This document shows positions 1-64,000 of a stretch of DNA of 64,000 nucleotides, in pieces. A program made the position numbers and the translations under genes. The notes under the pieces are model-generated. The model saw only the letters and a program-made list of their open reading frames with translations. It ran no database searches and was not told the DNA's origin. How positions within the stretch are numbered: the stretch's first letter is position 1; each line of letters starts with the position of its first letter. Source of the DNA: an uncultured Flavobacteriaceae bacterium (GTDB lineage Bacteria; Bacteroidota; Bacteroidia; Flavobacteriales; Flavobacteriaceae); assembly GCA_947494715.1 (NCBI GenBank), contig CANLWG010000017.1, forward strand, positions 1 through 64,000, in the 5' to 3' direction.

Positions 1-165
1 CAAAGCCCCTTCTTCAATATAAGCTATTTGGCGACATACCCTGCCATTGGTAAGGAATCTTTCCTTCTTCTGAAGTGTAACAGGTTTAAAATGAGATATG
101 ATATCCTCCACTTCCTGATCGGAAAAATTAGAGAGCTGGAGCAAGGTATCCTTCAGTGTTTCCAT
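1..165 (-). CDS. Crp/Fnr-like regulator, N-terminal fragment
   Basis: The gene runs off the left edge; only 55 codons are visible, starting at the ATG complementary to 163-165. The peptide begins METLKDTLLQLSNFSDQEVE and continues through KKERFLTNGRVCRQIAYIEEG, the pattern of the first strands of a cyclic-nucleotide-binding beta-roll (a basic residue, then a short turn, then YIEEG). Many flavobacterial Crp/Fnr-like regulators of about 190 residues start this way. The effector pocket and the C-terminal HTH lie outside the window, so ligand and targets are unknown. It could also be a cyclic-nucleotide-binding protein without an HTH. Confidence 0.65.
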   Translation of the reverse strand, partial: METLKDTLLQLSNFSDQEVEDIISHFKPVTLQKKERFLTNGRVCRQIAYIEEGAL

Positions 166-376
166 GATTAGCAAGTTAGCAAAATGGATACTGCATCAAT
201 ATCTCCAATATTAATTAAAATTTCTATTAAAATTTTCTGTTCCAAAAAATGGCCTTTTTGCGGGACTAAATGGCAAAACCAATATTCATTTTATTAATGT
301 GTCCCTTTCTTGGTCTTTTTTAGTGGTTTCGTTAATTCACCTTTTATGGGACACTTTTAAAGAAATCTGGTTTACT

Positions 377-1456
377 TTACCGTTTGGACAACAATTCAAA
401 AAGAGGGCGATTGATGTAATAGTTTGCGGTGCCTATCCGTTCCTTTTGGAGCAGTCCATCATCAGCCAACTTGTTAAGGTAGTTTGCGGCGGTCAATCTG
501 GAAACTCCCAGATCATTTATTACAAATTCAATTTTTGTATACGGATGTTTGAACAGGTTGTTCAATAAATCCTGACTATAGAATTTATAATTGGACCTAA
601 GTTTGTTTTTGTACTCTTGCATCAAAGTCCTTATTTGTAGAATCAGGGCAATCGTGTTTTTTGAAGTTTGTTCCACTCCTTTGATCATGAACAAAAGCCA
701 TTCTTCCCAATTGTTTTCGTCCCTTACTTCCTGTAGCAGTCTATAGTAATCCGCTTTATGCTCGATAATATAGCTACTTAAATATAAAATGGGAAGTGAT
801 TGTAATTTTTCCAGTATTAGGTATAGGATGTTGATAATTCTGCCAGTGCGCCCATTGCCATCATAAAAAGGATGTATGCTCTCAAATTGAAAATGAATAA
901 TGGCCATTTTAACTATGGGGTCATAATCACTCTTTTCAGAATCATTGATGAATTGCTCAAGATTCTTCATTAGTCTTTGGATGTCGGTTATATTTTGGGG
1001 CGGGGTATAGACGGTTTCACCTGTTTTTGCATTTTTTAAGGTTGTTCCAGTTAGCTTTCGGAATCCGGCATTGTTCTTCTCCAATACTTCTTGAATGGCC
1101 AGTATGGTGCGATTGGTCAGTACCTTTTCATTTGAAATTAATGAAAAACCCTGTTTCAGGGCATGTATATAATTTTGCACCTCCTTGGCATCAATGGGTT
1201 TAAAAACACCAAGATTTAATTCTGACTTGTATAAATCATCGTGAGTGGTAATTATGTTTTCTATTGCAGAACTGTCCTTTGCTTCTTGAAGTGCCAGGGT
1301 ATTGATAAGGATATTCTGATTGGGAATGGTAGATGCAATACCTTTTAGCTCGGCCAAAGCTGCGTGTGCAGAAGGAAGGCTTTTGAGCACCGCTTTTGTT
1401 TCTACATCGAAGGCCACGGGCAGTTCAGGTAGTATATAATTAATATTTTGAGACAC
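377..1456 (-). CDS. Fic family protein (AMPylase-like) with C-terminal winged helix
   Basis: 359 residues. The Fic core motif HPFYDGNGRTGR is intact, with the catalytic His near residue 195, so it is predicted to transfer AMP (or another NMP) to a protein hydroxyl. An inhibitory-helix motif SSAIEN ([S/T]xxxE[G/N]) lies near residues 62-67, N-terminal to the Fic core, the class II arrangement in which the helix blocks ATP. The last ~70 residues (FVINDLGVSRLTAANYLNKLADDGLL) look like a winged-helix DNA-binding domain. The start is GTG; no in-frame ATG fits upstream. It is transcribed alone. Repeated TGTATAGA half-sites sit at its promoter, so self-regulation through the winged helix is likely (inference). 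The target protein is unknown. Confidence 0.9.
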   Translation of the reverse strand: MSQNINYILPELPVAFDVETKAVLKSLPSAHAALAELKGIASTIPNQNILINTLALQEAKDSSAIENIITTHDDLYKSELNLGVFKPIDAKEVQNYIHALKQGFSLISNEKVLTNRTILAIQEVLEKNNAGFRKLTGTTLKNAKTGETVYTPPQNITDIQRLMKNLEQFINDSEKSDYDPIVKMAIIHFQFESIHPFYDGNGRTGRIINILYLILEKLQSLPILYLSSYIIEHKADYYRLLQEVRDENNWEEWLLFMIKGVEQTSKNTIALILQIRTLMQEYKNKLRSNYKFYSQDLLNNLFKHPYTKIEFVINDLGVSRLTAANYLNKLADDGLLQKERIGTANYYINRPLFELLSKR

Positions 1457-1457
1457 T

Positions 1458-1548
1458 ATGTATAGATTTTTAATTTATCTATACAAAGATAGTATCTTTT
1501 GTAAAGAAAATGAATTTTTCTATACATAAAGAAGAAGTAATGTATAGA
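1458..1548. promoter_or_regulatory. Fic promoter with four TGTATAGA half-sites
   Basis: Two inverted pairs of one 8-9 bp word lie directly before the fic start. The first is TGTATAGA (1459-1466) with TCTATACA (1478-1485). The second is TCTATACAT (1519-1527) with ATGTATAGA (1540-1548). On the minus strand a TATCTTTG box (complement of 1484-1491) fits the Bacteroidota -7 element and overlaps the end of the first pair. A repressor bound there would block the promoter. The Fic protein itself carries a winged helix and is the obvious candidate. Confidence 0.6.
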
Positions 1549-1615
1549 TTTTCATCGTTCCTATGCCAACTAAAAACCTATTAAATATTGGTATAAAATC
1601 TGTCATTTATTCAAC

Positions 1616-1636
1616 TGCGCCGGAGGGACTTGAACC
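1616..1636 (-). other. tRNA 3'-end-like fragment
   Basis: Read on the minus strand, this matches the T-arm and acceptor 3' strand of a tRNA (GGTTCAAGTCCCTCCGGCGC). The bases before it do not complete a tRNA: the left half of the T stem is displaced by an extra ATTG, and there is no anticodon arm. It resembles the attachment-site scar left when an element integrates at a tRNA 3' end. It is similar but not identical to the ssrA 3' end near 18.43 kb. Confidence 0.45.
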
Positions 1637-1689
1637 AATCCCTCGAAACCCCAATTAATAATGGCTTTTCGGGCTTTTAAAAGAAGAGG

Positions 1690-1710
1690 CTCACCGAATA
1701 GGTGACTTTT
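1690..1710. repeat. Island repeat, copy 1 (21 bp)
   Basis: The sequence begins CTCACCGAATAGGTGACTTT and includes one further T. It is identical to the copies at 8244-8264 and 18303-18323. It contains the dyad TCACC-GAATA-GGTGA. Here it lies between fic and the first gene of the left part of the island. Confidence 0.75.
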
Positions 1711-1836
1711 GCTAAAAACCCTATTAAAATTGCACAAAAACCCCAGTTTTTTTAAGGTTTCTGTACAGTGAACTTTAAGAATAGCTTCTTAAATTAAGGA
1801 GCCTCTTTTATTATCCATTTGCTTTTCTTTTTCTTA

Positions 1837-1873
1837 TGTGGAAAAATACCTATCAATGGGGATTTTTTCCACA
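1837..1873. promoter_or_regulatory. Palindromic regulatory element before the left operon
   Basis: Inverted repeat TGTGGAAAAA (1837-1846) with TTTTTTCCACA (1863-1873), around the core ACCTATCAATGGGGAT. It ends 46 bp before the start codon at 1920. A closely related palindrome lies 43 bp before the gene at 5339. The two elements bracket a TPR kinase/LuxR regulator pair, so they are good candidates for that regulator's binding site. Confidence 0.5.
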
Positions 1874-1919
1874 GCATTATTGCTAGAAATTTGTACTGTA
1901 AATTATTAAGAATTGTATT

Positions 1920-2249
1920 ATGAAAAATTCAGCAAGAATTATGTTTGCTTTTGGAATACTAGCTTTTGGGCTGGTCTCATTAATAGTTTACCAAACTCAA
2001 TTTCCAAAAGAAGATTTTACACTGTGGGTATTTAGAGTACTTATAGCTTTGGCCGCTGCCGCAATTAGTATTTCCATACCTGGGATGTTGGAAATCAGGT
2101 ACTCTCGAGAAAAAGATGGAATGCGCCTTTTGACTAATGAAAGCAACGAACCAGACCCTTCGAATTTAGCTGAAAAAGAACCTGCTATTACTGCGTCTGG
2201 CGCAATTACGGTTTTCGTTCTAGTGTATTTGTTTAATCCAATTGCCTAG
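1920..2249 (+). CDS. Small membrane protein, unknown function
   Basis: 109 residues, not recognised. Three hydrophobic segments (about residues 6-24, 35-56 and 90-107) are separated by a polar loop rich in E, S and N at about 59-88, so it is probably an inner-membrane protein. It is the first gene after the palindrome at 1837-1873 and runs in the same direction as the kinase/regulator pair. An 86-bp gap separates it from the next gene. Confidence 0.6.
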   Translation: MKNSARIMFAFGILAFGLVSLIVYQTQFPKEDFTLWVFRVLIALAAAAISISIPGMLEIRYSREKDGMRLLTNESNEPDPSNLAEKEPAITASGAITVFVLVYLFNPIA

Positions 2250-2335
2250 TGCAAATAACTAGCGTAGCACACAAACCATGTACTGAATTATAAGGAAGCT
2301 GGATAAAAAGACTATTAATCTATAATTATTTAACC

Positions 2336-2812
2336 ATGCCAAGAAGAAAATACAGACTTAGAAAAGAAGAAGGAAATTTTATCAACTTGGATAAAGAAGA
2401 GGTATCCTTAAACATACCAGTAACGGAAACCGGTATGACCTACCAACAAGTTGAGAGAATTTCTAGTGAAGATATTAATGCAATATTGGTCCGAATCCAG
2501 GGTGGCCCAAATAATACTCCTGATGATCCGGTGATAGATTATATTTCTGAAAATCTATCTTTCAAAGAAATTAACATAGAAAAGAGGAGATTTGAAAGGG
2601 ACCCCTATCTACTAGTTGTTATTTTTAACAACATGGAGGAGCTAACAACAGATGACATTGAATGCTTTAAGCAAGAGGTGGAAGATTCACGACATTATTC
2701 CGAAGCGGAAGAAAAAGTTAGATACAAGAAAAGATGTCAAAAAATTGGAATTGATCCTTTTCAACCAAGAGAACAAGATGGGGATGTTATAGGTGGAAAT
2801 CAAAAGAAGTAA
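2336..2812 (+). CDS. Hypothetical charged cytoplasmic protein
   Basis: 158 residues with no signal peptide or membrane segment, starting MPRRKYRLRKEEGNFINLDK. The protein is rich in E, K, R and D. A predicted alpha/beta middle section contains INAILVRIQGG and YLLVVIFNNM. No family is recognised. Its 3' end overlaps the kinase gene by 20 bp, which suggests translational coupling and a role tied to the two-component pair. Confidence 0.65.
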   Translation: MPRRKYRLRKEEGNFINLDKEEVSLNIPVTETGMTYQQVERISSEDINAILVRIQGGPNNTPDDPVIDYISENLSFKEINIEKRRFERDPYLLVVIFNNMEELTTDDIECFKQEVEDSRHYSEAEEKVRYKKRCQKIGIDPFQPREQDGDVIGGNQKK

Positions 2813-4574
2813 AATAGCATTATTGAGTATCCTTTTTTTAAGTGTATTTTTTTTGTTCTCTCAAAAAAAGGATACTCTTCTTTTATTCAAGTTTGCGGAG
2901 TTATTAGAGGTGGGGTCCTATAAGGAGTTAATTAACGAATACCGGTTAATTCATAAAGATATGGACCTTAAAAGCGATGCAGAGTATGACTTGTTAATTG
3001 GCTCGGCTTTTCAAGGTTTGAACATGGCTGATTCAGCCTTTTTTTTCTTCACCAAAGCAAAGAAAGAATTTCTTAATCATGGTAGATTAAAAAAAGTTGC
3101 TTTGGTGAATTTGGAAATCAGTGATTTATTGGATGGCCAAGGTAATTTGGAAATGGACAATTCCTATTTTAAGGAATTTTGGAACTATGCCATTACAAAC
3201 AATGATACCATGCTACTTGCTAAAGGTTACAATCACATGGGGCGTACTTCTTTTATGGATAAAAACCCCTACATCCCAATGAACCACTTCAAAAAGGCTT
3301 TTGAATTATTTACAAGTGCACATAAGAAAAAAGGGGCCATTACAAACTTGATGAATATAGGGGTTGTTTACTCCAATCGATTAAAAAACAATGACTCAGC
3401 CAGGTATCATTATTTTCGAGCTTTGGAACTATTGGAAGAAAATAAGAGACATGAGGATTTTACTAACCTTCACCATGATTTATTGAATAATATAGGGAAT
3501 AGCTATCGCCGATCTAAGAATTATTCAGAGGCATTAAATTATTACAAAATAGCTGAAACACTAAATGTCAAAAAGTATAAAGTAAAAACCAAAAAAATAC
3601 TTTATGGGAATATGGACTTGACATATTATTACCTGAAGGATTATAGAAATGCTTATAAATACCTCTTCAAATACGATTCGATTAAGGACGTAATAAACCT
3701 AACAAATCAGAACACAACCATATCGGATATTAAGGAAAAGTATAATAATGAGAAACTGAGAGCTGATAATCTCGAAATAGAGGCAAAAAGAGTTCAAAAT
3801 AGGAACCTTCTGCTAGTATCTATTGGATTATTATTAGTTGGAACAGGTATTGCTATTCTATTTCAAAAAAACACAACTAAAAAACGGCTACTTGCGGAGC
3901 AAGAAGTTATATTGAAACAACAGAGAGTTGAGAACTTATTAAAAGAACAAGAACTGGTAAGTATTGATTCTATGATTGAAGGTCAGGAAAAAGAGCGGCA
4001 AAAAGTGGCCAACGAATTGCACGATGACCTAGGAAGTTTAATGGCGACTATCAAATTGCATTTTGACAATGCTACGGTCAGTAAACAGGACTCAGCACTG
4101 CGAAATGCCCAAAAACTCTTGGAAGATGCATACCTAAAAATCCGTGGAATGGCCCACAGCAAGAACTCCGGTGTAATGAGCAATCAAGGACTGTTGCCTG
4201 CCATCGAGAAGATGGCCAAGGCAATTTCCGAATCCAATTCCCTGCAAGTGTTCGTGGAGGATTTTGGTTTGGGTGAACGTATGGAAAATTCTTTGGAACT
4301 TTCGATATTTAGAATGATACAAGAATTGGTGGCCAATGTGATAAAACATGCAGAAGCCACAAAAGTGAACATTCAGTTGACCCAACATGAGGATAGCTTG
4401 AATCTTATTGTAGAAGATGACGGTAAGGGATTCGACCGTTCACAATTGGATAAGGAATCCAATCGTATGGGGCTTACCAACATCGAAAAACGCGTGGAGC
4501 ATTTGGAGGGAAACTTTACTGTGGATAGCGTGATTGGAAGGGGAACATCAATCTTAATTGATATTCCAGTATGA
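2793..4574 (+). CDS. TPR-containing sensor histidine kinase (NarL/LuxR partner type)
   Basis: 593 residues. Order: N-terminal hydrophobic helix or signal anchor (about 7-24), a run of TPR-like helical repeats (about 30-310), a coiled stretch, one membrane segment (LLLVSIGLLLVGTGIAILF, about 345-363), a second coil, a HisKA_3 dimerisation helix with the phospho-acceptor in KVANELHDDLGSL, and an HATPase with LVANVIKHAEATKV, EDDGKGFD and MGLTNIEKRV. Start is GTG, with an in-frame TAG directly before it. It overlaps the response regulator by ATGA, so the two are a pair. The periplasmic TPRs suggest it senses a protein or peptide state rather than a small ligand (inference). Confidence 0.9.
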   Translation: MEIKRSKIALLSILFLSVFFLFSQKKDTLLLFKFAELLEVGSYKELINEYRLIHKDMDLKSDAEYDLLIGSAFQGLNMADSAFFFFTKAKKEFLNHGRLKKVALVNLEISDLLDGQGNLEMDNSYFKEFWNYAITNNDTMLLAKGYNHMGRTSFMDKNPYIPMNHFKKAFELFTSAHKKKGAITNLMNIGVVYSNRLKNNDSARYHYFRALELLEENKRHEDFTNLHHDLLNNIGNSYRRSKNYSEALNYYKIAETLNVKKYKVKTKKILYGNMDLTYYYLKDYRNAYKYLFKYDSIKDVINLTNQNTTISDIKEKYNNEKLRADNLEIEAKRVQNRNLLLVSIGLLLVGTGIAILFQKNTTKKRLLAEQEVILKQQRVENLLKEQELVSIDSMIEGQEKERQKVANELHDDLGSLMATIKLHFDNATVSKQDSALRNAQKLLEDAYLKIRGMAHSKNSGVMSNQGLLPAIEKMAKAISESNSLQVFVEDFGLGERMENSLELSIFRMIQELVANVIKHAEATKVNIQLTQHEDSLNLIVEDDGKGFDRSQLDKESNRMGLTNIEKRVEHLEGNFTVDSVIGRGTSILIDIPV

Positions 4575-5185
4575 TTACGGTAGCCATAGCTGAAGACCAT
4601 CAAGCACTGATTGATGGTATCCGGTCTTATATTAAATATGAGGATGATATTAGCATCATCGGCCATGCCAACAACGGTGAAGAACTGCTCAAATTGGTCC
4701 GCTTAAAACAGCCCAAAGTGGTACTCTGCGATATCCGTATGCCCAAATTAGATGGTATTGAGGCGACTAAAACCATTCTCAAAGAGCTGCCCCATACCAA
4801 GGTGATAGCTTTTACCATGTTTGACCGGGAAGAAGCCGTAAAACAAATGCTGGCCGCAGGTGCACATGGTTATATTCTCAAAAACAGTAGTTTGGAAGTC
4901 GTGTTGGAGGCTATACGCGAGGTAACCTGTGGAAAAACCTACTACGATAAAAAAATACATCAGCCCAACGCTGAAAAAAACAGTACCAAAAGTGTACTCT
5001 CTTCTCGCGAGCGAGAAATTCTTCAACTTATAGCTAAAGGCAGAACTTCTCACCAAATTGCCGATGAATTGTTTATTGGGAAAAGCACGGTAGATACCCA
5101 CCGTAAAAACATGATTCGAAAATTAGGGCTCAGTGGTGCAGGAGAACTGTTGCGTTATGCGGTGGAGAAGAAGTATGAGTTTTAG
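4571..5185 (+). CDS. LuxR/NarL-type response regulator
   Basis: 204 residues. The receiver domain has the acidic pair E8-D9, the phosphorylatable Asp54 in VVLCDIRMP, a conserved Thr in AFTMF and the Lys in YILKNS. The C-terminal LuxR helix-turn-helix reads LSSREREILQLIAKGRTSHQIADELFIGKSTVDTHRKN (key residues R, E, I, G, S, T, V, H). It overlaps the kinase gene by 4 bp and is followed by a hairpin terminator. The two nearly matching palindromes before 1920 and 5339 are plausible targets. Confidence 0.93.
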   Translation: MITVAIAEDHQALIDGIRSYIKYEDDISIIGHANNGEELLKLVRLKQPKVVLCDIRMPKLDGIEATKTILKELPHTKVIAFTMFDREEAVKQMLAAGAHGYILKNSSLEVVLEAIREVTCGKTYYDKKIHQPNAEKNSTKSVLSSREREILQLIAKGRTSHQIADELFIGKSTVDTHRKNMIRKLGLSGAGELLRYAVEKKYEF

Positions 5186-5198
5186 CCCCTGTTTATTT

Positions 5199-5236
5199 AA
5201 GTAGTCTATCCAAAGGATTAGATACTTCTTTTTTAT
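5199..5236 (+). terminator. Rho-independent terminator after the response regulator
   Basis: Imperfect stem AAGTAGTCTATCC / GGATTAGATACTT with an AAA loop, followed by CTTTTTT. It lies 14 bp after the response-regulator stop and ends the operon before the next palindrome-preceded operon. Confidence 0.7.
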
Positions 5237-5265
5237 TCCAATTAATTCAAAATATACAGCTTAGA

Positions 5266-5295
5266 AGAAAAATCCCTACTAATGGGGATTTTTCT
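5266..5295. promoter_or_regulatory. Second palindromic regulatory element
   Basis: AGAAAAATCCC (5266-5276), spacer TACTAAT, then GGGGATTTTTCT (5284-5295). Core and spacing to the start codon (43 bp to 5339) match the element at 1837-1873. It is a candidate site for the adjacent LuxR-type regulator and would control the two-gene secreted-protein/protease operon. Confidence 0.5.
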
Positions 5296-5338
5296 GCACT
5301 GAATTTTGTTGAAAATTAGCATAAACAAATAAACAATT

Positions 5339-6877
5339 ATGAAAATGACTAAAGCAATAACCAGCCTTTTCATGCTTTCAATGATGTTTGCAATTGCTCA
5401 GACCAAAATTGACGAAACCTTGCAAAGTATACCGATAAGGGAAAATCTAAATGTCTATTTGGGAGATGATAGCCTTAGATTTACTATTGATAGTGGCGAG
5501 GATCAGAATTTGCCAAAAAATAGCTTTTTAGTTGCTAAAAGGGTGAATAGTATAAAACTTACTTCTCAGTTTTTCAACCCTTTGAAGTATCGGATAGTAT
5601 TGCAACAAGAGGAAAAAGATGATCCTGTATTTGTAGCTGCGGATGAGGTTCTTAATTCTTCTATTTATCCTACATTGAGTCAAGTCGGTTTTGGTAATAT
5701 TATTGGTGCATTGAAAAACCAATCAGACATGTCAATTGCTAGTAAAATAACAACCAATAATAAAGTAAAACTAAAAAAGAAAGAGCAGAGATTAATTAAT
5801 TACAGTATAACCAATCCCGAGCTCGCTGAGCTATATGCTTTCTTAAAAATATTTGACCCGAAATTTGAAACAAAGGCAGAAAATGAAAAATATTTGAAGG
5901 CAATGCAAGACTTTAGCATTGCTGATGTTGTTTCTGAAATCGAACAGTCAACAAAAGCTCTTTTTGCCAATTTGTTGGCAATCAGTTCATTTAAAGAAAA
6001 AGAATTAAAAATTGCTACTAATGATGGGCTGCTAAAAACAATTGAAGCAGACACTATCCTTTTAGAAAAGGATTACATCAAACTCGAAACTCAACTAATA
6101 GATCTTAAAAATCTACTGTCTAATAAACATACCAGTTTGGCTGTTATTATTGACCAAAAACTTAAAATAATAAGGAATCAAATTTCCGATGTCAAAAAAA
6201 TAACAACTAGTTCAATATCTCACTACGAAGTATTAAAAAGTCCTTTTTTAAAGCTAAAGGAAAACAAAAATCGAAAGCCAAATGAGATTTTGAATGAAAT
6301 GTTTCTTGTAGATGTTGATATTCCGGCTAGAAGAAAATTGAATGAGGTGGTACTAAAGCTGGTGAGCTATGAATTTGACAATAATTCAAAAACTTTAACT
6401 GAAAAGGAAACAAAGATTTACACGATTGTTTTTCGCAGATACAGTTTTCTGGTCCCCAGAGTATCTTCAGGCGTTCTCTACACGGATTTAAGCTTTCCGA
6501 CTTTTGGTACGACCTTGGATGAGGAAGGAAACACGGTGATATCTCAAGGTGAGGATAATGATAGTGAGCTAAGTATAGCTACTTACTTAGATTTTCATTT
6601 TAACTCCCTAAATGAACTTCCTATTTTTTTGCAATTGGGTGTTGGCCCTTCCAGAGAGAAACCACTTTTGTTTACTGGAATAGGCATTGATTTAATTGAT
6701 AGAATCAATCTTTCTTTTGGTGGAATATTTACCTGGTTCCCAGAGCTCAACGATTTAAACATTGGAGATCAAGTCTCAGGAACTACAGAGATTAACGATG
6801 ATATTACCTTCCGGTTTTCAGGAAAACCGAGATTTTACTTGGGTCTTAGTGTTGATTTATCAAAAAAAGGAAAATGA
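5339..6877 (+). CDS. Secreted/outer-membrane hypothetical protein
   Basis: 512 residues with a clear signal peptide (start MKMTKAITSLFMLSMMFAIA, cleavage likely after AQT). The middle (about 120-330) is helical and lysine/glutamate-rich. The last ~140 residues alternate polar and hydrophobic residues, with short strands such as LFTGIGIDLIDRINLSFGGIFTW, RFSGKPRFYLGLSVDLSKK (key: aromatic belt, Gly turns), like the end of a small beta-barrel. No family is recognised. The stop overlaps the next start (ATGA), so it is co-translated with the lipoprotein protease and may be its partner or anchor. Confidence 0.6.
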   Translation: MKMTKAITSLFMLSMMFAIAQTKIDETLQSIPIRENLNVYLGDDSLRFTIDSGEDQNLPKNSFLVAKRVNSIKLTSQFFNPLKYRIVLQQEEKDDPVFVAADEVLNSSIYPTLSQVGFGNIIGALKNQSDMSIASKITTNNKVKLKKKEQRLINYSITNPELAELYAFLKIFDPKFETKAENEKYLKAMQDFSIADVVSEIEQSTKALFANLLAISSFKEKELKIATNDGLLKTIEADTILLEKDYIKLETQLIDLKNLLSNKHTSLAVIIDQKLKIIRNQISDVKKITTSSISHYEVLKSPFLKLKENKNRKPNEILNEMFLVDVDIPARRKLNEVVLKLVSYEFDNNSKTLTEKETKIYTIVFRRYSFLVPRVSSGVLYTDLSFPTFGTTLDEEGNTVISQGEDNDSELSIATYLDFHFNSLNELPIFLQLGVGPSREKPLLFTGIGIDLIDRINLSFGGIFTWFPELNDLNIGDQVSGTTEINDDITFRFSGKPRFYLGLSVDLSKKGK

Positions 6878-8112
6878 AAAAACTATTACTTGTGTTAAGT
6901 GTTATCCTTTTTACTTCCTGCAATAACTCTTGTTCCGAGAAGAAAGAGATTTCGAACGATAGCTTTGAAGAGTTTTTGGGTAATCTAGAAAAGAGCGGTA
7001 ATCTTTATCAAATTAATGCGGCTTCAGAATCGAGTGAATCAATCAAAACAGGTTTACAGCTGTTAATGGAGCAATTCGGACCATTAAATGAAGACAAAGT
7101 AAAAACATTGTTTCAGTTGGAAATAGAATCCTTAAAAAGGCTGGATACAATCACTTTAGGTAAGACATCTGAAGTTTTCTCTGGGGATACAACCAATGTG
7201 AGAGGAAGAAGATGTGGAACATATGATTTATCGGATTCAACAGCTTTAAAAGCATTTTCAGATGGTAGCAGAATGGTTATGCCAAACATTTTGCCCAGAA
7301 CTTATTTTGTGCCAGTCGAATTTCATGTTGTTAATAGCGATAAAAACGCATGGACCCCAACACTGTCCGATTTAAAGGAACAGATTTCGATCCTAAATCA
7401 GTATTTTTTAGAAATTAAGATTATATTCTATATTTCTAAAACAACCACACACAGCAATAAAAAATGGGCCAAAGCATTTCGAACAAGCAAGGGCAACACC
7501 ATCTTTGACAACAACTATAGGGATATGGTCAATAACATTAAATGGGATAACCCTAGTGCCATGCACGTTTATATCAATCAAAATATTAAAGTTCTTGGAC
7601 AAGCCACTTTACCTTTTGAAAATCCTGAATATCAAACAAAATTTGACCATATTCTTATTTCGACACATTCTCTGAAAAACCGGATTGATCCAATTTCGGG
7701 CTATCAAATGCAAGGAAAAACCCTTGTGCATGAGGTTGGACATTTTTTAGGGTTATTGCACACATTTCATAGCAAATCGAATAAATGGGACTGTGATAAT
7801 TTGAATTATAATGGCTGTAATTCGCCTGGAGATTACGTGAGGGATACACCTCCTCAACGTTACTGTCATTTTCATGGCTGCGGAAAATGTATTAATAATA
7901 TGGGGAAAGATTGCGAAAACGAGGCTGATTGTCTTACCTGTAATACCTGTGCTTTTGACGTTACTCCCGATGATGTGAATAACTTAATGGGCTATAACCC
8001 AGATGATTGTATTGATAGTTTTACTCCTGATCAGTACGCTAGAATGCAGAAATACTTTTTGAGAAATAGAGGTTATCTAATTTCACAAGTTGAAAATCTG
8101 TTTTCAATATAG
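6874..8112 (+). CDS. M43-type (pappalysin-like) zinc metalloprotease lipoprotein
   Basis: 412 residues. The lipobox is LFTSC at residues 12-16, so the protein is lipid-anchored outside the cytoplasm. The metzincin zinc site HEVGHFLGLLH lies near residue 286. The Met-turn region NNLMGYNPDDC is followed by FTPDQYARM, which is typical of the M43 pappalysin/ulilysin family. Many cysteines lie between the zinc site and the Met-turn (CDNLNYNGC, CHFHGCGKC, CENEADC), which suggests disulfides. It is expressed with the preceding secreted protein under the palindrome at 5266-5295. The substrate is unknown. Confidence 0.88.
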   Translation: MKKLLLVLSVILFTSCNNSCSEKKEISNDSFEEFLGNLEKSGNLYQINAASESSESIKTGLQLLMEQFGPLNEDKVKTLFQLEIESLKRLDTITLGKTSEVFSGDTTNVRGRRCGTYDLSDSTALKAFSDGSRMVMPNILPRTYFVPVEFHVVNSDKNAWTPTLSDLKEQISILNQYFLEIKIIFYISKTTTHSNKKWAKAFRTSKGNTIFDNNYRDMVNNIKWDNPSAMHVYINQNIKVLGQATLPFENPEYQTKFDHILISTHSLKNRIDPISGYQMQGKTLVHEVGHFLGLLHTFHSKSNKWDCDNLNYNGCNSPGDYVRDTPPQRYCHFHGCGKCINNMGKDCENEADCLTCNTCAFDVTPDDVNNLMGYNPDDCIDSFTPDQYARMQKYFLRNRGYLISQVENLFSI

Positions 8113-8243
8113 TGAGGTTTGTTTTACAGCCAAATTTGAATTGCCCAATTAACTTGCCTTAAAATAATTTGACGTATAAAGACCAGAACCTAAACCTAGA
8201 ACGGCACTGTTCATTGGTGTTCTGAGACTATTGTATTTTATGA

Positions 8244-8264
8244 CTCACCGAATAGGTGACTTTT
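8244..8264. repeat. Island repeat, copy 2 (21 bp)
   Basis: Exact copy of the sequence at 1690-1710, with four further matching bases (TTAT) shared only with copy 3. It lies between the convergent protease and HipT genes, so it divides the island into two segments. Confidence 0.75.
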
Positions 8265-8296
8265 TATCAAAAGAATGGGTTTGAAGAATAAAAATT

Positions 8297-9241
8297 TTAT
8301 TTCATTCCAAGTTGATTCATCTTTTTTTCGAGTAACGCAATGAAATTTCCTTTTTGATCTTCATCTAAAACGCTTCCCTTGATTAAGGATGGCCACTTTT
8401 TTGCCCCATCAACAATTCTTGTCCATAGGTTTTCAATGGCCTTTTTAGGTATTTTTGCCCTTTCCATAGCAGTATCAAAGTCCACTTTCTTCAATTTTCT
8501 TTTTTTACCATTTAGATTTAATGCCAATTCCTCAGGATCATCGGGTATAAACAATTGTGCGGAAATCATATCGTAAGCCGGAGCCAAAGAATATGATTTC
8601 CCATCATATGAGATCAGGGAAAAGTTTTTTAAATGCATATCGTTATTACCAATCAAAAAAGAAACAATGACCTGTTCATAAAAGCGTACTACATCGAATA
8701 GTGGATTCTTTGAGAAGGTTATTATTCCTTTTGCGATTTGCTCGTAGGAACCACGGTATTTATGTTCTGTAAGACGTTCCGTGAATTGGCATGCATCTTC
8801 CATGGCAAATTTATCTCCTTTGGCATTTCTGTCTATTCTTCGTGTCAAATAGGCCAGATGACCATCCTTTAGTTTAATTAACAAAAAAGGAACCGTGTCA
8901 ATTCCACATGCTTTTGCCATTAACATTGACAATGCTTCTATTTCTGGCATTTTTGGATATTCTGAATGGGGAGGCTTTAAAATATATCTGCCGTTTAATG
9001 CGCCAACAATGGTCAACCTAGGGTTATTCTCTTTGGTAAACCCCAGGGAAAGCTTTGGTTGTACCCCAGTTACTATGACCCGTTGGGCTACATTTTCTTT
9101 AGCGAGTTCCTCAATTTGGGATAGTTTATAATCTAATTGAAGAACGGGCTCATCTTCTTGCCAAAATGCTTTTAGGCAATCTTGACGATATAACTTTTCG
9201 CCAGGGTTGAGAGGTTTTTGGGAGGCTAAACAATTGTTCAT
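8297..9241 (-). CDS. hipT: HipT-like serine/threonine kinase toxin (HipA C-terminal part)
   Basis: 314 residues, equivalent to HipA without its small N-terminal subdomain. Kinase features: a phosphate-binding loop region TGVQPKLSLGF (about 58-68), the catalytic loop GNNDMHLKNFSL with the catalytic Asp, and the metal-binding APAYDM. By analogy with HipT it is predicted to phosphorylate an aminoacyl-tRNA synthetase and stop growth; the real target is unknown. It overlaps the HipS gene by 4 bp. The loop carries one clear Ser (S65) rather than an obvious Ser-x-Ser, so autophosphorylation control may differ. Confidence 0.85.
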   Translation of the reverse strand: MNNCLASQKPLNPGEKLYRQDCLKAFWQEDEPVLQLDYKLSQIEELAKENVAQRVIVTGVQPKLSLGFTKENNPRLTIVGALNGRYILKPPHSEYPKMPEIEALSMLMAKACGIDTVPFLLIKLKDGHLAYLTRRIDRNAKGDKFAMEDACQFTERLTEHKYRGSYEQIAKGIITFSKNPLFDVVRFYEQVIVSFLIGNNDMHLKNFSLISYDGKSYSLAPAYDMISAQLFIPDDPEELALNLNGKKRKLKKVDFDTAMERAKIPKKAIENLWTRIVDGAKKWPSLIKGSVLDEDQKGNFIALLEKKMNQLGMK

Positions 9242-9555
9242 TTTTCCAATACGCTTATGTTGCCTATACAGTCCTTACAGGTCGCCAATAAAAGTCCCAT
9301 TCGGTCACGCGGATTTAGTTTCCAATTCTTGTGGGCAATATCCAATAACCATCCCTCTGGAATCAATCCATCAAAAAATGGAAAGAGGAAATCTGAATGA
9401 AAGTCTTCCTCTTGGAAAGGCAATGTCAAGGAAACGGGAATTGCATTTTCCTTTTCCAAATACGCTGGTGAGTAGCTAAAATGATAGCCTTCCTCGTCCT
9501 CGACCAATATGCCCGCTAAGTCTTTATGTACCCAAATCTCTCCTTGTCTCATCAC
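9238..9555 (-). CDS. hipS: HipS-like antitoxin (HipA N-terminal subdomain as a separate protein)
   Basis: 105 residues corresponding to the HipA N-terminal subdomain: GEIWVHKDLAGILVEDEEGYHFSYS, then LTLPFQEEDF, the FFDGLIPEGWLLD segment and a C-terminal GNISVLEK. As a separate ORF between hipB and hipT it matches the three-gene HipBST architecture, in which HipS is the antitoxin that neutralises HipT. It overlaps hipB by 32 bp and hipT by 4 bp, so the three proteins should be made in fixed proportion. Confidence 0.85.
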   Translation of the reverse strand: MMRQGEIWVHKDLAGILVEDEEGYHFSYSPAYLEKENAIPVSLTLPFQEEDFHSDFLFPFFDGLIPEGWLLDIAHKNWKLNPRDRMGLLLATCKDCIGNISVLEK

Positions 9556-9766
9556 TTATTGGTGTTGGTGTTAACTCATGCCCAAAGAATAGCAGTACTT
9601 GATTGACTTTGTCGGTCATCAAATTGGGTTTTCCTTGTTCCAGTTCACGGACAAACCGAAGTCCAACTCCAGTAGTATCTGAAAGTTCAACTTGGGTAAG
9701 GTTAAGCTCTTTTCTTCTTTGCCGAGTAAATTGAGCAATAGGATTATGCCTGTTCCATGTTTCCAT
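9524..9766 (-). CDS. hipB: HipB-like HTH repressor
   Basis: 80 residues with an XRE/Cro-type helix-turn-helix: FTRQRRKELNLTQVELSDTTGVGLRFVRELEQGKPNL. It is the first gene of the hipBST operon. Four palindromes spaced exactly 40 bp apart lie directly upstream, the nearest starting 3 bp before the start codon. It should bind these, alone or with HipS/HipT, and repress the operon. Confidence 0.88.
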   Translation of the reverse strand: METWNRHNPIAQFTRQRRKELNLTQVELSDTTGVGLRFVRELEQGKPNLMTDKVNQVLLFFGHELTPTPISDETRRDLGT

Positions 9767-9769
9767 TGC

Positions 9770-9907
9770 TATACCTTTTAGGGTATAATATAGACTAAAT
9801 TATTTTAATTATACCTTTTCAGGTGTAAAATAGACAAAAAATTTGAATTTATACCTTTTAGGGTATAAAAAAGTACCTAATTCTTTATTTATACCTTTAT
9901 GGGTATA
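9770..9907. promoter_or_regulatory. Four hipB operators at exact 40-bp spacing
   Basis: Palindromes of 18 bp start at 9770, 9810, 9850 and 9890: TATACCTTTTAGGGTATA (9770 and 9850), TATACCTTTTCAGGTGTA (9810) and TATACCTTTATGGGTATA (9890). The consensus dyad is TATACC-n6-GGTATA. The spacing is exactly 40 bp three times, close to four helical turns, so all sites face nearly the same side of the DNA. The site at 9770 covers the region next to the hipB start. Confidence 0.8.
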
Positions 9908-9931
9908 TTAAATATTTTTAGATTGACTTAC

Positions 9932-10456
9932 TTATGACAGGGAAATAGAAAAACGCTTTTCCAACTCTTTGACAGCGATATTTCTTTCTCTGGCTCTTCC
10001 TACGCGCAGGGCATCAGCGAGTGCTAATAATTCATGAAGTTTAGCATCTTCTAAACAGGCTTTGGGAACATTGCGGTGTAAGGGCTCAATGGCAAATCCA
10101 CGATTTGAACCTAGGGCATAGGGCCAAACATAGTCTTGTTCACTTTGAATGACTTCATTGAGTGGGGGAGCACTGTGGGAAGTCAGCACCCCTCTGACAG
10201 AAGAAGAAGGCTGTTCAGGATATACGTAGCGAAGTCCATATTTCAAAAAATCAAGGAGGGCCGCTTTAAAAACTTGCTTTTTGTCTCCCGAAACAAGGCC
10301 TGCTATTTTGCTTCGGTTTAAGGATTCGCTGACCTCACTTTGACTTATGTATAATTCATTGGCCAAGTCCTTGTTGAACCATGGTTTATCACCCTTGGCT
10401 ATAATCTTAAGTAGAATGACCACATCATGTGGTCGCATACCATTATGTTTTTTCAT
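9932..10456 (-). CDS. Winged-helix/MarR-like regulator
   Basis: I take the start at the Met complementary to 10454-10456 (174 residues, MKKHNGMRPHDVVILLKIIA); a longer frame begins at 10537 but would run through an operator-like palindrome. The HTH reads WFNKDLANELYISQSEVSESLNRS (about 25-48). The C-terminal half contains GSNRGFAIEPLHRNVPKAC and a helix ALADALRVGRARERNIAVKEL. Similar proteins are common accessory-gene regulators, often next to a nucleotidyltransferase, but none is present here. Its target is unknown; the dyads just before its start suggest autoregulation. Confidence 0.65.
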   Translation of the reverse strand: MKKHNGMRPHDVVILLKIIAKGDKPWFNKDLANELYISQSEVSESLNRSKIAGLVSGDKKQVFKAALLDFLKYGLRYVYPEQPSSSVRGVLTSHSAPPLNEVIQSEQDYVWPYALGSNRGFAIEPLHRNVPKACLEDAKLHELLALADALRVGRARERNIAVKELEKRFSISLS

Positions 10457-10470
10457 AAGATTGATTTGCA

Positions 10471-10495
10471 ATTCGCGAATCGCGATATGCGAATC
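10471..10495. promoter_or_regulatory. Operator-like dyads before the winged-helix regulator
   Basis: ATTCGCGAAT (10471-10480) is a perfect 10-bp palindrome. GCGAATC occurs at 10475-10481 and again at 10489-10495. The cluster lies 15-40 bp before the start codon at 10456, which is where an autoregulatory operator would be expected and supports the shorter start. Confidence 0.45.
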
Positions 10496-10771
10496 TACAA
10501 TAATTTTTGAAAATACCCACAAACCAATACACACCATACCTCATTTCACTTGGATGGAGTGCATTGATTCTTTCTATCCGGACACAACCCAAGTTTCTTT
10601 GAAATTGGGTTAAGTCCTATTGCTGAACATAAAAGACCGCTAATTAGCCATTTTGATGTTAATTCATATCAAATGGATTCACTCTATATGTATTATAACC
10701 TCTTTCGCTGTGAATTTTTAGGATACATAAAATCTGTTATTTTTTATTGGGATTTAATAGGTACAGAAAGC

Positions 10772-10851
10772 ACATCGTGTTTACATTTTTAAGCGAGCTT
10801 TTGCGAGTGAAAAATGTACAGCAAGAGGGTAACACGCTAAAGCGATGTTAC
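10772..10851. repeat. Nested inverted repeats
   Basis: TACATTTTT (10782-10790) pairs with AAAAATGTA (10810-10818). GTAACACGC (10829-10837) pairs with GCGATGTTAC (10842-10851) around TAAA with one bulge. An outer ACATCG (10772-10777) is complementary to CGATGT (10843-10848). The alternative pairings resemble a recombination site or a transposon end rather than a terminator, because no T-run follows. Confidence 0.5.
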
Positions 10852-11244
10852 GTACATTATTCGGTTGATTATCAGTTATTTGTATTTTTTGAATAATTTG
10901 ATGTCGTTACAAGTTTATTGAAAAACAGCTTGTAAGGCCTATAAACATTGAAAAAGTTTATTGTAAAATAGTTGCAACGGAAAAATCTGATTTTGTAAAT
11001 GTCTGACAATCAAAGTATTGGATTTTAATCCAAAATGGCCTAAAATTATTTTTGCGCCAAAAACCTTGGAAACCCCTATAAACATTGAAAAATTTTGACA
11101 CAAAAAAATATTATTTGCTTCTAATTGTTGGTGTTTGAGCCACTATTTTTTAATGATTTAATTTGATATAGTTTGTTGCTATTTGAAGAATGTGGGAGAA
11201 TGGAATTGGAAAAAGGAAAAATAATTTGAATGCAGCAAGTACGC

Positions 11245-11300
11245 CCTATTTCGATTTTACTTAACGCTTATCTACCGGAACACTATAAAATCGAAATAGG
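11245..11300. repeat. 15-bp perfect inverted repeat
   Basis: CCTATTTCGATTTTA (11245-11259) and TAAAATCGAAATAGG (11286-11300) are exact complements around a 26-base loop. GC-rich flanks (GC before, ATCCGGCGC after) may extend the structure. No T-run follows on either strand, so it is not a standard terminator. Confidence 0.7.
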
Positions 11301-11412
11301 ATCCGGCGCAGATTAGTTATGGTGGATTTGGGGGCTGCGCTTCTAAGAAAAATTCTCCACGTTTGCTTGAGTTTTTAGACCTATTCCGAAAATAATTTAT
11401 TGTGGGTATTCG

Positions 11413-11444
11413 ACTCTTTACAATAAGCGGATTTTGTAAAGAGT
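11413..11444. repeat. 32-bp hairpin, left copy
   Basis: ACTCTTTACA (11413-11422) and TGTAAAGAGT (11435-11444) around a 12-base loop, followed by TTTGTTTTTT on the plus strand. It has the same stem and total length as the hairpin at 16849-16880 but a different loop. It lies about 145 bp past the stop of the papain-like gene. Confidence 0.65.
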
Positions 11445-11586
11445 TTTGTTTTTTAGAAGTATATTCCAAAGAGTTTTACTGCGATATCAAAATGATGGCC
11501 AAAGGGCAAAATGTAAAGAGTAGTGCAATATAAATTTTTAATTAAACCTAGATTATCACACAATTATGGTATGACTTGGGTCTTAT

Positions 11587-13095
11587 TTAGGCAAGCTTTT
11601 CGATTATGTCATTATAAACTTCTTCACCAAGTTTTGGTCCACCAGGATGATCTATATAGACAGACTTGTAAGTTATAAAATGTTCTAGTAAAATTTCTTT
11701 GAACTCCTCTTCTTTGTAGTATAAGATAAAGTCAATGCAGAAAAACCCTGAGGCTATGTCTGTAGAATCATATACAAAATCGAATAAGATATTTTCTCCA
11801 ATAATAGCTCTGCCAACCCAAATAAATTTGGGGTAATTTTTTAAAACAACAGATTTTTTGACCATTACTTCGTAATCACTTTTAGATACTTGCTTTTTAT
11901 ACTCGTTACTTTCTATTAGAAAAATATCCCATTCTATTTCTAATTGAAACAAATTCGTTTCAAAAAAGATTTGATCTACAAGGCTAATTTTATCAAAAAC
12001 ATCCTGAAACTTAATTCTAATTTTTCGATACATTGGAATAATTACCGAGTGTATTTTAGCAGTAATTGAATCTCCGTTAGAATCTGACCACGCAGTCTGA
12101 ATATTTTCATTGCCGGGAAAGCTCATTTTGGCGAAAGGTCCGATTTGATCATCGTGGGTATAAAACTTTTCAATGTTATCCGCTGTTAAAGAAATTTCTT
12201 GGGATTTTTCTTTTTCCGTACTAAAATCCGAATATCCATTAATTGTAATTAAATGTCCCACCCCATCGTCAAATTTGAGAAATAAAAGAATAGGCAATCC
12301 TGCTTTATTATAGGCGTAGATGAGTCTTTTGGCCAATTGAACGCTGCTCTCGAAGCGAGTTGAAATTATGTACTCAGAAACCAGGCCTGTAGACTCTATA
12401 GCTTTGCAAATTTGAGTAATGTCAAGACCAGGATTAGGAAAAGTTCTGCCATAGTTTAAAAAAAGGTTACCCCCTCGCTTTGTGATTTCGCTGGGTGAAG
12501 GCAAATCTGTATCGAAAAGCTTTGAGGTTTTATGGAATGCACTCCAAATTGCCACTGATGCACAAGCCGCTACCACTGTGTCTTGTTCTTGATAAACTAA
12601 GGATTCCAGCTCTAAAACTCTACCAAAAAGGTTGACCTTATATTGCCTACAACTGGGGTAGTATCTCTTAATACCATCTTCTCTAATAGCGTAGGTTTTG
12701 AGCAATGTTGGGCCGATAATACTGTCGGGTAATGGCTTAACAACTATGTATCCTAGATAATTATCATTTAGAAAACTAGATTTCGAATTATACAGCTCTT
12801 TCTCAAACTTGACTTTCTCAAAATTTGCCTTAAAAAAATGCACTCTTTTACAGTGCCTGTCGTAATCTTTGAAACAAATTGAATAATAATGAGAGTAGTC
12901 AATTAGGTAGGCTTTCGATACGTAGGGTTCTTCAACTAAAATAGTTTTAGCCCCTATACCGGTGGTTCCCAAATAACTTTTAAAGTATTTGAAATGGTTC
13001 CTTTCTTCTAGTAAATTTATGGGTATTTGATTGTTATCCAGAGCAATCTTTAAGTTCTTGTCCGAATAATCAAATATTTGATAAGCCGTTACCAA
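11587..13095 (-). CDS. Papain-like (C39-type) cysteine peptidase, unknown role
   Basis: 502 residues, no signal peptide. A papain-like centre is visible: Q171 and C178 in YQEQDTVVAACASVAIW, followed by a helix and PSPSEIT, then H281 and N286 in VGHLITINGY. The N-terminal ~160 residues contain LGYIVVKPLPDSIIGPTLL and RQYKVNLFGR, a conserved-looking lead domain. The C-terminal 200 residues are not recognised. It is the last gene of a tight operon led by a sigma-like protein; the gap to the previous gene is 2 bp. I infer a cytoplasmic protease effector or processing enzyme of a regulated defence-like module; no substrate is known. Confidence 0.75.
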   Translation of the reverse strand: MVTAYQIFDYSDKNLKIALDNNQIPINLLEERNHFKYFKSYLGTTGIGAKTILVEEPYVSKAYLIDYSHYYSICFKDYDRHCKRVHFFKANFEKVKFEKELYNSKSSFLNDNYLGYIVVKPLPDSIIGPTLLKTYAIREDGIKRYYPSCRQYKVNLFGRVLELESLVYQEQDTVVAACASVAIWSAFHKTSKLFDTDLPSPSEITKRGGNLFLNYGRTFPNPGLDITQICKAIESTGLVSEYIISTRFESSVQLAKRLIYAYNKAGLPILLFLKFDDGVGHLITINGYSDFSTEKEKSQEISLTADNIEKFYTHDDQIGPFAKMSFPGNENIQTAWSDSNGDSITAKIHSVIIPMYRKIRIKFQDVFDKISLVDQIFFETNLFQLEIEWDIFLIESNEYKKQVSKSDYEVMVKKSVVLKNYPKFIWVGRAIIGENILFDFVYDSTDIASGFFCIDFILYYKEEEFKEILLEHFITYKSVYIDHPGGPKLGEEVYNDIIEKLA

Positions 13096-13097
13096 AA

Positions 13098-13379
13098 TTA
13101 TCGTCCGGCCTTGAAAGACATTGATTCAACATCAGATTTAAAACTTTCTCTGATTCTGTCATTGGAAGCTTTGACCTGCTCTAGTGACTTTATTAAATCC
13201 GCTTCGCTAATTTTATTAATTTGATTTTTTGCCGTGAGGAAGTTACTAGTTTGCGACTTTGCCATAAATAAAGGAAAGATGATGAATAGTATTAAATCAT
13301 AACACTTAAATCTTACTTTTCGTATAAGAAAAGCATCTTTGTTCATAGCGAATATAGACATTAGAAAATATAAATTCAA
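13098..13379 (-). CDS. Small membrane-anchored or exported protein
   Basis: 93 residues, not recognised. A basic N-terminus (LIRKVRFK) is followed by a hydrophobic stretch CYDLILFIIFPLFM and then AKSQ, so the first ~40 residues look like a signal peptide or anchor. The rest is a charged helix (ISEADLIKSLEQVKASNDRI). A shorter start at the Met before AKSQ (55 residues) is possible; I keep the longer one because it starts 8 bp after the previous stop, as elsewhere in this tight operon. It lies 2 bp before the papain-like peptidase gene and could be its substrate or partner. Confidence 0.55.
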   Translation of the reverse strand: MNLYFLMSIFAMNKDAFLIRKVRFKCYDLILFIIFPLFMAKSQTSNFLTAKNQINKISEADLIKSLEQVKASNDRIRESFKSDVESMSFKAGR

Positions 13380-13387
13380 AATTTATT

Positions 13388-13678
13388 TTATTTGTTCTTC
13401 TTGTTTTTAATTTTTTTGATCTCTTTATCCAAGTCAAAATCTTTATTTTTCTTTTTGGCTGCCATTAGAAATCTATCGGATTTTAACTGATTCTCTTCCG
13501 ATGGTTTCTCTTGATTCTCTAACAACTTCCCAATACGTTCTAACCCTTGTTCAACAAGCAAATTAGGGTTCACTCCCAGTTGTTCCAACTTGTTGTCTAA
13601 ATCTTCCGTGGAATAAGTACTTCTTTCAGATTCTTCGAAAATCCTGTTTAATATTTTACCTGTTACCTTTTTTGTCAT
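13388..13678 (-). CDS. Small charged helical protein in the sigma-like operon
   Basis: 96 residues. A run of short helices (LNRIFEESERST, LDNKLEQLGVNPNLLVEQGLERIGKLL) is followed by a very basic tail (KKIKNKKNK). No family is recognised. It starts 2 bp after the stop of the sigma-like gene. Size, charge and position suit an anti-sigma-like or inhibitor protein, but this is inference only. Confidence 0.65.
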   Translation of the reverse strand: MTKKVTGKILNRIFEESERSTYSTEDLDNKLEQLGVNPNLLVEQGLERIGKLLENQEKPSEENQLKSDRFLMAAKKKNKDFDLDKEIKKIKNKKNK

Positions 13679-13680
13679 AA

Positions 13681-14241
13681 CTATTGTTTCAATGAACCAA
13701 ATATTTGGTTCGCATTCATTTTTTCTATTCGTGATTTTAGTTTACGTATTAAATTGTTGTATTCATTGTTGCTTATGTCCAGTTCTTCGCAGATTTCCTT
13801 TCGTTTTGCTCCATCATAAACCAAAAGAAATAATTTAAATAAGATGGATTCCTTATCCAACTGTTTCTTCATCATTTCCAGGACTTGAGCTGCATTCAAA
13901 TTTTCTTCTGTTGAATAATTCTCCGGATGATGAAGTTCCTGGATGTCTTTGGCGTCACTTGCCTTTACTTCTTTATTCCGAGCCAAATTGGCAACCATGC
14001 CCTTTACAACATGAAATTTGAGATAGCTCAATAAATCAGCTTTTTTAGGATTCCAATTCCATTTTTCCGTTAGGACTGCTGCTATGGCTTCATTGGCAAT
14101 TTCCTCTGGAGAATAACCTTTGATTCCTTTTTCATAGAGCAAATTCCAAAATTTAAATCTTGAATAAGCATAGTACGTCAAGTCCTTAATTATGTATTCC
14201 CAGTCCTGTGTTTCAAATAGTTTTCTCTTCTCTGAATCCAT
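13681..14241 (-). CDS. Sigma-70-like factor
   Basis: 186 residues. The region-2-like part reads YSPEEIANEAIAAVLTEKW, then LLSYLKFHVVKGMVANLAR (about 45-95). The C-terminal HTH is region-4-like: AKRKEICEELDISNNEYNNLIRKLKSRIEKM. There is a linker of ~40 residues between them. It is the first gene of the four-gene operon ending with the papain-like peptidase and is divergent from the ubiquitin-like operon; the shared intergenic region is 140 bp. It may activate one or both operons. Confidence 0.8.
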   Translation of the reverse strand: MDSEKRKLFETQDWEYIIKDLTYYAYSRFKFWNLLYEKGIKGYSPEEIANEAIAAVLTEKWNWNPKKADLLSYLKFHVVKGMVANLARNKEVKASDAKDIQELHHPENYSTEENLNAAQVLEMMKKQLDKESILFKLFLLVYDGAKRKEICEELDISNNEYNNLIRKLKSRIEKMNANQIFGSLKQ

Positions 14242-14262
14242 ATAACGTCAGCGTTTACATAC

Positions 14263-14339
14263 TAATGTTATAAAGTTCCATAAAATAACAAAAGGATGTA
14301 AAAAAAGCTATTGAAAATAACCGATACTTTCTAACATTA
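14263..14339. promoter_or_regulatory. Divergent promoter region with TAATGTTA inverted pair
   Basis: TAATGTTA (14263-14270) and TAACATTA (14332-14339) are exact inverted copies in the 140-bp gap between the sigma-like operon and the ubiquitin-like operon. The first is 22 bp before the sigma-like start and the second 43 bp before the Ubl start. They would suit a common regulator acting on both promoters. Confidence 0.4.
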
Positions 14340-14381
14340 ATAAGTATAGGCACAATTAATAAAAACAAAAATTCAGATGCT

Positions 14382-14681
14382 ATGACAGACAATTTAGAAA
14401 TTATCGATTTAGAAGAGTTTTCAAAGGACAATAAAAAGCCCCCTAAACGCAAGCGTTATAGAATAAAGGTGGACCGCGATAAATTCGTTGTGGAAGAGGA
14501 ATCTAAGACTGGACGTGAGATTTTGGAACTGGCTGGGAAAATACCGGCAACTCAATATCAGTTGAGACAAAAGTTCCGAGGAGGTACCGTCAAGAAAATT
14601 GGCTTGGACGACAAGGTCGATTTCACAGAACCGGGTATTGAAAAATTCATCACCATTCCCCTAGATCAAACTGAAGGCTAA
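14382..14681 (+). CDS. Ubiquitin-like (multi-ubiquitin domain) protein
   Basis: 99 residues. After a charged N-terminal linker (about 1-22), one beta-grasp domain follows: YRIKVDRDKFVVEEE, the helix GREILELAGK, then YQLRQKFRGG and GLDDKVDFTEPGIEKFITIPL. This matches the bacterial multi-ubiquitin domain family, here with one unit. The protein ends ...DQTEG, so the C-terminal Gly is already exposed and no protease step is needed to free it. It starts an operon with E2-like, JAB-E1 and DUF6527-like genes and overlaps the next gene by 1 bp (TAATG). It should be adenylated by the E1 domain and attached to a target. Confidence 0.88.
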   Translation: MTDNLEIIDLEEFSKDNKKPPKRKRYRIKVDRDKFVVEEESKTGREILELAGKIPATQYQLRQKFRGGTVKKIGLDDKVDFTEPGIEKFITIPLDQTEG

Positions 14682-15103
14682 TGGAAACCAGACATGAATT
14701 TGATTTATCCAATGATGACCAAGGGTTTTTGGAGGCTCTTGGTCTTCCTTGGGAAACAGTAAGGGAGCGAGGCCAGCTTTGGCTGCTGATCCACAATTTT
14801 GAGCCTCCCCATGGCTATGCCCAAAAACAGGTTACAATAGCCATTAATATTCCATCAGCCTATCCTCGTGCCCAATTGGACATGGTATATTTTTTCCCCG
14901 CTATAGTGAGGTTAGACGGACATCGAATAGGTGCGTTAGCAACGTTGCACCTTGATGGCAAAACTTGGCAGCGATGGTCCAGACACCGAACTGCAAAAAA
15001 CCCATGGCGTGCAGGTGTAGATAATATTTCAACCCACTTTGCACTTATCGAGAATTGGTTGCAACGAGAATTTAATAAAATCCCCTATGAAGTACCAGCT
15101 TAG
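14681..15103 (+). CDS. E2-like protein (prokaryotic E2 family E type), without cysteine
   Basis: 140 residues. The fold signals of bacterial E2 family E are present: QLWLLIHNFEPPHGYAQKQVTIAINIPSAYPRAQLDMVYFFP (key PPHGY, YP, FFP), then LDGKTWQRWSRHR and WRAGVDNISTHFALIENWL. The conjugating position around the TWQRWSRH segment has no Cys, and there is no cysteine anywhere in the protein, so a thioester on this protein is impossible. Candidate hydroxyl or histidine acceptors are T, S, H and W-flanking residues near 93-100. It overlaps the JAB-E1 gene by 17 bp. Confidence 0.85.
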   Translation: METRHEFDLSNDDQGFLEALGLPWETVRERGQLWLLIHNFEPPHGYAQKQVTIAINIPSAYPRAQLDMVYFFPAIVRLDGHRIGALATLHLDGKTWQRWSRHRTAKNPWRAGVDNISTHFALIENWLQREFNKIPYEVPA

Positions 15104-16463
15104 GATTTCAGGCAAGCATGCCGATCAAATAAAAGGACATCTTTTTCCCGGAGACAATATGGAGGCAGTGGCCATAGGTTTGTGTGGGCATCATCAAGGT
15201 AAGGAATCGATTATTCTCTGTGTACACGAGGTCTTCAATGTTCCATATGATCAATGCCAACGCTCACCGGATTATGTGAACTGGAAAACAGAATCAATAA
15301 TTCCATTAATTGAAAAAGCGGCCAAATTAAAGTTAAGTGTCGTTAAGTTCCATAGTCATCCTGATGGATATAATAGTTTTTCAGAATTGGATGATACTTC
15401 CGACCGGAAGTTTTTCCCCTCCATTTACGGTTGGATAGATGGTGAACAGCCCCATGGAAGTGTAGTGGCCTTACCCACCGGAGATTTTTTCGGCAGGATA
15501 ATAGGGATGGATAATAGATTTGAGGATTTCGAACGGATAATGGTTGCTGGGGAAACTATTGGCTTATTCAGCCGAACTAAAGTGAAACTGAATCAAGACA
15601 TGGCTATTAGAAATATTCAATCCTTCGGTCCTGGCACAACTGAACTGCTTAAGAATATGGCCGTTGGAATAGTCGGTGCTTCAGGGACCGGGTCACCACT
15701 AATTGAGCAATTGGTACGTTTGGGCGTAGGCAAAATTGTCATTATAGATCCTGACATTGTAGAGTTAAAAAATCTAAACAGGATAGTGAATACAAACAAA
15801 AAGCATGCAGAAGCAAGGTCTTATAAGGTTGATGTTTTGGCTAAGTCAATCAAACAAATTGGTTTTGAGACCGAGGTGGTAACCTTCACCGAAAATCTGT
15901 ATGATTCGATGGAGGCCATCCGTGCACTTATTGGTTGTGATGTCATTTTTGGCTGTGTTGACAGCATTGATGGAAGACATTTGCTAAATCAAATCTCGAC
16001 ATTTTACTGTATACCATATTTTGATATAGGAATAAAGTTGGAAGCGGACGGACGTGGAGGCATTAATCAAATCAATGGTGCCGTTCATTATATCCAGCCT
16101 GGAGGATCTTCACTACTTTCAAGAGGAGTGTACAGCATACAAGGTTTGGAAGCCGCAACATTGAAACGTGAAAATAATGATGAATACGAAAAAAGGCTTA
16201 AGGAAAAGTACATCGTCAATGTCAATGTTGAAAGTCCGGCGGTGATAAGTGTGAACATGTTTGTATCCAGTTTTTGTGTAAATGACTTTTTGAATAGGAT
16301 TCATCCATACAAGGGATATGAGCCCGGAGAAAGAATGGTAACTTGGTTATCTCTTTCGGAGGACATGATTTTCCACGATAGTGACGGGGTTCCAGATGAA
16401 TATCTCTCCAAAAAGGTTGGGCTTGGTGATCAAAAACCATTTTTAGATATACCAGGGTTATGA
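15087..16463 (+). CDS. JAB peptidase-E1 (ThiF-like) fusion
   Basis: 458 residues from the chosen ATG (a frame 48 bp longer would sit inside the E2 gene). The N-terminal JAB domain has its full zinc set: E26 in NMEAVAIGLCG, H89 and H91 in FHSHPDG, and S99 and D102 in FSELD. The E1 adenylation domain (about 165-458) shows VGIVGASGTGSPLIEQLVRL (Gly loop), DPDIVELKNLNR and GCVDSIDGR. Where related E1s usually have PGGxCLxCxG, this one has PGGSSLLSRG (S342, S345). It should adenylate the Ubl, and the JAB part should remove it. Overlap with the next gene is ATGA. Confidence 0.9.
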   Translation: MKYQLRISGKHADQIKGHLFPGDNMEAVAIGLCGHHQGKESIILCVHEVFNVPYDQCQRSPDYVNWKTESIIPLIEKAAKLKLSVVKFHSHPDGYNSFSELDDTSDRKFFPSIYGWIDGEQPHGSVVALPTGDFFGRIIGMDNRFEDFERIMVAGETIGLFSRTKVKLNQDMAIRNIQSFGPGTTELLKNMAVGIVGASGTGSPLIEQLVRLGVGKIVIIDPDIVELKNLNRIVNTNKKHAEARSYKVDVLAKSIKQIGFETEVVTFTENLYDSMEAIRALIGCDVIFGCVDSIDGRHLLNQISTFYCIPYFDIGIKLEADGRGGINQINGAVHYIQPGGSSLLSRGVYSIQGLEAATLKRENNDEYEKRLKEKYIVNVNVESPAVISVNMFVSSFCVNDFLNRIHPYKGYEPGERMVTWLSLSEDMIFHDSDGVPDEYLSKKVGLGDQKPFLDIPGL

Positions 16464-16792
16464 GGTCATTACAGAATATAATCAGAAAAATTTCAACCCA
16501 TTTTCCGTGGAACAAATATACCTCTAGATATGTTGATGATATTCCCGATAATCCAGTTCCCCGAGTACTTTATATAATTGGAAGTATTGAGGATTCATGG
16601 TTATTGTTCTTTAAATGTCCTTGTGGATGCGGTAAGGATATCCATTTAAATTTATTGGAGGATGACTCGCCGCAATGGAGGTATAGTAAGAATGGTAGGA
16701 GAATTAGCATTGCCCCATCGGTGCATGGGATAAAAGGCTGTAAAAGTCATTTTTGGATTAAAAAGGGGAGGGTTATGTGGTGCTGTTACTAA
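16460..16792 (+). CDS. DUF6527-like metal-binding protein
   Basis: 110 residues. A clustered Cys set, KCPCGCGKDIHLNL (C53, C55, C57), and the C-terminal APSVHGIKGCKSHFWIKKGRVMWC (C94, H97, C108) match the DUF6527 pattern that recurs beside multi-ubiquitin/E2/E1 operons. A metal site is likely. The PSVH segment (S87, H89) could form part of a hydrolytic centre. It is the fourth gene of the operon and overlaps JAB-E1 by 4 bp. It may be a second Ubl-specific protease or a target adaptor; I cannot decide between these. Confidence 0.75.
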   Translation: MRSLQNIIRKISTHFPWNKYTSRYVDDIPDNPVPRVLYIIGSIEDSWLLFFKCPCGCGKDIHLNLLEDDSPQWRYSKNGRRISIAPSVHGIKGCKSHFWIKKGRVMWCCY

Positions 16793-16848
16793 ATTCTTAG
16801 TCATGCCCAGGACTTTAATAAGCAAGTAAAAACCAATTCGAAACTATC

Positions 16849-16880
16849 ACTCTTTACAGAACGCACCTTCCGTAAAGAGT
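16849..16880. repeat. 32-bp hairpin, right copy
   Basis: ACTCTTTAC (16849-16857) with GTAAAGAGT (16872-16880), 14-base loop, then TTTGTT. It lies 56 bp after the DUF6527-like stop and may act as its terminator. Its partner is at 11413-11444; the stem and 32-bp length are shared, the loop differs. Confidence 0.65.
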
Positions 16881-16933
16881 TTGTTATGAGTTAGAATTTT
16901 TAGTAGCCTACAAAATTTTCTAATGAAAAATTT

Positions 16934-18184
16934 TTAATTTCTCGACTTCTCCCTGCTTTCCTTGGCCTCAATTCCAGCCAATTTCTCCATTAACACCTTC
17001 ATATCCTCCTCCACCTTCGAATCAATAATCTTAGCATAATGCTGGGTAGTCCGCAAATTTTTATGTCCCAACATTTTGCCAACGGTCTCAATAGGAACGC
17101 CATTGGTCAAGGTAACCGTAGTAGCAAAAGTATGACGGGCTAGGTGGGTAGTAAGGTTCTTATTAATGTCGCATCGGTCGGCAATTTCTTTAAGATAGGC
17201 GTTCGACTTTTGATTACTCAACACTGGAATCACGCAATTCTTGTTGACCACCTTAGGGTGGTCTTTATATTTCTCAATAATGGCAACAGCTGTCGGCAAT
17301 AGTGGAATCGTAAAACCCGTATCCGTTTTAGAACGTTTCGATTTAATGTAGTAGCCACCTTCTCCATTTTGATAAATTTCAACAGGAGTTAAGGTTTGAA
17401 TATCGATATAAGCCAAACCCGTAAAGCAACATAGCACAAACATATCACGAACGATGCCTAAGCGTTCTCCTTCGATTTCTTTATCGATAAGCTTCTGGAG
17501 TTCCTCTTTTGTTAGAAACTCTCGTTCTACGGTTTTAAATTGCACTTTGTAGTTATAAAAAGGGTCTTTCGCAAGCCAGTCATTGGCAACGGCGATACGA
17601 ACAATCTTTTTAAAGTTGTTAACGTACTTCAGGGCGGAGTTGTGATTACAGGCTTTTGTCACCTTCAAAAAGTATTCAAAGCCTTTGATGAATTTTAAAT
17701 CGATGTCCTTGACCGGAATATCATTTTTACGATATTCAGACTTTACATATTCGGCAACATGGTTTCTGGTAGTAAAATACCGCTTCCAAGTACCTAGCGC
17801 GAATTCAACACCGACTAATTTTTCCATTTGTTGATTATGTTCGTCAAAGAGTTGAAGCAGCATTTTTTGTTTTTCACCTTTCCCCAGATAAAGATTTTTA
17901 ATATCCAATGAGGTAAATGATTGATCTTCTTCCATAAGACGAGCATGAATCTTATTTATCTTGTTTCGAATACTGTCTAAATACGAATTCAATTGGTTGG
18001 TCGTTAGGTTCGTTCCCTTCATTTTCCCCGTCCGAGCATTCCATTTTTCAGGGTCAACCTTGCGCGAAATGCTCAATTCGCTTCTTCGTCCATTTACAGT
18101 TAAACGCAAGTATATCGGCACTTTCACATCTTTTTCGAAATGTTTTCCTTTGAGATAAAATAGCTGGGAGAAATTATTGTTCAT
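16934..18184 (-). CDS. Tyrosine recombinase (Bacteroidota CTn/ICE type)
   Basis: 416 residues from the Met in KMNNNFSQLFYLKG; a longer frame to 18250 adds a hydrophobic, unlikely N-terminus. An arm-binding domain (about 5-90) and a SAM-like core-binding domain are followed by the catalytic domain: HLARHTFATTV (His, Arg), GHKNLRTTQHYAKI (His, Tyr). The first Arg box reads CCFTGLAYIDI, without the usual Arg; integrases such as IntDOT of CTnDOT are known to lack it too. It is the only recombinase in the window, lies at the ssrA-proximal end of the island, and probably inserted it. Confidence 0.92.
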   Translation of the reverse strand: MNNNFSQLFYLKGKHFEKDVKVPIYLRLTVNGRRSELSISRKVDPEKWNARTGKMKGTNLTTNQLNSYLDSIRNKINKIHARLMEEDQSFTSLDIKNLYLGKGEKQKMLLQLFDEHNQQMEKLVGVEFALGTWKRYFTTRNHVAEYVKSEYRKNDIPVKDIDLKFIKGFEYFLKVTKACNHNSALKYVNNFKKIVRIAVANDWLAKDPFYNYKVQFKTVEREFLTKEELQKLIDKEIEGERLGIVRDMFVLCCFTGLAYIDIQTLTPVEIYQNGEGGYYIKSKRSKTDTGFTIPLLPTAVAIIEKYKDHPKVVNKNCVIPVLSNQKSNAYLKEIADRCDINKNLTTHLARHTFATTVTLTNGVPIETVGKMLGHKNLRTTQHYAKIIDSKVEEDMKVLMEKLAGIEAKESREKSRN

Positions 18185-18273
18185 TTTGGATGCCTTTAAG
18201 AGTGTAAATAAAGGTACAAAAAAGAAAAATATAAATTTTATAATTAACATATTATCAGTTAATTACAAGGAAA

Positions 18274-18323
18274 TCGGTGAGTGCTTTTGAAGATTAAAAA
18301 CGCTCACCGAATAGGTGACTTTT
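18274..18323. repeat. Island repeat, copy 3, with an inverted partner
   Basis: The 21-bp repeat lies at 18303-18323. TCGGTGAG (18274-18281) is the exact inverse of its first eight bases CTCACCGA (18303-18310). Copies 2 and 3 share 25 bases. It sits between the recombinase start and the ssrA terminator, where an attachment site would be expected. Confidence 0.65.
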
Positions 18324-18363
18324 TATTAGGTATTATATGATATCAAATGAATACAAATAAAAT

Positions 18364-18394
18364 AAAAAACCCTGTAAATCAGATGTTTACAGGA
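18364..18394 (-). terminator. ssrA terminator
   Basis: Read on the minus strand: CCTGTAAA, loop CATCTGA, TTTACAGG, then GTTTTTTATTTT. It lies 28 bp past the mature 3' end of tmRNA. Confidence 0.85.
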
Positions 18395-18421
18395 TTTTGT
18401 GTTAATTTGGTGTTGTAAAAG

Positions 18422-18818
18422 TGGAGCCGGAGGGAGTCGAACCCTCGTCCAAACAAGCAATAACCATGCTTTCTACATGCTTAGTATCTGATTAGTTTTC
18501 GATGTACACCTGACCAGAAACTGCCCAATGTACACTTAGCTTCTTTAAGTTTTAGTGATATCGCCAAAGCAAACAACATCCTTATGTTGACTTTTCTGGT
18601 GCTCCTTAACGGGTCGCCATCAACAAGGGCTACCCAGGAACATCTCGCTTCTCCGCCTAGCGGAGACGAGGCTAAATCCTACTATAATTCGGATTAAGCG
18701 GCAAGAGCGTAATTATTATCGCCAATTAAAAGTGTGGAAAATGAGATTAACGAGCTGTATCCCAGCGCTCGGCATGCTTACATCGCCATTGGTCTCGCTG
18801 TCAAAACCGGTCGGCCCC
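18422..18818 (-). ncRNA. ssrA: tmRNA
   Basis: 397 nt. The 5' end GGGGCCGACCGGTTTTGACAG (21 bases; key GGGGCC and TTTGACAG) pairs through GGGGCC with GGCTCC at the 3' end. The T-arm reads GAGGGTTCGACTCCCTC. CCA is not encoded (A discriminator at 18422, then CTT). PK1 contains GCATGCCGAGCG. The tag ORF reads GDNNYALAA followed by TAA (complement of about 18696-18725), the flavobacterial tag with Asp instead of the common Glu in position 2. It rescues stalled ribosomes with SmpB. It is complete, with its own terminator, so the island next to it did not break it. Confidence 0.96.
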
Positions 18819-19132
18819 ATAATGAGTTGAGTAAGCTTTACTTACCGTTAACGAATTATGCCCTGAGCCTACCTACCGATAAGGACGGCGTAGTCAAAGG
18901 GCCTATTCTTCCCATTGTTTTTTCAAAGAACAAATTGTATGGCGTTACCTGCCCTAAGGCAGGTCGGGCTATCGCGGGTACACACCTTTCTGCCGTCAGG
19001 CGGGGTACCTTGCTCTATCCCTAACGCGCTCTGCTCACCTTTGTTTTCATTTCGGTGAGCAGGGCAGCAAAGCTAATAAAAACTTTGCTATCGGCATTAT
19101 TCCGTGTATTTTAGGACAAAATTTATACCAAA
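18819..19132. other. Region upstream of ssrA with a structured repeat
   Basis: No gene. It holds hairpins ACCTGCC/GGCAGGT (18947-18964) and CTGCTCACC/GGTGAGCAG (19031-19062), and between them on the minus strand a stretch containing GCGCGTTAGGGATAG and CGCGATAGCCCGACCTGCC. This has the look of a dispersed structured element found near stable RNA genes in Flavobacteriia (inference from memory). The ssrA promoter must lie here as well. Confidence 0.45.
18947..19062 (-). repeat. Structured intergenic element, possible RNA motif
   Basis: On the minus strand the order is: 9-bp hairpin (CTGCTCACC...GGTGAGCAG), GCGTTAGGGAT, a GC-rich stem around GGTACC/GGTACC-like bases, then GATAGCCCGACCTGCC with its own hairpin. 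No T-run follows either hairpin. The several independent stems argue for a folded RNA or DNA element rather than decayed coding sequence. Confidence 0.4.
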
Positions 19133-20344
19133 GTGAACATCAAGTTTGGAATCATTAGAGAACGTAAAAATCCTCCAGATCGGCGTGTAGTACTGCCCCC
19201 AAAGGCCTGCCAAAAAGTCCTGTCCGCTCATACCCATGCGGAACTGATTGTGGAACCCTCGTCCATTCGCGTTTTTACGGATGGAGAGTACCAAGAGATC
19301 AGCATTGAAGTCGCACCCAAAATGGAAGAATGTGATGTTCTGCTCGGGGTAAAGGAAGTGCCCATCGATATCTTGATTCCCAATAAAAAATACTTTTTCT
19401 TTTCCCATACCATTAAAAAACAGCCGTACAATAGGGAACTATTGAAAGCTATTCTGGAAAAGAACATTGAACTGTACGATCATGAGGTCATCACCAATTC
19501 CAAAGGGGTGCGGTTGGTCGCTTTCGGGAGATATGCAGGAATCGTAGGGGCCTATAATGGACTCAGGACTTATGGGCTTAAATCCGGAGCGTACCGATTG
19601 CCAAAGGCCGAAACCTTGGCGGATCAGCAAGTCTTGATAACCGAGCTTAAAAAAATAACCTTCCCCAATATCAAGATTCTATTGACCGGAAAGGGTAGAG
19701 TAGGGAACGGGGCCAAGGAAATGTTGGACGGGATGCAGTTAAGGGAAGTAAGTGTGGCAGAATATCTAGGTCAAGACTTTGATGAGGTGGTATATTGCCA
19801 GATTGATGTGCTGGACTATAACCAAAGAAAGGATGGCCAGATTTTGGGCGAGCAGGACTTTTTCCAAAATCCAGGAGATTATGAATCTACGTTTATGCAG
19901 TTTGCCAAAGAGACCGATTTTTACATTGCGGGTCATTTTTATGGGGATGGCGCCCCATATCTCTATACCCGGGAAGACGTGAAACATCCGGATTTTAGGA
20001 TTAAGGTCGTTGGGGACATTAGTTGCGATATTGATGGGCCGGTGGCGACTACTTTGCGGGCCTCTACCATAGCAGACCCCATCTATGGCTATGACCCCAA
20101 ATCCGAATCGGAAACCGATTATACCGCACCTAACGCCATTGCGGTTATGGCCGTGGATAATCTGCCGGCAGAACTGCCCAGGGATGCCAGTAGCGGCTTT
20201 GGGGATGCGTTTGTGACCCATGTAATCCCCGCTTTTTTCAATGGAGATGCGGATGGCGTACTACAACGCGCAAGGATGACCCAAAACGGTAAGCTTACGG
20301 AACGTTATGCCTATCTACAGGATTATGTGGACGGTAAGGAGTAA
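19133..20344 (+). CDS. Saccharopine/alanine dehydrogenase-like NAD(P) oxidoreductase
   Basis: 403 residues. The N-terminal AlaDH/PNT-like domain starts KFGIIRERKNPPDRRVVLPP (substrate-binding R and K). A nucleotide-binding segment NIKILLTGKGRVGNGAKEML (GxGRVG) lies near 175-195. The C-terminal part contains GDISCDIDGPVATTLRAST, the DISCDxxG pattern of lysine-forming saccharopine dehydrogenases. Substrate cannot be fixed from sequence: it could act on saccharopine, a related opine or a branched intermediate. It is a single gene; the heptamer tandem repeat starts 43 bp past its stop. Confidence 0.8.
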   Translation: MNIKFGIIRERKNPPDRRVVLPPKACQKVLSAHTHAELIVEPSSIRVFTDGEYQEISIEVAPKMEECDVLLGVKEVPIDILIPNKKYFFFSHTIKKQPYNRELLKAILEKNIELYDHEVITNSKGVRLVAFGRYAGIVGAYNGLRTYGLKSGAYRLPKAETLADQQVLITELKKITFPNIKILLTGKGRVGNGAKEMLDGMQLREVSVAEYLGQDFDEVVYCQIDVLDYNQRKDGQILGEQDFFQNPGDYESTFMQFAKETDFYIAGHFYGDGAPYLYTREDVKHPDFRIKVVGDISCDIDGPVATTLRASTIADPIYGYDPKSESETDYTAPNAIAVMAVDNLPAELPRDASSGFGDAFVTHVIPAFFNGDADGVLQRARMTQNGKLTERYAYLQDYVDGKE

Positions 20345-20387
20345 AAAAAGGATAAGCATTGGTCAACCCGATTTTTTCTTTTTTTTT

Positions 20388-20429
20388 CATCGGACATCGG
20401 ACATCGGACATCGGACATCGGACATCGGA
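20388..20429. repeat. Tandem heptamer CATCGGA x6
   Basis: Six exact copies of CATCGGA directly after a T-rich tract, downstream of the dehydrogenase gene. Followed by two copies of a CATGTCATGCTGAGCG word (about 20430-20445 and 20518-20533), a dispersed intergenic word I associate with flavobacterial genomes. Confidence 0.9.
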
Positions 20430-20550
20430 CATGTCATGCTGAGCGCCCGCTTGAAAGATATCGTCGGGCAGGTAGTCGAAGTACCGAAAATCAAATTTCA
20501 AATTCCAAAACTCAACCATGTCATGCTGAGCGAAGTCGAAGTACCAGACT

Positions 20551-21672
20551 TTATTCCACCTGAATTTCCCATTCCAAAACAGGTTGTACCTTGGGAGCGG
20601 TAAAGCAACCCAATGCCTTTAATTTTAGATTTAGTTTATCCTTGATTTCCAAGGTTTTGATCAGCAACTTCTTCGTATCACCGGCGGCAATTTCGAATAC
20701 CGGGGAACTGTCATAAAAAGTATACCCCATTTCGTTCTCGAAAAGCAGATTGCTGCTGGAATTATTTTTAAGTTCAATTTCCAGTACCTGGGTCTTGGGA
20801 AGGTAAGTCGCTTTTGTCACTTCGATGCTGGCTTCCAACAAGGGTTTTAGATATTCTTCCCTTCCTACCAACAAATCGTTATAAACGGCAACAGTCCTAC
20901 CGGCAAATAAGGCCTCCTGTACACTGGCCAGATTTTTTTCTTTAGCAAAGATTAGGGTTATGGGGCGGTGATTCCCTTTTTCGGTATAATCCCAATCGAT
21001 AAGGCCATGGATGTCGCTGGTGCCCATAACGGCCAGATTATGCTCTAGTGCTAAAGCCAAAGACTCCTGGGCATAATCCACGGAATTGATGACCTCAATG
21101 CCATGAAGTTCCCCATTCTTAATTCGTTCCTTTTGGAAATCGCTCAAAACCGGGACGCCTTGTGGACTTTGAGCATGCCATGCCGGATGGTTCCAAAAGG
21201 TAAAGGCATTCTGTTTCTTGGCCTCGGCAAAAGCATCCTCGGCCTTATCTTTTACGAGTTTATTGGCATCCGTAATAAAAATGGCGTTACTATGACCTAC
21301 TGGTTCAGATCGTGTTATCTCGGAACCATGGGCAATGAGCAGACCATGTTCCTCGGCTTCTTTCATAGCTTTTATCAATTCGTACGAACGATTGCGGTCC
21401 GGATGGGGAATATCCACGGAATGAGGTTGGTATTCCAAATGCTCCGTCAGTGATATCAAATCAAGATTTTCTCGTAACGCCTCCAAAACACGTATGGTAG
21501 GCCAAACATTGCCATCGGAGAAAACCGTATGTTGATGCAAATCTGCCTTTAGCGTAACATAGCCATCTATATTAGGATAGCTCATTGGCTGCGCACTCGT
21601 ATGGGAGTGTGATTGGGCATTGGCCAAGGCCATGCAGCAAAGGATAAAAAGGAAGGTGGTTATTTTTTTCAT
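20551..21672 (-). CDS. PHP-domain phosphodiesterase (Sb-PDE-like), exported
   Basis: 373 residues with a signal peptide (MKKITTFLFILCCMALANAQ). The PHP metal ligands are visible: DLHQHTVFSDG (residues ~44-54), LTEHLEY, AHGSEITRS, FWNHPAWH and GTSDIHG, the usual trinuclear His/Asp set. It is expected to hydrolyse phosphoesters in the periplasm or on the surface. The C-terminal ~90 residues form a beta-rich extra domain. It is a single gene, convergent with the dehydrogenase. Confidence 0.85.
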   Translation of the reverse strand: MKKITTFLFILCCMALANAQSHSHTSAQPMSYPNIDGYVTLKADLHQHTVFSDGNVWPTIRVLEALRENLDLISLTEHLEYQPHSVDIPHPDRNRSYELIKAMKEAEEHGLLIAHGSEITRSEPVGHSNAIFITDANKLVKDKAEDAFAEAKKQNAFTFWNHPAWHAQSPQGVPVLSDFQKERIKNGELHGIEVINSVDYAQESLALALEHNLAVMGTSDIHGLIDWDYTEKGNHRPITLIFAKEKNLASVQEALFAGRTVAVYNDLLVGREEYLKPLLEASIEVTKATYLPKTQVLEIELKNNSSSNLLFENEMGYTFYDSSPVFEIAAGDTKKLLIKTLEIKDKLNLKLKALGCFTAPKVQPVLEWEIQVE

Positions 21673-21800
21673 CTTAGATCGGTTTTTTCAAAAGTAAGCA
21701 ATTGTGTCTTTTAGAATACTAAAAAGGAGGTGTTTACGTTAAGAAAAATTAAGAGAAAACAATTTCTTTCCTAAAGAAAACAGTGAAAACCAACGTAGAT

Positions 21801-22451
21801 TTAATTCTTGCATTTGCTTGATACCGATTGTAAAAATCGAAACAAGATCCATAAAAATCCGCCAAAGGCCAAAGTTGTTGCCCAAACTTCAGTTTCGATA
21901 AGGCTTTGAAAGATTTTGGTAGTTAAAATGATTGGTTTTGTTAGAATATCCCAAGAATTGAAACGAAGAAACTTACCTAAATAAATACCATAACCACTGA
22001 GCATACAACTAATGAAAATGATACTATGGGCATATCGTTCGTCAAATCTATTTTTCAATAAAGCAAACATATCCATTAAGGACAATAGCCCTAATAACAG
22101 TCCATTGATAGCAAACACAAAGACCAGAAATAGGTCAAGCCATATCAGACTAGAACCTTCATGACGTATATGTATAAAATCGGTGATTATATATGGGCTA
22201 TTCGGTAGGAAAAACAGCCAAGTTAAAAAACTGAGAATTCCCAAAGGATTTGATTCAAACACTTTCTTTTTATAGCGCAAGACTTGGGTAATCAAATAGG
22301 GCACTGTAGCCAAAAAAAGGTTCCAGATTAAAAAAAGATAGAAAAAGCTATTCGCAAGCTTCATTCGAAGGGCCAAAAGCAATAATCCAAAACAAATGGA
22401 GAGTCCAAGGTTTATATTTTGAGTATTGATCTTCGAGAGGACTATTTGCAT
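21801..22451 (-). CDS. DUF1361-type membrane protein
   Basis: 216 residues from the Met in MQIVLSKINTQNINLGLSI; a longer frame to 22934 runs through two other genes and is not real. Six or seven hydrophobic segments and the motif FLPNSPYIITDFIH near the middle match DUF1361 proteins. Function is unknown. It is the last gene of the six-gene minus-strand operon and starts 11 bp after the previous stop. Confidence 0.78.
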   Translation of the reverse strand: MQIVLSKINTQNINLGLSICFGLLLLALRMKLANSFFYLFLIWNLFLATVPYLITQVLRYKKKVFESNPLGILSFLTWLFFLPNSPYIITDFIHIRHEGSSLIWLDLFLVFVFAINGLLLGLLSLMDMFALLKNRFDERYAHSIIFISCMLSGYGIYLGKFLRFNSWDILTKPIILTTKIFQSLIETEVWATTLAFGGFLWILFRFLQSVSSKCKN

Positions 22452-22462
22452 GATTTTATAGT

Positions 22463-22756
22463 TTAAAAAACAAAATGAATATATAAAAAGGCGATTGGGT
22501 AATTTAGTAAAGCCGCTACCAAAGTCATGGTATGCTGTTCTATATCTGCAAAATTTAAGAGCATGCTCATAATTAAACAGAATACCGTAATACCATTTAT
22601 TACAGAAGAAATACTTAGAAAAATTAATGCGACTACAAAAAGGAAATCCACTTTGACAAATAGAAGCAAAAGCATTAGCAAACTGCCGGTTAGAAAATAA
22701 AGGATTGTCATTTTCATGGCAAAACGATTGATAGAACAGGTGAAATATGCCATCAT
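22463..22756 (-). CDS. Small three-helix membrane protein
   Basis: 97 residues with three or four membrane segments (about 17-34, 37-50, 51-66 and 79-95). No family is recognised. The start overlaps the end of the DUF4153-like gene by 4 bp (ATGA), so it is a real operon member rather than a shadow of the longer frame across it. Confidence 0.65.
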   Translation of the reverse strand: MMAYFTCSINRFAMKMTILYFLTGSLLMLLLLFVKVDFLFVVALIFLSISSVINGITVFCLIMSMLLNFADIEQHTMTLVAALLNYPIAFLYIHFVF

Positions 22757-24159
22757 TTTCGTCTAGGACTTCGGATTTGGAATGCAGTATATTCCTGCCA
22801 AGTTCTTTCTCTTTGAATAGAAAGAAATTGAGCATACCTTTTTTCAATTTCCTTAAATGTGTCCTTGTGAAGAATAGTTTCTCTATTCGGTGTATGTATA
22901 TAGCGATATAACTGTTCACTATTGGTGTCCCCAAGATTCATCAAATAGGATATATCGGGATGCTCAATATTTTCAAGATTATACCAAGTAATGGCACGGT
23001 CCCAGGGGATGCTTGCGCTCAACAAGAGAAGTCCAAAAACAACTGTTATGTTCGTACGTATCAAATATATAAAACCACGTAGACTGGCAACTTTGATATA
23101 TACGGTAATTAATCCGGAAAGAGTAAGTAATAAGTATACAAAAACACCAATACGTTTATAGGTAAACCCTAGCGCATCAATATATTGAAAGTTCTTGTAC
23201 AATGTAAAAAAGACCAAAATGACATTCAGCCCTATCCAAAAGTAGGTCAATTTTTTTAATCGTTTGTTGCCCTTATAAAAGTTAAGGTGTCCCCGGAAAA
23301 GAAATAGAATGATGATAATTGCACAAACAATTGAGAACATAAGTGCATACACCCCCTGATGTACTGATTTTGAATAACCGGCGTTACTAATAGGGTCTGC
23401 TTGAAACAAATAAATGATATCGGTAACCAAGAACAGTATTAAAAGGAGATTGAGAGATGAAAGGACAATGCTTCCTAAGGTTTGCTCGCTTTTCAATTTC
23501 TCCAGTATAGGTATAGTGAACAGTTGTTCAGGATGCTTAAGTTCGTTCGCTTTTTGTTGATCCAGGGCCAATAATTCTTTTGGATTATAGGGGTTTAGGA
23601 TGTTTACAAACATGATATACCCAAATAGAGTAAAGAGGAGCCATGGAGCACTTATAAAATTTAAATCGATTTGCTGAATCAAACCATCAAATATAGGGTT
23701 GGCTTTTTGGTATAATAGTGCAAAAAGAATTAGTAACAAAAAGGCAATTATGATACCTTTTATATAATCTATCCTTTTTTTGGAAAGTACTTTTCTTTGT
23801 GATCTAGGTTGATTTATATGATTATTCAATTTAACCAGGGAGGCTATTATCATATTGACCACCCCAATAAACCAACTTAAATAGAGCGAACTTGTAGGAG
23901 CGATATATTTTCCGATTAAGATAAAGAAAGCCATGAAGTGAAGGCATATCTTGAAGGCAGTAGGATCCATAAATACCATAACTGCTGTAAACAGGTAAGG
24001 GAGAGAATATCCCCATGGTAAGGGTCGCTGTTTACGGCATATAAATAAGAATACTAAAACCAGGATAGATAATAATAAGGTGTTAAGTCCAAAACTTTTG
24101 GTGTAGAACAAATAACTGAAGGCCAAAGAGCCCAGGATAGATTTGATATGTATGCCCAT
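22753..24159 (-). CDS. DUF4153/DUF4173-like multi-pass membrane protein
   Basis: 468 residues with at least ten hydrophobic segments. FVNILNPYNPKELLALDQQKA lies in a cytosolic loop. A soluble C-terminal tail follows SIPWDRAITWYNLENIEHPDISYLMNLGD and ends with basic RSPRRK. This pattern (WDRAI...YN, then YLMNLG) is that of DUF4153/DUF4173 proteins. Molecular function is unknown. Operon position: after the Coq4-like gene (11-bp gap), before the small membrane protein (ATGA overlap). Confidence 0.75.
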   Translation of the reverse strand: MGIHIKSILGSLAFSYLFYTKSFGLNTLLLSILVLVFLFICRKQRPLPWGYSLPYLFTAVMVFMDPTAFKICLHFMAFFILIGKYIAPTSSLYLSWFIGVVNMIIASLVKLNNHINQPRSQRKVLSKKRIDYIKGIIIAFLLLILFALLYQKANPIFDGLIQQIDLNFISAPWLLFTLFGYIMFVNILNPYNPKELLALDQQKANELKHPEQLFTIPILEKLKSEQTLGSIVLSSLNLLLILFLVTDIIYLFQADPISNAGYSKSVHQGVYALMFSIVCAIIIILFLFRGHLNFYKGNKRLKKLTYFWIGLNVILVFFTLYKNFQYIDALGFTYKRIGVFVYLLLTLSGLITVYIKVASLRGFIYLIRTNITVVFGLLLLSASIPWDRAITWYNLENIEHPDISYLMNLGDTNSEQLYRYIHTPNRETILHKDTFKEIEKRYAQFLSIQRERTWQEYTAFQIRSPRRK

Positions 24160-24170
24160 AATGAAATTGT

Positions 24171-24626
24171 TTAATTGATTAAAAATGTATTTTGAATATG
24201 CTGGATTGGCTGATTCAGCATTTTGGAAAAATCGAGATAATGAAATCGAAACGCCCTTCGTCCCCGTATAAAGGCTTTGCCAAAGTGTTTTAGATAATCT
24301 GGATATATTAGTATACCCAACAAAATAACCATAAGAAGATAAGTACTACGCTTGCCATTGCCTAGAAGATAGAATTGCATATAAATCTCTTCAGGAACTG
24401 AAATTCCAGTACCGGTAAGTACATGAAAAACGTCGTGACTTTCTAGTTTAGGTTGTATTTCAAAACTATGTTTTAACAAGAAAGTGGCTAGATGAAAACC
24501 CAAACTAGTCTTGGGGTATTTTAATAATTCCGAAATAGAAATACCCCATACTTCATTTCGGGATATGTATTTCCGATAAGGTCCTTTGCTCCATTCATAT
24601 AGAGTTTCTAAAACAATAGCTCTCAT
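24171..24626 (-). CDS. Coq4-like protein
   Basis: 151 residues. The zinc motif of COQ4, HDxxH-x11-E, is present in SHDVFHVLTGTGISVPEEIYMQF. In respiratory-quinone biology COQ4 removes a ring carboxyl; bacteria with menaquinone also carry Coq4-like proteins with unclear roles. One membrane-like segment (LLMVILLGILIYPDY). A perfect palindrome lies 15 bp before its start, so it begins a second transcription unit within this locus. Confidence 0.78.
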   Translation of the reverse strand: MRAIVLETLYEWSKGPYRKYISRNEVWGISISELLKYPKTSLGFHLATFLLKHSFEIQPKLESHDVFHVLTGTGISVPEEIYMQFYLLGNGKRSTYLLMVILLGILIYPDYLKHFGKAFIRGRRAFRFHYLDFSKMLNQPIQHIQNTFLIN

Positions 24627-24640
24627 ACTAAAAAATAAAG

Positions 24641-24659
24641 TACTTTGAAATTCAAAGTA
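24641..24659. promoter_or_regulatory. wHTH operator, copy 1 (19-bp palindrome)
   Basis: TACTTTGAAATTCAAAGTA is a perfect 9+1+9 palindrome, 15 bp before the Coq4-like start and just past the stop of the winged-helix regulator. The same core lies before the gene at 25678. Confidence 0.75.
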
Positions 24660-24673
24660 AATTGATAAAAAAA

Positions 24674-24964
24674 TTATTTCCCGATCAACTTCTCCAATGC
24701 ATCTATATGCTTTTTAAATTCATTTTTTCCAAGGGTGGTGAAGGAGTAGCGGGTATTTGGCTTTCGGCCAATAAATTGTTTTTCCACTTTGATGTATTCT
24801 TCCTTCTCCAATGCCTTTACGTGGCTAGCAAGATTACCGTCCGTTGCCCCGAGCAAATCCTTGAGCAAATTGAAATCAGCATAATCGTTTACCATAAGAA
24901 TGCTCATGATACCTAATCGGATACGATGGTCAAAGGCCTTATTTATATTATTGATTATGCTCAT
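24674..24964 (-). CDS. Small winged-helix transcriptional regulator
   Basis: 96 residues: AFDHRIRLGIMSILMVNDYADFNLLKDLLGATDGNLASHVKALEKEEYIKVEKQ, a one-domain winged helix of the type found in flavobacterial MarR/ArsR-like repressors (recognition helix DGNLASHVKAL, wing FIGRKPNTRYSFT). It lies between a membrane protein gene and the Coq4-like gene. The palindrome ACTTTGAAATTCAAAGT occurs at both ends of this gene pair and is its likely site. Confidence 0.88.
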   Translation of the reverse strand: MSIINNINKAFDHRIRLGIMSILMVNDYADFNLLKDLLGATDGNLASHVKALEKEEYIKVEKQFIGRKPNTRYSFTTLGKNEFKKHIDALEKLIGK

Positions 24965-25030
24965 TTACTTCACTCCATTAAAATTGAGAGTCCCTTTTTT
25001 TGTTTCAAATTTTTATCACGGAACTGTGCT

Positions 25031-25678
25031 CTATTTCTTATCATGTTTAAAATACATTAGTGCCCCATAGATGATATGAAAAGCACCAAAACCCAATGCC
25101 CAAAAATAGAGTCCATAACCTATAAATTGTGTGGCCATTAAACCAATTATTATATTGGCAATACCTAAGTAGCGAATATCCCCCAAAGTATATTTTGAAG
25201 CATTAACACATGCCAGGCCATAAAAGATTAGGGTAGCAGAAGCGACAAGACCTACATAACCGTATTGCAATAATACTAAACAAAAAAGGCCTCCGGCTAT
25301 TAGGGGAATCAGAAAATTCAGGATAAGGCGTTTACTTGATGCATCCCAAATATCTTCACCACTTTTTTTGGCTTTTCTTATTGTAAGAATCAACCCTGTT
25401 AAAATAGCCAATAAGGCCACGCTTATCGCAATTAGGAAAAGATTGGAGATTAAATCTGAATACCCTATGATTTCGTATAGGCCTGCTTTTGGTAAGTCTT
25501 GATGGCTTTTAACACTTTGAAGATGATCATCTATGAGTAGTTTTGCGATAAATGCTCCGATTAACGCATAAATTCCGGCCATAACTCCTGACAATCCGCT
25601 TAGAGAGATAAATCGTGATGAACGACTCATCATATTCTTAATTTCAGTGATATCCTCCAGGTATTTTTTTGCTTCCAT
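25031..25678 (-). CDS. Membrane protein co-regulated with the wHTH gene
   Basis: 215 residues with a short cytosolic N-terminal helix (YLEDITEIKNMMSRSSRFI) and six membrane segments, several rich in Gly/Ala (LSGVMAGIYALIGAFIAKLL, LLAILTGLILTI, FLIPLIAGGLFCLVLL). No function is known. The same pair, membrane protein then one-domain winged helix, recurs in flavobacteria (from memory). Its promoter carries the second palindrome (25687-25705), 8 bp before the start. Confidence 0.7.
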   Translation of the reverse strand: MEAKKYLEDITEIKNMMSRSSRFISLSGLSGVMAGIYALIGAFIAKLLIDDHLQSVKSHQDLPKAGLYEIIGYSDLISNLFLIAISVALLAILTGLILTIRKAKKSGEDIWDASSKRLILNFLIPLIAGGLFCLVLLQYGYVGLVASATLIFYGLACVNASKYTLGDIRYLGIANIIIGLMATQFIGYGLYFWALGFGAFHIIYGALMYFKHDKK

Positions 25679-25686
25679 TTATAAAG

Positions 25687-25705
25687 TACTTTGAAATTCA
25701 AAGTT
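25687..25705. promoter_or_regulatory. wHTH operator, copy 2
   Basis: TACTTTGAAATTCAAAGTT, identical to copy 1 except the last base; the 17-bp core ACTTTGAAATTCAAAGT is a perfect palindrome. It begins 8 bp before the start of the membrane protein gene, so binding would block transcription or initiation. Confidence 0.75.
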
Positions 25706-25784
25706 ATAATATATTTTTGAACTTTTAAACAAAATCATTCAAAAAAAGACGAAATGCATTTTTTTCAATTAGATTGACTATTTT

Positions 25785-25808
25785 CATTAATCCATTAATC
25801 CATTAATC
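25785..25808. repeat. Tandem octamer CATTAATC x3
   Basis: Three exact copies ending 6 bp before the GTG start of the DUF1801 gene, so the array lies in its leader. Confidence 0.85.
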
Positions 25809-25814
25809 CAATTC

Positions 25815-26174
25815 GTGAACCCCGCGGAAGACTATATCTTAAACAGACCTGAACCGTATCGCAGTATATTGTTGCATCTACAATTGGTCATTGAACATAC
25901 GGTACCCGAAGTAGATTTAAAATTTAAATATCGGATTCCCTTTTACTATATAGAAGGTAGGCCCTTCTGCTATTTGAACCAGACAAAGGATTATATAGAT
26001 GTCGGTTTTTGGAATTCAGCCCACCTTACAGTCCATTTGGAGCATATGACCACTGCAGGACGTAAAATAATGCGCTCCCTACGATACCGTTCCTTAGAGG
26101 AAATTAATGATACCGTTTTAATGGAAGTGCTCCAAGACGCCCATAGGGTAAAGGACAAAAAGTTCTGGAAGTGA
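25815..26174 (+). CDS. DUF1801 (YdhG-like) protein
   Basis: 119 residues. The DUF1801 pattern is clear: PEPYRSILLHLQLVIEHTVPEVDLKFKYRIPFYYIEGRPFCYL (key W/Y, P, F), followed by YIDVGFWNSAHL and MRSLRYRSLEEI. The family is a small frataxin-like fold; function is not firmly known. Start is GTG in a leader with three CATTAATC copies. It is transcribed alone. Confidence 0.8.
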   Translation: MNPAEDYILNRPEPYRSILLHLQLVIEHTVPEVDLKFKYRIPFYYIEGRPFCYLNQTKDYIDVGFWNSAHLTVHLEHMTTAGRKIMRSLRYRSLEEINDTVLMEVLQDAHRVKDKKFWK

Positions 26175-26256
26175 GTTTAGTTCTCAGTATCCGGTTACAG
26201 TTGGCGGTAAAGAAGTTCAAAAAAACCCTTCTGTGGGTCTGATTATTTAATTTTAC

Positions 26257-26312
26257 CATCAACCATCAACCATCAACCATCAACCATCAACCATCAACCA
26301 TCAACCATCAAC
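26257..26312. repeat. Tandem heptamer CATCAAC x8
   Basis: Eight exact copies of CATCAAC (56 bp). The last base overlaps the stop codon of the sulfatase gene that reads in from the right, so the array lies at the extreme 3' end of that operon. Confidence 0.9.
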
Positions 26313-27925
26313 TATTCTTCTATCCATCCATTATCCTTATAGATTTGAATGTATTGGTCACTTAATGCATCCGAATCCTTATATTTTACACGGAGCTTCT
26401 CCAACTTTTCCTTCAATTCCTTCACAATAGCTACATATGCAGGGTCGTCATATACGTTATTTACCTCCTGTGGGTCGCTTTTACGGTCATAGAGCTCCCA
26501 TTCGTCCACATCGTAATAGAAATGCATAAGCTTATACTTTTCGGTGGCAATGCCATAATGGCGTTTTACGGCGTGTACGGCCGGATACTCGTAATAGTGG
26601 TAGTATACGGCGTCCCTATCCCATTTTTCCTTTTCCCCTTTTAACAAGGGAACCAGGCTTTCACCTTGCATATCCTCATTAGGGACCACACCTGCGACCT
26701 CCAAAAAGGTCTGGGCAAAATCCAGGTTCTGTACCATTTCTGTGGCGGTAGTGCCCGGGGTAACTACATGGGGCCATTTGATCAACAAAGGGGTTTTGAA
26801 GGATTCGTTGTACATAAATCGCTTATCGAACCAACCGTGCTCACCTAAATAAAAACCTTGGTCAGAGGTATAGACTACCAATGTATTTTCATCTAGCCCG
26901 GTCTCGTCCATGTAATCCAAAAGTCGCCCTACGTTTTCATCCACTGCCGCAATGGTAGCCAGATAATCCTGCATATACCGTTGGTATTTCCAAACGGTCA
27001 AGGTTGAATCGTTCATGCCGGGGTAGTCCTTCTTGAATTGCTCACTTATTGGGCCGTAGGTTTCGTCCCATGCGGTTCTTTGTTCGGGAGTCATCCTATC
27101 CAAAGGAGACCACTTGTATTTATCCTCTACCTTTAGCTCATCGGTTACTGCTTGGGTAAGCTTATTGTCATAGCGCAATTGCATTTCCTTCAAAATCCCC
27201 ATCTCCGCGGTTTTTGCAGCGGCACCCCTAGTTTCATAGGTATCAAAAAGCGTTTCGGGTAGAGGGAAGCTTTTTTTGGTGTATGTGGTGTAATGCCGTT
27301 GAGCCGGAAGCCATGTTCTATGAGGTGCCTTGTGGAGATACATCAGCAAAAAAGGTTGGGCCGTGTCCCTTCGCTTTTGCATCCAGTCCAACGTAAGATC
27401 GGTGATGATATCCGTTACGTAGCCGGTTATGGTGGTATCCCCTGTTGAAGTGATGAACTTCGGATTGTAGTAATCGCCCTGGCCGGGCAATATCTTGAAT
27501 TCATCAAATCCCTTGGGATTATTGCCAAAATGCAATTTTCCGAACATGGCGGTCTGGTACCCCGATTTTTGAAGGAGCTGTGGAAAGGTTATGTTAGTGG
27601 TATCAAAAGGCATGCGGTTATCGATTTTTCCATTGAGGTGACTGTGTTTTCCCGTTAAGATTACCGCCCTGGACGGGGCGCAAATGGAATTGGTAACACT
27701 GGCATTGGTAAATAACATGCCCTCTTTGGCAATGCGATCTATATTGGGGGTCTGTATCAACGAATGGTTATAGGCACTGATGGCCTGATAGGCATGGTCG
27801 TCCGACATAATAAATACAATGTTGGGCTTTTTTGGAGTTTTGACCGCATCTTTTTCTGGATTGTCCTTACAGGAAAGCAGGCAAATAAAGCCTAACAAGG
27901 TAAATGCGATTGCTATTTTTCTCAT
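26312..27925 (-). CDS. S1 family sulfatase, lipoprotein
   Basis: 537 residues. Lipobox CLLSC at 15-19. Sulfatase core: NIVFIMSDDHAYQAIS (metal DD), the formylglycine site SICAPSRAVILTGKH (Cys to be converted), GKLHFG and YTSDQGFYLGEHGW. Expected to remove sulfate from a marine polysaccharide or related ester, outside the cytoplasm. It overlaps the preceding sulfatase gene by 4 bp (ATGA), so the two are made together. Substrate cannot be told. Confidence 0.9.
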   Translation of the reverse strand: MRKIAIAFTLLGFICLLSCKDNPEKDAVKTPKKPNIVFIMSDDHAYQAISAYNHSLIQTPNIDRIAKEGMLFTNASVTNSICAPSRAVILTGKHSHLNGKIDNRMPFDTTNITFPQLLQKSGYQTAMFGKLHFGNNPKGFDEFKILPGQGDYYNPKFITSTGDTTITGYVTDIITDLTLDWMQKRRDTAQPFLLMYLHKAPHRTWLPAQRHYTTYTKKSFPLPETLFDTYETRGAAAKTAEMGILKEMQLRYDNKLTQAVTDELKVEDKYKWSPLDRMTPEQRTAWDETYGPISEQFKKDYPGMNDSTLTVWKYQRYMQDYLATIAAVDENVGRLLDYMDETGLDENTLVVYTSDQGFYLGEHGWFDKRFMYNESFKTPLLIKWPHVVTPGTTATEMVQNLDFAQTFLEVAGVVPNEDMQGESLVPLLKGEKEKWDRDAVYYHYYEYPAVHAVKRHYGIATEKYKLMHFYYDVDEWELYDRKSDPQEVNNVYDDPAYVAIVKELKEKLEKLRVKYKDSDALSDQYIQIYKDNGWIEE

Positions 27926-29250
27926 GGATTCTTGGTGTTATAGGTTTTCAGTACTTTTATAAACTGTTGTACAAGCGGCATTAGCGCATCGGGCTGTTCG
28001 GCAATGTCCAATGGATCTTTTTCTAAGGGGTCGTCCTCAAGATTATAAAATTCCCCGTTTTCATACAACTTCCATTTTTTATTCTGCACATATCTTCGAG
28101 CTTGGAATTCCCCCCAATTTGGGGCATAATCACAAAAAATCCAATCCCGGGCCTTTGTTTCCTTGCCCAATAATTGGGGATAGAAACTATGGCCATCAGT
28201 CTGCAAAGTGTCCGAAAGGTTTCCTGTTGCGGTTTCAAAAAGTGTCGGCAAAAAATCGGTAAAATCTATGAGATTTTCATTAACGCTACCTGCTTTTATT
28301 TTCCCCTTCCAATTTGCGATCAACGGAACGTGGGTCCCTGCATTGGTAGTATTACCCTTGTCCCCTATCAGTGCCTCACCATTAATGATGGAGGTAACAT
28401 CGGTATCCGTTCCGTTGTCACCAATAAAAAGAATGAGTGTATTTTCCCGGATTTTTAACTCATCCGTTTTCCGTACAATCTTTCCTATCAGGTAATCCAT
28501 ATAGTTTACCATTTCTGCAAAATGGAGGGTATCATTGACTTTTGATGTACTATCAAACCTATCAAAACTGGAATTGTTGGGCGTGGGGACAAAGGGGTCA
28601 TGGGTCAATACCATGGGATAGTAGATGAACATGGGTCCATTTTGATTAGCTTCCATGAACGATTCCATGTACTCTACAAATAAATCCGGACCATAGACGC
28701 CCGGAAACGTTTGGGTACCATTTTGTTTACTGCTTAAATGAGGGTCTTTATATCGAGATCCGCGCTCATCTATTTGCCATAGGCAATAGTCATCGAACCC
28801 CGCCTGTTCGGGGGTACTACCCACTCTGCTACCTGCCAATTCTTGTTGATATGCATTGCCCAACAACTGCCATTTCCCCGTTATAAGAGTTTTGTAGCCC
28901 GCTTCCTGCATATAGTGCCCAAAGGTTTTTTCTTTGGCATCCAACAATCCGAAACCGACATAGTTTCTAAAATTGTACTTCCCGGTCATAATTTGTACAC
29001 GGGAAGGGGTACATAGGGGTGTGGAATAGCAGTGGTCAAAACGCATTCCTTCATGGGCCAATTCATCCAGGTAGGGGGTATTGTAACTGCTACCGCCATA
29101 TACCCCAAGCGTTTCATAACCCAAGTCATCGGCCATGATCAAGATGATATTGGGTTTTTTGGGGTGCTGTGCCAATGACTTGTTCTTTTCAGCACAGGAA
29201 ATGCAGCAAAGGGCAGTTAAAACAAATGAAAAAAACGGTAAGGATTTCAA
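27922..29250 (-). CDS. S1 family sulfatase, lipoprotein
   Basis: 442 residues. Lipobox CCISC at 15-19. Motifs: NIILIMADDLGYETLGVYGG, the formylglycine site PLCTPSRVQIMTGKYNFRN, GKWQLLG and LILFIGDNGTD. First gene of a two-sulfatase operon; a pair of different S1 sulfatases together suggests that they act in turn on one sulfated glycan. No SusC/SusD genes are nearby. Confidence 0.9.
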   Translation of the reverse strand: MKSLPFFSFVLTALCCISCAEKNKSLAQHPKKPNIILIMADDLGYETLGVYGGSSYNTPYLDELAHEGMRFDHCYSTPLCTPSRVQIMTGKYNFRNYVGFGLLDAKEKTFGHYMQEAGYKTLITGKWQLLGNAYQQELAGSRVGSTPEQAGFDDYCLWQIDERGSRYKDPHLSSKQNGTQTFPGVYGPDLFVEYMESFMEANQNGPMFIYYPMVLTHDPFVPTPNNSSFDRFDSTSKVNDTLHFAEMVNYMDYLIGKIVRKTDELKIRENTLILFIGDNGTDTDVTSIINGEALIGDKGNTTNAGTHVPLIANWKGKIKAGSVNENLIDFTDFLPTLFETATGNLSDTLQTDGHSFYPQLLGKETKARDWIFCDYAPNWGEFQARRYVQNKKWKLYENGEFYNLEDDPLEKDPLDIAEQPDALMPLVQQFIKVLKTYNTKNP

Positions 29251-29430
29251 GGAAACCGGTTTAGGAATCCCAAGATACTAATTTTATAGTTGTGCGGTTT
29301 TTTTCTTGGGAAGGATCAATGAATTTCTTTTGAATATTCATAATATCACCAACAAGGCCTTGAGTTCTTGTGAGCGCAAAGTCATTGAATACTAATCCCT
29401 AGATTTGATAAAACTTGCTCTAAGGACAAA

Positions 29431-30252
29431 TCATGGCAATTCATTTACAGTTTTCCTAAGCACCGTAAGATTGGTCAAAAGTTGTTCCAAGCGATTCAAG
29501 GGAAGCATATTGGCCCCATCGCTTTTGGCATTGGCCGGATCAAAGTGGGTCTCCATAAAAAGTCCGTCTACCCCGGTCGCAATTCCCGCCCGTGCCATGG
29601 TCTCGATCAGTGCGGGTCTTCCACCGGTTACCCCGGAGGATTGGTTGGGTTGTTGCAGGGAATGGGTTACGTCCAAAACCACGGGGGCGAATTCTTTCAT
29701 GGTGGGGATTCCCCTAAAATCCACCACCATATCTTGATATCCGAACATGGTACCACGATCCGTAATAATAACCTGTTCGTTGCCTGAATCGGTTACTTTG
29801 GTTACGGCATGTTTCATACTCTCCGGACTCATAAACTGCCCTTTTTTAAGGTTTACCGTTTTACCCGTTTTCGCGGCGGCAACCACCAAATCCGTTTGGC
29901 GTACCAAAAAAGCAGGGATTTGAAGCACGTCCACATACTCAGCAGCCTTATCCGCATCCGAGACTTCATGGATGTCCGTTACCGTGGGTACTTCAAAGGT
30001 GTCGGATACCTTACGCAGTATTTTTAAAGCTTTTTCATCCCCAATACCTGTAAAAGAATCGACCCGACTTCGATTGGCCTTTTTAAAACTTCCCTTAAAG
30101 ATGTACGGAACCCTTAATTTGTCCGTGAGTTTTACAATATGTTCCGCAATCCGTAAGGCCATGTCCTCTCCCTCAATAGCACATGGACCTGAGAGTAGAA
30201 AAAAATTGTCGCCTTGGGCATGCTTGAGTTGGGGAATGCGCGAGAGATCCAT
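29431..30252 (-). CDS. kdsA: 3-deoxy-8-phosphooctulonate synthase
   Basis: 273 residues. Joins phosphoenolpyruvate and arabinose-5-phosphate to make KDO-8-phosphate for lipopolysaccharide. Motifs: LLSGPCAIEGED (Cys in the metal position), IFKGSFKKANRSR, VPTVTDIHE, LKKGQFMSPE, TDRGTMFGYQDMVVDFRG, FMETHFDPANAKSDG. The Cys in GPCAIE suggests the metal-dependent class rather than the E. coli-like one. Start at 30252. On the minus strand TATCTTTA lies about 20 bp upstream, close to the Bacteroidota -7 box. It is transcribed alone. Confidence 0.96.
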   Translation of the reverse strand: MDLSRIPQLKHAQGDNFFLLSGPCAIEGEDMALRIAEHIVKLTDKLRVPYIFKGSFKKANRSRVDSFTGIGDEKALKILRKVSDTFEVPTVTDIHEVSDADKAAEYVDVLQIPAFLVRQTDLVVAAAKTGKTVNLKKGQFMSPESMKHAVTKVTDSGNEQVIITDRGTMFGYQDMVVDFRGIPTMKEFAPVVLDVTHSLQQPNQSSGVTGGRPALIETMARAGIATGVDGLFMETHFDPANAKSDGANMLPLNRLEQLLTNLTVLRKTVNELP

Positions 30253-30325
30253 ATCTTAAATTTTGCATAAAGATAGTATTTAACCATGGTTTCCTTTTTA
30301 GATTTAGCAAGGCAAATTAAAATCT

Positions 30326-30910
30326 ATGGGAAAAATAATACTCCTAAGTCTTACATTGTCGTTGCCCTTTTGGGTGAACGCGCAAATCCGGAAAATCCAT
30401 GAAAAGGGTAACGGACTAATCCATTTGGAACAACACCAATTTAAATTGGACCTTTTTGCCCCGGGGTTAAGTTATGAACTTGGAATTTTTAGAAACCAAA
30501 CTGTATCGACCAGTCTGGGCTTGGGCCTGGCCACCTATCAAGAAGGGTATGCTCTTGGATTGGCATGGAATAACCGGTATCGTTATTACCATAATTTCAA
30601 CAGACGGGTTGCCAAGGGTAGGAACGTCTCGGGAAATTCGGGAAATTACATTGCTGCCGCACAGGCGATTTTCTTTTCCCAGCTGCGCCTGGCTACGGAT
30701 ATTGAAGGCCCTGATGATTTTAATCTAGGATTTTACGGTGTGGTCTATGGCATTCAAAGGACGTATCCCAAAGGCTTTAACTTTAATGTAGAACTCGGTG
30801 CGGGATATTATCGGGGGGATGGTGCGCTTTCCGGTTATGGTCCATTGTTGAGCATCAACTTCGGATGGGTGGCCACCAAAAGGAAATCAAGAAAGCCGGT
30901 ATTTGAATAA
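30326..30910 (+). CDS. Small outer-membrane barrel-like protein
   Basis: 194 residues with a signal peptide ending in WVNAQ. The mature part alternates in strands with aromatic ends: LDLFAPGLSYELGIF, TVSTSLGLGLATYQEGYALGLAW, FNLGFYGVVYGIQ and FNVELGAGYYRG, ending with a last strand LLSINFGWVATK. This is the pattern of an 8- to 10-strand outer-membrane barrel. No family is named. It is divergent from kdsA. Confidence 0.65.
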   Translation: MGKIILLSLTLSLPFWVNAQIRKIHEKGNGLIHLEQHQFKLDLFAPGLSYELGIFRNQTVSTSLGLGLATYQEGYALGLAWNNRYRYYHNFNRRVAKGRNVSGNSGNYIAAAQAIFFSQLRLATDIEGPDDFNLGFYGVVYGIQRTYPKGFNFNVELGAGYYRGDGALSGYGPLLSINFGWVATKRKSRKPVFE

Positions 30911-31021
30911 AATTTTACCAGCTCCATGTCAGTATTGCGATAAATTTCATCAAGCCACACTTTTTTAGATGGTAAAATAACTTCCTCGAAATCAACAACA
31001 TAAAAATAATGTAAGATCTGG

Positions 31022-31050
31022 TTGACGTGAGAAAATTAGACGTATCTTTG
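31022..31050 (+). promoter_or_regulatory. Bacteroidota-type promoter of typA
   Basis: TTG at 31022-31024 and TATCTTTG at 31043-31050 with an 18-bp spacer, a clean match to the Bacteroidota -33/-7 consensus. The typA start codon at 31069 follows 18 bp later. Confidence 0.75.
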
Positions 31051-31068
31051 CACGCTTAAAATTAGGGT

Positions 31069-32868
31069 ATGACCAGTACAAAGAATATCGCCATCATCGC
31101 GCACGTAGACCACGGTAAGACTACCTTGGTCGATAAGATCATGCACCATTGCCAGTTGTTTCGTGAGAACGAAAATACGGGTGATTTGATTTTGGACAAT
31201 AACGATCTGGAACGGGAACGGGGAATTACCATAGTTTCCAAGAATGTCTCAGTGACTTACAAGGATACCAAAATAAATATCATAGATACCCCCGGACACG
31301 CGGATTTTGGCGGAGAGGTAGAACGTGTGCTGAATATGGCGGATGGGGTGCTACTTCTGGTCGATGCCTTTGAGGGCCCCATGCCACAGACCCGATTTGT
31401 GTTGCAGAAGGCCATAGACATGGGGCTGAAACCCTGTGTGGTCATTAATAAAGTAGACAAAGAGAACTGTACCCCGGAGGAGGTGCATGAGAAGGTATTC
31501 GATTTGATGTTCGAACTTGGAGCGGAGGAGTGGCAATTGGACTTTCCGGTGGTATACGGATCGGCAAAGAACAATTGGATGAGCGATGATTGGAGAAATG
31601 AAACGGACTCCATAGAGCCCTTGTTGGATATGGTTATTGAACATATTCCCAGCTTTGAGGTTGAAGAGGGCAATACCCAAATGCTAATTACCTCTTTGGA
31701 TTATTCTTCCTTTACAGGGCGGATCGCCATAGGAAGATTGCAAAGGGGAAGCTTAAAGGAAGGGCAACAGATTTCCTTGGTCAAAAGGGATGGAAGCATC
31801 GTAAAATCAAAAATAAAGGAACTCTTCACCTTTGAAGGTTTGGGCCGAAAAAAGGTATTAGGGGTGGCAACCGGTGATATCTGTGCCATCGTTGGCTTGG
31901 AAGGATTTGAAATAGGGGATACCATCGCTGATATCGAAAACCCTGAGGGTTTAAAAACCATAGCCATAGATGAGCCTACGATGAGTATGCTTTTTACCAT
32001 TAATGATAGCCCATTTTTTGGGCAGGATGGTAAGTTCGTGACCTCGAGACACATTAAGGAACGGTTGGAGCGGGAACTTGAAAAGAACTTGGCCCTAAGG
32101 GTGGAAGAGACGGATAGTGCCGATAAGTTTATGGTCTTTGGACGTGGGGTGCTCCATCTTTCCGTTTTGATCGAAACCATGCGGAGGGAAGGTTACGAAT
32201 TACAAATAGGTCAGCCACAGGTTATTATCAAAACCATTGAGGGTACAAAATGTGAGCCTGTAGAACAATTGACCATAGATTTACCTGAAGAGGTTTCCGG
32301 AAAAGCGGTTGAAATGGTCTCCATTCGAAAAGGGGAGATGACCAGTATGGAAGCCAAAGGCGAACGGATGGTCTGTGAATTTAATATTCCGTCCCGGGGA
32401 ATTATTGGCCTGAGAAACCAATTGTTGACGGCAACAGCCGGGGAGGCCATAATGACCCATCGTTTTTTGGAATACCAACCTATGAAAGGCGATATCCCGC
32501 AACGTCAGAACGGATCATTGGTTTCCATGGAGAATGGGAAGGCCATTCCCTATTCTATTGATAAACTTCAAGAGCGCGGCAAGTTCTTTATCGATCCGGG
32601 AGAGGATATTTACGAAGGGCAGGTCATTGGAGAGAATTCTCGGGGCGATGACATGACCGTTAATGTAACCAAAACCAAAAAACTTTCCAATGTACGTTCC
32701 GCCGGGGCCGATGACAAAGCTAAAATTGTACCAGCTATAAAATTTTCCTTGGAGGAAGCTTTGGAATATATTCAAAAGGACGAGTACGTTGAGGTTACTC
32801 CAAAACACATTCGCCTTCGAAAGATATTCTTGAAGGAAGTAGACCGTAAGCGAAATAAAATCGATTGA
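31069..32868 (+). CDS. typA: Ribosome-associated GTPase TypA/BipA
   Basis: 599 residues, full length. G-motifs: AHVDHGKTTLVDKI (P-loop), RERGITI (switch 1), DTPGHADF and NKVDKE. The C-terminal BipA part contains the RGIIGLRNQLLTATAGEAIM signature and an EDPGEDIYEGQ-like stretch. It acts on the ribosome in assembly and in stress or cold adaptation. It has its own promoter and a strong terminator. Confidence 0.97.
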   Translation: MTSTKNIAIIAHVDHGKTTLVDKIMHHCQLFRENENTGDLILDNNDLERERGITIVSKNVSVTYKDTKINIIDTPGHADFGGEVERVLNMADGVLLLVDAFEGPMPQTRFVLQKAIDMGLKPCVVINKVDKENCTPEEVHEKVFDLMFELGAEEWQLDFPVVYGSAKNNWMSDDWRNETDSIEPLLDMVIEHIPSFEVEEGNTQMLITSLDYSSFTGRIAIGRLQRGSLKEGQQISLVKRDGSIVKSKIKELFTFEGLGRKKVLGVATGDICAIVGLEGFEIGDTIADIENPEGLKTIAIDEPTMSMLFTINDSPFFGQDGKFVTSRHIKERLERELEKNLALRVEETDSADKFMVFGRGVLHLSVLIETMRREGYELQIGQPQVIIKTIEGTKCEPVEQLTIDLPEEVSGKAVEMVSIRKGEMTSMEAKGERMVCEFNIPSRGIIGLRNQLLTATAGEAIMTHRFLEYQPMKGDIPQRQNGSLVSMENGKAIPYSIDKLQERGKFFIDPGEDIYEGQVIGENSRGDDMTVNVTKTKKLSNVRSAGADDKAKIVPAIKFSLEEALEYIQKDEYVEVTPKHIRLRKIFLKEVDRKRNKID

Positions 32869-32878
32869 TACACATCTA

Positions 32879-32911
32879 AAAACCTTGAATCCTATTCAAG
32901 GTTTTCTTTGT
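32879..32911 (+). terminator. typA terminator
   Basis: AAAACCTTGAAT, loop CCT, ATTCAAGGTTTT, then CTTTGTTTT. It starts 11 bp after the typA stop. The AT ends make it work in both directions. Confidence 0.9.
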
Positions 32912-33062
32912 TTTAGGAGGCCTCTTTTACCAAATCTGTAAAATCTGGGCCCTGTATTTATAGCTTCAATATTAATTGTACGAGCCGGGTTTTTTTTGTG
33001 CCGATTGCCATGTAATTTGTATAAATTGAAGAAGCTAATTCATTCTACGAAAATCGATTTAC

Positions 33063-33851
33063 ATGAAACTAAAGGGAAAAAAAGTCCTGATTACAGGCGG
33101 TTCCCGTGGTATCGGGAGGTGTATGATCAGGGAACTCATAAAAAATGGAGTCAAGAATATTGCGGTCATAGCAAGGGACAAAAAAAAATTAGAGCAGCTC
33201 TCCACGGACTTTGCAGGAGCAAATTTTCTGTTTGTCAATGGAAATGTGGGCGATATAGGTGTGCTTAGGGAAATGTCCTCTAAAATTGAAGACCAGTGGG
33301 GCCGTTTGGATGTACTGATCAACAATGCCGGAATCGTTTCGGCCGGATCTTTGGAGGACATCCCGGACGAGGAGATCTATGACCAAGTGGCCGTAAACCT
33401 TATGGCGGTATTGTTTCTCACCAAATATTGTTTGCCTCTGCTCAAATCTTCCAGAGAGGCCGCGGTTTTAAATGTCTCCTCGGGATTGGGACTTTTGGGT
33501 ATGCCCTTTTATTCAGTGTATGGCAGTACAAAGGCAGGGATACGTCAGTTTTCGGATTCCTTGCGACGTGAACTTCAGCCTTTTAATATTTCGGTGACCT
33601 GTGTATATCCCACCGCGACGGATACGGAAATGATGCAGAAATTTAAAGGGCGCGAGATGGATTCCCCGGAGTATGTGGCCGAGAAATCTATCCAGGCTTT
33701 GATGAAAAAAGAGCTATATTTTATTTTTGGAGGGGAACAGCGTCTTAAAGACAATCGACTTAATTTTGAGTCCCCCAAGAAATTTGACAAGCAGATTTCC
33801 GATAGCTACGAACAACTCAAAGAAGCCAGTCGTTCACATAAGGCAATTTAG
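33063..33851 (+). CDS. SDR family oxidoreductase
   Basis: 262 residues. Classical short-chain dehydrogenase: ITGGSRGIGR (cofactor loop), NNAGIVSAG, NVSSGLGLLGMPFYSVYGSTKAG (Ser, Tyr and Lys). The residues after the second strand (IARDKKKLEQL) suggest NADP(H), with basic residues at the 2'-phosphate. The C-terminal part (RSHKAI) is short and basic. Substrate unknown. Transcribed alone. Confidence 0.88.
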   Translation: MKLKGKKVLITGGSRGIGRCMIRELIKNGVKNIAVIARDKKKLEQLSTDFAGANFLFVNGNVGDIGVLREMSSKIEDQWGRLDVLINNAGIVSAGSLEDIPDEEIYDQVAVNLMAVLFLTKYCLPLLKSSREAAVLNVSSGLGLLGMPFYSVYGSTKAGIRQFSDSLRRELQPFNISVTCVYPTATDTEMMQKFKGREMDSPEYVAEKSIQALMKKELYFIFGGEQRLKDNRLNFESPKKFDKQISDSYEQLKEASRSHKAI

Positions 33852-33970
33852 TTTTGGGATAAACAATGATAGCTCGATGTTTTCGTAATGGACGATACTA
33901 TCTAAGACAATGTTTGATACTGTAGAATGGTCTGGATTATCTCTTAAAAACTATAGAGAAAATGGACGTT

Positions 33971-34720
33971 CTAATCTATCGGGGCCTGATGCAACGCCGC
34001 CGCCGCCGCTCCAACAATGCCGGCATGATTTCGCAGTTCGGCCGGTATTACCGGAGTATCAATTTTTATATAGTCCTTGAATTCATCAAAATCCTTGGAG
34101 GTTCCACCTCCCAAAATAATCAAGTCCGGAGATACCAACAATTCTACCAATTCCAAAAAAGTGTTGAATCGTTTGCCCCATTTTTTGTAGCTGAGTTCTT
34201 CGCGTTCCTTGGCCGATGCAGCAGCCCAAGTTTCAATTTTTGAATATTTTTTGTAGGGAATCTGTCCTAGCTCAAAATTGGGAATCAATTCACCATCCAA
34301 AAAAGCACCACTGCCCAATCCCGTTCCAATGGTAATCATTATGACCAGGCCTCCCTTTCCTTTACCGATTCCATAGTTCATTGTGGCATAACCCGCGGCA
34401 TCGGCATCGTTGATGACGGTTACCGGAAGCCCGGTAATACCGCTGAAAAGTTCCTTAACATTGACCCCGAGCCACTTTTTATGGAGGTTGCCCGGTGATT
34501 TACATATTCCATGTTTAATAACGGTAGGAAATCCACATCCTATGGGCCCCTTATGTTCAAAATGGTCAACGATTTCCTTGAAGACCTTGGCCATGTCCTT
34601 GGGTTTTTTTGATTCAGGGGTAGGAATCCTAAAGCGTTCCGATAGCATCTCTCCCGTCAACGAATCTATTAAAGCCCCTTTCATCCCGGAGCCACCAATA
34701 TCAATACCAAGAACGTTCAT
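33971..34720 (-). CDS. ppgK: Polyphosphate glucokinase (ROK)
   Basis: 249 residues. ROK fold: GIDIGGSGMKGALID (phosphate-binding), PTVIKHGICKSPGNLHKKWLG, VINDADAAGYATMNYG and TIGTGLGSG. The layout, with EREELSYKKWGKRFN and TPVIPAELRNHAGIVGAA at the C-terminus, follows mycobacterial PPGK closely and not other ROK kinases. It phosphorylates glucose using polyphosphate (often also ATP). Transcribed alone. Confidence 0.9.
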   Translation of the reverse strand: MNVLGIDIGGSGMKGALIDSLTGEMLSERFRIPTPESKKPKDMAKVFKEIVDHFEHKGPIGCGFPTVIKHGICKSPGNLHKKWLGVNVKELFSGITGLPVTVINDADAAGYATMNYGIGKGKGGLVIMITIGTGLGSGAFLDGELIPNFELGQIPYKKYSKIETWAAASAKEREELSYKKWGKRFNTFLELVELLVSPDLIILGGGTSKDFDEFKDYIKIDTPVIPAELRNHAGIVGAAAAALHQAPID

Positions 34721-34805
34721 CGCTAGATTTTGTATTATGGGGGCAAATGTAACAAAAGTTTTTACTTATGCTAATCCTATGTTGTGAAGCCGGTTTTTTC
34801 TGTAG

Positions 34806-36278
34806 TCAAAAGTCATATAATCCGGTATTGCCCTGCTCTAAAATGGGCATCAACTCTTGTACAATTTCCGTATTATCCTTCGCAATGTTTTTGGACTCTT
34901 CCGGATCTTGGATATGATCATAAAGCTCTATGGTCGGTTTTTCCTCCCGATAGTATTGCGTCAACCGATAGGAATCCGTTCGTAGGGTAATACCATTTTT
35001 AAAATATCCATAGGCCACCCCGTTTAATGGTTTTTGGACAGATTCCATGGTATTTGCAAAACTCTCTCCGTCAATGGGATGATTGATTTTAAGATTGCAA
35101 AGTTCCAAAAGTGTTGGATAGATATCCACAGTTTCTACAATATGATCTACCTTTTTGTTTTTATGTTCAAGATAAGGCGACTTTATGATCAAAGTGCTTT
35201 TCAATGCATTTTCAAACAGGGTGTGTTTGCCCCATACCCGTTGGTCTCCCAAATGCCAACCATGGTCACCCCAAACAACGATAATCGTGTTTTTGTCCAG
35301 TCCCAAAGTTTTGAGTTCCTTCCAAAGTCTCCCGATTTGTGCATCGATATAACTTATGGAAGCTAAATACGCATGCCTTAGTTTTTTGGCATAGGCATCG
35401 GAAACCACTTTTGATAGGCCCGCTTTCTCCTCACCCAAAGCATATTGATTGAATTCTCCGCTTTCATGAAGGCTTTTCAAATGGATGTCTTCCGGGATTT
35501 TGGGGTAGGGGGAAAGCGGAATACGATTTCTTTCGTACAAATCCCAATATTTTTTCGGGGCATTGAAGGGCAGGTGCGGTTTAAAATAACCCACGCCCAT
35601 AAAAAAGGGTTCTTCCTTGTTTTTAAGTTCCTTCAATTTAGCAAGGGCAAGCTTTGTGGTGAGCCCATCCGGATAGCCATCGTCATCCACATCGCCTTCT
35701 TCATAAGGTTTTACCTGTTTTTTTAGACTTTGCCGATTTTCCCCATTGGCATAGGCAAAAAAGGCGTTCCATCCGGTTTCCCATTGTCCGGGGTCAAAGA
35801 GTAGTTCACTCCAACTATGGGGTAGTTCCTTTTTGTTTGAAACGGGCTCTTCATATCCATATACCAACCCGTCGGCGGAATGGCTTATTTTCCCTAAACC
35901 TACGGTGTGGTAGCCTTCCCTTTTGAATTTATGGATAAAGGTCTCTGGAACAACTTGTTCCGATTTGCCGGAGATTTCTTTTTCTATAGCTTGATTGGAA
36001 AGATGGATAGGTTTCCATGGCCGTATTCCGGTCAATAGGGCATGACGGGATGCTCCGCAGGTGGGTACTTGAACATAGTGATGCGTAAAATAGGATCCGG
36101 TTCGCGCCAAGGCATCCATATTGGGAGACTTCGCAATGGAGTTGTATACGCCTAGTTCCGTTCGCAAATCGTCTACAGCGATAAAAAGTATGTTGGGCTT
36201 AATTTTCTTAGGAGGCGGATTTTTGACGCATCCCGAAAAAAAGAAGGTAATGATTAGAATTAAAAAAAATCGAAACAT
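34806..36278 (-). CDS. S1 sulfatase, iduronate-2-sulfatase-like lipoprotein
   Basis: 490 residues. Lipobox FFSGC at 13-17. Motifs: NILFIAVDDLRTELGVYN, formylglycine site VPTCGASRHALLTGIRPW (CxAxR), KHTLFENALKSTLIIKSP and WGDHGWHLGDQRVWGKH. The DDLRTELG start is typical of iduronate-2-sulfatase-like members. It lies apart from the other two sulfatase genes but may serve the same kind of glycan. Confidence 0.9.
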   Translation of the reverse strand: MFRFFLILIITFFFSGCVKNPPPKKIKPNILFIAVDDLRTELGVYNSIAKSPNMDALARTGSYFTHHYVQVPTCGASRHALLTGIRPWKPIHLSNQAIEKEISGKSEQVVPETFIHKFKREGYHTVGLGKISHSADGLVYGYEEPVSNKKELPHSWSELLFDPGQWETGWNAFFAYANGENRQSLKKQVKPYEEGDVDDDGYPDGLTTKLALAKLKELKNKEEPFFMGVGYFKPHLPFNAPKKYWDLYERNRIPLSPYPKIPEDIHLKSLHESGEFNQYALGEEKAGLSKVVSDAYAKKLRHAYLASISYIDAQIGRLWKELKTLGLDKNTIIVVWGDHGWHLGDQRVWGKHTLFENALKSTLIIKSPYLEHKNKKVDHIVETVDIYPTLLELCNLKINHPIDGESFANTMESVQKPLNGVAYGYFKNGITLRTDSYRLTQYYREEKPTIELYDHIQDPEESKNIAKDNTEIVQELMPILEQGNTGLYDF

Positions 36279-36346
36279 TCAGTAGCCTATTAAACCCTAT
36301 GGCATTCAAAGTAATCAAAAAATAGGGAGTAGGCCAAAAGATACGA

Positions 36347-37477
36347 TTATAAACCCGTTTTAAGTTGGTGTACTATTTTCACGATTAAAAAGGCCGGCAT
36401 TTTTACCACCAATTCCGATTGATTAATAACGGTTACCACGGTGATATCCAAGTCCTCCAAATAGGCCAAATAACAGGTATAACCTGGATCAAAACCACTA
36501 TGGCCCATTACTCTTCCTGTTTTTTTCGAGGTATCAAAAAGCATTACCCCAAGACCATAGCCCTTTTTAAAATCCAGCATTTTCTGTAGAGTCGCTTCCG
36601 ACTTAAAAAGTGTACCCCTGAACAATCCTTGGGCAAAGACCGTTAAATCATCCGTACTGGTAAGTAGTCCCCCAGCGGGATTCATTTTGTTAAAATAAAG
36701 GGTAAAACGGGTCAGGTCCCAATCGGTATAGTATCCCTTGAACATTTGGGGAATAACATCATCGGAAGGCTGCAAGGAGGTGTTTTTTAACCCTAGGGGG
36801 ACTACAATTCTACGCTCAATAATATCCGCAATAGTGGTATTATCCACTTTTTCGGCAATCATTCCCAAAAGGATGTAATTGGTATTAGAGTATCCGTATT
36901 TCCCAAGTTTATGGGTTGCAGTCCCTAATTCCAAAGCAAAATCTATTCTTTCTTGAAGCGTATATTCACGTTCGGGATGGTTTTTATAGGCATTTAAATG
37001 TACCTGACCTTTATTGAGATAATCAAAAATTCCGCTGGTATGGCGTAAAAGATGTTCCAAGGTCAATTCCTGCTCATAGGATTTTCCATTATACTCGGTC
37101 AGTTTTTTAATGGTGGATTCATCCAAGTACTGGATAACCTTATCGTTGAGGGAAAGGAGTCCCTCCTCTTCCTGCTGTAAGATGCAGGTGGCTACAAAAG
37201 TTTTGGTAATGCTTGCTGCGATGAACCGTTCATTACCGGACAAGGGAGTATCCCCATCCCTACCTACATTTCCCGCACTATATTTCCAATCGGCTGCGTC
37301 TGGATAGCTAATCGTGGCGATTACCCCACTGGCCTCGGGATTTATCCTAAGGTATTCATCGGTCAAGGAAATCAATTCTTTTTGAATCGATTCGGACTGT
37401 GCACAGAGTTTGGGATATCCAAGACAACAGCAGATACCATAGATTAGAACAAATTTTAAACTTGAACCTCTGATCAT
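36347..37477 (-). CDS. Serine hydrolase, class C beta-lactamase family
   Basis: 376 residues, with a hydrophobic N-terminus that looks like a signal peptide (LKFVLIYGICCCLGYPKLCAQ). Catalytic motifs: SITKTF (SxxK), YSNTNY (YxN) and GHSGFDPG (HxG in place of KTG). This pattern fits D-aminopeptidase/esterase-type members as well as beta-lactamases. No resistance role can be claimed. Followed directly by the sulfatase gene on the same strand. Confidence 0.88.
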   Translation of the reverse strand: MIRGSSLKFVLIYGICCCLGYPKLCAQSESIQKELISLTDEYLRINPEASGVIATISYPDAADWKYSAGNVGRDGDTPLSGNERFIAASITKTFVATCILQQEEEGLLSLNDKVIQYLDESTIKKLTEYNGKSYEQELTLEHLLRHTSGIFDYLNKGQVHLNAYKNHPEREYTLQERIDFALELGTATHKLGKYGYSNTNYILLGMIAEKVDNTTIADIIERRIVVPLGLKNTSLQPSDDVIPQMFKGYYTDWDLTRFTLYFNKMNPAGGLLTSTDDLTVFAQGLFRGTLFKSEATLQKMLDFKKGYGLGVMLFDTSKKTGRVMGHSGFDPGYTCYLAYLEDLDITVVTVINQSELVVKMPAFLIVKIVHQLKTGL

Positions 37478-37641
37478 AGTAGTTTAATTTGATAGTATAG
37501 AGAGGACGGTTCCGTAAAAATGTTACAAAAAGAAATATGCCACAATAATCCAGTTAGGTGTGCAAACCTTTATCGGCTATATTTGGAAAAAAAGAGATAA
37601 CCTTTAGTATAGACTTTAATGATACCTTGATTTTGGATAAG

Positions 37642-38490
37642 ATGAATACAATAAAAATAATAATCCCGCTTCTCCTAATTTTTCTTTGCCGAACAGATGG
37701 GATTCTTGCCCAAGAAACTCCATTGACCATAAAAGTATTGAGCTATAATATTCATTATGGCGTAGGAATGGACGGAAAAAAAGACCTCGAACGGATTGCC
37801 GATGTGATAAACACCATAAATCCAGATATTGTAGGTTTTCAAGAAGTCAAGGACTCTACCATGATGACCACCCTAGGCCAATTGACCAACATGCACTATG
37901 TTTTCGGGGCTTCTACCGAAAAGGAAACTCCCAACCTGTATCGTTTGTTGGACATTCCCGTACCTGCTTCCCAATTGCACTATGGGGATGGTATATTATC
38001 CAAATATCCCTTTGATTATGTAGGCAATCTTTCCATTCCAAGCGCAAGTAGCAGCCGATATGAGGCGATGTGCATTGATGTGGATCTGTCCAAGAAATCA
38101 AGTGAAAAGAGCATGGTTAGATTTATCACCACACATTTTGATTATTTGAAGACCATTGGCTCCCAGGTGGCTAGGAAGGCTACCGTTGAGGTAATCGAAG
38201 CTGCCTTTATAGATGATGATATTGATAGGGCCTACATTATGACCGGTGATCTGAATGCAACTCCTGAATCCGAGGTATTAAATCTTCTTGAATATAAGGG
38301 TTGGATAAAAGAGGGTTTTGGGAAGGAACTGCCCACCGTTCCCTCAACCTCACCTCGTAAACAGATTGATTACGTTCTTGTACGACCAAAAGAGCTATGG
38401 AAAATCATTGATGTTTGTGTAATCGATGAACCAATGGCATCAGATCATTTGCCTATTCTCATGACCTTGGAACTTATTCCCGGGAATTGA
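37642..38490 (+). CDS. Secreted endonuclease/exonuclease/phosphatase-family hydrolase
   Basis: 282 residues from the second Met (MNTIKIIIPLLLIFLCRTDG, a signal peptide); an earlier in-frame Met at 37558 would hide it. EEP-fold motifs: LSYNIHYG, VGFQEVKD (metal Glu), TTHFDY, MTGDLNATPES and DYVLV...SDHLPIL. Could be a phosphoesterase, such as a sphingomyelinase-like enzyme, or a nuclease. Transcribed alone and ended by a strong terminator. Confidence 0.85.
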   Translation: MNTIKIIIPLLLIFLCRTDGILAQETPLTIKVLSYNIHYGVGMDGKKDLERIADVINTINPDIVGFQEVKDSTMMTTLGQLTNMHYVFGASTEKETPNLYRLLDIPVPASQLHYGDGILSKYPFDYVGNLSIPSASSSRYEAMCIDVDLSKKSSEKSMVRFITTHFDYLKTIGSQVARKATVEVIEAAFIDDDIDRAYIMTGDLNATPESEVLNLLEYKGWIKEGFGKELPTVPSTSPRKQIDYVLVRPKELWKIIDVCVIDEPMASDHLPILMTLELIPGN

Positions 38491-38582
38491 TTTCATAATT
38501 GATGTCCTCCTAAGGTCTTTTTTTCAACATAGATTTTGCTCAGGCATTCACCTTTTGGATAAACATTTAACGTAATATCATA

Positions 38583-38616
38583 AAAAACAAGCCCGCCGTA
38601 CGGCGGGCTTGTTTTT
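38583..38616. terminator. Bidirectional terminator
   Basis: A perfect 34-bp palindrome centred between 38599 and 38600 (half: AAAAACAAGCCCGCCGT), with T-runs on both sides. It lies between the convergent EEP gene and porP/sprF gene and should stop both. Confidence 0.95.
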
Positions 38617-38663
38617 GCTTTCTTAATGATTATATTAATAGACCTTCTACTTCATTCGAGTTG

Positions 38664-39548
38664 CTAAAGCTTTAGATTAAGCATAATCTCATGTGTGCCG
38701 TTATCTATATTCCGTACCGAACTTTCCAGGGCAATCTCATAGGCATAGCCAATTTCCAAAACACCGGTTTTGAACATGAAAATGGCACTGACACTTTCAT
38801 CGTACCGGTATCCCGCTCCTAGGTTAAAGCGCTCATTGAAATCCAATAAGGCCGTTACATCCAGGGAGAGTGGTGAGGCATCTACATAGCGCAAGAGAGC
38901 CATGGGTTTAAGCAAGATAGTACTGCTTAGGGGGATGTCATAACCACCGGCCAGATACATGTGAATTTTATCCGTACCCAACCGGGCCAATCCATCGTTT
39001 TGCTCCAATCTATCCGGGGTCAAGATCTTTGGTACGGAAAAGGCTATAAAATAGGCATCGTTCTTTAGATATACCCCTGCGCCGATGTTTGGAGTAAAAC
39101 GCCCATCGATGTTCATTAACGAGGGATCTTGCTGAATGTCATAGGTCAACAATCCATCCGTATTGGCATCGTAAGAAGCAAAACCGCCCTTAAGGCCTAA
39201 AAACAGGACATTGGATTCGTTCAAGGTCAATTTGTATGAAAAATCCAGGGATATGGCCGTTTGTCGCTCAATAAACGTCTTATCGTTGATTACCGACAGG
39301 CCAAGCCCAACATTCTTCCCCATGGGAGTTCCAAAAATAACGCTTTGTGTTTCCGGTGCACCCTGAACACTGGCCCATTGGCTTCGTACATTAACTCCGA
39401 GATCCGTTGTTTCATTGGCACCGGCAAATGCAGGATTGATCAGGTTCATATTATACCTATAAAAGGTATAATTGGGGTCTTGTTGCGCTGATAGCGTTTT
39501 TGCCACTAAAAGCAAGACAATGATGATATAAAGACTTTTAAGTTTCAT
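38664..39548 (-). CDS. PorP/SprF family outer-membrane protein
   Basis: 294 residues with a signal peptide (LLLVAKTLSAQ). The PorP/SprF pattern is clear: PNYTFYRYNMNLINPAFAGANETTDLGVNVRSQW (key YMYN, NPAxAG), GTPMGKNVGLG, then repeated strand pairs to a C-terminal EIMLNLKL. These proteins anchor partner adhesins secreted by the type IX system at the cell surface. It lies directly after the large type-B sorting-domain gene (18 bp), the usual pairing. Confidence 0.94.
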   Translation of the reverse strand: MKLKSLYIIIVLLLVAKTLSAQQDPNYTFYRYNMNLINPAFAGANETTDLGVNVRSQWASVQGAPETQSVIFGTPMGKNVGLGLSVINDKTFIERQTAISLDFSYKLTLNESNVLFLGLKGGFASYDANTDGLLTYDIQQDPSLMNIDGRFTPNIGAGVYLKNDAYFIAFSVPKILTPDRLEQNDGLARLGTDKIHMYLAGGYDIPLSSTILLKPMALLRYVDASPLSLDVTALLDFNERFNLGAGYRYDESVSAIFMFKTGVLEIGYAYEIALESSVRNIDNGTHEIMLNLKL

Positions 39549-39566
39549 GGTTTAATTTGTTTGATA

Positions 39567-42500
39567 TTAATAATTGATGAATAACCAACCCCGAATCGGA
39601 GCTTCTTCATTACCCAGATCAATGACGTATAGATAGGAAGCGGCTGGCAGTCTGTTGGAACCCGAATTTTGGGTGCCGTTCCAATTGTTCCGATAGTTTA
39701 CGGCGGAGAATACCTCATGTCCCCAGCGGTTGTATACCGTTACTTTGGAGTTGGGATGATTATCTATCCCGGGAATCACCCAATTCTCGTTGATTCCATC
39801 CCCATTAGGGGTAAAGGCCTGCGCAGGCTTCAATGTGGGTTCGTCATTTTCAGGAAAATCATCCTCGGCATCCGGTACACCATCATTGTCATCGTCATCA
39901 TCAATTGCATCGGGTATACCATCACCATCGGTATCTTTTGGATTGCTATCCGCATTCTTTGAGTCGGTTCCATGTGTGTTTTCCAATTCATCGGAATAAC
40001 CGTCACCGTCGTCATCTTCATCGGCATTATCACCAATACCATCCCCATCCGTATCGATGCTTTCATTGGAATCCAGAGGAAATGCATCTTCACTATCCGG
40101 TATTCCATCATTATCATCATCAGTATCGACATTGTCACCTGTGCCATCACCATCGGTATCGGTATCCTCGTTGCCATCCCCATCATCGTCGGTGTCGGCC
40201 ATGTCACCTATACCGTCATTGTCACTATCGGTATCCTCGTTCGGATCTTTTGGGAAGGCATCCGAGCTATCCGGTGTGCCATCCCCATCATCATCTTTGT
40301 CCTCATTGTCCCCCGTACCGTCATTATCGGTATCGGTATCCTCGTTGGGATCCAATGGGAAGTCGTCGTCCGTATCCGGTGTACCGTCTCCATCATCATC
40401 GTTGTCCTCATTGTCCCCGGTACCATCATTGTCCGTATCGGTATCCTCGTTGGGATCTAATGGGAAATCGTCGTCCGTGTCCGGTGTGCCATCATCGTCA
40501 TCGTCCGTATCGGCATTGTCCCCTGTACCGTCATTGTCCGTATCGGTATCCTCGTTGGGGTCCAGAGGGAAGTCGTCGTCCGTGTCCGGTGTGCCATCAT
40601 CGTCATCGTCCGTATCGGCATTGTCCCCAGTACCGTCATTGTCGGTATCGGTGTCCTCGTTGGGATCCAGCGGGAAGTCATCGTCCGTATCCGGTGTGCC
40701 ATCATCGTCATCGTCCGTATCGGCATTGTCCCCAGTACCGTCATTGTCGGTATCGGTGTCCTCGTTGGGATCTCTTGGGAAATCGTCGTCCGTATCCGGT
40801 GTGCCATCGCCATCGTCGTCGGTATCATCCACATCGGGCGTGCCATCCCCGTCCAAATCTTCCAATGCGGTAATCGTGAAGGTATAATTTGATGCGCTCA
40901 CCCCGTCCGACAAATCCTTTACTTTAAAAGTGAAGTTGTCATAGTTGACTCCAAATCCACCAGGTGCCGTAGTAAACACCAATTGGGTAACATCGTCTAT
41001 CATATCATTGTCCTGCACCGGATTGCCACCGTAGGTGAGTTGCCCATTGGTAGGAATGGTGATTACCTGTATCCCATTAAAGCTATCACCGGTGTCCATA
41101 TCGGTGAAGGTGAAATCCGAAGTTGCAAAGTTATGGTCCACATCTTCGATAACATCTGTAGCGGCATTACCTCCTTCCGGAAGATCGTTCAGTAGGGTTA
41201 CGTTCAAGGTAACGGCAACCGTTTCGGAAAATGAATTGGCATCCTCAAAATTATAGGTAAAGCTATCCGTTGTAACTTCGTCCCCATTGTGAATATAAGT
41301 AAACGTACCGTCCGTGTTCAAGGTGAACGAATTGGCATGGGAAGGGGAATCCACCAAATAGTAGATTCTTGTATCTCCGTCCACTTCTATATCGTTTAAG
41401 GAAACATCGGCATTAAGCGTGGCGTTCTCATCCAAGGGAAAGTCGTCCGCTACTGCTGTAGGGGAATCGTCCTCCGCTTGTATGGAAATGGTTATTTCGG
41501 CCGTAGCTTTGGTTCCATTATCGTCCAACTCATAGGTAACCCGGTCCGTACCCGTTTCGTTTTCAGCCGGGGTGTAGATAACCCTGTTGCTTCCGTCCAC
41601 AATTGCATTTCCCTTGGTACCTTGACTTATTATGGTAACCGTAGGGGTATTGTTTAAATCATATTTATCATTGAACAAGACCACAATGGGATCTGAGGCA
41701 GTGTCCTCATCGGTCAAGGCCAAATCATCCTCGGCGGATACGATTAATTGTAGATCATAAGGGCCGAAGGATTGGGTGCCAATATTTCCGGCATTGTCAC
41801 GTGCCCTGGCATGGATGTACCATCCTGTTCCTCCCGAAGAGAAGGAAACTGTTTTGGATTGGCTATTGCTCCAAGAACTCCAACTGCTATCATCATTTGC
41901 GGGAGGGGTGGCACTTTGGACCAGAACATATTTTTGGACATCAAAGCCACTTCCCGAACTCTCGTCCTGAAAGGTCAATTGAATATCATCGTCCGTGGTA
42001 ATGCTTCCACTGTTAGGTGTGGCATTTATTATAGGCCCGGTGTCATCATCGATTATGGTCAAGGTCCTGTAAAAGGGCAACGACCAAACTCCGGTATCTG
42101 TCTGGGTCCTAAGGCTAATAATATATTCCGCACTTTCATTGTTATAGGCAGAGAAATCCGTTAAAGGTGCTCCCGAGTTATGGATTTCTGTATCTATGGG
42201 GTTTCCATCGTTATCGTATGTTCTTTTTGTTACGATCCACTCATTGTTGGACAGTGTTCGGCCATAGGGATCTGCGGAATTGTTTTCCACGGTTATGGTC
42301 ATTGCCCCGGAATAGGTAGTCAGTACATCCGGTAGAATGTTAAACTGGGCTATGGGCAAGTCATCGCTTCCTCCGGTTGCCCCGGATTTTTCAACATATA
42401 CACTTGCGGGCTTACTCCAGGTTCCTTGGTAATCCTGAACCGTAAGCATAATCAGATATTGTCCATCCGGTTGCCCTACGGGACTAAACTGCCCTATATT

Positions 42501-44168
42501 CCAGTCATTGGTGGAACCGGCATCCACGGATTTCCATTTCCATTCGGACTGTGCAATACCGTTATTGCTACCTCCATCCAAGTCGTATGACGTATTGGTC
42601 AATGCACCGGCTCCCGGACTATAGGTAAAACTGGCCACTGGTTTTCTGTGGAAAAAAAGTGTGGTGGGCGATGTAGGTAGATCTTCAAATGTAAACGAAT
42701 ATCTTCCTGTCTTTTCATAATACTCGGGAACATCATCCAAATACAGTTCATGCCAGGAAACCTTTCCCGTATCATTTGAGAAGAAAGTTTCATCATGGCT
42801 TATTTTCCATCTTCCGCTGGGATAGCTGGCATTGGCCGTATTGGTCTTTAATTCCGACGGGGTAACATCAATTTCAACGGAAGTCCCGGCAATGAAATAG
42901 TCCCCTTCACTTACGGTCCCAAACTGATACTGTTCATAAATATATTGGGCTATCTCGTCAATCCAAGAAGTATAGGTGCCGCTGTCCCGATTTACGAAGG
43001 TTCCCTTATTGTTGTTTTGGGTGACAAAACGATCAAACTGGGGTTGGTTGGCGTTTACGCCCCATCCTATGTAGTGGATATCCTCGTTGATGGTCCGCAT
43101 TAAAATTTCCGACAGATCCTGATCGTTATCAAAATCGGCTACCTCCAAATCGTCCAGGTTTACGTTGAAACGCAAGGCACTGTTACGCCACTGTGGTTCG
43201 CGTAGGACATCCTTAAAGGCACGTAGGGACAACTTGGTAAATTCTATATCACTAAAATAGGCGCCCTCCTGCTCATGTACATAAAAGCCATAACTACCGG
43301 AATCATGGGAATTGTCGTCAAAATTGAAGGCTTCAACCCAATCGGTTCCGGCGCTACCGCCTCCCCCTTTTCGAGATACTTTAATATTAGCACCACTTAA
43401 CTCAATTTTAAAATCGATGACTTGGCCATTAAAATATTCATCGAACATGTCGGCACGATTTCCGTTCCAGCCGTAAGTGGCACTGCCAGTTCTTCCATTA
43501 TTCAAGTTTACGGCCAAAACGGATTTAGAACCATTTTCTACTTTTATAATCGCTTCGGCCGGATCGCCATCTTGGCCATACCCGCTTATGTTTCCACATC
43601 CTGAATGATTGTCGATGATATAAGCATAAAAGTTCTGATTGTCCACTTTCCGAAAAATAAATCCAACTTCACCGTGTAAGTAAGGTTCTTCGGTAAGACC
43701 CCAGGTCGCAGATATTGTTCCATCTGCAATATCTCCTGTAGGATCGTACATGGCAAAACCCCAGCCGTAAGCATTATTTCTACCAACGAAATCTGCTATA
43801 ATTTGGTTGGTTCCCGAATCGAAATTAAAATAATTGCCAGAATAGGAAGGGTGATTGGGAGGTTCGGTCCCATTAAAGTTCATTGTATTCCAACTGTTAA
43901 AGATATCGGCGGCACCTGCCTGATCCGAGGAGATGGTACTTCGTTGAAAGGCCTCTACCCTCAATTTCCCCAAGGGAATTCCTTTGTTGTGAAGAGCCTG
44001 TTCCAAATCTGGTTCAAAATTGGAAAGATCCAATTGTGCGGAGCCTACGGTGACCATAACATCTATGTTTGGTCCTTGTTGAACGGTCATATCTACGTTC
44101 TGTGCCATTGCAATAGAGGCAATAAGCAAGCATATCCACAGTGTGGATAATTTCAGCATTTTTTTCAT
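39567..44168 (-). CDS. Giant surface protein with type-B sorting domain
   Basis: 1533 residues. Signal peptide (MKKMLKLSTLWICLLIASIA). The N-terminal ~310 residues contain a lectin-like or thrombospondin-C-like beta domain (NSGCGNISGYGQDGDP, GFYVHEQEG). The middle has Ig/cadherin-like repeats (VLFNDKYDL, DENATLNADVSLNDIEVDGD, TDSFTYNFEDANS). A calcium-binding thrombospondin type 3 array of D-rich repeats follows (about 1120-1430). The C-terminus FTPNGDGINENWVIPGID...YNRWGHEVF is the gliding-motility/type-IX type-B sorting domain. Probably exported by T9SS and held by PorP/SprF; binding or gliding role is inferred. Confidence 0.93.
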   Translation of the reverse strand: MKKMLKLSTLWICLLIASIAMAQNVDMTVQQGPNIDVMVTVGSAQLDLSNFEPDLEQALHNKGIPLGKLRVEAFQRSTISSDQAGAADIFNSWNTMNFNGTEPPNHPSYSGNYFNFDSGTNQIIADFVGRNNAYGWGFAMYDPTGDIADGTISATWGLTEEPYLHGEVGFIFRKVDNQNFYAYIIDNHSGCGNISGYGQDGDPAEAIIKVENGSKSVLAVNLNNGRTGSATYGWNGNRADMFDEYFNGQVIDFKIELSGANIKVSRKGGGGSAGTDWVEAFNFDDNSHDSGSYGFYVHEQEGAYFSDIEFTKLSLRAFKDVLREPQWRNSALRFNVNLDDLEVADFDNDQDLSEILMRTINEDIHYIGWGVNANQPQFDRFVTQNNNKGTFVNRDSGTYTSWIDEIAQYIYEQYQFGTVSEGDYFIAGTSVEIDVTPSELKTNTANASYPSGRWKISHDETFFSNDTGKVSWHELYLDDVPEYYEKTGRYSFTFEDLPTSPTTLFFHRKPVASFTYSPGAGALTNTSYDLDGGSNNGIAQSEWKWKSVDAGSTNDWNIGQFSPVGQPDGQYLIMLTVQDYQGTWSKPASVYVEKSGATGGSDDLPIAQFNILPDVLTTYSGAMTITVENNSADPYGRTLSNNEWIVTKRTYDNDGNPIDTEIHNSGAPLTDFSAYNNESAEYIISLRTQTDTGVWSLPFYRTLTIIDDDTGPIINATPNSGSITTDDDIQLTFQDESSGSGFDVQKYVLVQSATPPANDDSSWSSWSNSQSKTVSFSSGGTGWYIHARARDNAGNIGTQSFGPYDLQLIVSAEDDLALTDEDTASDPIVVLFNDKYDLNNTPTVTIISQGTKGNAIVDGSNRVIYTPAENETGTDRVTYELDDNGTKATAEITISIQAEDDSPTAVADDFPLDENATLNADVSLNDIEVDGDTRIYYLVDSPSHANSFTLNTDGTFTYIHNGDEVTTDSFTYNFEDANSFSETVAVTLNVTLLNDLPEGGNAATDVIEDVDHNFATSDFTFTDMDTGDSFNGIQVITIPTNGQLTYGGNPVQDNDMIDDVTQLVFTTAPGGFGVNYDNFTFKVKDLSDGVSASNYTFTITALEDLDGDGTPDVDDTDDDGDGTPDTDDDFPRDPNEDTDTDNDGTGDNADTDDDDDGTPDTDDDFPLDPNEDTDTDNDGTGDNADTDDDDDGTPDTDDDFPLDPNEDTDTDNDGTGDNADTDDDDDGTPDTDDDFPLDPNEDTDTDNDGTGDNEDNDDDGDGTPDTDDDFPLDPNEDTDTDNDGTGDNEDKDDDGDGTPDSSDAFPKDPNEDTDSDNDGIGDMADTDDDGDGNEDTDTDGDGTGDNVDTDDDNDGIPDSEDAFPLDSNESIDTDGDGIGDNADEDDDGDGYSDELENTHGTDSKNADSNPKDTDGDGIPDAIDDDDDNDGVPDAEDDFPENDEPTLKPAQAFTPNGDGINENWVIPGIDNHPNSKVTVYNRWGHEVFSAVNYRNNWNGTQNSGSNRLPAASYLYVIDLGNEEAPIRGWLFINY
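40234..40863 (-). repeat. 105-bp tandem repeats in the TSP3 region
   Basis: Six copies, seen by the word TCCTCGTTGG at 40234, 40339, 40444, 40549, 40654 and 40759, each exactly 105 bp apart (35 residues). The coded unit is DTDDDDDGTPDTDDDFPLDP followed by NEDTDTDNDGTGDNA. The last copies differ only at a few bases, so recent copy-number change is likely. Confidence 0.95.
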
Positions 44169-44180
44169 TTAGGGAGAGTT

Positions 44181-44729
44181 TTAGTTTTGTAAAATGGGTT
44201 GGTCAATAGGTTGGTCAAGTGTCTTGAAATCGAAGTTGAAATCCGGATCAAATATGGAAGTACAATCCGTACAGGCACCAATGTTCAAGTAGGCCCGGTT
44301 ACCGATTTCCTGTAATAGCCTTTTCCCGGCATCATTGGATGCCAGATTGCAATTGTAGATTAATAACCGAAGGTTTGTGCCTTGGTAAAGGCCCTCGAGC
44401 ATACTCAATTCAAATTCGTTTTGGGCAGCTTCAATATCATAAGTGATTCCACCGATCAATAACGAATTGTAGTTGGCCTCCACGAACAGGTGGATAGTTT
44501 CAATAGAATTGGAAGTCATCAGTTTCTCTCGAATGGATTTCCATGGATTGGCACCATCATCGATTTCCAGAAGTAGGGTGTTCTGGGGAATGGATGTGAG
44601 GACTTGTTGTTTGTTCGCGTAATCCGAGTCGATGACCACTAGGTCTTGGGCCAAGGTAGATGTACTAAATGCAATCAGGAATAAAGCCATGCAAAATGCA
44701 TGTACCTGAGGGAACTTTTTTGAATTCAT
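44181..44729 (-). CDS. DUF4347-type exported protein
   Basis: 182 residues with a signal peptide (ALFLIAFSTSTLAQ). The body reads LVVIDSDYANKQQVLTSIPQ, then LLEIDDGANPWKSIREKL, IETIHLFVEANYNSLLIGG and LLIYNCNLASNDAGKRLLQEIG, the pattern of DUF4347 (caspase-like fold, with the YNCNLA Cys strand). It starts just before the giant protein gene (12-bp gap), same operon. A processing or accessory role is inferred. Confidence 0.7.
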   Translation of the reverse strand: MNSKKFPQVHAFCMALFLIAFSTSTLAQDLVVIDSDYANKQQVLTSIPQNTLLLEIDDGANPWKSIREKLMTSNSIETIHLFVEANYNSLLIGGITYDIEAAQNEFELSMLEGLYQGTNLRLLIYNCNLASNDAGKRLLQEIGNRAYLNIGACTDCTSIFDPDFNFDFKTLDQPIDQPILQN

Positions 44730-45066
44730 GTGGTTTGGTTTTCCGTTAAACTGTTTAATTTTATCGATTAACGGATTAAATCTATTTTTATTTAAGAATA
44801 AACTTACATATGTTGTAAACTTGAACGTATGTGTTGTGAAAAGTTATTAATATGATTTGTGAAGAAAGTATCATATAAAACCCGCTATCAAAAAGAAGTA
44901 GATTTATGGGCTTAAGGTAATCTTTCCCTTTAACGGTTTTACGGTTTTTGGGATTCAAAAAATGATACGGTTGCCTCTACTTATCCAAATTTTCTGATTT
45001 TTACTCCCTAGTTTCTTTTGGAGGAGGAATACCTATCTCCTGGTTATAGCGATGATAACCTAGTCC
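44730..45066. other. Non-coding, 337 bp
   Basis: No gene. It holds the leader of the DUF4347/giant-protein operon and an imperfect repeat (ACATATGTTGTAAACTTGAA and ACGTATGTGTTGTGAA at about 44810-44842). Nothing else is distinct. Confidence 0.5.
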
Positions 45067-46152
45067 CTAATAGGAAAGTTTCAGTTTTAACGGGAGGTGA
45101 TCGGAAAATCCGTTGGGTTGAAAATTTGGATTTTCCGATCTGTACCGAAATGAACGTGGCCTACCGCTTGCCGTGGCCAATATGGGATCATCAATGATAT
45201 CAAAGCTCTCTAGGTCCGCCTCCAGACCATTTCCTGAAAGCAGTCCCCTGCTTACAACCAATTGATCTAACATTTGATAGCGATTGGTGAAGGTAGTACC
45301 ATCCCTTAGGCCACTTAAAAAATAGGTTCCCGTATTGCCCAAGGGGGATTTATTCATAAGCCGTGTACTTACATTATATAGGAAAACATCTTGCTGCCGA
45401 TATTTGGAGGTTTCCTCGAATTTATCGATGTCATTGGTGCCACCCTTTACCTTGTCCAGATCCCGGGAAGCCCTTAAGTGCTTAATAAGGCTACGATCAA
45501 AAGGCTCGTCGTTAAAATCCCCTACCACGATTACCTTGCTCTCCCATTTAGCCTGAACCGCAGGGAGATCGGCTGCATTTCGAAGATTCTCATATTCCCC
45601 GGGTTGCACTTTTACATGGTCTTCCACCAAGTATGCGATATGTTCCGCTACCGCAATCCGTAGGGGTTCGGACTCGTATTGTCCTCGGCTTCTTGAAGGC
45701 CAATGGGCCGCTATGACCACAAATTCCTCTCCGGTGGCATTAATCCGAAACACGACCTCGAAAATATCCCGGGTACGATAGCGCAGATGTACCAGATGTG
45801 AGGTTTTGGAAACCACGGTGAGTTTATTTGGGTTGAAGGCCATGGCCACATCGATGCCGCGCAGATCGCTGGTACCGAATTCGTCTAGCACCACCTCCAA
45901 ATGGTTCATACCCGCCTCGTCCAACAAATCCTCTAATAGGGCATCTTTTTCTATTTCACAAACGGCCAGTAGGTCTATGCCTTCATTAGGCCAAAGTAGG
46001 TTCAATCCTGTGGCGAGGTTGGCCTTTTTTATCTCGAATACTTCATTGGTCCACCCATTTTGGGGAGTAAAGCTAAAGTCGTTGGAAATGGAATCGTCAT
46101 CCGTATCAAAAAAGTTTTGGAGGTTCCACCAGGCAAAATTTAAAGCAGGCAT
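45067..46152 (-). CDS. EEP-fold nuclease or phosphatase
   Basis: 361 residues without signal peptide. EEP motifs: FAWWNLQNFFD, LLAVCEIEKDALL (metal Glu), VIAAHWPSRSRG, VVGDFNDEPFDRS and GFSDHLPLKL. The AHWPSR...GDFND pattern is that of bacterial endonuclease/exonuclease/phosphatase-family proteins. Substrate (DNA, lipid or nucleotide) not decidable. Transcribed alone. Confidence 0.85.
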   Translation of the reverse strand: MPALNFAWWNLQNFFDTDDDSISNDFSFTPQNGWTNEVFEIKKANLATGLNLLWPNEGIDLLAVCEIEKDALLEDLLDEAGMNHLEVVLDEFGTSDLRGIDVAMAFNPNKLTVVSKTSHLVHLRYRTRDIFEVVFRINATGEEFVVIAAHWPSRSRGQYESEPLRIAVAEHIAYLVEDHVKVQPGEYENLRNAADLPAVQAKWESKVIVVGDFNDEPFDRSLIKHLRASRDLDKVKGGTNDIDKFEETSKYRQQDVFLYNVSTRLMNKSPLGNTGTYFLSGLRDGTTFTNRYQMLDQLVVSRGLLSGNGLEADLESFDIIDDPILATASGRPRSFRYRSENPNFQPNGFSDHLPLKLKLSY

Positions 46153-46496
46153 ACGTACTTGTTTTAAGGTTTATGATTTACTTCATTCTACAAATACAAC
46201 AAATAAATGCGGCTCAAGGACAGACCCGGTATTATCAAATTGCTATATCCGTCGGTATTTTAATCTAAAAGATAAGGGTTGTAGTAAATAATCTACGCAT
46301 AAATTATAGGGTTTTACGTATTTTCTGTATGGATGGTAGCTTTTGGGACACGAAAGGAAATGCCCCTTACCTTGGGAATAACAAAACCGCTAATGAAGCC
46401 CAAATGTATCGATAGCCGGTCACAGAATAGGATAAAAGTGTAAATTAGGGCTACTATAACAAGTATGAACTATTACTCGCCAACTTAAAAGAACTG
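46153..46496. other. Non-coding, 344 bp
   Basis: I see no gene, hairpin or repeat in it. It separates two divergent genes and should carry both promoters. Confidence 0.5.
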
Positions 46497-47162
46497 ATGA
46501 GAGAAGAGATTTTTGGAAAAGTCGATAATTATTTAAGCAATTTATTCTCTCTAAATGATGATATTTTAGAAAGAACGGAGGAATCAATTCGGGAAAATGG
46601 AATGCCAGAACATTCTGTCTCTGCAAATCAAGGACAGTTTCTCTTTTTACTTGCAAAAATGTGTAATGCGCAGAGGATTATAGAAATCGGCACTTTAGGT
46701 GGATATAGTACCATATGGTTGGGCAGGGCATTAAATGGAAAAGGAAAATTAACATCTATTGAAATCGACCCAAATTTTGCCGATGTTGCGCGCGAGAATA
46801 TTAAAAATGCCGGATTAGAAAATACTGTGGAAATAATTACCGGAGATGCATTGGACATTTTTAGTGAATTAAGCCAAAATGAAAATGAAACTGTGGATTT
46901 ATTTTTTATGGATGCGGATAAGCCAAACTATATGGCCTATTTTGAATGGGCCATTAAACACTCAAGAAAAGGTTCCTTGATTATTGCAGACAATGTGATT
47001 CGTAATGGTGAAGTTCTCAACGAGAATAGTAATGACGAAAAAGTTATTGGAGTAAGGGCATATAACAAAATGCTTTCCGAAAGTGATCAAGTGACAAGTT
47101 CTATATTACAGCAAGTCGGAATTAAGGATTATGATGGAATTGCAATTTCTATCGTAAAATGA
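46497..47162 (+). CDS. SAM-dependent O-methyltransferase
   Basis: 221 residues of the COMT-like class: RIIEIGTLGGYSTIWLGRAL (SAM loop), LTSIEIDPNFADVARENIKNAG, then DLFFMDADKPNYMAYFEWA (metal Asp) and SLIIADNVIRNGEV. It methylates a catechol-type or other hydroxyl; substrate unknown. First of a group of small soluble-protein genes on the plus strand. Confidence 0.9.
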   Translation: MREEIFGKVDNYLSNLFSLNDDILERTEESIRENGMPEHSVSANQGQFLFLLAKMCNAQRIIEIGTLGGYSTIWLGRALNGKGKLTSIEIDPNFADVARENIKNAGLENTVEIITGDALDIFSELSQNENETVDLFFMDADKPNYMAYFEWAIKHSRKGSLIIADNVIRNGEVLNENSNDEKVIGVRAYNKMLSESDQVTSSILQQVGIKDYDGIAISIVK

Positions 47163-47234
47163 AACGTTTCACAAGAAGGTATAAAAATGTATTGAAACAC
47201 ATTTAATACAAACCGTTGACTACAATGTAAACGA

Positions 47235-47870
47235 ATGGATAGAAGAAGTAAAAATAGCTTTTGGGGTATTCCTATTCTTCTGGTTGTGGTGGTCTTCTCA
47301 ATATATTATTACCAACGAGATGCAAGTTTCTATTTTTTTGCCGATGCTAGTGAGTACAGCGCAATCCGCTTACAATTCAAGTGGTGGATAATAACCCATT
47401 TTGGATTTGCAGCTTTTACCCTATTTATTGGCCCACTTCAATTTATTCCACAAATCAGGAAAAACTATCCCAGGTTTCACAGATTTGCAGGCCGCCTGTA
47501 CATTATAGGCTCTATTATTTCGGCAATTACGGTTTATGTGCTATTGGCCACAACCTATGAGCTTCCGGGAGCTATTCCCTCATTAGGTCTATTGGCGGCC
47601 ATATGGCTATTTACTACTATAGCGGCATATCGATTTATAAAAAAACGCAATATTCAACGGCATAGGGAATTTATGCTGAGGAGCTATGTTTGTGGTCTTG
47701 CCTTTGTGTTTATCCGTTTACTCCCCGGTGTACATGAATTAACGGGTTTGTTTAATTTCATTGAGGACAGTGAAATGAGAAGAACCGTTTATGAGTGGAT
47801 TTGTTGGGTGTATCCATTGATATTAGTGGAATTTTGGTTGGTTTGGAGAAAGCAACTTCTCCAAGCGTAG
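47235..47870 (+). CDS. DUF2306 membrane protein
   Basis: 211 residues, with six or seven hydrophobic segments. DUF2306 marks: WWIITHFGFAAFTLFIGPLQFIPQIRKNYPRFHRFAGRLYIIG (key H, GPLQF, R, H, GR), RHREFMLRSY. Function unknown. In this run of small genes it is not clearly co-transcribed with its neighbours (72-bp gap before, 33-bp gap after). Confidence 0.85.
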   Translation: MDRRSKNSFWGIPILLVVVVFSIYYYQRDASFYFFADASEYSAIRLQFKWWIITHFGFAAFTLFIGPLQFIPQIRKNYPRFHRFAGRLYIIGSIISAITVYVLLATTYELPGAIPSLGLLAAIWLFTTIAAYRFIKKRNIQRHREFMLRSYVCGLAFVFIRLLPGVHELTGLFNFIEDSEMRRTVYEWICWVYPLILVEFWLVWRKQLLQA

Positions 47871-47903
47871 CGATGGGCCGTAAATTGTATAATCCAAATA
47901 TAC

Positions 47904-48563
47904 ATGAAAATCATCATCACAGGGAGCACGGGAATGATAGGAAGTTTGGTTTTGACCGGTTGTTTGAACTCTCCCAAGACAACCGAAGTAATTAGCCTGG
48001 TTCGAAGGCAGACTGGACAAAGACATAAAAAACTTACGGAAATAGTGATCGAGGACTTCGAAAACTATGACAAACAGGACAATTTGTTTAACGATATAAA
48101 AGTTGCTTTTTTCTGTCTGGGTGCTTACACAGGACAAGTTTCCGATGGTTTATTTAAAAAAATCACAGTGAATTATGCCGTTGAATTTGCTAAAACTCTG
48201 GAGAAAAATAGTCCCAGGGCAACCCTATGTTTGTTGAGCGGGGCAGGGGCGGATAGGATGGAAAAGAGTAAAACTTCCTTTGCCCGCTATAAAGGAATGG
48301 CCGAAAACCAAATCTCCAATTTAAACCTTAAATTTTATAGCTTTAGACCGGCATACATTTACCCGGTGAAACAAAGAAAGGAACCGAATTTCGGATATAG
48401 GATACTTAGGGTCTCATATCCGTTGCTTAAAATTTTTGGCAAACGCTATAGCATTACATCAATAGAGTTGGCAGAAGCCATGTTCAATGTTGGGCTTAAT
48501 GGTGCGGACAAGGAAATTTTGGAAAATCAAGATATATTGAAATACGAGCACATTAAAACTTAA
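47904..48563 (+). CDS. NAD(P)H-binding Rossmann protein
   Basis: 219 residues. The N-terminal IIITGSTGMIGSLVLTGCL is a dinucleotide-binding loop (TGxTGxIG). CLLSGAGADRMEKSKTSFARYKGMAENQI carries a Y-x3-K-like YKGMAE. Resembles atypical SDRs of the NmrA/HTATIP2 type. Substrate unknown. Confidence 0.83.
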   Translation: MKIIITGSTGMIGSLVLTGCLNSPKTTEVISLVRRQTGQRHKKLTEIVIEDFENYDKQDNLFNDIKVAFFCLGAYTGQVSDGLFKKITVNYAVEFAKTLEKNSPRATLCLLSGAGADRMEKSKTSFARYKGMAENQISNLNLKFYSFRPAYIYPVKQRKEPNFGYRILRVSYPLLKIFGKRYSITSIELAEAMFNVGLNGADKEILENQDILKYEHIKT

Positions 48564-48594
48564 AATTGAAACAATATCAATAATAAAATCAGCA

Positions 48595-49047
48595 ATGAAG
48601 CAATCCTTAATCCTTACAATAGCCATTTTTTCCCTGATTACTTTTTCAGTTCAGGGACAAACCCAAAAGGACTCACTGGACATTAGACAAGTCGCGTTGG
48701 ATTATATCGAATCCCAGCATAATGTGAAGCCCGAACAATTTGAACGTGCCGCTCATCCTAGAATGGTCAAAAGAACTTTTTGGACGGATAAGAAAACCGG
48801 GAAGGAGTATTTACGGGAAACATTTACGGATGCCATGATCTTATTGGCCGAAACCTATAACCAAGACGGGGACAAATTTCCGGAGAATCCCAAAAAAGAG
48901 GTCATTATACTGGATATTTATGATAAAACTGCTTCGGTAAAACTCATAGCCGATGATTGGATCGATTATATGCACATCGTAAAACTGAATGGAAAATGGC
49001 AACTGGTGAACGTATTGTGGCAATTCAATGATTCCGGGAACCATTAA
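48595..49047 (+). CDS. Lumazine-binding-like (NTF2-fold) exported protein
   Basis: 150 residues with a signal peptide (FSLITFSVQGQ). The body DIRQVALDYIESQHNVKPEQFERAAHPRMVKRTF and IILDIYDKTASVKLIADDWIDYMHIVKLNGKWQLVNVLW (key W, D, H, W) follows the putative lumazine-binding family with an NTF2-like fold. Ligand unknown. Confidence 0.75.
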   Translation: MKQSLILTIAIFSLITFSVQGQTQKDSLDIRQVALDYIESQHNVKPEQFERAAHPRMVKRTFWTDKKTGKEYLRETFTDAMILLAETYNQDGDKFPENPKKEVIILDIYDKTASVKLIADDWIDYMHIVKLNGKWQLVNVLWQFNDSGNH

Positions 49048-49116
49048 AATACACTGCAACCTTATGTAAAATGCATTTTACACTGGACGCTTCAGCCACA
49101 AGCAGACCAAACGAAA

Positions 49117-49827
49117 ATGGAAGAAAAGGAAAAACCAAGACTTTCGAGATTGACTGCCATTATTACGCAGCTGCAATCCAAAAGACTTATTACGGCAAAA
49201 TATCTGGCTGAAAAGCATAATGTGAGTATACGGACCATTTATAGGGATATTCGTACCCTTGAAAAATCTGGAATACCTATTGTAACGGAAGAAGGCAAAG
49301 GGTATTCCATTATGGAGGGATATCACCTTCCGCCGGTTCTATTTACCGAGGATGAAGCCAATGCCCTAATTACCGTAGAACAGCTGGTGATTCACAACAA
49401 AGATCAATCGTTTAGCGAAAATGTTTCCAGTGCCATAGAAAAAATAAAATCTATCTTGAGGTATTCCCAAAAGGGAAATGCAGATTTGTTGGCAGGTAGA
49501 ATTTACTTTGGGGGCCATCAGAATGAGAAGAAATCGAGCAACAACCTGATGCAGATTCAATCGGCTATCATCCATTTTCAGGTTTTAAGGATTGACTATT
49601 TTTCATCTGAAAAAAAGCGGACTACACGAAGTATTGAACCTTTTGCCATATACAGCATCCACGGAAATTTTATACTTATTGCATTTTGCAGGTTGAGAAA
49701 TAATTTTAGGGCTTTTAGAATAGATTACATCGAAACACTAACTCCTCAAAACGAGACATTTACCCCACACAATATGACCATACAAAAGTATTTTGAGGAT
49801 TATGTCCAAAAGCAAAAACACCCCTGA
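49117..49827 (+). CDS. HTH-WYL (YafY-like) regulator
   Basis: 236 residues. HTH: RLSRLTAIITQLQSKRLITAKYLAEKHNVSIRTIYRDIRTLEKSG (DeoR-like). Then GYSIMEGYHLPPVLFTEDEANAL. The WYL-type domain follows (LRIDYFSSEKKRTTRSIEPFAIYSIHGNFILIAFCRLRNNFRAFRIDYI: key Y, E, P, R). It likely senses a ligand or nucleic acid through WYL. Paralogue of the gene at 50391. Divides the small-gene run. Confidence 0.88.
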   Translation: MEEKEKPRLSRLTAIITQLQSKRLITAKYLAEKHNVSIRTIYRDIRTLEKSGIPIVTEEGKGYSIMEGYHLPPVLFTEDEANALITVEQLVIHNKDQSFSENVSSAIEKIKSILRYSQKGNADLLAGRIYFGGHQNEKKSSNNLMQIQSAIIHFQVLRIDYFSSEKKRTTRSIEPFAIYSIHGNFILIAFCRLRNNFRAFRIDYIETLTPQNETFTPHNMTIQKYFEDYVQKQKHP

Positions 49828-49887
49828 CACATCTTTGTCACAACTCCATTTTATGTTTGCGGTAGAACAATCTTAAAAACAATAAAA

Positions 49888-50274
49888 ATGGAAATTATCA
49901 AAATCGTTATCCTGTCAGTATCAAGTCTTATGTTACTCTTTGTAGGGACAATGAGGTTAAGCAACCCCATAAAAATCTATTTAGGGAATTCTGGAATTAA
50001 GTTAGAAAACGACGTTAACCTGTTAAATGAAATGCGGGGCGTAAGTTCCGTAATGCTCTGCGGAGGAATCATTATTCTCTTGGGAACAATCATACCAAGC
50101 ATAACCTTTACTTCATTTGTGGTTGCAGCATTGATTTTTCTTGGATTTGCATTAGGTAGGTTTATTAGTATGGCGGTTGATGGCAAACCAAATAAAAAGA
50201 TAATCCAAGGTATTTGGTTTGAAATTGTTTTGGGTGCAGCAAATATTTTTGGCTTGGTGAATACCTGGGTTTAG
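49888..50274 (+). CDS. DUF4345-type membrane protein
   Basis: 128 residues, four hydrophobic segments. DUF4345 marks: MRGVSSVMLCGGIIILLG and FLGFALGRFISMAVDGKPN. Function unknown. It lies 60 bp after the first WYL regulator and before the second, so it is a likely target of one of them. Confidence 0.75.
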   Translation: MEIIKIVILSVSSLMLLFVGTMRLSNPIKIYLGNSGIKLENDVNLLNEMRGVSSVMLCGGIIILLGTIIPSITFTSFVVAALIFLGFALGRFISMAVDGKPNKKIIQGIWFEIVLGAANIFGLVNTWV

Positions 50275-50390
50275 AAATTTAGATCGATCCACAATTGTTG
50301 ATTTTAGTTTTATGTTGAATGAAGGCAGCGGCTACCAATGTGTTCTGTGAAAAGCACTAGCTATAGGCATTTCGATTTAATAAGAACATC

Positions 50391-51074
50391 ATGAACAGGC
50401 TTACGAGAATAACGGCAATTTTAATTCAATTACAGTCAAAAAGAATCGTTACCGCAAAAGAAATTGCTTCACGGTTCGGGATTAGTTTGCGAACGGTTTA
50501 CAGGGACATTAAAACGCTACAAGATGCAGGTGTACCCATCGGTTCGGAAAATGGGGTTGGCTATTTTTTGGTAGATGGGTATCGATTGCCCCCGGTTTCG
50601 TTGACCGAGGAAGAAGCGAACGCCTTGATTGTTTCCGAGGAGTTCATAAGAAGACAGGGAGACAGATCGTTATCTAGAAATTATGATTCGGTAATTACAA
50701 AAATAAAATCGACCCTGAGAGGCTTTCAGAAGGACAATATTGAATTCCTCGCAAAACGTACTATTAGCTTTGTAAAAGGTGAAGTTATTGAAAGCAACTG
50801 GCTGTCCGAAATACAAAAGGCCATTTCCAATAAAAAAGTACTCGATATCACCTATCGATCTATTTATAAAGAAGAGTTGACAGATCGTAAGATAGAGCCT
50901 CAGGCCGTTTACTTTACCAACAACCTATGGATCGTAATCGCTCATTGTCAACTTCGGGAGGAATCGAGAGAATTTAGATTGGATAGAATCAATCGATTAG
51001 TGGTGACTTTCGAGACTTTTGAACCAAACCCGAAATTCAGCCTACAAAATTATTTTGAATGCTTCCAGGTATAG
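50391..51074 (+). CDS. HTH-WYL (YafY-like) regulator, second copy
   Basis: 227 residues. RLTRITAILIQLQSKRIVTAKEIASRFGISLRTVYRDIKTLQDAG, then GYFLVDGYRLPPVSLTEEEANALI and the WYL part (LDITYRSIYKEELTDRKIEPQAVYFTNNLWIVIAHCQLREESREFRLDRI). It is clearly a paralogue of the regulator at 49117, likely a local duplication. Confidence 0.88.
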   Translation: MNRLTRITAILIQLQSKRIVTAKEIASRFGISLRTVYRDIKTLQDAGVPIGSENGVGYFLVDGYRLPPVSLTEEEANALIVSEEFIRRQGDRSLSRNYDSVITKIKSTLRGFQKDNIEFLAKRTISFVKGEVIESNWLSEIQKAISNKKVLDITYRSIYKEELTDRKIEPQAVYFTNNLWIVIAHCQLREESREFRLDRINRLVVTFETFEPNPKFSLQNYFECFQV

Positions 51075-51189
51075 TTGACATAGGGCTGTCACTGGCACAT
51101 TTTATTTTTGACCTATGAAAAAAATTGATTATAGGTTTAATAGTTTTGACGGCTTATGGGTACAGCCAGTCAGGCACAAAAAAAGTAAA

Positions 51190-51498
51190 ATGAAACAGGC
51201 TCAAGTTTTAGAAATGGTGTTATGGAAATCCAAGGAAGGTATTAGCGCCGAAGAAGCAAAAGAATCCATTACAAGGCTTAATGGTTTTGTAAAAGATCAA
51301 CCCGGATTTGTCTCCAGAAAGACTTCATTGGCCGAGGACGGAAAGTTCTTGGACATTGTAGTATGGACGGACCTGACTTCTGCCAAGACGGCTTCGGAAA
51401 AAGCTATGAAAAACAAGGACCTTGCGGAAATCTTTAGTACAATCGATGAAAGGGGAATGAGTTTTCAACACTTTGAAGTCTTTAATAGTATGGAATAA
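51190..51498 (+). CDS. ABM-like dimeric alpha/beta barrel protein
   Basis: 102 residues from the Met in KMKQAQVLEMVLWKSKEG; a longer frame to 51115 adds an unlikely basic tail. Pattern: VLEMVLWKSKEGISAEEAKE, GFVKDQPGFVSRKTSLAEDGKFLDIVVWTDLTSAKTASEKAM (W, D), FSTID. This is like antibiotic-biosynthesis-monooxygenase-fold proteins. Activity unknown. Directly after the second WYL regulator. Confidence 0.68.
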   Translation: MKQAQVLEMVLWKSKEGISAEEAKESITRLNGFVKDQPGFVSRKTSLAEDGKFLDIVVWTDLTSAKTASEKAMKNKDLAEIFSTIDERGMSFQHFEVFNSME

Positions 51499-51522
51499 CG
51501 GGGTACAAAGCAGTGCTTAAGC

Positions 51523-51557
51523 AAAAACGGTTTGGGAGTATGCCCAAGCCGTTTTTT
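51523..51557 (+). terminator. Terminator of the ABM-like gene
   Basis: Stem ACGGTTTGGG / CCCAAGCCGT (with one mismatch) around AGTATG, then TTTTTTATTT. A very similar hairpin lies at 55775. Confidence 0.85.
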
Positions 51558-51612
51558 ATTTAATTGAAGTATATCGTGATTACAAACGCCATAAGAAAAA
51601 AACACGGAACTT

Positions 51613-52092
51613 ATGAAAAGAGTGCTAGTTGGGGTTGTCTTGGTAATCATGATGGGTTCTTGTAAGGACACCGGGAATCGCAAGGAAGAACAAAAACCAG
51701 TAGTAGATAAAATAACGGAAGAAGAAGCCCTGGGTTTGCTACATCAATGGACGGATGCCTATCTGGCCGGTGATGTAACTCCGTTGCAGGAGATCCTTGA
51801 TGAATCTTGGGTGTACTCCGGTTCCTCTAATGGCAAGGTTTCAGACAAGAATGCTACCATTGCCGAATTTGCTAATGCAGACTATACATTTCAGGATATT
51901 GTTTATGAAGGCTTGGATGTTCGTCTTTATGATGATATTGCAGTGGTCAGAGGATCGGAAAGAATGGTGATAGTCGGAAATTCAGCTAAGGACACCACAA
52001 AGTTGGCACTTCGTTTTACCGATGTATATCAAAAGAAGGATGGGAAAATTAAGGCCGTAGCCACACATAGCTCTCCCATCACGGAAGAGTGA
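51613..52092 (+). CDS. NTF2-fold lipoprotein
   Basis: 159 residues. Lipobox MMGSC (13-17). Then LLHQWTDAYLAGDVTPLQEILDESWVYSGSSNGKVSDKNATI and IAVVRGSERMVIVG...KLALRFTDVYQKKDGKIKAVATHSS: the SnoaL/NTF2-like pattern. Ligand unknown. Likely outer-membrane anchored on the periplasmic side. Confidence 0.75.
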   Translation: MKRVLVGVVLVIMMGSCKDTGNRKEEQKPVVDKITEEEALGLLHQWTDAYLAGDVTPLQEILDESWVYSGSSNGKVSDKNATIAEFANADYTFQDIVYEGLDVRLYDDIAVVRGSERMVIVGNSAKDTTKLALRFTDVYQKKDGKIKAVATHSSPITEE

Positions 52093-52121
52093 AACGGTTT
52101 ATTGTGAAAAATGATTGGGCG

Positions 52122-53099
52122 CTACGGTTTTATGAACAAGGTTGGATCGGTTACGCTAATTTCAACAGGATGCTCAAGAAAATAATCGGCAATAACCTTG
52201 TATAGCTGAAGGTGGTCCTCAACGCCTTCCCAATTCCAATTATCAGTAACTTCATCTTCAGGAGTATGTATTCCTCCCAAATCCAAGGGTTCCGCAATTT
52301 TACCTCCTTTTAAGTGATCTCCAGTCCAAAGTGTCAATGCCGGAATTCCTTTTTCAAGGAACGATGCCGTATCAAAACTAGCGTTCAGATCATCTACCCA
52401 ATCAGGACTGATATAATGCCAACCCAAGGGATTCAGTATCGTTTTGACTTTATCAATAAAATCGACTCCCTGTCTGGGAAAAATAAAATAATCCTCCCGA
52501 GGTCCGGAAACATTAAAGCCATCGATATTTAGACAAATTATAATGTCCTCACTTGGGAAAATGGGATGATCCACATAAAATTTGCTTCCGTAAAGGCCAA
52601 GTTCTTCACCTGCAGTTGCTACAAAAACCAAGTTATGCCGTGGAGTGCCGGAGTTTTTGAATATCCGGGCAAGTTCCAGCAGTGCGGCGACCCCAACGGC
52701 ATTATCCCGTGCACCGTTATAGATAGTATCTGTTTGGTCTTCTTGCTTTTGTATACCGAAGCTGTCATAATGCGCCGTAAACACGATTGATTTTTTACTA
52801 GAGGCATCTGCCTTGATAAATCCTACGACGTTGGATTCCATTTCCACTTCCCCGGGGAATGGAAATTTTTGATAAAATGAGTTACCGCCCATTTGCTGAA
52901 GTCCAATGGACTTGAATTGCTCTGCAATGTATTTAGCCGCGAGACGGATTCCCTTACTACCCTTTCCTCGGCCCTCAAGTTTATCTGAAGCGAGATATTC
53001 GGTGTGCGTTCGGATATTGTCCTTGGATTGTGCATGGAGTACAAATGGCGATAACAGTACTATTAAACCCCATTTAACTCTTCGGTCGAAATTGATCAT
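52122..53099 (-). CDS. M28 family zinc aminopeptidase, exported
   Basis: 325 residues, signal peptide (LIVLLSPFVLHAQ). Metal and catalytic motifs: VFTAHYDSFG (His), GARDNAVGVAALLELAR (Asp), TAGEELGLYGS (Glu pair), CLNIDG (Asp) and GGIHTPEDEVTDN (His). Releases amino acids or dipeptides in the periplasm or outside. Transcribed alone, convergent with the NTF2-fold lipoprotein. Confidence 0.92.
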   Translation of the reverse strand: MINFDRRVKWGLIVLLSPFVLHAQSKDNIRTHTEYLASDKLEGRGKGSKGIRLAAKYIAEQFKSIGLQQMGGNSFYQKFPFPGEVEMESNVVGFIKADASSKKSIVFTAHYDSFGIQKQEDQTDTIYNGARDNAVGVAALLELARIFKNSGTPRHNLVFVATAGEELGLYGSKFYVDHPIFPSEDIIICLNIDGFNVSGPREDYFIFPRQGVDFIDKVKTILNPLGWHYISPDWVDDLNASFDTASFLEKGIPALTLWTGDHLKGGKIAEPLDLGGIHTPEDEVTDNWNWEGVEDHLQLYKVIADYFLEHPVEISVTDPTLFIKP

Positions 53100-53328
53100 A
53101 ACAATGTATTGGAATTCTATTTAAGGATTCCGATTTTTCCAATTCGTTTCATCGGGATGAAAAAAAACTGAAAATGGGTGGTAGATGTTTTTCATAATCT
53201 GGATCGGAACGCTGCAAAAGGCATGGAATCTCTAGGGCAAAGGTGTTCAGTACAAAGAGTTTTCCCTACATTTATTCAAAACAACCAGCAGACCGGAACG
53301 ATTTGGGTCCATTGTCGCCAACAGCAAG

Positions 53329-54609
53329 ATGACCGTAGATAAAAAGAACATATCGGATCAAATAGACCACTTATTCAGATATGAATATGGTAAACTTGTT
53401 TCCGTATTGACCAAAACGTTCGGGACTTCAAATATTGAACTTGCTGAGGATGTAGTACAGGAAGCTATGCTCGAAGCGCTTCATAAGTGGACATATAATG
53501 GAGTGCCGGACAACCCTGTTGGATGGATCTATAAGGTAGCCAAATACAAAGCCGTAAATATCTTGAACAGGGAAAAGTACAAAAGGGCATACGCATCGGA
53601 GGTGGCCCATCACTTGCAATCGGAATGGACCCTGGAACCTACGTTAAGACACATTTTTACGGACAAGGAAATTGCGGACGATCAATTACGAATGATATTC
53701 ACCTGTTGTCATCCATCAGTTTCAACGGATTCGCAAGTTTCCCTTACCCTAAAGACATTATGCGGGTTTAGCATACCGGAAATTGCAAAGGCATTTCTTA
53801 CTACTGAAGAAAACATAAACAAAAGACTGGTACGGGCCAGAAAAACGATAAAAGCCGCAGATATTCCTTTTGAGGTACCAACGGGTAACGAACTCGAACA
53901 ACGGCTTTCAAGTGTTCTTGAAACCATTTATTTATTGTTCAATGAGGGTTATAACGCTACTTCCGGTACTAATTTGATTCGTTATGAATTATGTGAGGAA
54001 GCTATTCGCCTAGCCGAAATTATAGCCTCCAATCCCAATGTAAAATCCTCCAATACCTACGCGTTATTGGCTTTGATGACGCTGAACACGGCACGATTCA
54101 ATTCGAGAATGGACGAATTTGACAATCTTTTAGATCTGGAGCATCAGGATAGAAGCCAATGGGATAAGGAATTGATAAAAAAGGGGCTTTACTATTTAGA
54201 CTTTGCCACGGAACAGAACGAGGTTTCCATGTATCATATCCTTGCTACAATTTCTGCACACCATTGTACGGCATTAACCTATGAATCCACGGACTGGGAA
54301 GGTATTTTAGCCCTTTACGATTTGCTTATCAAAATAGACAAATCACCGATTGTCCTACTTAATCGCGCCGTGGTCCTTTCCAAGACCAGTACTCCCCAAA
54401 AAGCCCTTGAACAATTGCAAAAAATAAAGGGCAACCCTGCTTTCTACTCGTATTTGCCCTATTACACTACAAAAGCAGCGCTTCATTTTCAAAATAATGA
54501 GGTAAAAATTGCCATTGAGCTCTTGAATGCAGCCCTTGAACTTCCGGTTGAAAAAAAACGTAAGAACCTCATTGATAGAAAGATAAAAGAGTATTCCAAA
54601 AATAATTGA
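53329..54609 (+). CDS. ECF42-type RNA polymerase sigma factor
   Basis: 426 residues, longer than usual ECF factors. Sigma region 2: YGKLVSVLTKTFGTSNIELAEDVVQEAMLEALHKWTYNG. Region 4: TLCGFSIPEIAKAFLTTEENINKRLVRARKTI. The C-terminal ~220 residues (NEGYNATSGTNLIRYELCEEAIRLAEIIASNPN and a series of short helices to the end) form the TPR-like extension typical of this group. In ECF42 loci a DGPF/YciI-type gene follows, as here (87 bp later). Confidence 0.9.
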   Translation: MTVDKKNISDQIDHLFRYEYGKLVSVLTKTFGTSNIELAEDVVQEAMLEALHKWTYNGVPDNPVGWIYKVAKYKAVNILNREKYKRAYASEVAHHLQSEWTLEPTLRHIFTDKEIADDQLRMIFTCCHPSVSTDSQVSLTLKTLCGFSIPEIAKAFLTTEENINKRLVRARKTIKAADIPFEVPTGNELEQRLSSVLETIYLLFNEGYNATSGTNLIRYELCEEAIRLAEIIASNPNVKSSNTYALLALMTLNTARFNSRMDEFDNLLDLEHQDRSQWDKELIKKGLYYLDFATEQNEVSMYHILATISAHHCTALTYESTDWEGILALYDLLIKIDKSPIVLLNRAVVLSKTSTPQKALEQLQKIKGNPAFYSYLPYYTTKAALHFQNNEVKIAIELLNAALELPVEKKRKNLIDRKIKEYSKNN

Positions 54610-54695
54610 TTTTTTTTCGGGTTCAATGTCCCTTTTGGTTCTTTTCATTTGACTTTGGGTCGTAAACAATTTTAATAATCAGTAAAGAAAATAGT

Positions 54696-55052
54696 ATGCA
54701 AGAGTTTATGATTTTCATTAAGACAAAAGGTGACCATTTAGAGGGACTTTCCCCGGAACAACAACAGGCCCATGTTCAAAAAATTGGCGAATACATCGGA
54801 GGACTCATGGAGTCCGGTAAACTAAAAGGGGCACAACCCTTGGAAATGGACGGAGCGATCATCCAGGGCAACAAGGGTGTTTTTAAGGATGGACCTTTTA
54901 ACGAATCCAAAGAAGTGATCGTAGGATACTTCCATATAGTTGCCGAAAACCTGGAAGAGGCCGTCCAAATTGCAAAAGCAAACCCGATGTTCCATGATGC
55001 GGAAGGCGCAATAGAAGTTAGACCGATCAAGCAAATGGACGGAATCAATTAA
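54696..55052 (+). CDS. YciI-like (DGPF domain) protein
   Basis: 118 residues. EFMIFIKTKGDHLEGLSPEQQQAHVQKIGEYIGGLMESGKLKGAQPL, then KGVFKDGPFNESKEVIVGYFHIVAENLEEAVQIAKANP: the YCII/DGPF fold, with the DGPF motif that marks the partner of ECF42 factors. Its molecular role is not known. Confidence 0.9.
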   Translation: MQEFMIFIKTKGDHLEGLSPEQQQAHVQKIGEYIGGLMESGKLKGAQPLEMDGAIIQGNKGVFKDGPFNESKEVIVGYFHIVAENLEEAVQIAKANPMFHDAEGAIEVRPIKQMDGIN

Positions 55053-55064
55053 AAACGAAATAGT

Positions 55065-55274
55065 ATGAGCATAGAGAGCCAAAATAGTGCGGTAGCATAT
55101 GAAGGACATTGTGCCTTTGCCGTTAGTGCAGGAAAGACCGATGTTAAAGGAGGAAAAAACAGCTTAACGATCGATGGGAAAACCTATTTTTTTTCAAATC
55201 CCCTTGCCAAGTTTTTGTTCAAGCTCCTTCCAAATAGGGTAGAAAAGGCAGATGCCAATTGGAAAAACAAGTGA
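55065..55274 (+). CDS. Small YHS-like protein
   Basis: 69 residues: VAYEGHCAFAVSAGKTDVKGGKNSLTIDGKTYFFSNPLAKFLF. It has the half-pattern of a YHS domain (GHCAFAVS...Y.F.N) in the same style as the next gene. It lies 12 bp after the YciI-like gene and ends 1 bp before the next start, so the three genes form one unit with the sigma factor. Confidence 0.7.
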   Translation: MSIESQNSAVAYEGHCAFAVSAGKTDVKGGKNSLTIDGKTYFFSNPLAKFLFKLLPNRVEKADANWKNK

Positions 55275-55275
55275 T

Positions 55276-55743
55276 ATGAAAAAAAGAACGAAAATAATAC
55301 TCATAACGCTTGTCGTAATACTAGCCGTGGTATTCTCTTTTGCCAAAGTTAAACGGGTATCTCCGTTATCCTGGGGACATAAGGAAGTGAATCAGCCGAT
55401 GTTTTCCAGCCAAGCCATAAACGGTTATGATGCGGTTGCTTATTTTACGGAGGACAAGGCCGTACTTGGTAATGAGGCATATTCATATAATTGGAAAAAC
55501 GCGGATTGGTATTTTTCATCGGAGGATAATAAACAATTGTTTCTTGAAAATCCTGAAAAATATGCTCCCCAATATGGGGGTTATTGTGCTTTTGCGGTAA
55601 GTAGGGGATTTACGGCCAATATCAATCCCGACGTTTTCGAGATGATTAACGGGAAACTTTACCTTTTTGATAGCGAGGGTGTAAAGGCGGATTGGAAAGA
55701 AAATCTAAAAGAAAATCTGCAGAAATGTGAAGCGAACTGGTAG
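55276..55743 (+). CDS. YHS-domain membrane-anchored protein
   Basis: 155 residues from the Met in DMKKRTKIILITLVVILAVV; an earlier frame is unlikely. N-terminal anchor, then NGYDAVAYFTEDKAVLGNEAYSYNWKNADWYFSSEDNKQLFLENPEKYAPQYGGYCAFAVSRG (YHS pattern with YC and the FAVS element). Metal binding is inferred from the family. It shares the CAFAVS word with the preceding gene, so the two may act together. Confidence 0.8.
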   Translation: MKKRTKIILITLVVILAVVFSFAKVKRVSPLSWGHKEVNQPMFSSQAINGYDAVAYFTEDKAVLGNEAYSYNWKNADWYFSSEDNKQLFLENPEKYAPQYGGYCAFAVSRGFTANINPDVFEMINGKLYLFDSEGVKADWKENLKENLQKCEANW

Positions 55744-55774
55744 GAGTACAGATATATCCACCTATAAGGGCAAT

Positions 55775-55806
55775 AACGGTTTGGTGTTGATCCAAACCGT
55801 TTTTCA
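55775..55806 (+). terminator. Terminator of the ECF42/YciI/YHS cluster
   Basis: AACGGTTTGG, loop TGTTGAT, CCAAACCGTT, then TTTC. Nearly the same stem as at 51523, and in both cases the word AAGTATATCGT lies 10-20 bp later. Confidence 0.88.
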
Positions 55807-55879
55807 TTTTAGCAAAGTATATCGTAACTTGTGCGGTTACATAGGTTTCCGTATTTAAATCCTTCAGTCCGACCTAAAA

Positions 55880-56722
55880 ATGACCAAATTAAGATTACCA
55901 GAAGCTCCAAATTCCATTCAGAAAGGAGTACCTCTAAAACTTGTTCTGGACAAGCCAGCCATTACACAGCTTGGGAGTAATTTGAAGTTGGTCCATAAAA
56001 AATTTGATGAAAGTTCCTTTGTTAAGGAAGCGGTATCCAACATAGAACCCCTTACCCTTAAGGAGCGCGGTTTGAAGATAGCGGAAGTGTTAAAAAAATA
56101 TCTACCCGATACATATACGGAGGCGGTAGCAGTACTATTGGCATCGTTTACCCCACCTTTAGAGGATACGGAAAACCTGGGATTATCCGGAATGTTTTAT
56201 TTGCCCCATGTAAGTTTTGTGGAACAATATGGCCTGGACAGAAGTTATAACAACAATGAGGATCCCTTTGATGTTTCCATGAAAGCCCAATATGAACTGA
56301 CAAAACGGTTTTCTTCGGAGTTTTCGATCCGCAGTTTTATTATTGACCAACCTGATAGAACATTTTCCGTTTTGTATGATTGGATGAACGACCCGGATCC
56401 ACATGTCCGCAGACTGTGCTCGGAAGGGACAAGACCTAGATTGCCTTGGGCACAAAAAATCAGTTTATTGGTGGAAGACCCTAGTCCCTCTTTGCCGATA
56501 TTAGAAAAATTAAAAAATGATGAAAACCTTTATGTAAGACGAAGTGTAGCGAACCACGTTGGCGATATAGCAAAGGACAATTTGGATTTAGCCTTGCAAT
56601 TGTGTGAAAGCTGGCTTGGTAATGCATCCAAGGAGCTGAAATGGGTCATTCGTCATGCTCTAAGGCATCCTGCCAAAAAAAATGTCGAGAAAGCCCTGGA
56701 ACTTCGAACAAGGGCAAAATAA
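55880..56722 (+). CDS. DNA alkylation repair-like (AlkC/AlkD type) HEAT protein
   Basis: 280 residues, all helical. YDWMNDPDPHVRRLCSEGTRPRLPWAQKI, then NDENLYVRRSVANHVGDIAKDN and KELKWVIRHALRHPAKKN are HEAT-repeat patterns of the AlkC/AlkD-like DNA glycosylase group (RRL.SEG.RPR, VRRSVANHLND). Likely removes N3- or N7-alkyl bases. Transcribed alone. Confidence 0.85.
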   Translation: MTKLRLPEAPNSIQKGVPLKLVLDKPAITQLGSNLKLVHKKFDESSFVKEAVSNIEPLTLKERGLKIAEVLKKYLPDTYTEAVAVLLASFTPPLEDTENLGLSGMFYLPHVSFVEQYGLDRSYNNNEDPFDVSMKAQYELTKRFSSEFSIRSFIIDQPDRTFSVLYDWMNDPDPHVRRLCSEGTRPRLPWAQKISLLVEDPSPSLPILEKLKNDENLYVRRSVANHVGDIAKDNLDLALQLCESWLGNASKELKWVIRHALRHPAKKNVEKALELRTRAK

Positions 56723-56766
56723 TAGGATGTCAAAATTCCTATCGCCCAAACTAACACACGCTCCGG

Positions 56767-57651
56767 TCAATTCAACTTCTCCTTAAAAAAGTCTATCGTT
56801 CTTTGCCATGCCAGTTCCGCAGCTTCCTTATCGTACCGGGGCGTGGTGGTATTATGAAAACCATGGTTTACATTGGGATAGTTGTAGGCCACATACTCTT
56901 TTCCATGGTCTTTTAAGGCTTCTTCGTAAGCGGGCCAACCTTCGTTTACCCGGGTATCCAATCCGGCAAACTGGAGCATAAGAGGTGCCTTGATTTTATC
57001 GATATCCTCTTTGGGCTGTCCTCCATAAAAAGGAACGGCCGCGGCCAATTCCGGTATTTTTACGGCCATCATATTGGAAATCCATCCGCCAAAGCAAAAG
57101 CCTACGACTCCAATTTTTCCACTACAATCTTTGTGTGATTTTAGATAGTTATACGCAGCGATAAAGTCTTCCAACATTTTGTTACGGTCCCTTTTTCGTT
57201 GCATGGCCCTCCCTTCGTCATCATTGCCTGGATACCCACCAAGTGGGGTCAAGGCATCCGGGGCCAGGGTAATAAACCCTTCCAAGGCCGCCCTTCGAGC
57301 AGTATCTTCAATATAAGGGTTCAACCCTCGATTTTCATGAACTACGACGATTCCTCCCAACTTTCCTTGGGCGTCCTTGGGCCTGGAGAGCAGGCCTTTG
57401 ATCTCTCCCCCTCCTTGGGGTGAATTATAGGTAATATAACCTGAATCCAATCTTGGGTCATCTTTTTTGACCAGCATAGTATCCACATAGTTGGGCATTA
57501 AAAAACTCATCAACGAGGTAACGGTGATACCCCCAACTGCATAAAGTCCTAATTTTTCAATGAATTCCCGACGTTGGATTTTATTATGGGCATAGTCATC
57601 ATACAGGTCAAAAACTTCTTGTTTAATGTCATCTTTTTTCAGTGTTTTCAT
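56767..57651 (-). CDS. Dienelactone hydrolase family protein, exported
   Basis: 294 residues. N-terminal signal-like segment with RREF and a hydrophobic run ([19 protein letters not shown]), a Tat-like layout. Then [41 protein letters not shown] (Cys nucleophile), [15 protein letters not shown] (Asp) and NVNHGFHN (His). Alpha/beta hydrolase of the DLH group; substrate unknown. Follows the MBL hydrolase gene on the same strand (14-bp gap), probably one operon. Confidence 0.88.
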
Positions 57652-57664
57652 AATGTAGTTTTAA

Positions 57665-58546
57665 TCAATCCACTGTTTTGTAGATGGATTCGATGATTCG
57701 ATCTGAATTGATAAACCCTTGGCCATGGGTGATGTCCCATTCCTTTGAAAGACCCATATTCTGGGCTTCGGCTATGGTTTTTCCATCGTCTTTGGCTTTC
57801 TTGACACGTATGCGCAACGTAGCCAGCATATCGCGAAAGGCTACCAAATCTTTTCTACCCATAACCTTGCCGTGACCAGGAATTATTTGGGTATCCTCGT
57901 CCACAATAAAAAGGGCCATATTCAAATTTTTGATAAAACCATCAATGTCTCCATTGGAATTGATGTCGATAAACGGATAGCCATTGGTCAAGTTATCGCC
58001 CATGTGAATAACATTGCTTTGCGGAAAGTACATATAGGAGTCCCCATCGGTATGGGAATTATTTACATGCATGAGATGCAGGGAATTCAAGCTATCCAAA
58101 TGTATGGTAAACGCATCATTAAAGGTAATCTGGGGCAATGCGGCATACGGTGAGGGCAGGGTGGTCCTGCCTCCACTTCGTTCCTGCTTTTGGGACATAC
58201 GTTTGCGAACGTTATCATGCGCAATAATTATGGCCCCTGAATTTCCCAGGTTTTCATTACCGCCGGTATGGTCTCCATGCCAATGCGTATTCAGCACAAA
58301 TTTGATAGGCTTATCCGTGATTTCCTTAACCTTTGAAAGGATTTTTTCGGTCAAGGCCCCAAATTGATCATCAATAAGATAGGCGTAGGTATCGCCGATC
58401 GCCAAACCTATATTTCCGCCCCGGCCATAGAGCACATGGACATTATCTGCTAGCTTTTCCGAAGTAATGTTTACATCGTCCATATCGTTTTGTGCAAAAC
58501 CGTTAAAAAAGAAAAGCCCCAGAAATGCGTATATCAGTTTTTTCAT
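57665..58546 (-). CDS. MBL-fold metallo-hydrolase, exported
   Basis: 293 residues, signal peptide (AFLGLFFFNGFAQ). Zinc site: NTHWHGDHTGGNENLG (HxHxDH), HVNNSHTDGDSYMYFP, IHMGDNLTNGYP and IIPGHGKVM. The layout is like quinoprotein relay-system or B3-like MBL hydrolases. Precedes the DLH gene with 14-bp spacing. Substrate unknown; no resistance claim. Confidence 0.9.
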   Translation of the reverse strand: MKKLIYAFLGLFFFNGFAQNDMDDVNITSEKLADNVHVLYGRGGNIGLAIGDTYAYLIDDQFGALTEKILSKVKEITDKPIKFVLNTHWHGDHTGGNENLGNSGAIIIAHDNVRKRMSQKQERSGGRTTLPSPYAALPQITFNDAFTIHLDSLNSLHLMHVNNSHTDGDSYMYFPQSNVIHMGDNLTNGYPFIDINSNGDIDGFIKNLNMALFIVDEDTQIIPGHGKVMGRKDLVAFRDMLATLRIRVKKAKDDGKTIAEAQNMGLSKEWDITHGQGFINSDRIIESIYKTVD

Positions 58547-58588
58547 TTCATAATTTTTAGTGTTGTTTTTGGTCGGGCCATAATATTA

Positions 58589-59290
58589 TCATTTGAGCAG
58601 ACTTTTCATAAATTCCTCCTTATACGCCCTTCCGATGGGGATTTTATTTCGATTTACGAGATAGACCAAATTGCCTGAAATCCGCTCAATTTTTTCCGTA
58701 TTTAAGATAAACGATTTATGGATCCTAAAAAAATGATGCCCCTCCAATTCATTTAACCAATGCCTAAGGGGTTCATTGGAGAGGAGTTTCCGCTTATGGG
58801 TATGTATCTCGGTATAATCCGCATCGGATTGGATATGGACTATATCGCTTATCCTAATTTTTATGTGCTCGTGTCCCGATTTTATATAGATTTCCTTTTT
58901 CAGCTTGTTTTCCATGGTCATTTTACCGGGCCCATCTATTTGACCTGTATGGGGTACTTTGGAAACGGCCTGTAAAAAACGCTGAAACGAGAAAGGTTTT
59001 AATAGGTAATCCACCACATTGAGGTCGTAGCCCTCCAAGGCATAATCCGAGAAGGCCGTAGTCAATATTACATGGGGCGGATTGGGCAAGGTCTTTAAAA
59101 ATTCGATTCCGGAAATTTTGGGAAGGTGAATATCCAGGAACATGATATCCACCTTTTCGTTCTTTAGGAATTCCATGGCCAAAATTGCATCGGAAAACAC
59201 CCCTTTTAAGGTAAGGGTACCCACATCGGCAATGAATTTTTTCAAAATGCGCTGCGCCGGTGGTTGATCCTCTATGATGATACAATTCAT
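58589..59290 (-). CDS. LytTR-type response regulator
   Basis: 233 residues. Receiver: IIIEDQPPAQRIL, MFLDIHLPKISGIEFL (phospho-Asp), LTTAFSDYALEGYDLNVVDYLLKPF. LytTR DNA-binding part: IYIKSGHEHIKIRISDIVHIQSDADYTEIHTHKRKLL, HFFRIHKSFILNTEKIERI. Overlaps the kinase gene by 4 bp. It usually controls a few targets; none shown here. Confidence 0.94.
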   Translation of the reverse strand: MNCIIIEDQPPAQRILKKFIADVGTLTLKGVFSDAILAMEFLKNEKVDIMFLDIHLPKISGIEFLKTLPNPPHVILTTAFSDYALEGYDLNVVDYLLKPFSFQRFLQAVSKVPHTGQIDGPGKMTMENKLKKEIYIKSGHEHIKIRISDIVHIQSDADYTEIHTHKRKLLSNEPLRHWLNELEGHHFFRIHKSFILNTEKIERISGNLVYLVNRNKIPIGRAYKEEFMKSLLK

Positions 59291-60294
59291 TGCATTTTCG
59301 TTTTTTCCAATTGTAGCTCCAAATGCACTTCAAAATTTCCATTTTCCCGGTTGATGTCCAGTCGATGTTTATTGGGATACAGGAGTTGCAAACGTTTTTT
59401 TACATTTTCCAGACCAATACCCTTGGCCACCGTATCCAAGGCATCCGACGATTCAAAATTATTCTTGCAATAGAACTTCAATGTATGGCCCTCTAATCGC
59501 AAATCGATATCGATGGTAATATTGCTAGACTGTCCGGACTGGCTATGTTTAAATGCGTTTTCAATAAACACGATCAAAATCAGGGGTGCTATTTTGTAGT
59601 CCGAAGCTATATTTTGTGTGTTGAACTTGACCTCTCCCCGTTCCTCGATCTGCAGTTTGTTCAGCTTTACAAAATTATGAAGCTGTTCTATTTCCTTGGC
59701 CAAGGGAACAAACTTCTCCTTGCATTCATACAACATATACCGGAGTACGCCGCTAAGTTCCAAGATGATCTCCGGAGTCTTGGTAGAGTTTTCCAATGCA
59801 TGCGAATAGAGATTGTTCAGGTTGTTGAATAAAAAATGAGGATTGATCTGGGATCGTAAAAACTGAAGCTCACTTTCTTGGATGGTACTAGTGAGCTCAT
59901 CTATTTGTCGCTGTTTTTGAAGGGCATCCCATCCAAATTTAAATCCGGACAAAATTGTGATGACCGGCAATACATCGAACAAGGCAAAATAAATACCCGG
60001 AAAGGTCCTTGCCCTACGTGTACCGGCAAAGAATATTTGCTCCAGCACCAATTCCTCGATCAATATCACAACAACGATTACTAGGATGACCGACCCGAAG
60101 AAGGCCCACTGTTTTTTTCGATACAATAATCGTGGCATTAAATAGTAGGTGATGAAGGCGGCAGCCAGGGCATAGCTCAAAAAAGACCATATTTGATATG
60201 CTTCAATGCCCGGATTATTCCTATCAAAGGAATAAAACAGTAGCACCAAGATGTGCAATACAATCTGAAAAAAGAGTTCTTTTCTTGAAATCAC
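59287..60294 (-). CDS. LytS-like sensor histidine kinase
   Basis: 335 residues. Four membrane segments (about 8-19, 35-55, 65-84, 103-122), a coiled linker, then the His_kinase motif LRSQINPHFLFNNLNNLYSHAL with phospho-His, and a HATPase with VFIENAFKHS and GIGLENVKKRLQLLYP. Pairs with the LytTR regulator by an overlapping start. Ligand unknown. Confidence 0.93.
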   Translation of the reverse strand: MISRKELFFQIVLHILVLLFYSFDRNNPGIEAYQIWSFLSYALAAAFITYYLMPRLLYRKKQWAFFGSVILVIVVVILIEELVLEQIFFAGTRRARTFPGIYFALFDVLPVITILSGFKFGWDALQKQRQIDELTSTIQESELQFLRSQINPHFLFNNLNNLYSHALENSTKTPEIILELSGVLRYMLYECKEKFVPLAKEIEQLHNFVKLNKLQIEERGEVKFNTQNIASDYKIAPLILIVFIENAFKHSQSGQSSNITIDIDLRLEGHTLKFYCKNNFESSDALDTVAKGIGLENVKKRLQLLYPNKHRLDINRENGNFEVHLELQLEKTKMQ

Positions 60295-60506
60295 AAGAAT
60301 TGAAATTTGAATAGCCTAAACTAAAGTATAAAAGGTAACCCATAAAAAGTTGTATTCCAAACGACGTTCTTTCCCCCCTGAACAACATCTCTACATGAAT
60401 TTTTACGGATAATTGTCGATTGGGGCTATATCCATGTCGTTTATAGGATTTTGTTTTCGTTTTTTTCCTTAGAATTACATCTTTGAAAGCATAATTGGAA
60501 TACCCT

Positions 60507-62897
60507 ATGAATTTGAAATCAAAATGTCTTGCTTATTTCTTGTTTAGCTTTTTTATGGCTATCTGTACAACTTTTGCCCAAAATACGGGCCCTATTACCA
60601 TAAAGGGTATAGTGGTGGAACAGACTGGAGGACAGCCCGTGTCCTTTGCCACGGTAATGGTTGCGGATAACGAGACCAAAAAACCCATTAGCGGCACTAC
60701 AACCTTGGACGACGGAAGTTTTGTCCTAGAGACGGAAGCGAATAATTTTTATATTGAAATCAGTTTCCTGGGTTTTCAAACAAGGACCTTTGGCCAGCCC
60801 GAGGTAAGGAGTAAGACCATTGATTTGGGTACCATTGAACTTTCTGAGGATGCCGAACAATTGAAGGAAGTAGTTGTCCGGGGCGAAGAATCCGTTACAG
60901 AATTTAAGTTGGACAAACGTGTTTTTAACGTGGGAAAGGATTTGAGCACTACTGGGGCAAGCGCCTTGGATGTTTTGAACAACGTACCCTCCGTAAATGT
61001 AAGTATCGAGGGCCAGATAAGTCTAAGGGGAAGTGCAGGGGTACAGGTGCTCATCAACGGAAAGCCTTCCATTATCGCCAGTGAGGAAGGGAATACCTTG
61101 GGTACCATTACCGCTGACATGATCGATAGGGTGGAGGTCATCACCAATCCATCTGCCAAATATGATGCGGAGGGCACATCGGGCATTATCAATATTGTCA
61201 TTAAAAAAGAAGAAAGGAAAGGGTTTAATGGTTCAGTTTCCGTAAATGCCGGTGCTCCTGAAAACAATAGCGTGGGGATAAGCTTAAACCGGAGGACAGA
61301 GAAGTTTAATCTATTCAGTCAGATAGGGGTAGGATTCCGAGATCTGCCCAACGATATTGATAATAGGAACGTGGATTTGATAAACAATACTACCATTTTG
61401 ACAACGGGCACGGAATTCAGGAATGAAAACTATTACAATTTTATATTGGGAACGGACTACTACCTAAGCCCCAATGACGTTATAACACTCTCGGGAAACT
61501 TTGCCCTGGAGCTTGAAGATCAACCCTCTACCACCAATTTTGCCGCCTTGGACGCCTCGGATGAAATTACCTCTCAATGGGAACGTAACGAAACCACGGA
61601 AGCTACCAATCCAAAATTCCAATATGAACTGCAGTATAAAAAAGATTTTAAAGGAGATGAGGACCACACATTAATGTTTAGTGCATTAGGGAGCTTCTTT
61701 GGAAAGGACCAATCCTCGGATTTTCTGGATACCACAATTTCCGGAGAGAACAATGATGATGCGCAACGGACCCGTACGGATTTTAAGGAATCTGTTTTTA
61801 CCTTTAAATTGGACTATACCTTACCTCTTGCCAAGAAATGGACCATGGAAACTGGAACACAGTATGTCCTCAATGACGTAAGCAATGATTTTGAGGTCAA
61901 TGATCTGATAGGGGGGGAATTTATCAATGACCCCGGTCTCACCAATATTTTTGAGTTTGACCAGAAGGTTTTGGGGCTTTATGGTACAGGAGCCTATGAA
62001 GGAGAAAAATGGGGGGTAAAGGGAGGCTTACGTTTAGAGCAAACAGATTTGAACACCATACTGATCAATACCAACGAAATCAATGACCAGAATTATACCA
62101 ACCTATTTCCCAGCGTACATACCTCCTATAAATTTTCCGAAAAGATATCGTTGCAGGCCGGGTACTCAAAACGTATTTATAGGCCACGGCTCTGGGATTT
62201 AAACCCCTTTTTCAATATCCGTAACAATTTTAACATTCGTCAAGGCAATCCGGACTTAACGCCCGAGTTCACCGATTCCTATGAGGTTACCAGTATTTTC
62301 TTTATAGGTAGGACTTCCCTGAATTTTGGAGTCTATCATAGGTATACCACGGATGTTATTGAAAGAATATCCATTTTTGAAAACAACGTGAACACAGTCA
62401 GACCGGAGAATATCGGTACCAACAGGGCCACGGGAATGGAGTTCAATACCAAATATAGTCCTGTTAAATGGCTGACCCTCAATGCCGACTTTAACTACAG
62501 CCAGTTTGCCCGTGATGGCTCTTTTGATGGTACCATCTTCGATTTCAGTGCAAACCAATGGTCTTCCAAATTGATGACAAAAGTGAAGCTTCCTGCGGAC
62601 ATTGATTTGGAAGCCACTGGAAATTATCGATCTAGCTATGAAACCGTTCAAGGTAGGATAAGTGAAATGGCTTTTTTGGACCTGGGCCTACGAAAAAAAA
62701 TGTTTAAGGGAAGGGGTGTGCTGAACTTAAGCGTACGCGATGCCTTTGCATCCAGAATACGGGAAAATGAAATAAGTCAGGAAAATTTCTTTATCTATAG
62801 TCGCCGTTTAAGGGGCACTTTTGTGGCCTTTGGATTCAGTTACGGTTTTGGAAAAGGTGAAGCCATGGAGTTTACCGGTGCAAGAAGAAGATTTTAA
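60507..62897 (+). CDS. TonB-dependent-type outer-membrane barrel
   Basis: 796 residues from the Met in PMNLKSKCLAYFLFSFF. Signal peptide, a carboxypeptidase-regulatory-like fold (ITIKGIVVEQTGGQPVSFATVMVAD), a plug (VFNVGKDLSTTGASALDVLNNVPSVNVSIEGQISLRG, MIDRVEVITNPSAKYDAEGTSGIINIV) and a long C-terminal barrel ending in a strand with F. Substrate unknown. It is divergent from the LytS/LytTR pair, a frequent control pattern. Confidence 0.92.
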   Translation: MNLKSKCLAYFLFSFFMAICTTFAQNTGPITIKGIVVEQTGGQPVSFATVMVADNETKKPISGTTTLDDGSFVLETEANNFYIEISFLGFQTRTFGQPEVRSKTIDLGTIELSEDAEQLKEVVVRGEESVTEFKLDKRVFNVGKDLSTTGASALDVLNNVPSVNVSIEGQISLRGSAGVQVLINGKPSIIASEEGNTLGTITADMIDRVEVITNPSAKYDAEGTSGIINIVIKKEERKGFNGSVSVNAGAPENNSVGISLNRRTEKFNLFSQIGVGFRDLPNDIDNRNVDLINNTTILTTGTEFRNENYYNFILGTDYYLSPNDVITLSGNFALELEDQPSTTNFAALDASDEITSQWERNETTEATNPKFQYELQYKKDFKGDEDHTLMFSALGSFFGKDQSSDFLDTTISGENNDDAQRTRTDFKESVFTFKLDYTLPLAKKWTMETGTQYVLNDVSNDFEVNDLIGGEFINDPGLTNIFEFDQKVLGLYGTGAYEGEKWGVKGGLRLEQTDLNTILINTNEINDQNYTNLFPSVHTSYKFSEKISLQAGYSKRIYRPRLWDLNPFFNIRNNFNIRQGNPDLTPEFTDSYEVTSIFFIGRTSLNFGVYHRYTTDVIERISIFENNVNTVRPENIGTNRATGMEFNTKYSPVKWLTLNADFNYSQFARDGSFDGTIFDFSANQWSSKLMTKVKLPADIDLEATGNYRSSYETVQGRISEMAFLDLGLRKKMFKGRGVLNLSVRDAFASRIRENEISQENFFIYSRRLRGTFVAFGFSYGFGKGEAMEFTGARRRF

Positions 62898-62927
62898 TAT
62901 ATTTTTGCGGCGAATTAAACTTGGATT

Positions 62928-63437
62928 ATGGGAAGAAAGACCGAGCAGACCATGCGTACTTATCACAGATATTTAGGATTTTTTTTAGCAGGGATCATGG
63001 CGATGTACGCCATCAGTGGAATTGTACTTATTTTTAGGAATACCGATTATTTAAAAAAGGACGTACAAATTGAAAAGAAGCTGGAAGCCCATCTTACTGC
63101 CCAGAATTTGGGCAAGGCTTTAAAGAAAAAGAATCTTAAGGTAGATAGGGAAGAAGGGGAACTTATCTATTTTGAAACCGGCACCTATAATAAGACAACA
63201 GGTGAGGCCCAATACCTTGAGAAGCGCTTACCTTTGATTCTGGATAAGATGGCGAAAATCCATAAAGCCAATTCCGACCACCCCTTATTTTTTCTCAATA
63301 TCTTTTTTGGAGTGTCCCTTTTGTTCTTTGTACTATCCGCCTTTTGGATGTTTAGGCCCAACACCCCTATATTTAAAAAAGGACTCTATTTTACCTTGGG
63401 TGGTGTGATTTTTACCCTGATCTTGTTATTTGTTTGA
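62928..63437 (+). CDS. PepSY-associated membrane protein
   Basis: 169 residues: TMRTYHRYLGFFLAGIMAMYAISGIVLIFRN (first membrane helix with H), then a soluble part and two C-terminal helices (FFLNIFFGVSLLFFVLSAFW, GLYFTLGGVIFTLILLFV). This matches PepSY-TM proteins, often linked to iron-siderophore uptake next to TonB receptors, as here (30-bp gap). Confidence 0.82.
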   Translation: MGRKTEQTMRTYHRYLGFFLAGIMAMYAISGIVLIFRNTDYLKKDVQIEKKLEAHLTAQNLGKALKKKNLKVDREEGELIYFETGTYNKTTGEAQYLEKRLPLILDKMAKIHKANSDHPLFFLNIFFGVSLLFFVLSAFWMFRPNTPIFKKGLYFTLGGVIFTLILLFV

Positions 63438-63515
63438 CCAGCGGGCAAACCGTACATTTGTTTACGAGACCCCCATCCGATTTAAATCGACATACAAAAC
63501 ACAAAAATTGATCCG

Positions 63516-64000
63516 ATGAATAAATGCATTTTCAATTCGATTATAGGGGTATTTATTCTAGCACCCTTGTATCTTTTATCCAATGAACCCCTAACCGAAC
63601 CTTTGCAATCCGGGAATGAAGAAGCAGGGGAATACACCCTGATAGTCGAGGGATATGACTGGGGCTCGGCCGCCAGCCGAGTAATCCTGTCCTTGGATGA
63701 AACCGTATCGTCCGTCAGCTCCAATGATTATGAAGTTTCCGTACGGCGCAGTACCGAACACGCCCAGATTCCCGATGAAATGGCCTCTGGACAGCGGACA
63801 GTACAGTATGCCTATATATCCGACAAAAATGGCAATAGGGTGGCCGAAGGAAAATTCCTGACTCTTCTCCTTACCGTAGGGCCAGATATGGTTCTTGCCT
63901 CACCTATGCAATATATTCCCAGCTCAGGGGGAAATTTATGGATAGATTACCATATGACCATTACAAACACCAAGACCGGTCAGGTTTGGGACAAAGAGAC
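63516..64000 (+). CDS. Esterase-like protein, N-terminal Ig-like domain (partial)
   Basis: 161 codons before the right edge. Signal peptide (MNKCIFNSIIGVFILAPLYL). Then EYTLIVEGYDWGSAASRVILSLDETVSSVSSNDYEVSVRR and YAYISDKNGNRVAEGKFLTLLL (key WG, RVIL), the pattern of the Ig-like N-terminal domain of EstA-type esterases, usually followed by an alpha/beta hydrolase domain. The catalytic part is outside the window. Confidence 0.6.
   Translation, partial: MNKCIFNSIIGVFILAPLYLLSNEPLTEPLQSGNEEAGEYTLIVEGYDWGSAASRVILSLDETVSSVSSNDYEVSVRRSTEHAQIPDEMASGQRTVQYAYISDKNGNRVAEGKFLTLLLTVGPDMVLASPMQYIPSSGGNLWIDYHMTITNTKTGQVWDKE

Follow-up and report, generated by a model that had tools for sequence, protein, structure and literature searches.

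The window, by which we mean the whole 64,000-nt stretch of an uncultured Flavobacteriaceae genome analysed here, contains a cluster of four genes on the + strand in the order Ubl, E2-like protein, JAB-E1 fusion and DUF6527 protein. Every gene overlaps the next one, and the Ubl stop codon overlaps the E2 start codon (TAATG). Judged by its encoded sequences, the cluster is a Bub (bacterial ubiquitination-like) operon with a predicted function in protein conjugation; the system has already been described, and the locus adds one more Bub operon. The features discussed below are as follows:

14382-14681, + strand: Ubl gene (BubA-like), 99 aa; Pfam Multi_ubiq PF14452, 51.2 bits
14681-15103, + strand: E2-like gene (BubB-like), 140 aa; Pfam Prok-E2_E PF14462, 132.4 bits
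14978-14986, + strand: E2 codons Ser100-Arg101-His102, marked by conservation, with a putative nucleophile role
15087-16463, + strand: JAB-E1 fusion gene (BubCD-like), 458 aa from ATG; ThiF PF00899, 102.4 bits
16098-16127, + strand: E1 motif PGGSSLLSRG, residues 338-347, aligned with the CxxC of divergent relatives
16209-16211, + strand: E1 Tyr375 codon, an invariant loop tyrosine before the helix at 387
16460-16792, + strand: DUF6527 gene, the fourth gene, 110 aa; Pfam PF20137, 81.1 bits

We compared the window proteins with known Bub components by sequence and by structure models, whose input alignments were thinned and included the window (56 of 80 E2 rows and 43 of 81 E1 rows). The E2 model (pLDDT 90.7) finds Citrobacter BubB as its first match (9eae_C, E=6.5e-11, TM 0.86/0.93), to which the protein is also related by sequence (E=3.5e-26). 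For the E1 model (pLDDT 93.0), the list of fold matches opens with BubCD entries, and early matches thereafter include UBA5, MccB, PaaA, ThiF and MoeB; by sequence, the window E1 matches Citrobacter BubCD (9ea4_A; E=1.5e-74), the match covering residues 30-473 of an open reading frame of 474 aa. This frame is listed from TTG 15039, but homologue comparison favours the ATG at 15087 (458 aa) as the start; the S342 and C308 numbering of the preliminary description agrees with the ATG start and is used here. The JAB domain is fused N-terminally to the E1 with its metal residues kept: H89, H91, S99 and D102 are each present in 102/102 rows, at a Prok-JAB score of 24.1 bits, just below the cut-off of 25. 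Two cysteines of the JAB domain are also widely shared, C33 (15183-15185) in 97/101 and C57 (15255-15257) in 95/101 rows. Among PADLOC models, the 25 listed of the 31 families matching the window E1 are E1-E2 models, and the window E2, Ubl and DUF6527 proteins have no match at E<=1.

The system is sporadic in the phylum of the window: of 395 genomes sampled, nine, counting the window's own, encode PF14462; DUF6527 was tallied in 4/99 genomes of the phylum and in 1/14 control genomes. According to record titles, the Bub homologues in our sample come from several phyla. The E1 set comprises 103 rows: the window, eight loci from genomes of the phylum, a paralogue from the window's own genome (L002), 13 plasmid loci picked from 40 listed of 190 records, and the best 80 of 334 matches. 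Rows with a gap were dropped from the count of each column. As the set is drawn mostly from the top of the E1-similarity list, divergent members are under-represented. The E2 set has 100 rows, L002, L011 and L050 having no E2 match at E<=1e-5.

The preliminary description had stated that the E2-like protein lacks cysteine, and this is correct: the 140 residues encoded at 14681-15103 include none. At the cysteine frequency of 0.94% found in the 40 window open reading frames of at least 200 aa, a cysteine-free protein of this length has a probability of 0.27, so that the single sequence is unremarkable and the weight comes from the family pattern. The aligned domain is cysteine-free in 46/100 E2 homologues, and in no column does cysteine exceed 11/100, the maximum being at residue 87 (Ala in the window; Cys in 11/100 and Ser in 39/100). 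This supports the earlier claim that the E2 is unable to take part in a thioester relay. Ser100, His102, Trp109, Tyr61 and Met68 are identical in 100/100 homologues and Trp99 and Arg101 in 99/100 each; in the window, Ser100 and His102 stand in the motif QRWSRHR. The S-x-H pair is retained in the divergent E2 proteins of L008 and L010, encoded beside E1 proteins that do carry CxxC, so that the E2 serine appears independently of the E1 motif; the E2 of L011, missed by the profile, shows LSFHPY on visual inspection. From this pattern, we consider Ser100 and His102 a candidate active site of an E2 family without cysteine.

Profile alignment was rejected as a means of locating the canonical E2 cysteine in the Bub protein: the alignment to three canonical E2 proteins is not significant (probability 0.2%), and at that level it sets the canonical cysteine near residue 87, away from Ser100. 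A Foldseek comparison of the E2 model with canonical E2 proteins gave weak matches (best E 0.3) without a residue alignment, and a profile search for canonical E2 proteins in the PDB returned just two BubB sequences and one match at chance level.

The same proteins could be read in another way, with the E2 as an inactive RWD-like scaffold beside which the E1 transfers the Ubl directly to the target, with the adenylate or Tyr375 as the donor. The lack of cysteine would fit a scaffold, the conserved W-S-R-H could serve as a surface that binds the E1 or the Ubl, and Iyer et al. 2006, in the part of that paper concerned with these operons, judged such E2 proteins likely inactive (PMC1779556). The conservation of S100, H102 and W109 in 100/100 and of W99 and R101 in 99/100 homologues nevertheless exceeds, in our judgement, what is usual for a scaffold, and divergent members still have the S-x-H pair. 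We regard the scaffold reading, which the preliminary description had also raised, as unlikely and as the less likely account of this E2.

In the E1, the sequence PGGSSLLSRG, with SxxS where the preliminary description had expected CxxC, is confirmed at residues 338-347. Residue 342 is Ser in 87, Thr in 10, Cys in 3, Gly in 1 and Asp in 1 of 102 rows, and residue 345 is Ser in 62, Thr in 18, Asp in 9 and Cys in 3, with others in the remaining rows; as pairs, these positions read S/S in 60, S/T in 18 and CxxC in 3 of the 102. The three relatives with cysteine at both positions are L008, L010 and L011. All three have a second C-x(1-2)-C in their last 70 residues, as against 4 of the 99 other E1 proteins, a coincidence with a random-pairing chance of ~2e-4 (35/171700) if relatedness is ignored. 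E. coli MoeB (C172, C175 and C244, C247) and ThiF (C169, C172 and C240, C243) have two such cysteine pairs, which we take to bind zinc. As CxxC co-occurs with a second cysteine pair in the same way as in MoeB and ThiF, the expected CxxC is best read as a putative structural zinc site that would have been lost from the main Bub clade; the last 70 residues of the window E1 are free of any C-x(1-2)-C, and the four-cysteine site is absent. The motif PGGxCLxCxG, expected in the preliminary description, is thus better explained as a zinc site, and its loss is no direct clue to the nucleophile. L008, L010 and L011 themselves probably belong to a sister type and not to core Bub, because DUF6527 was not found in the genomes of L010 (G029) and L011 (G033).

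The preliminary description had also proposed that Ser342 of the SxxS motif bears the Ubl as an oxyester. A hydroxyl group is favoured at this position (Ser or Thr in 97/102), which lies just ahead of the loop bearing Tyr375. Against such a role, L015 has Gly and L004 has Asp at the position while both operons keep Y375 and the E2 S100, the position is less conserved than Y375, P384 or R346, and it turns to Cys only where a second cysteine pair exists, as in a zinc site. We therefore disfavour a Ser342 oxyester and consider it improbable.

Two E1 cysteines were considered and rejected as the Ubl nucleophile. C308, named earlier as a possible carrier, is cysteine in just 6/102 rows. C290 is cysteine in 99/103 rows, which would suit a thioester on a conserved E1 residue, but it belongs to a CVD motif common to UBA5 and aligned with the CTDN of ThiF, and it is replaced by Thr, Ser or Ala in 4/103. 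UBA5 and ThiF use a cysteine other than that of CVD or CTDN for catalysis. A thioester on C290, or on another conserved E1 cysteine of this kind, accordingly appears very improbable. A catalytic loop cysteine was also sought, and the window E1 has no cysteine of any kind from residue 309 to 396; across the E1 set, cysteine reaches 20% in no column between 346 and 396.

The loop region instead contains Tyr375, which is invariant in 101/101 rows and falls in a gap in the divergent L011. Other residues of the E1 are conserved to a similar degree (Pro384 in 101/101, Arg346 and Pro338 in 100/102 each). In the model, Tyr375 follows the CxxC-equivalent site and precedes the helix at 387, within the least confident part of the structure (block means of 67 and 74 for residues 371-390). 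ThiF and UBA5 carry their catalytic cysteine in a comparable loop. The link of ThiS to a cysteine of ThiF is noted in the passages of Iyer et al. on these enzymes (PMC1779556), and the catalytic Cys507 of ATG7 is described, in an excerpted source, as sitting on its crossover loop. We liken Tyr375 to the ThiF loop cysteine because of its position after the CxxC-equivalent site and before the helix, and not because of the hhalign alignment to ThiF, which is good early in the E1 domain and poor in the loop region.

A solved structure bears on the same residue. The PDB entry 9eav is titled as Citrobacter BubCD(D104A/Y370F)-BubB-BubA(155-229), and in its HMMER row two substitutions set it apart from the first BubCD row: Asp has become Ala in the JAB motif, and the residue aligned with Tyr375 is Phe in place of Tyr. 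The E1-E2-Ubl complex was thus solved with the Tyr375 equivalent removed. By analogy with the cysteine mutants of canonical E1 proteins, Y370F would fit the replacement of a catalytic residue, a motive that we infer from the construct.

Taken together, we propose with a probability of roughly 60% that the Ubl, once adenylated by the E1, is passed with the involvement of Tyr375 to Ser100 of the E2 as an oxyester, the SxxS motif not being the nucleophile. The pathway would comprise four steps: (i) the C-terminal Gly of the Ubl (...TEG) would be adenylated by the E1 domain, as homology supports; (ii) no E1 thioester would form, and Tyr375 would help to move the acyl group from AMP, as a catalyst or as a transient carrier; (iii) Ser100 of WSRH in the E2 would be the acceptor, giving a Ubl-Ser oxyester with the assistance of His102; (iv) the Ubl would go to its target, and JAB and DUF6527 would process or remove it. 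The E1 SxxS would be a relic of the lost structural zinc site and other than the nucleophile. Nucleophilic and structural roles look alike in residue conservation, and the covalent intermediate is what we infer from it. A phenolic ester is energetically near a thioester. More tentatively, and with less than even odds, Tyr375 might itself be the acyl carrier, so that a phenolic Ubl-Tyr ester would be followed by the Ubl-Ser100 ester and the pathway would proceed without a thioester.

The Ubl of the window is a single multiubiquitin/beta-grasp domain with the C-terminus ...PLDQTEG; it lacks the Gly-Gly end of canonical cascades and ends in TEG. In the sample, the Ubl is encoded in a separate open reading frame at 51/100 loci, the window included, and within the E2 frame at 49/100. 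The separate frames end in Gly in 39 cases (in TEG in 35/51, again with the window) and otherwise in 12, most of which have a few residues beyond a Gly. Where the Ubl is fused to the E2, 46/49 fit a simple pattern of D/E/N/T/Q followed by Gly ahead of the E2, and the remaining three read REG (two) and YG (one). These fused and extended ends would give indirect support to a processing step, and the window Ubl, ending in TEG, needs no trimming.

DUF6527 is encoded in the window and at all 93 loci L012-L104. Its putative zinc ligands C53, C57, C94 and H97 are conserved in 94/94 sequences. The residues P86-S87 are likewise invariant (94/94), and from this conservation Ser87 could be catalytic; a search among solved structures gave no meaningful match for DUF6527.

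The Citrobacter entries 9ea4, 9ea5, 9ea8, 9eae and 9eav presumably stem from the work of Ye et al. 2026 (Nat Struct Mol Biol, doi 10.1038/s41594-025-01696-1), with which we connect them by name and laboratory. That study is a mechanism paper that reportedly may describe oxyester intermediates, and it may already contain part or all of a Tyr-Ser oxyester relay. The window resembles Citrobacter Bub in the JAB-E1 fusion, which matches over nearly its full length, in the QRWSRHR of the E2, in PGGS(S/T)L replacing CxxC and in the invariant tyrosine; the two E1 proteins share 31% identity over the fold alignment. It differs in that its Ubl is one domain encoded separately from the E2, whereas the BubA construct 155-229 implies a longer Ubl protein. 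The Ubl match to Citrobacter BubA is weak (E=0.042), and other multiubiquitin proteins come ahead of it, 9cd2 being the best (E=4.9e-5).

Compared with further adenylating enzymes, the window E1 shares the adenylation fold of MoeB, ThiF and UBA5, while MoeB and ThiF have CxxC and a second cysteine pair and the window E1 has neither. Bil and type II CBASS (Cap2) are alike in being bacterial conjugation systems of the E1/E2 type, and both depend on cysteine thioesters. The operon corresponds to type 6e of Iyer, Burroughs and Aravind 2006 (PMC1779556), for which the relevant passages describe an E2-like domain without a conserved cysteine, inferred to be inactive. As there, we find a Cys-less E2/RWD-like protein, a JAB domain at the E1 N-terminus, a Ubl within the described range of one to three domains, and a small metal-binding protein with C-x(3)-C and, after ~36 residues, two more ligands. 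These last two read C-x(2)-H in the window as compared with the H-x(2)-C printed for type 6e in the same passages (PMC1779556), and the invariant Ser and His of the window family suggest a different view of the E2 from the inactive one given there. The excerpted text of a later study counts 544 Bub operons and states that protection of a host against phage is yet to be demonstrated for them (EMBO J 2026, PMC13373217).

Homologue alignment shows that the sampled family members as a rule lack cysteine at the E1 and E2 sites in question, which removes novelty at the locus and leaves the chemical inference intact. Of the earlier suggestion of a distinct chemical type of transfer, a non-thioester route thus stands as the best reading, and its novelty at this locus gives way to a known family trait. 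The comparison points to a clade of bacterial ubiquitin-like systems whose E1 and E2 do without the cysteines usually taken to define the relay, and it leaves Ser100/His102 of the E2 and Tyr375 of the E1 as the candidates for the reactive residues. If the oxyester relay is true, thioester chemistry is not essential for ubiquitin-like transfer. With the system itself known, what the locus adds is a verification and a corrected assignment of residues.

Several observations concern the surrounding DNA. A 21-base direct repeat lies on the + strand at 1690-1710, 8244-8264 and 18303-18323; the genome (72 contigs, searched with <=1 mismatch) holds exactly these three copies, all in the window. The last copy is located between a tyrosine recombinase gene (16934-18250, - strand) and a tmRNA gene (18421-18818, - strand), and the repeats resemble attachment sites that would bound two elements integrated in tandem at the tmRNA gene. 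The second interval (8.2-18.3 kb) would form a ~10-kb element with the Bub operon, a HipA-like gene and the integrase.

On the opposite strand beside the operon (11587-14241, - strand), a 186-aa protein, two small proteins and a 502-aa protein are encoded, the last having no Pfam or PADLOC match. The 186-aa protein has a weak match to sigma-70 region 4 (E=0.0074), and an iterated search found its relatives at 24 loci including the window, 23 of them on the - strand. Regulators of Bub named in the excerpted text of PMC13373217 are CapW, CapH+CapP and CapK+CapS; the 186-aa protein is unlike these and may be another Bub regulator. Further upstream, 2336-8112 (+ strand) holds genes for a histidine kinase, a response regulator, a 512-aa open reading frame and an M43-like metallopeptidase, and a SoFic-like Fic gene lies at 377-1456 (- strand; PADLOC 396.6 bits), followed by a 158-aa open reading frame.
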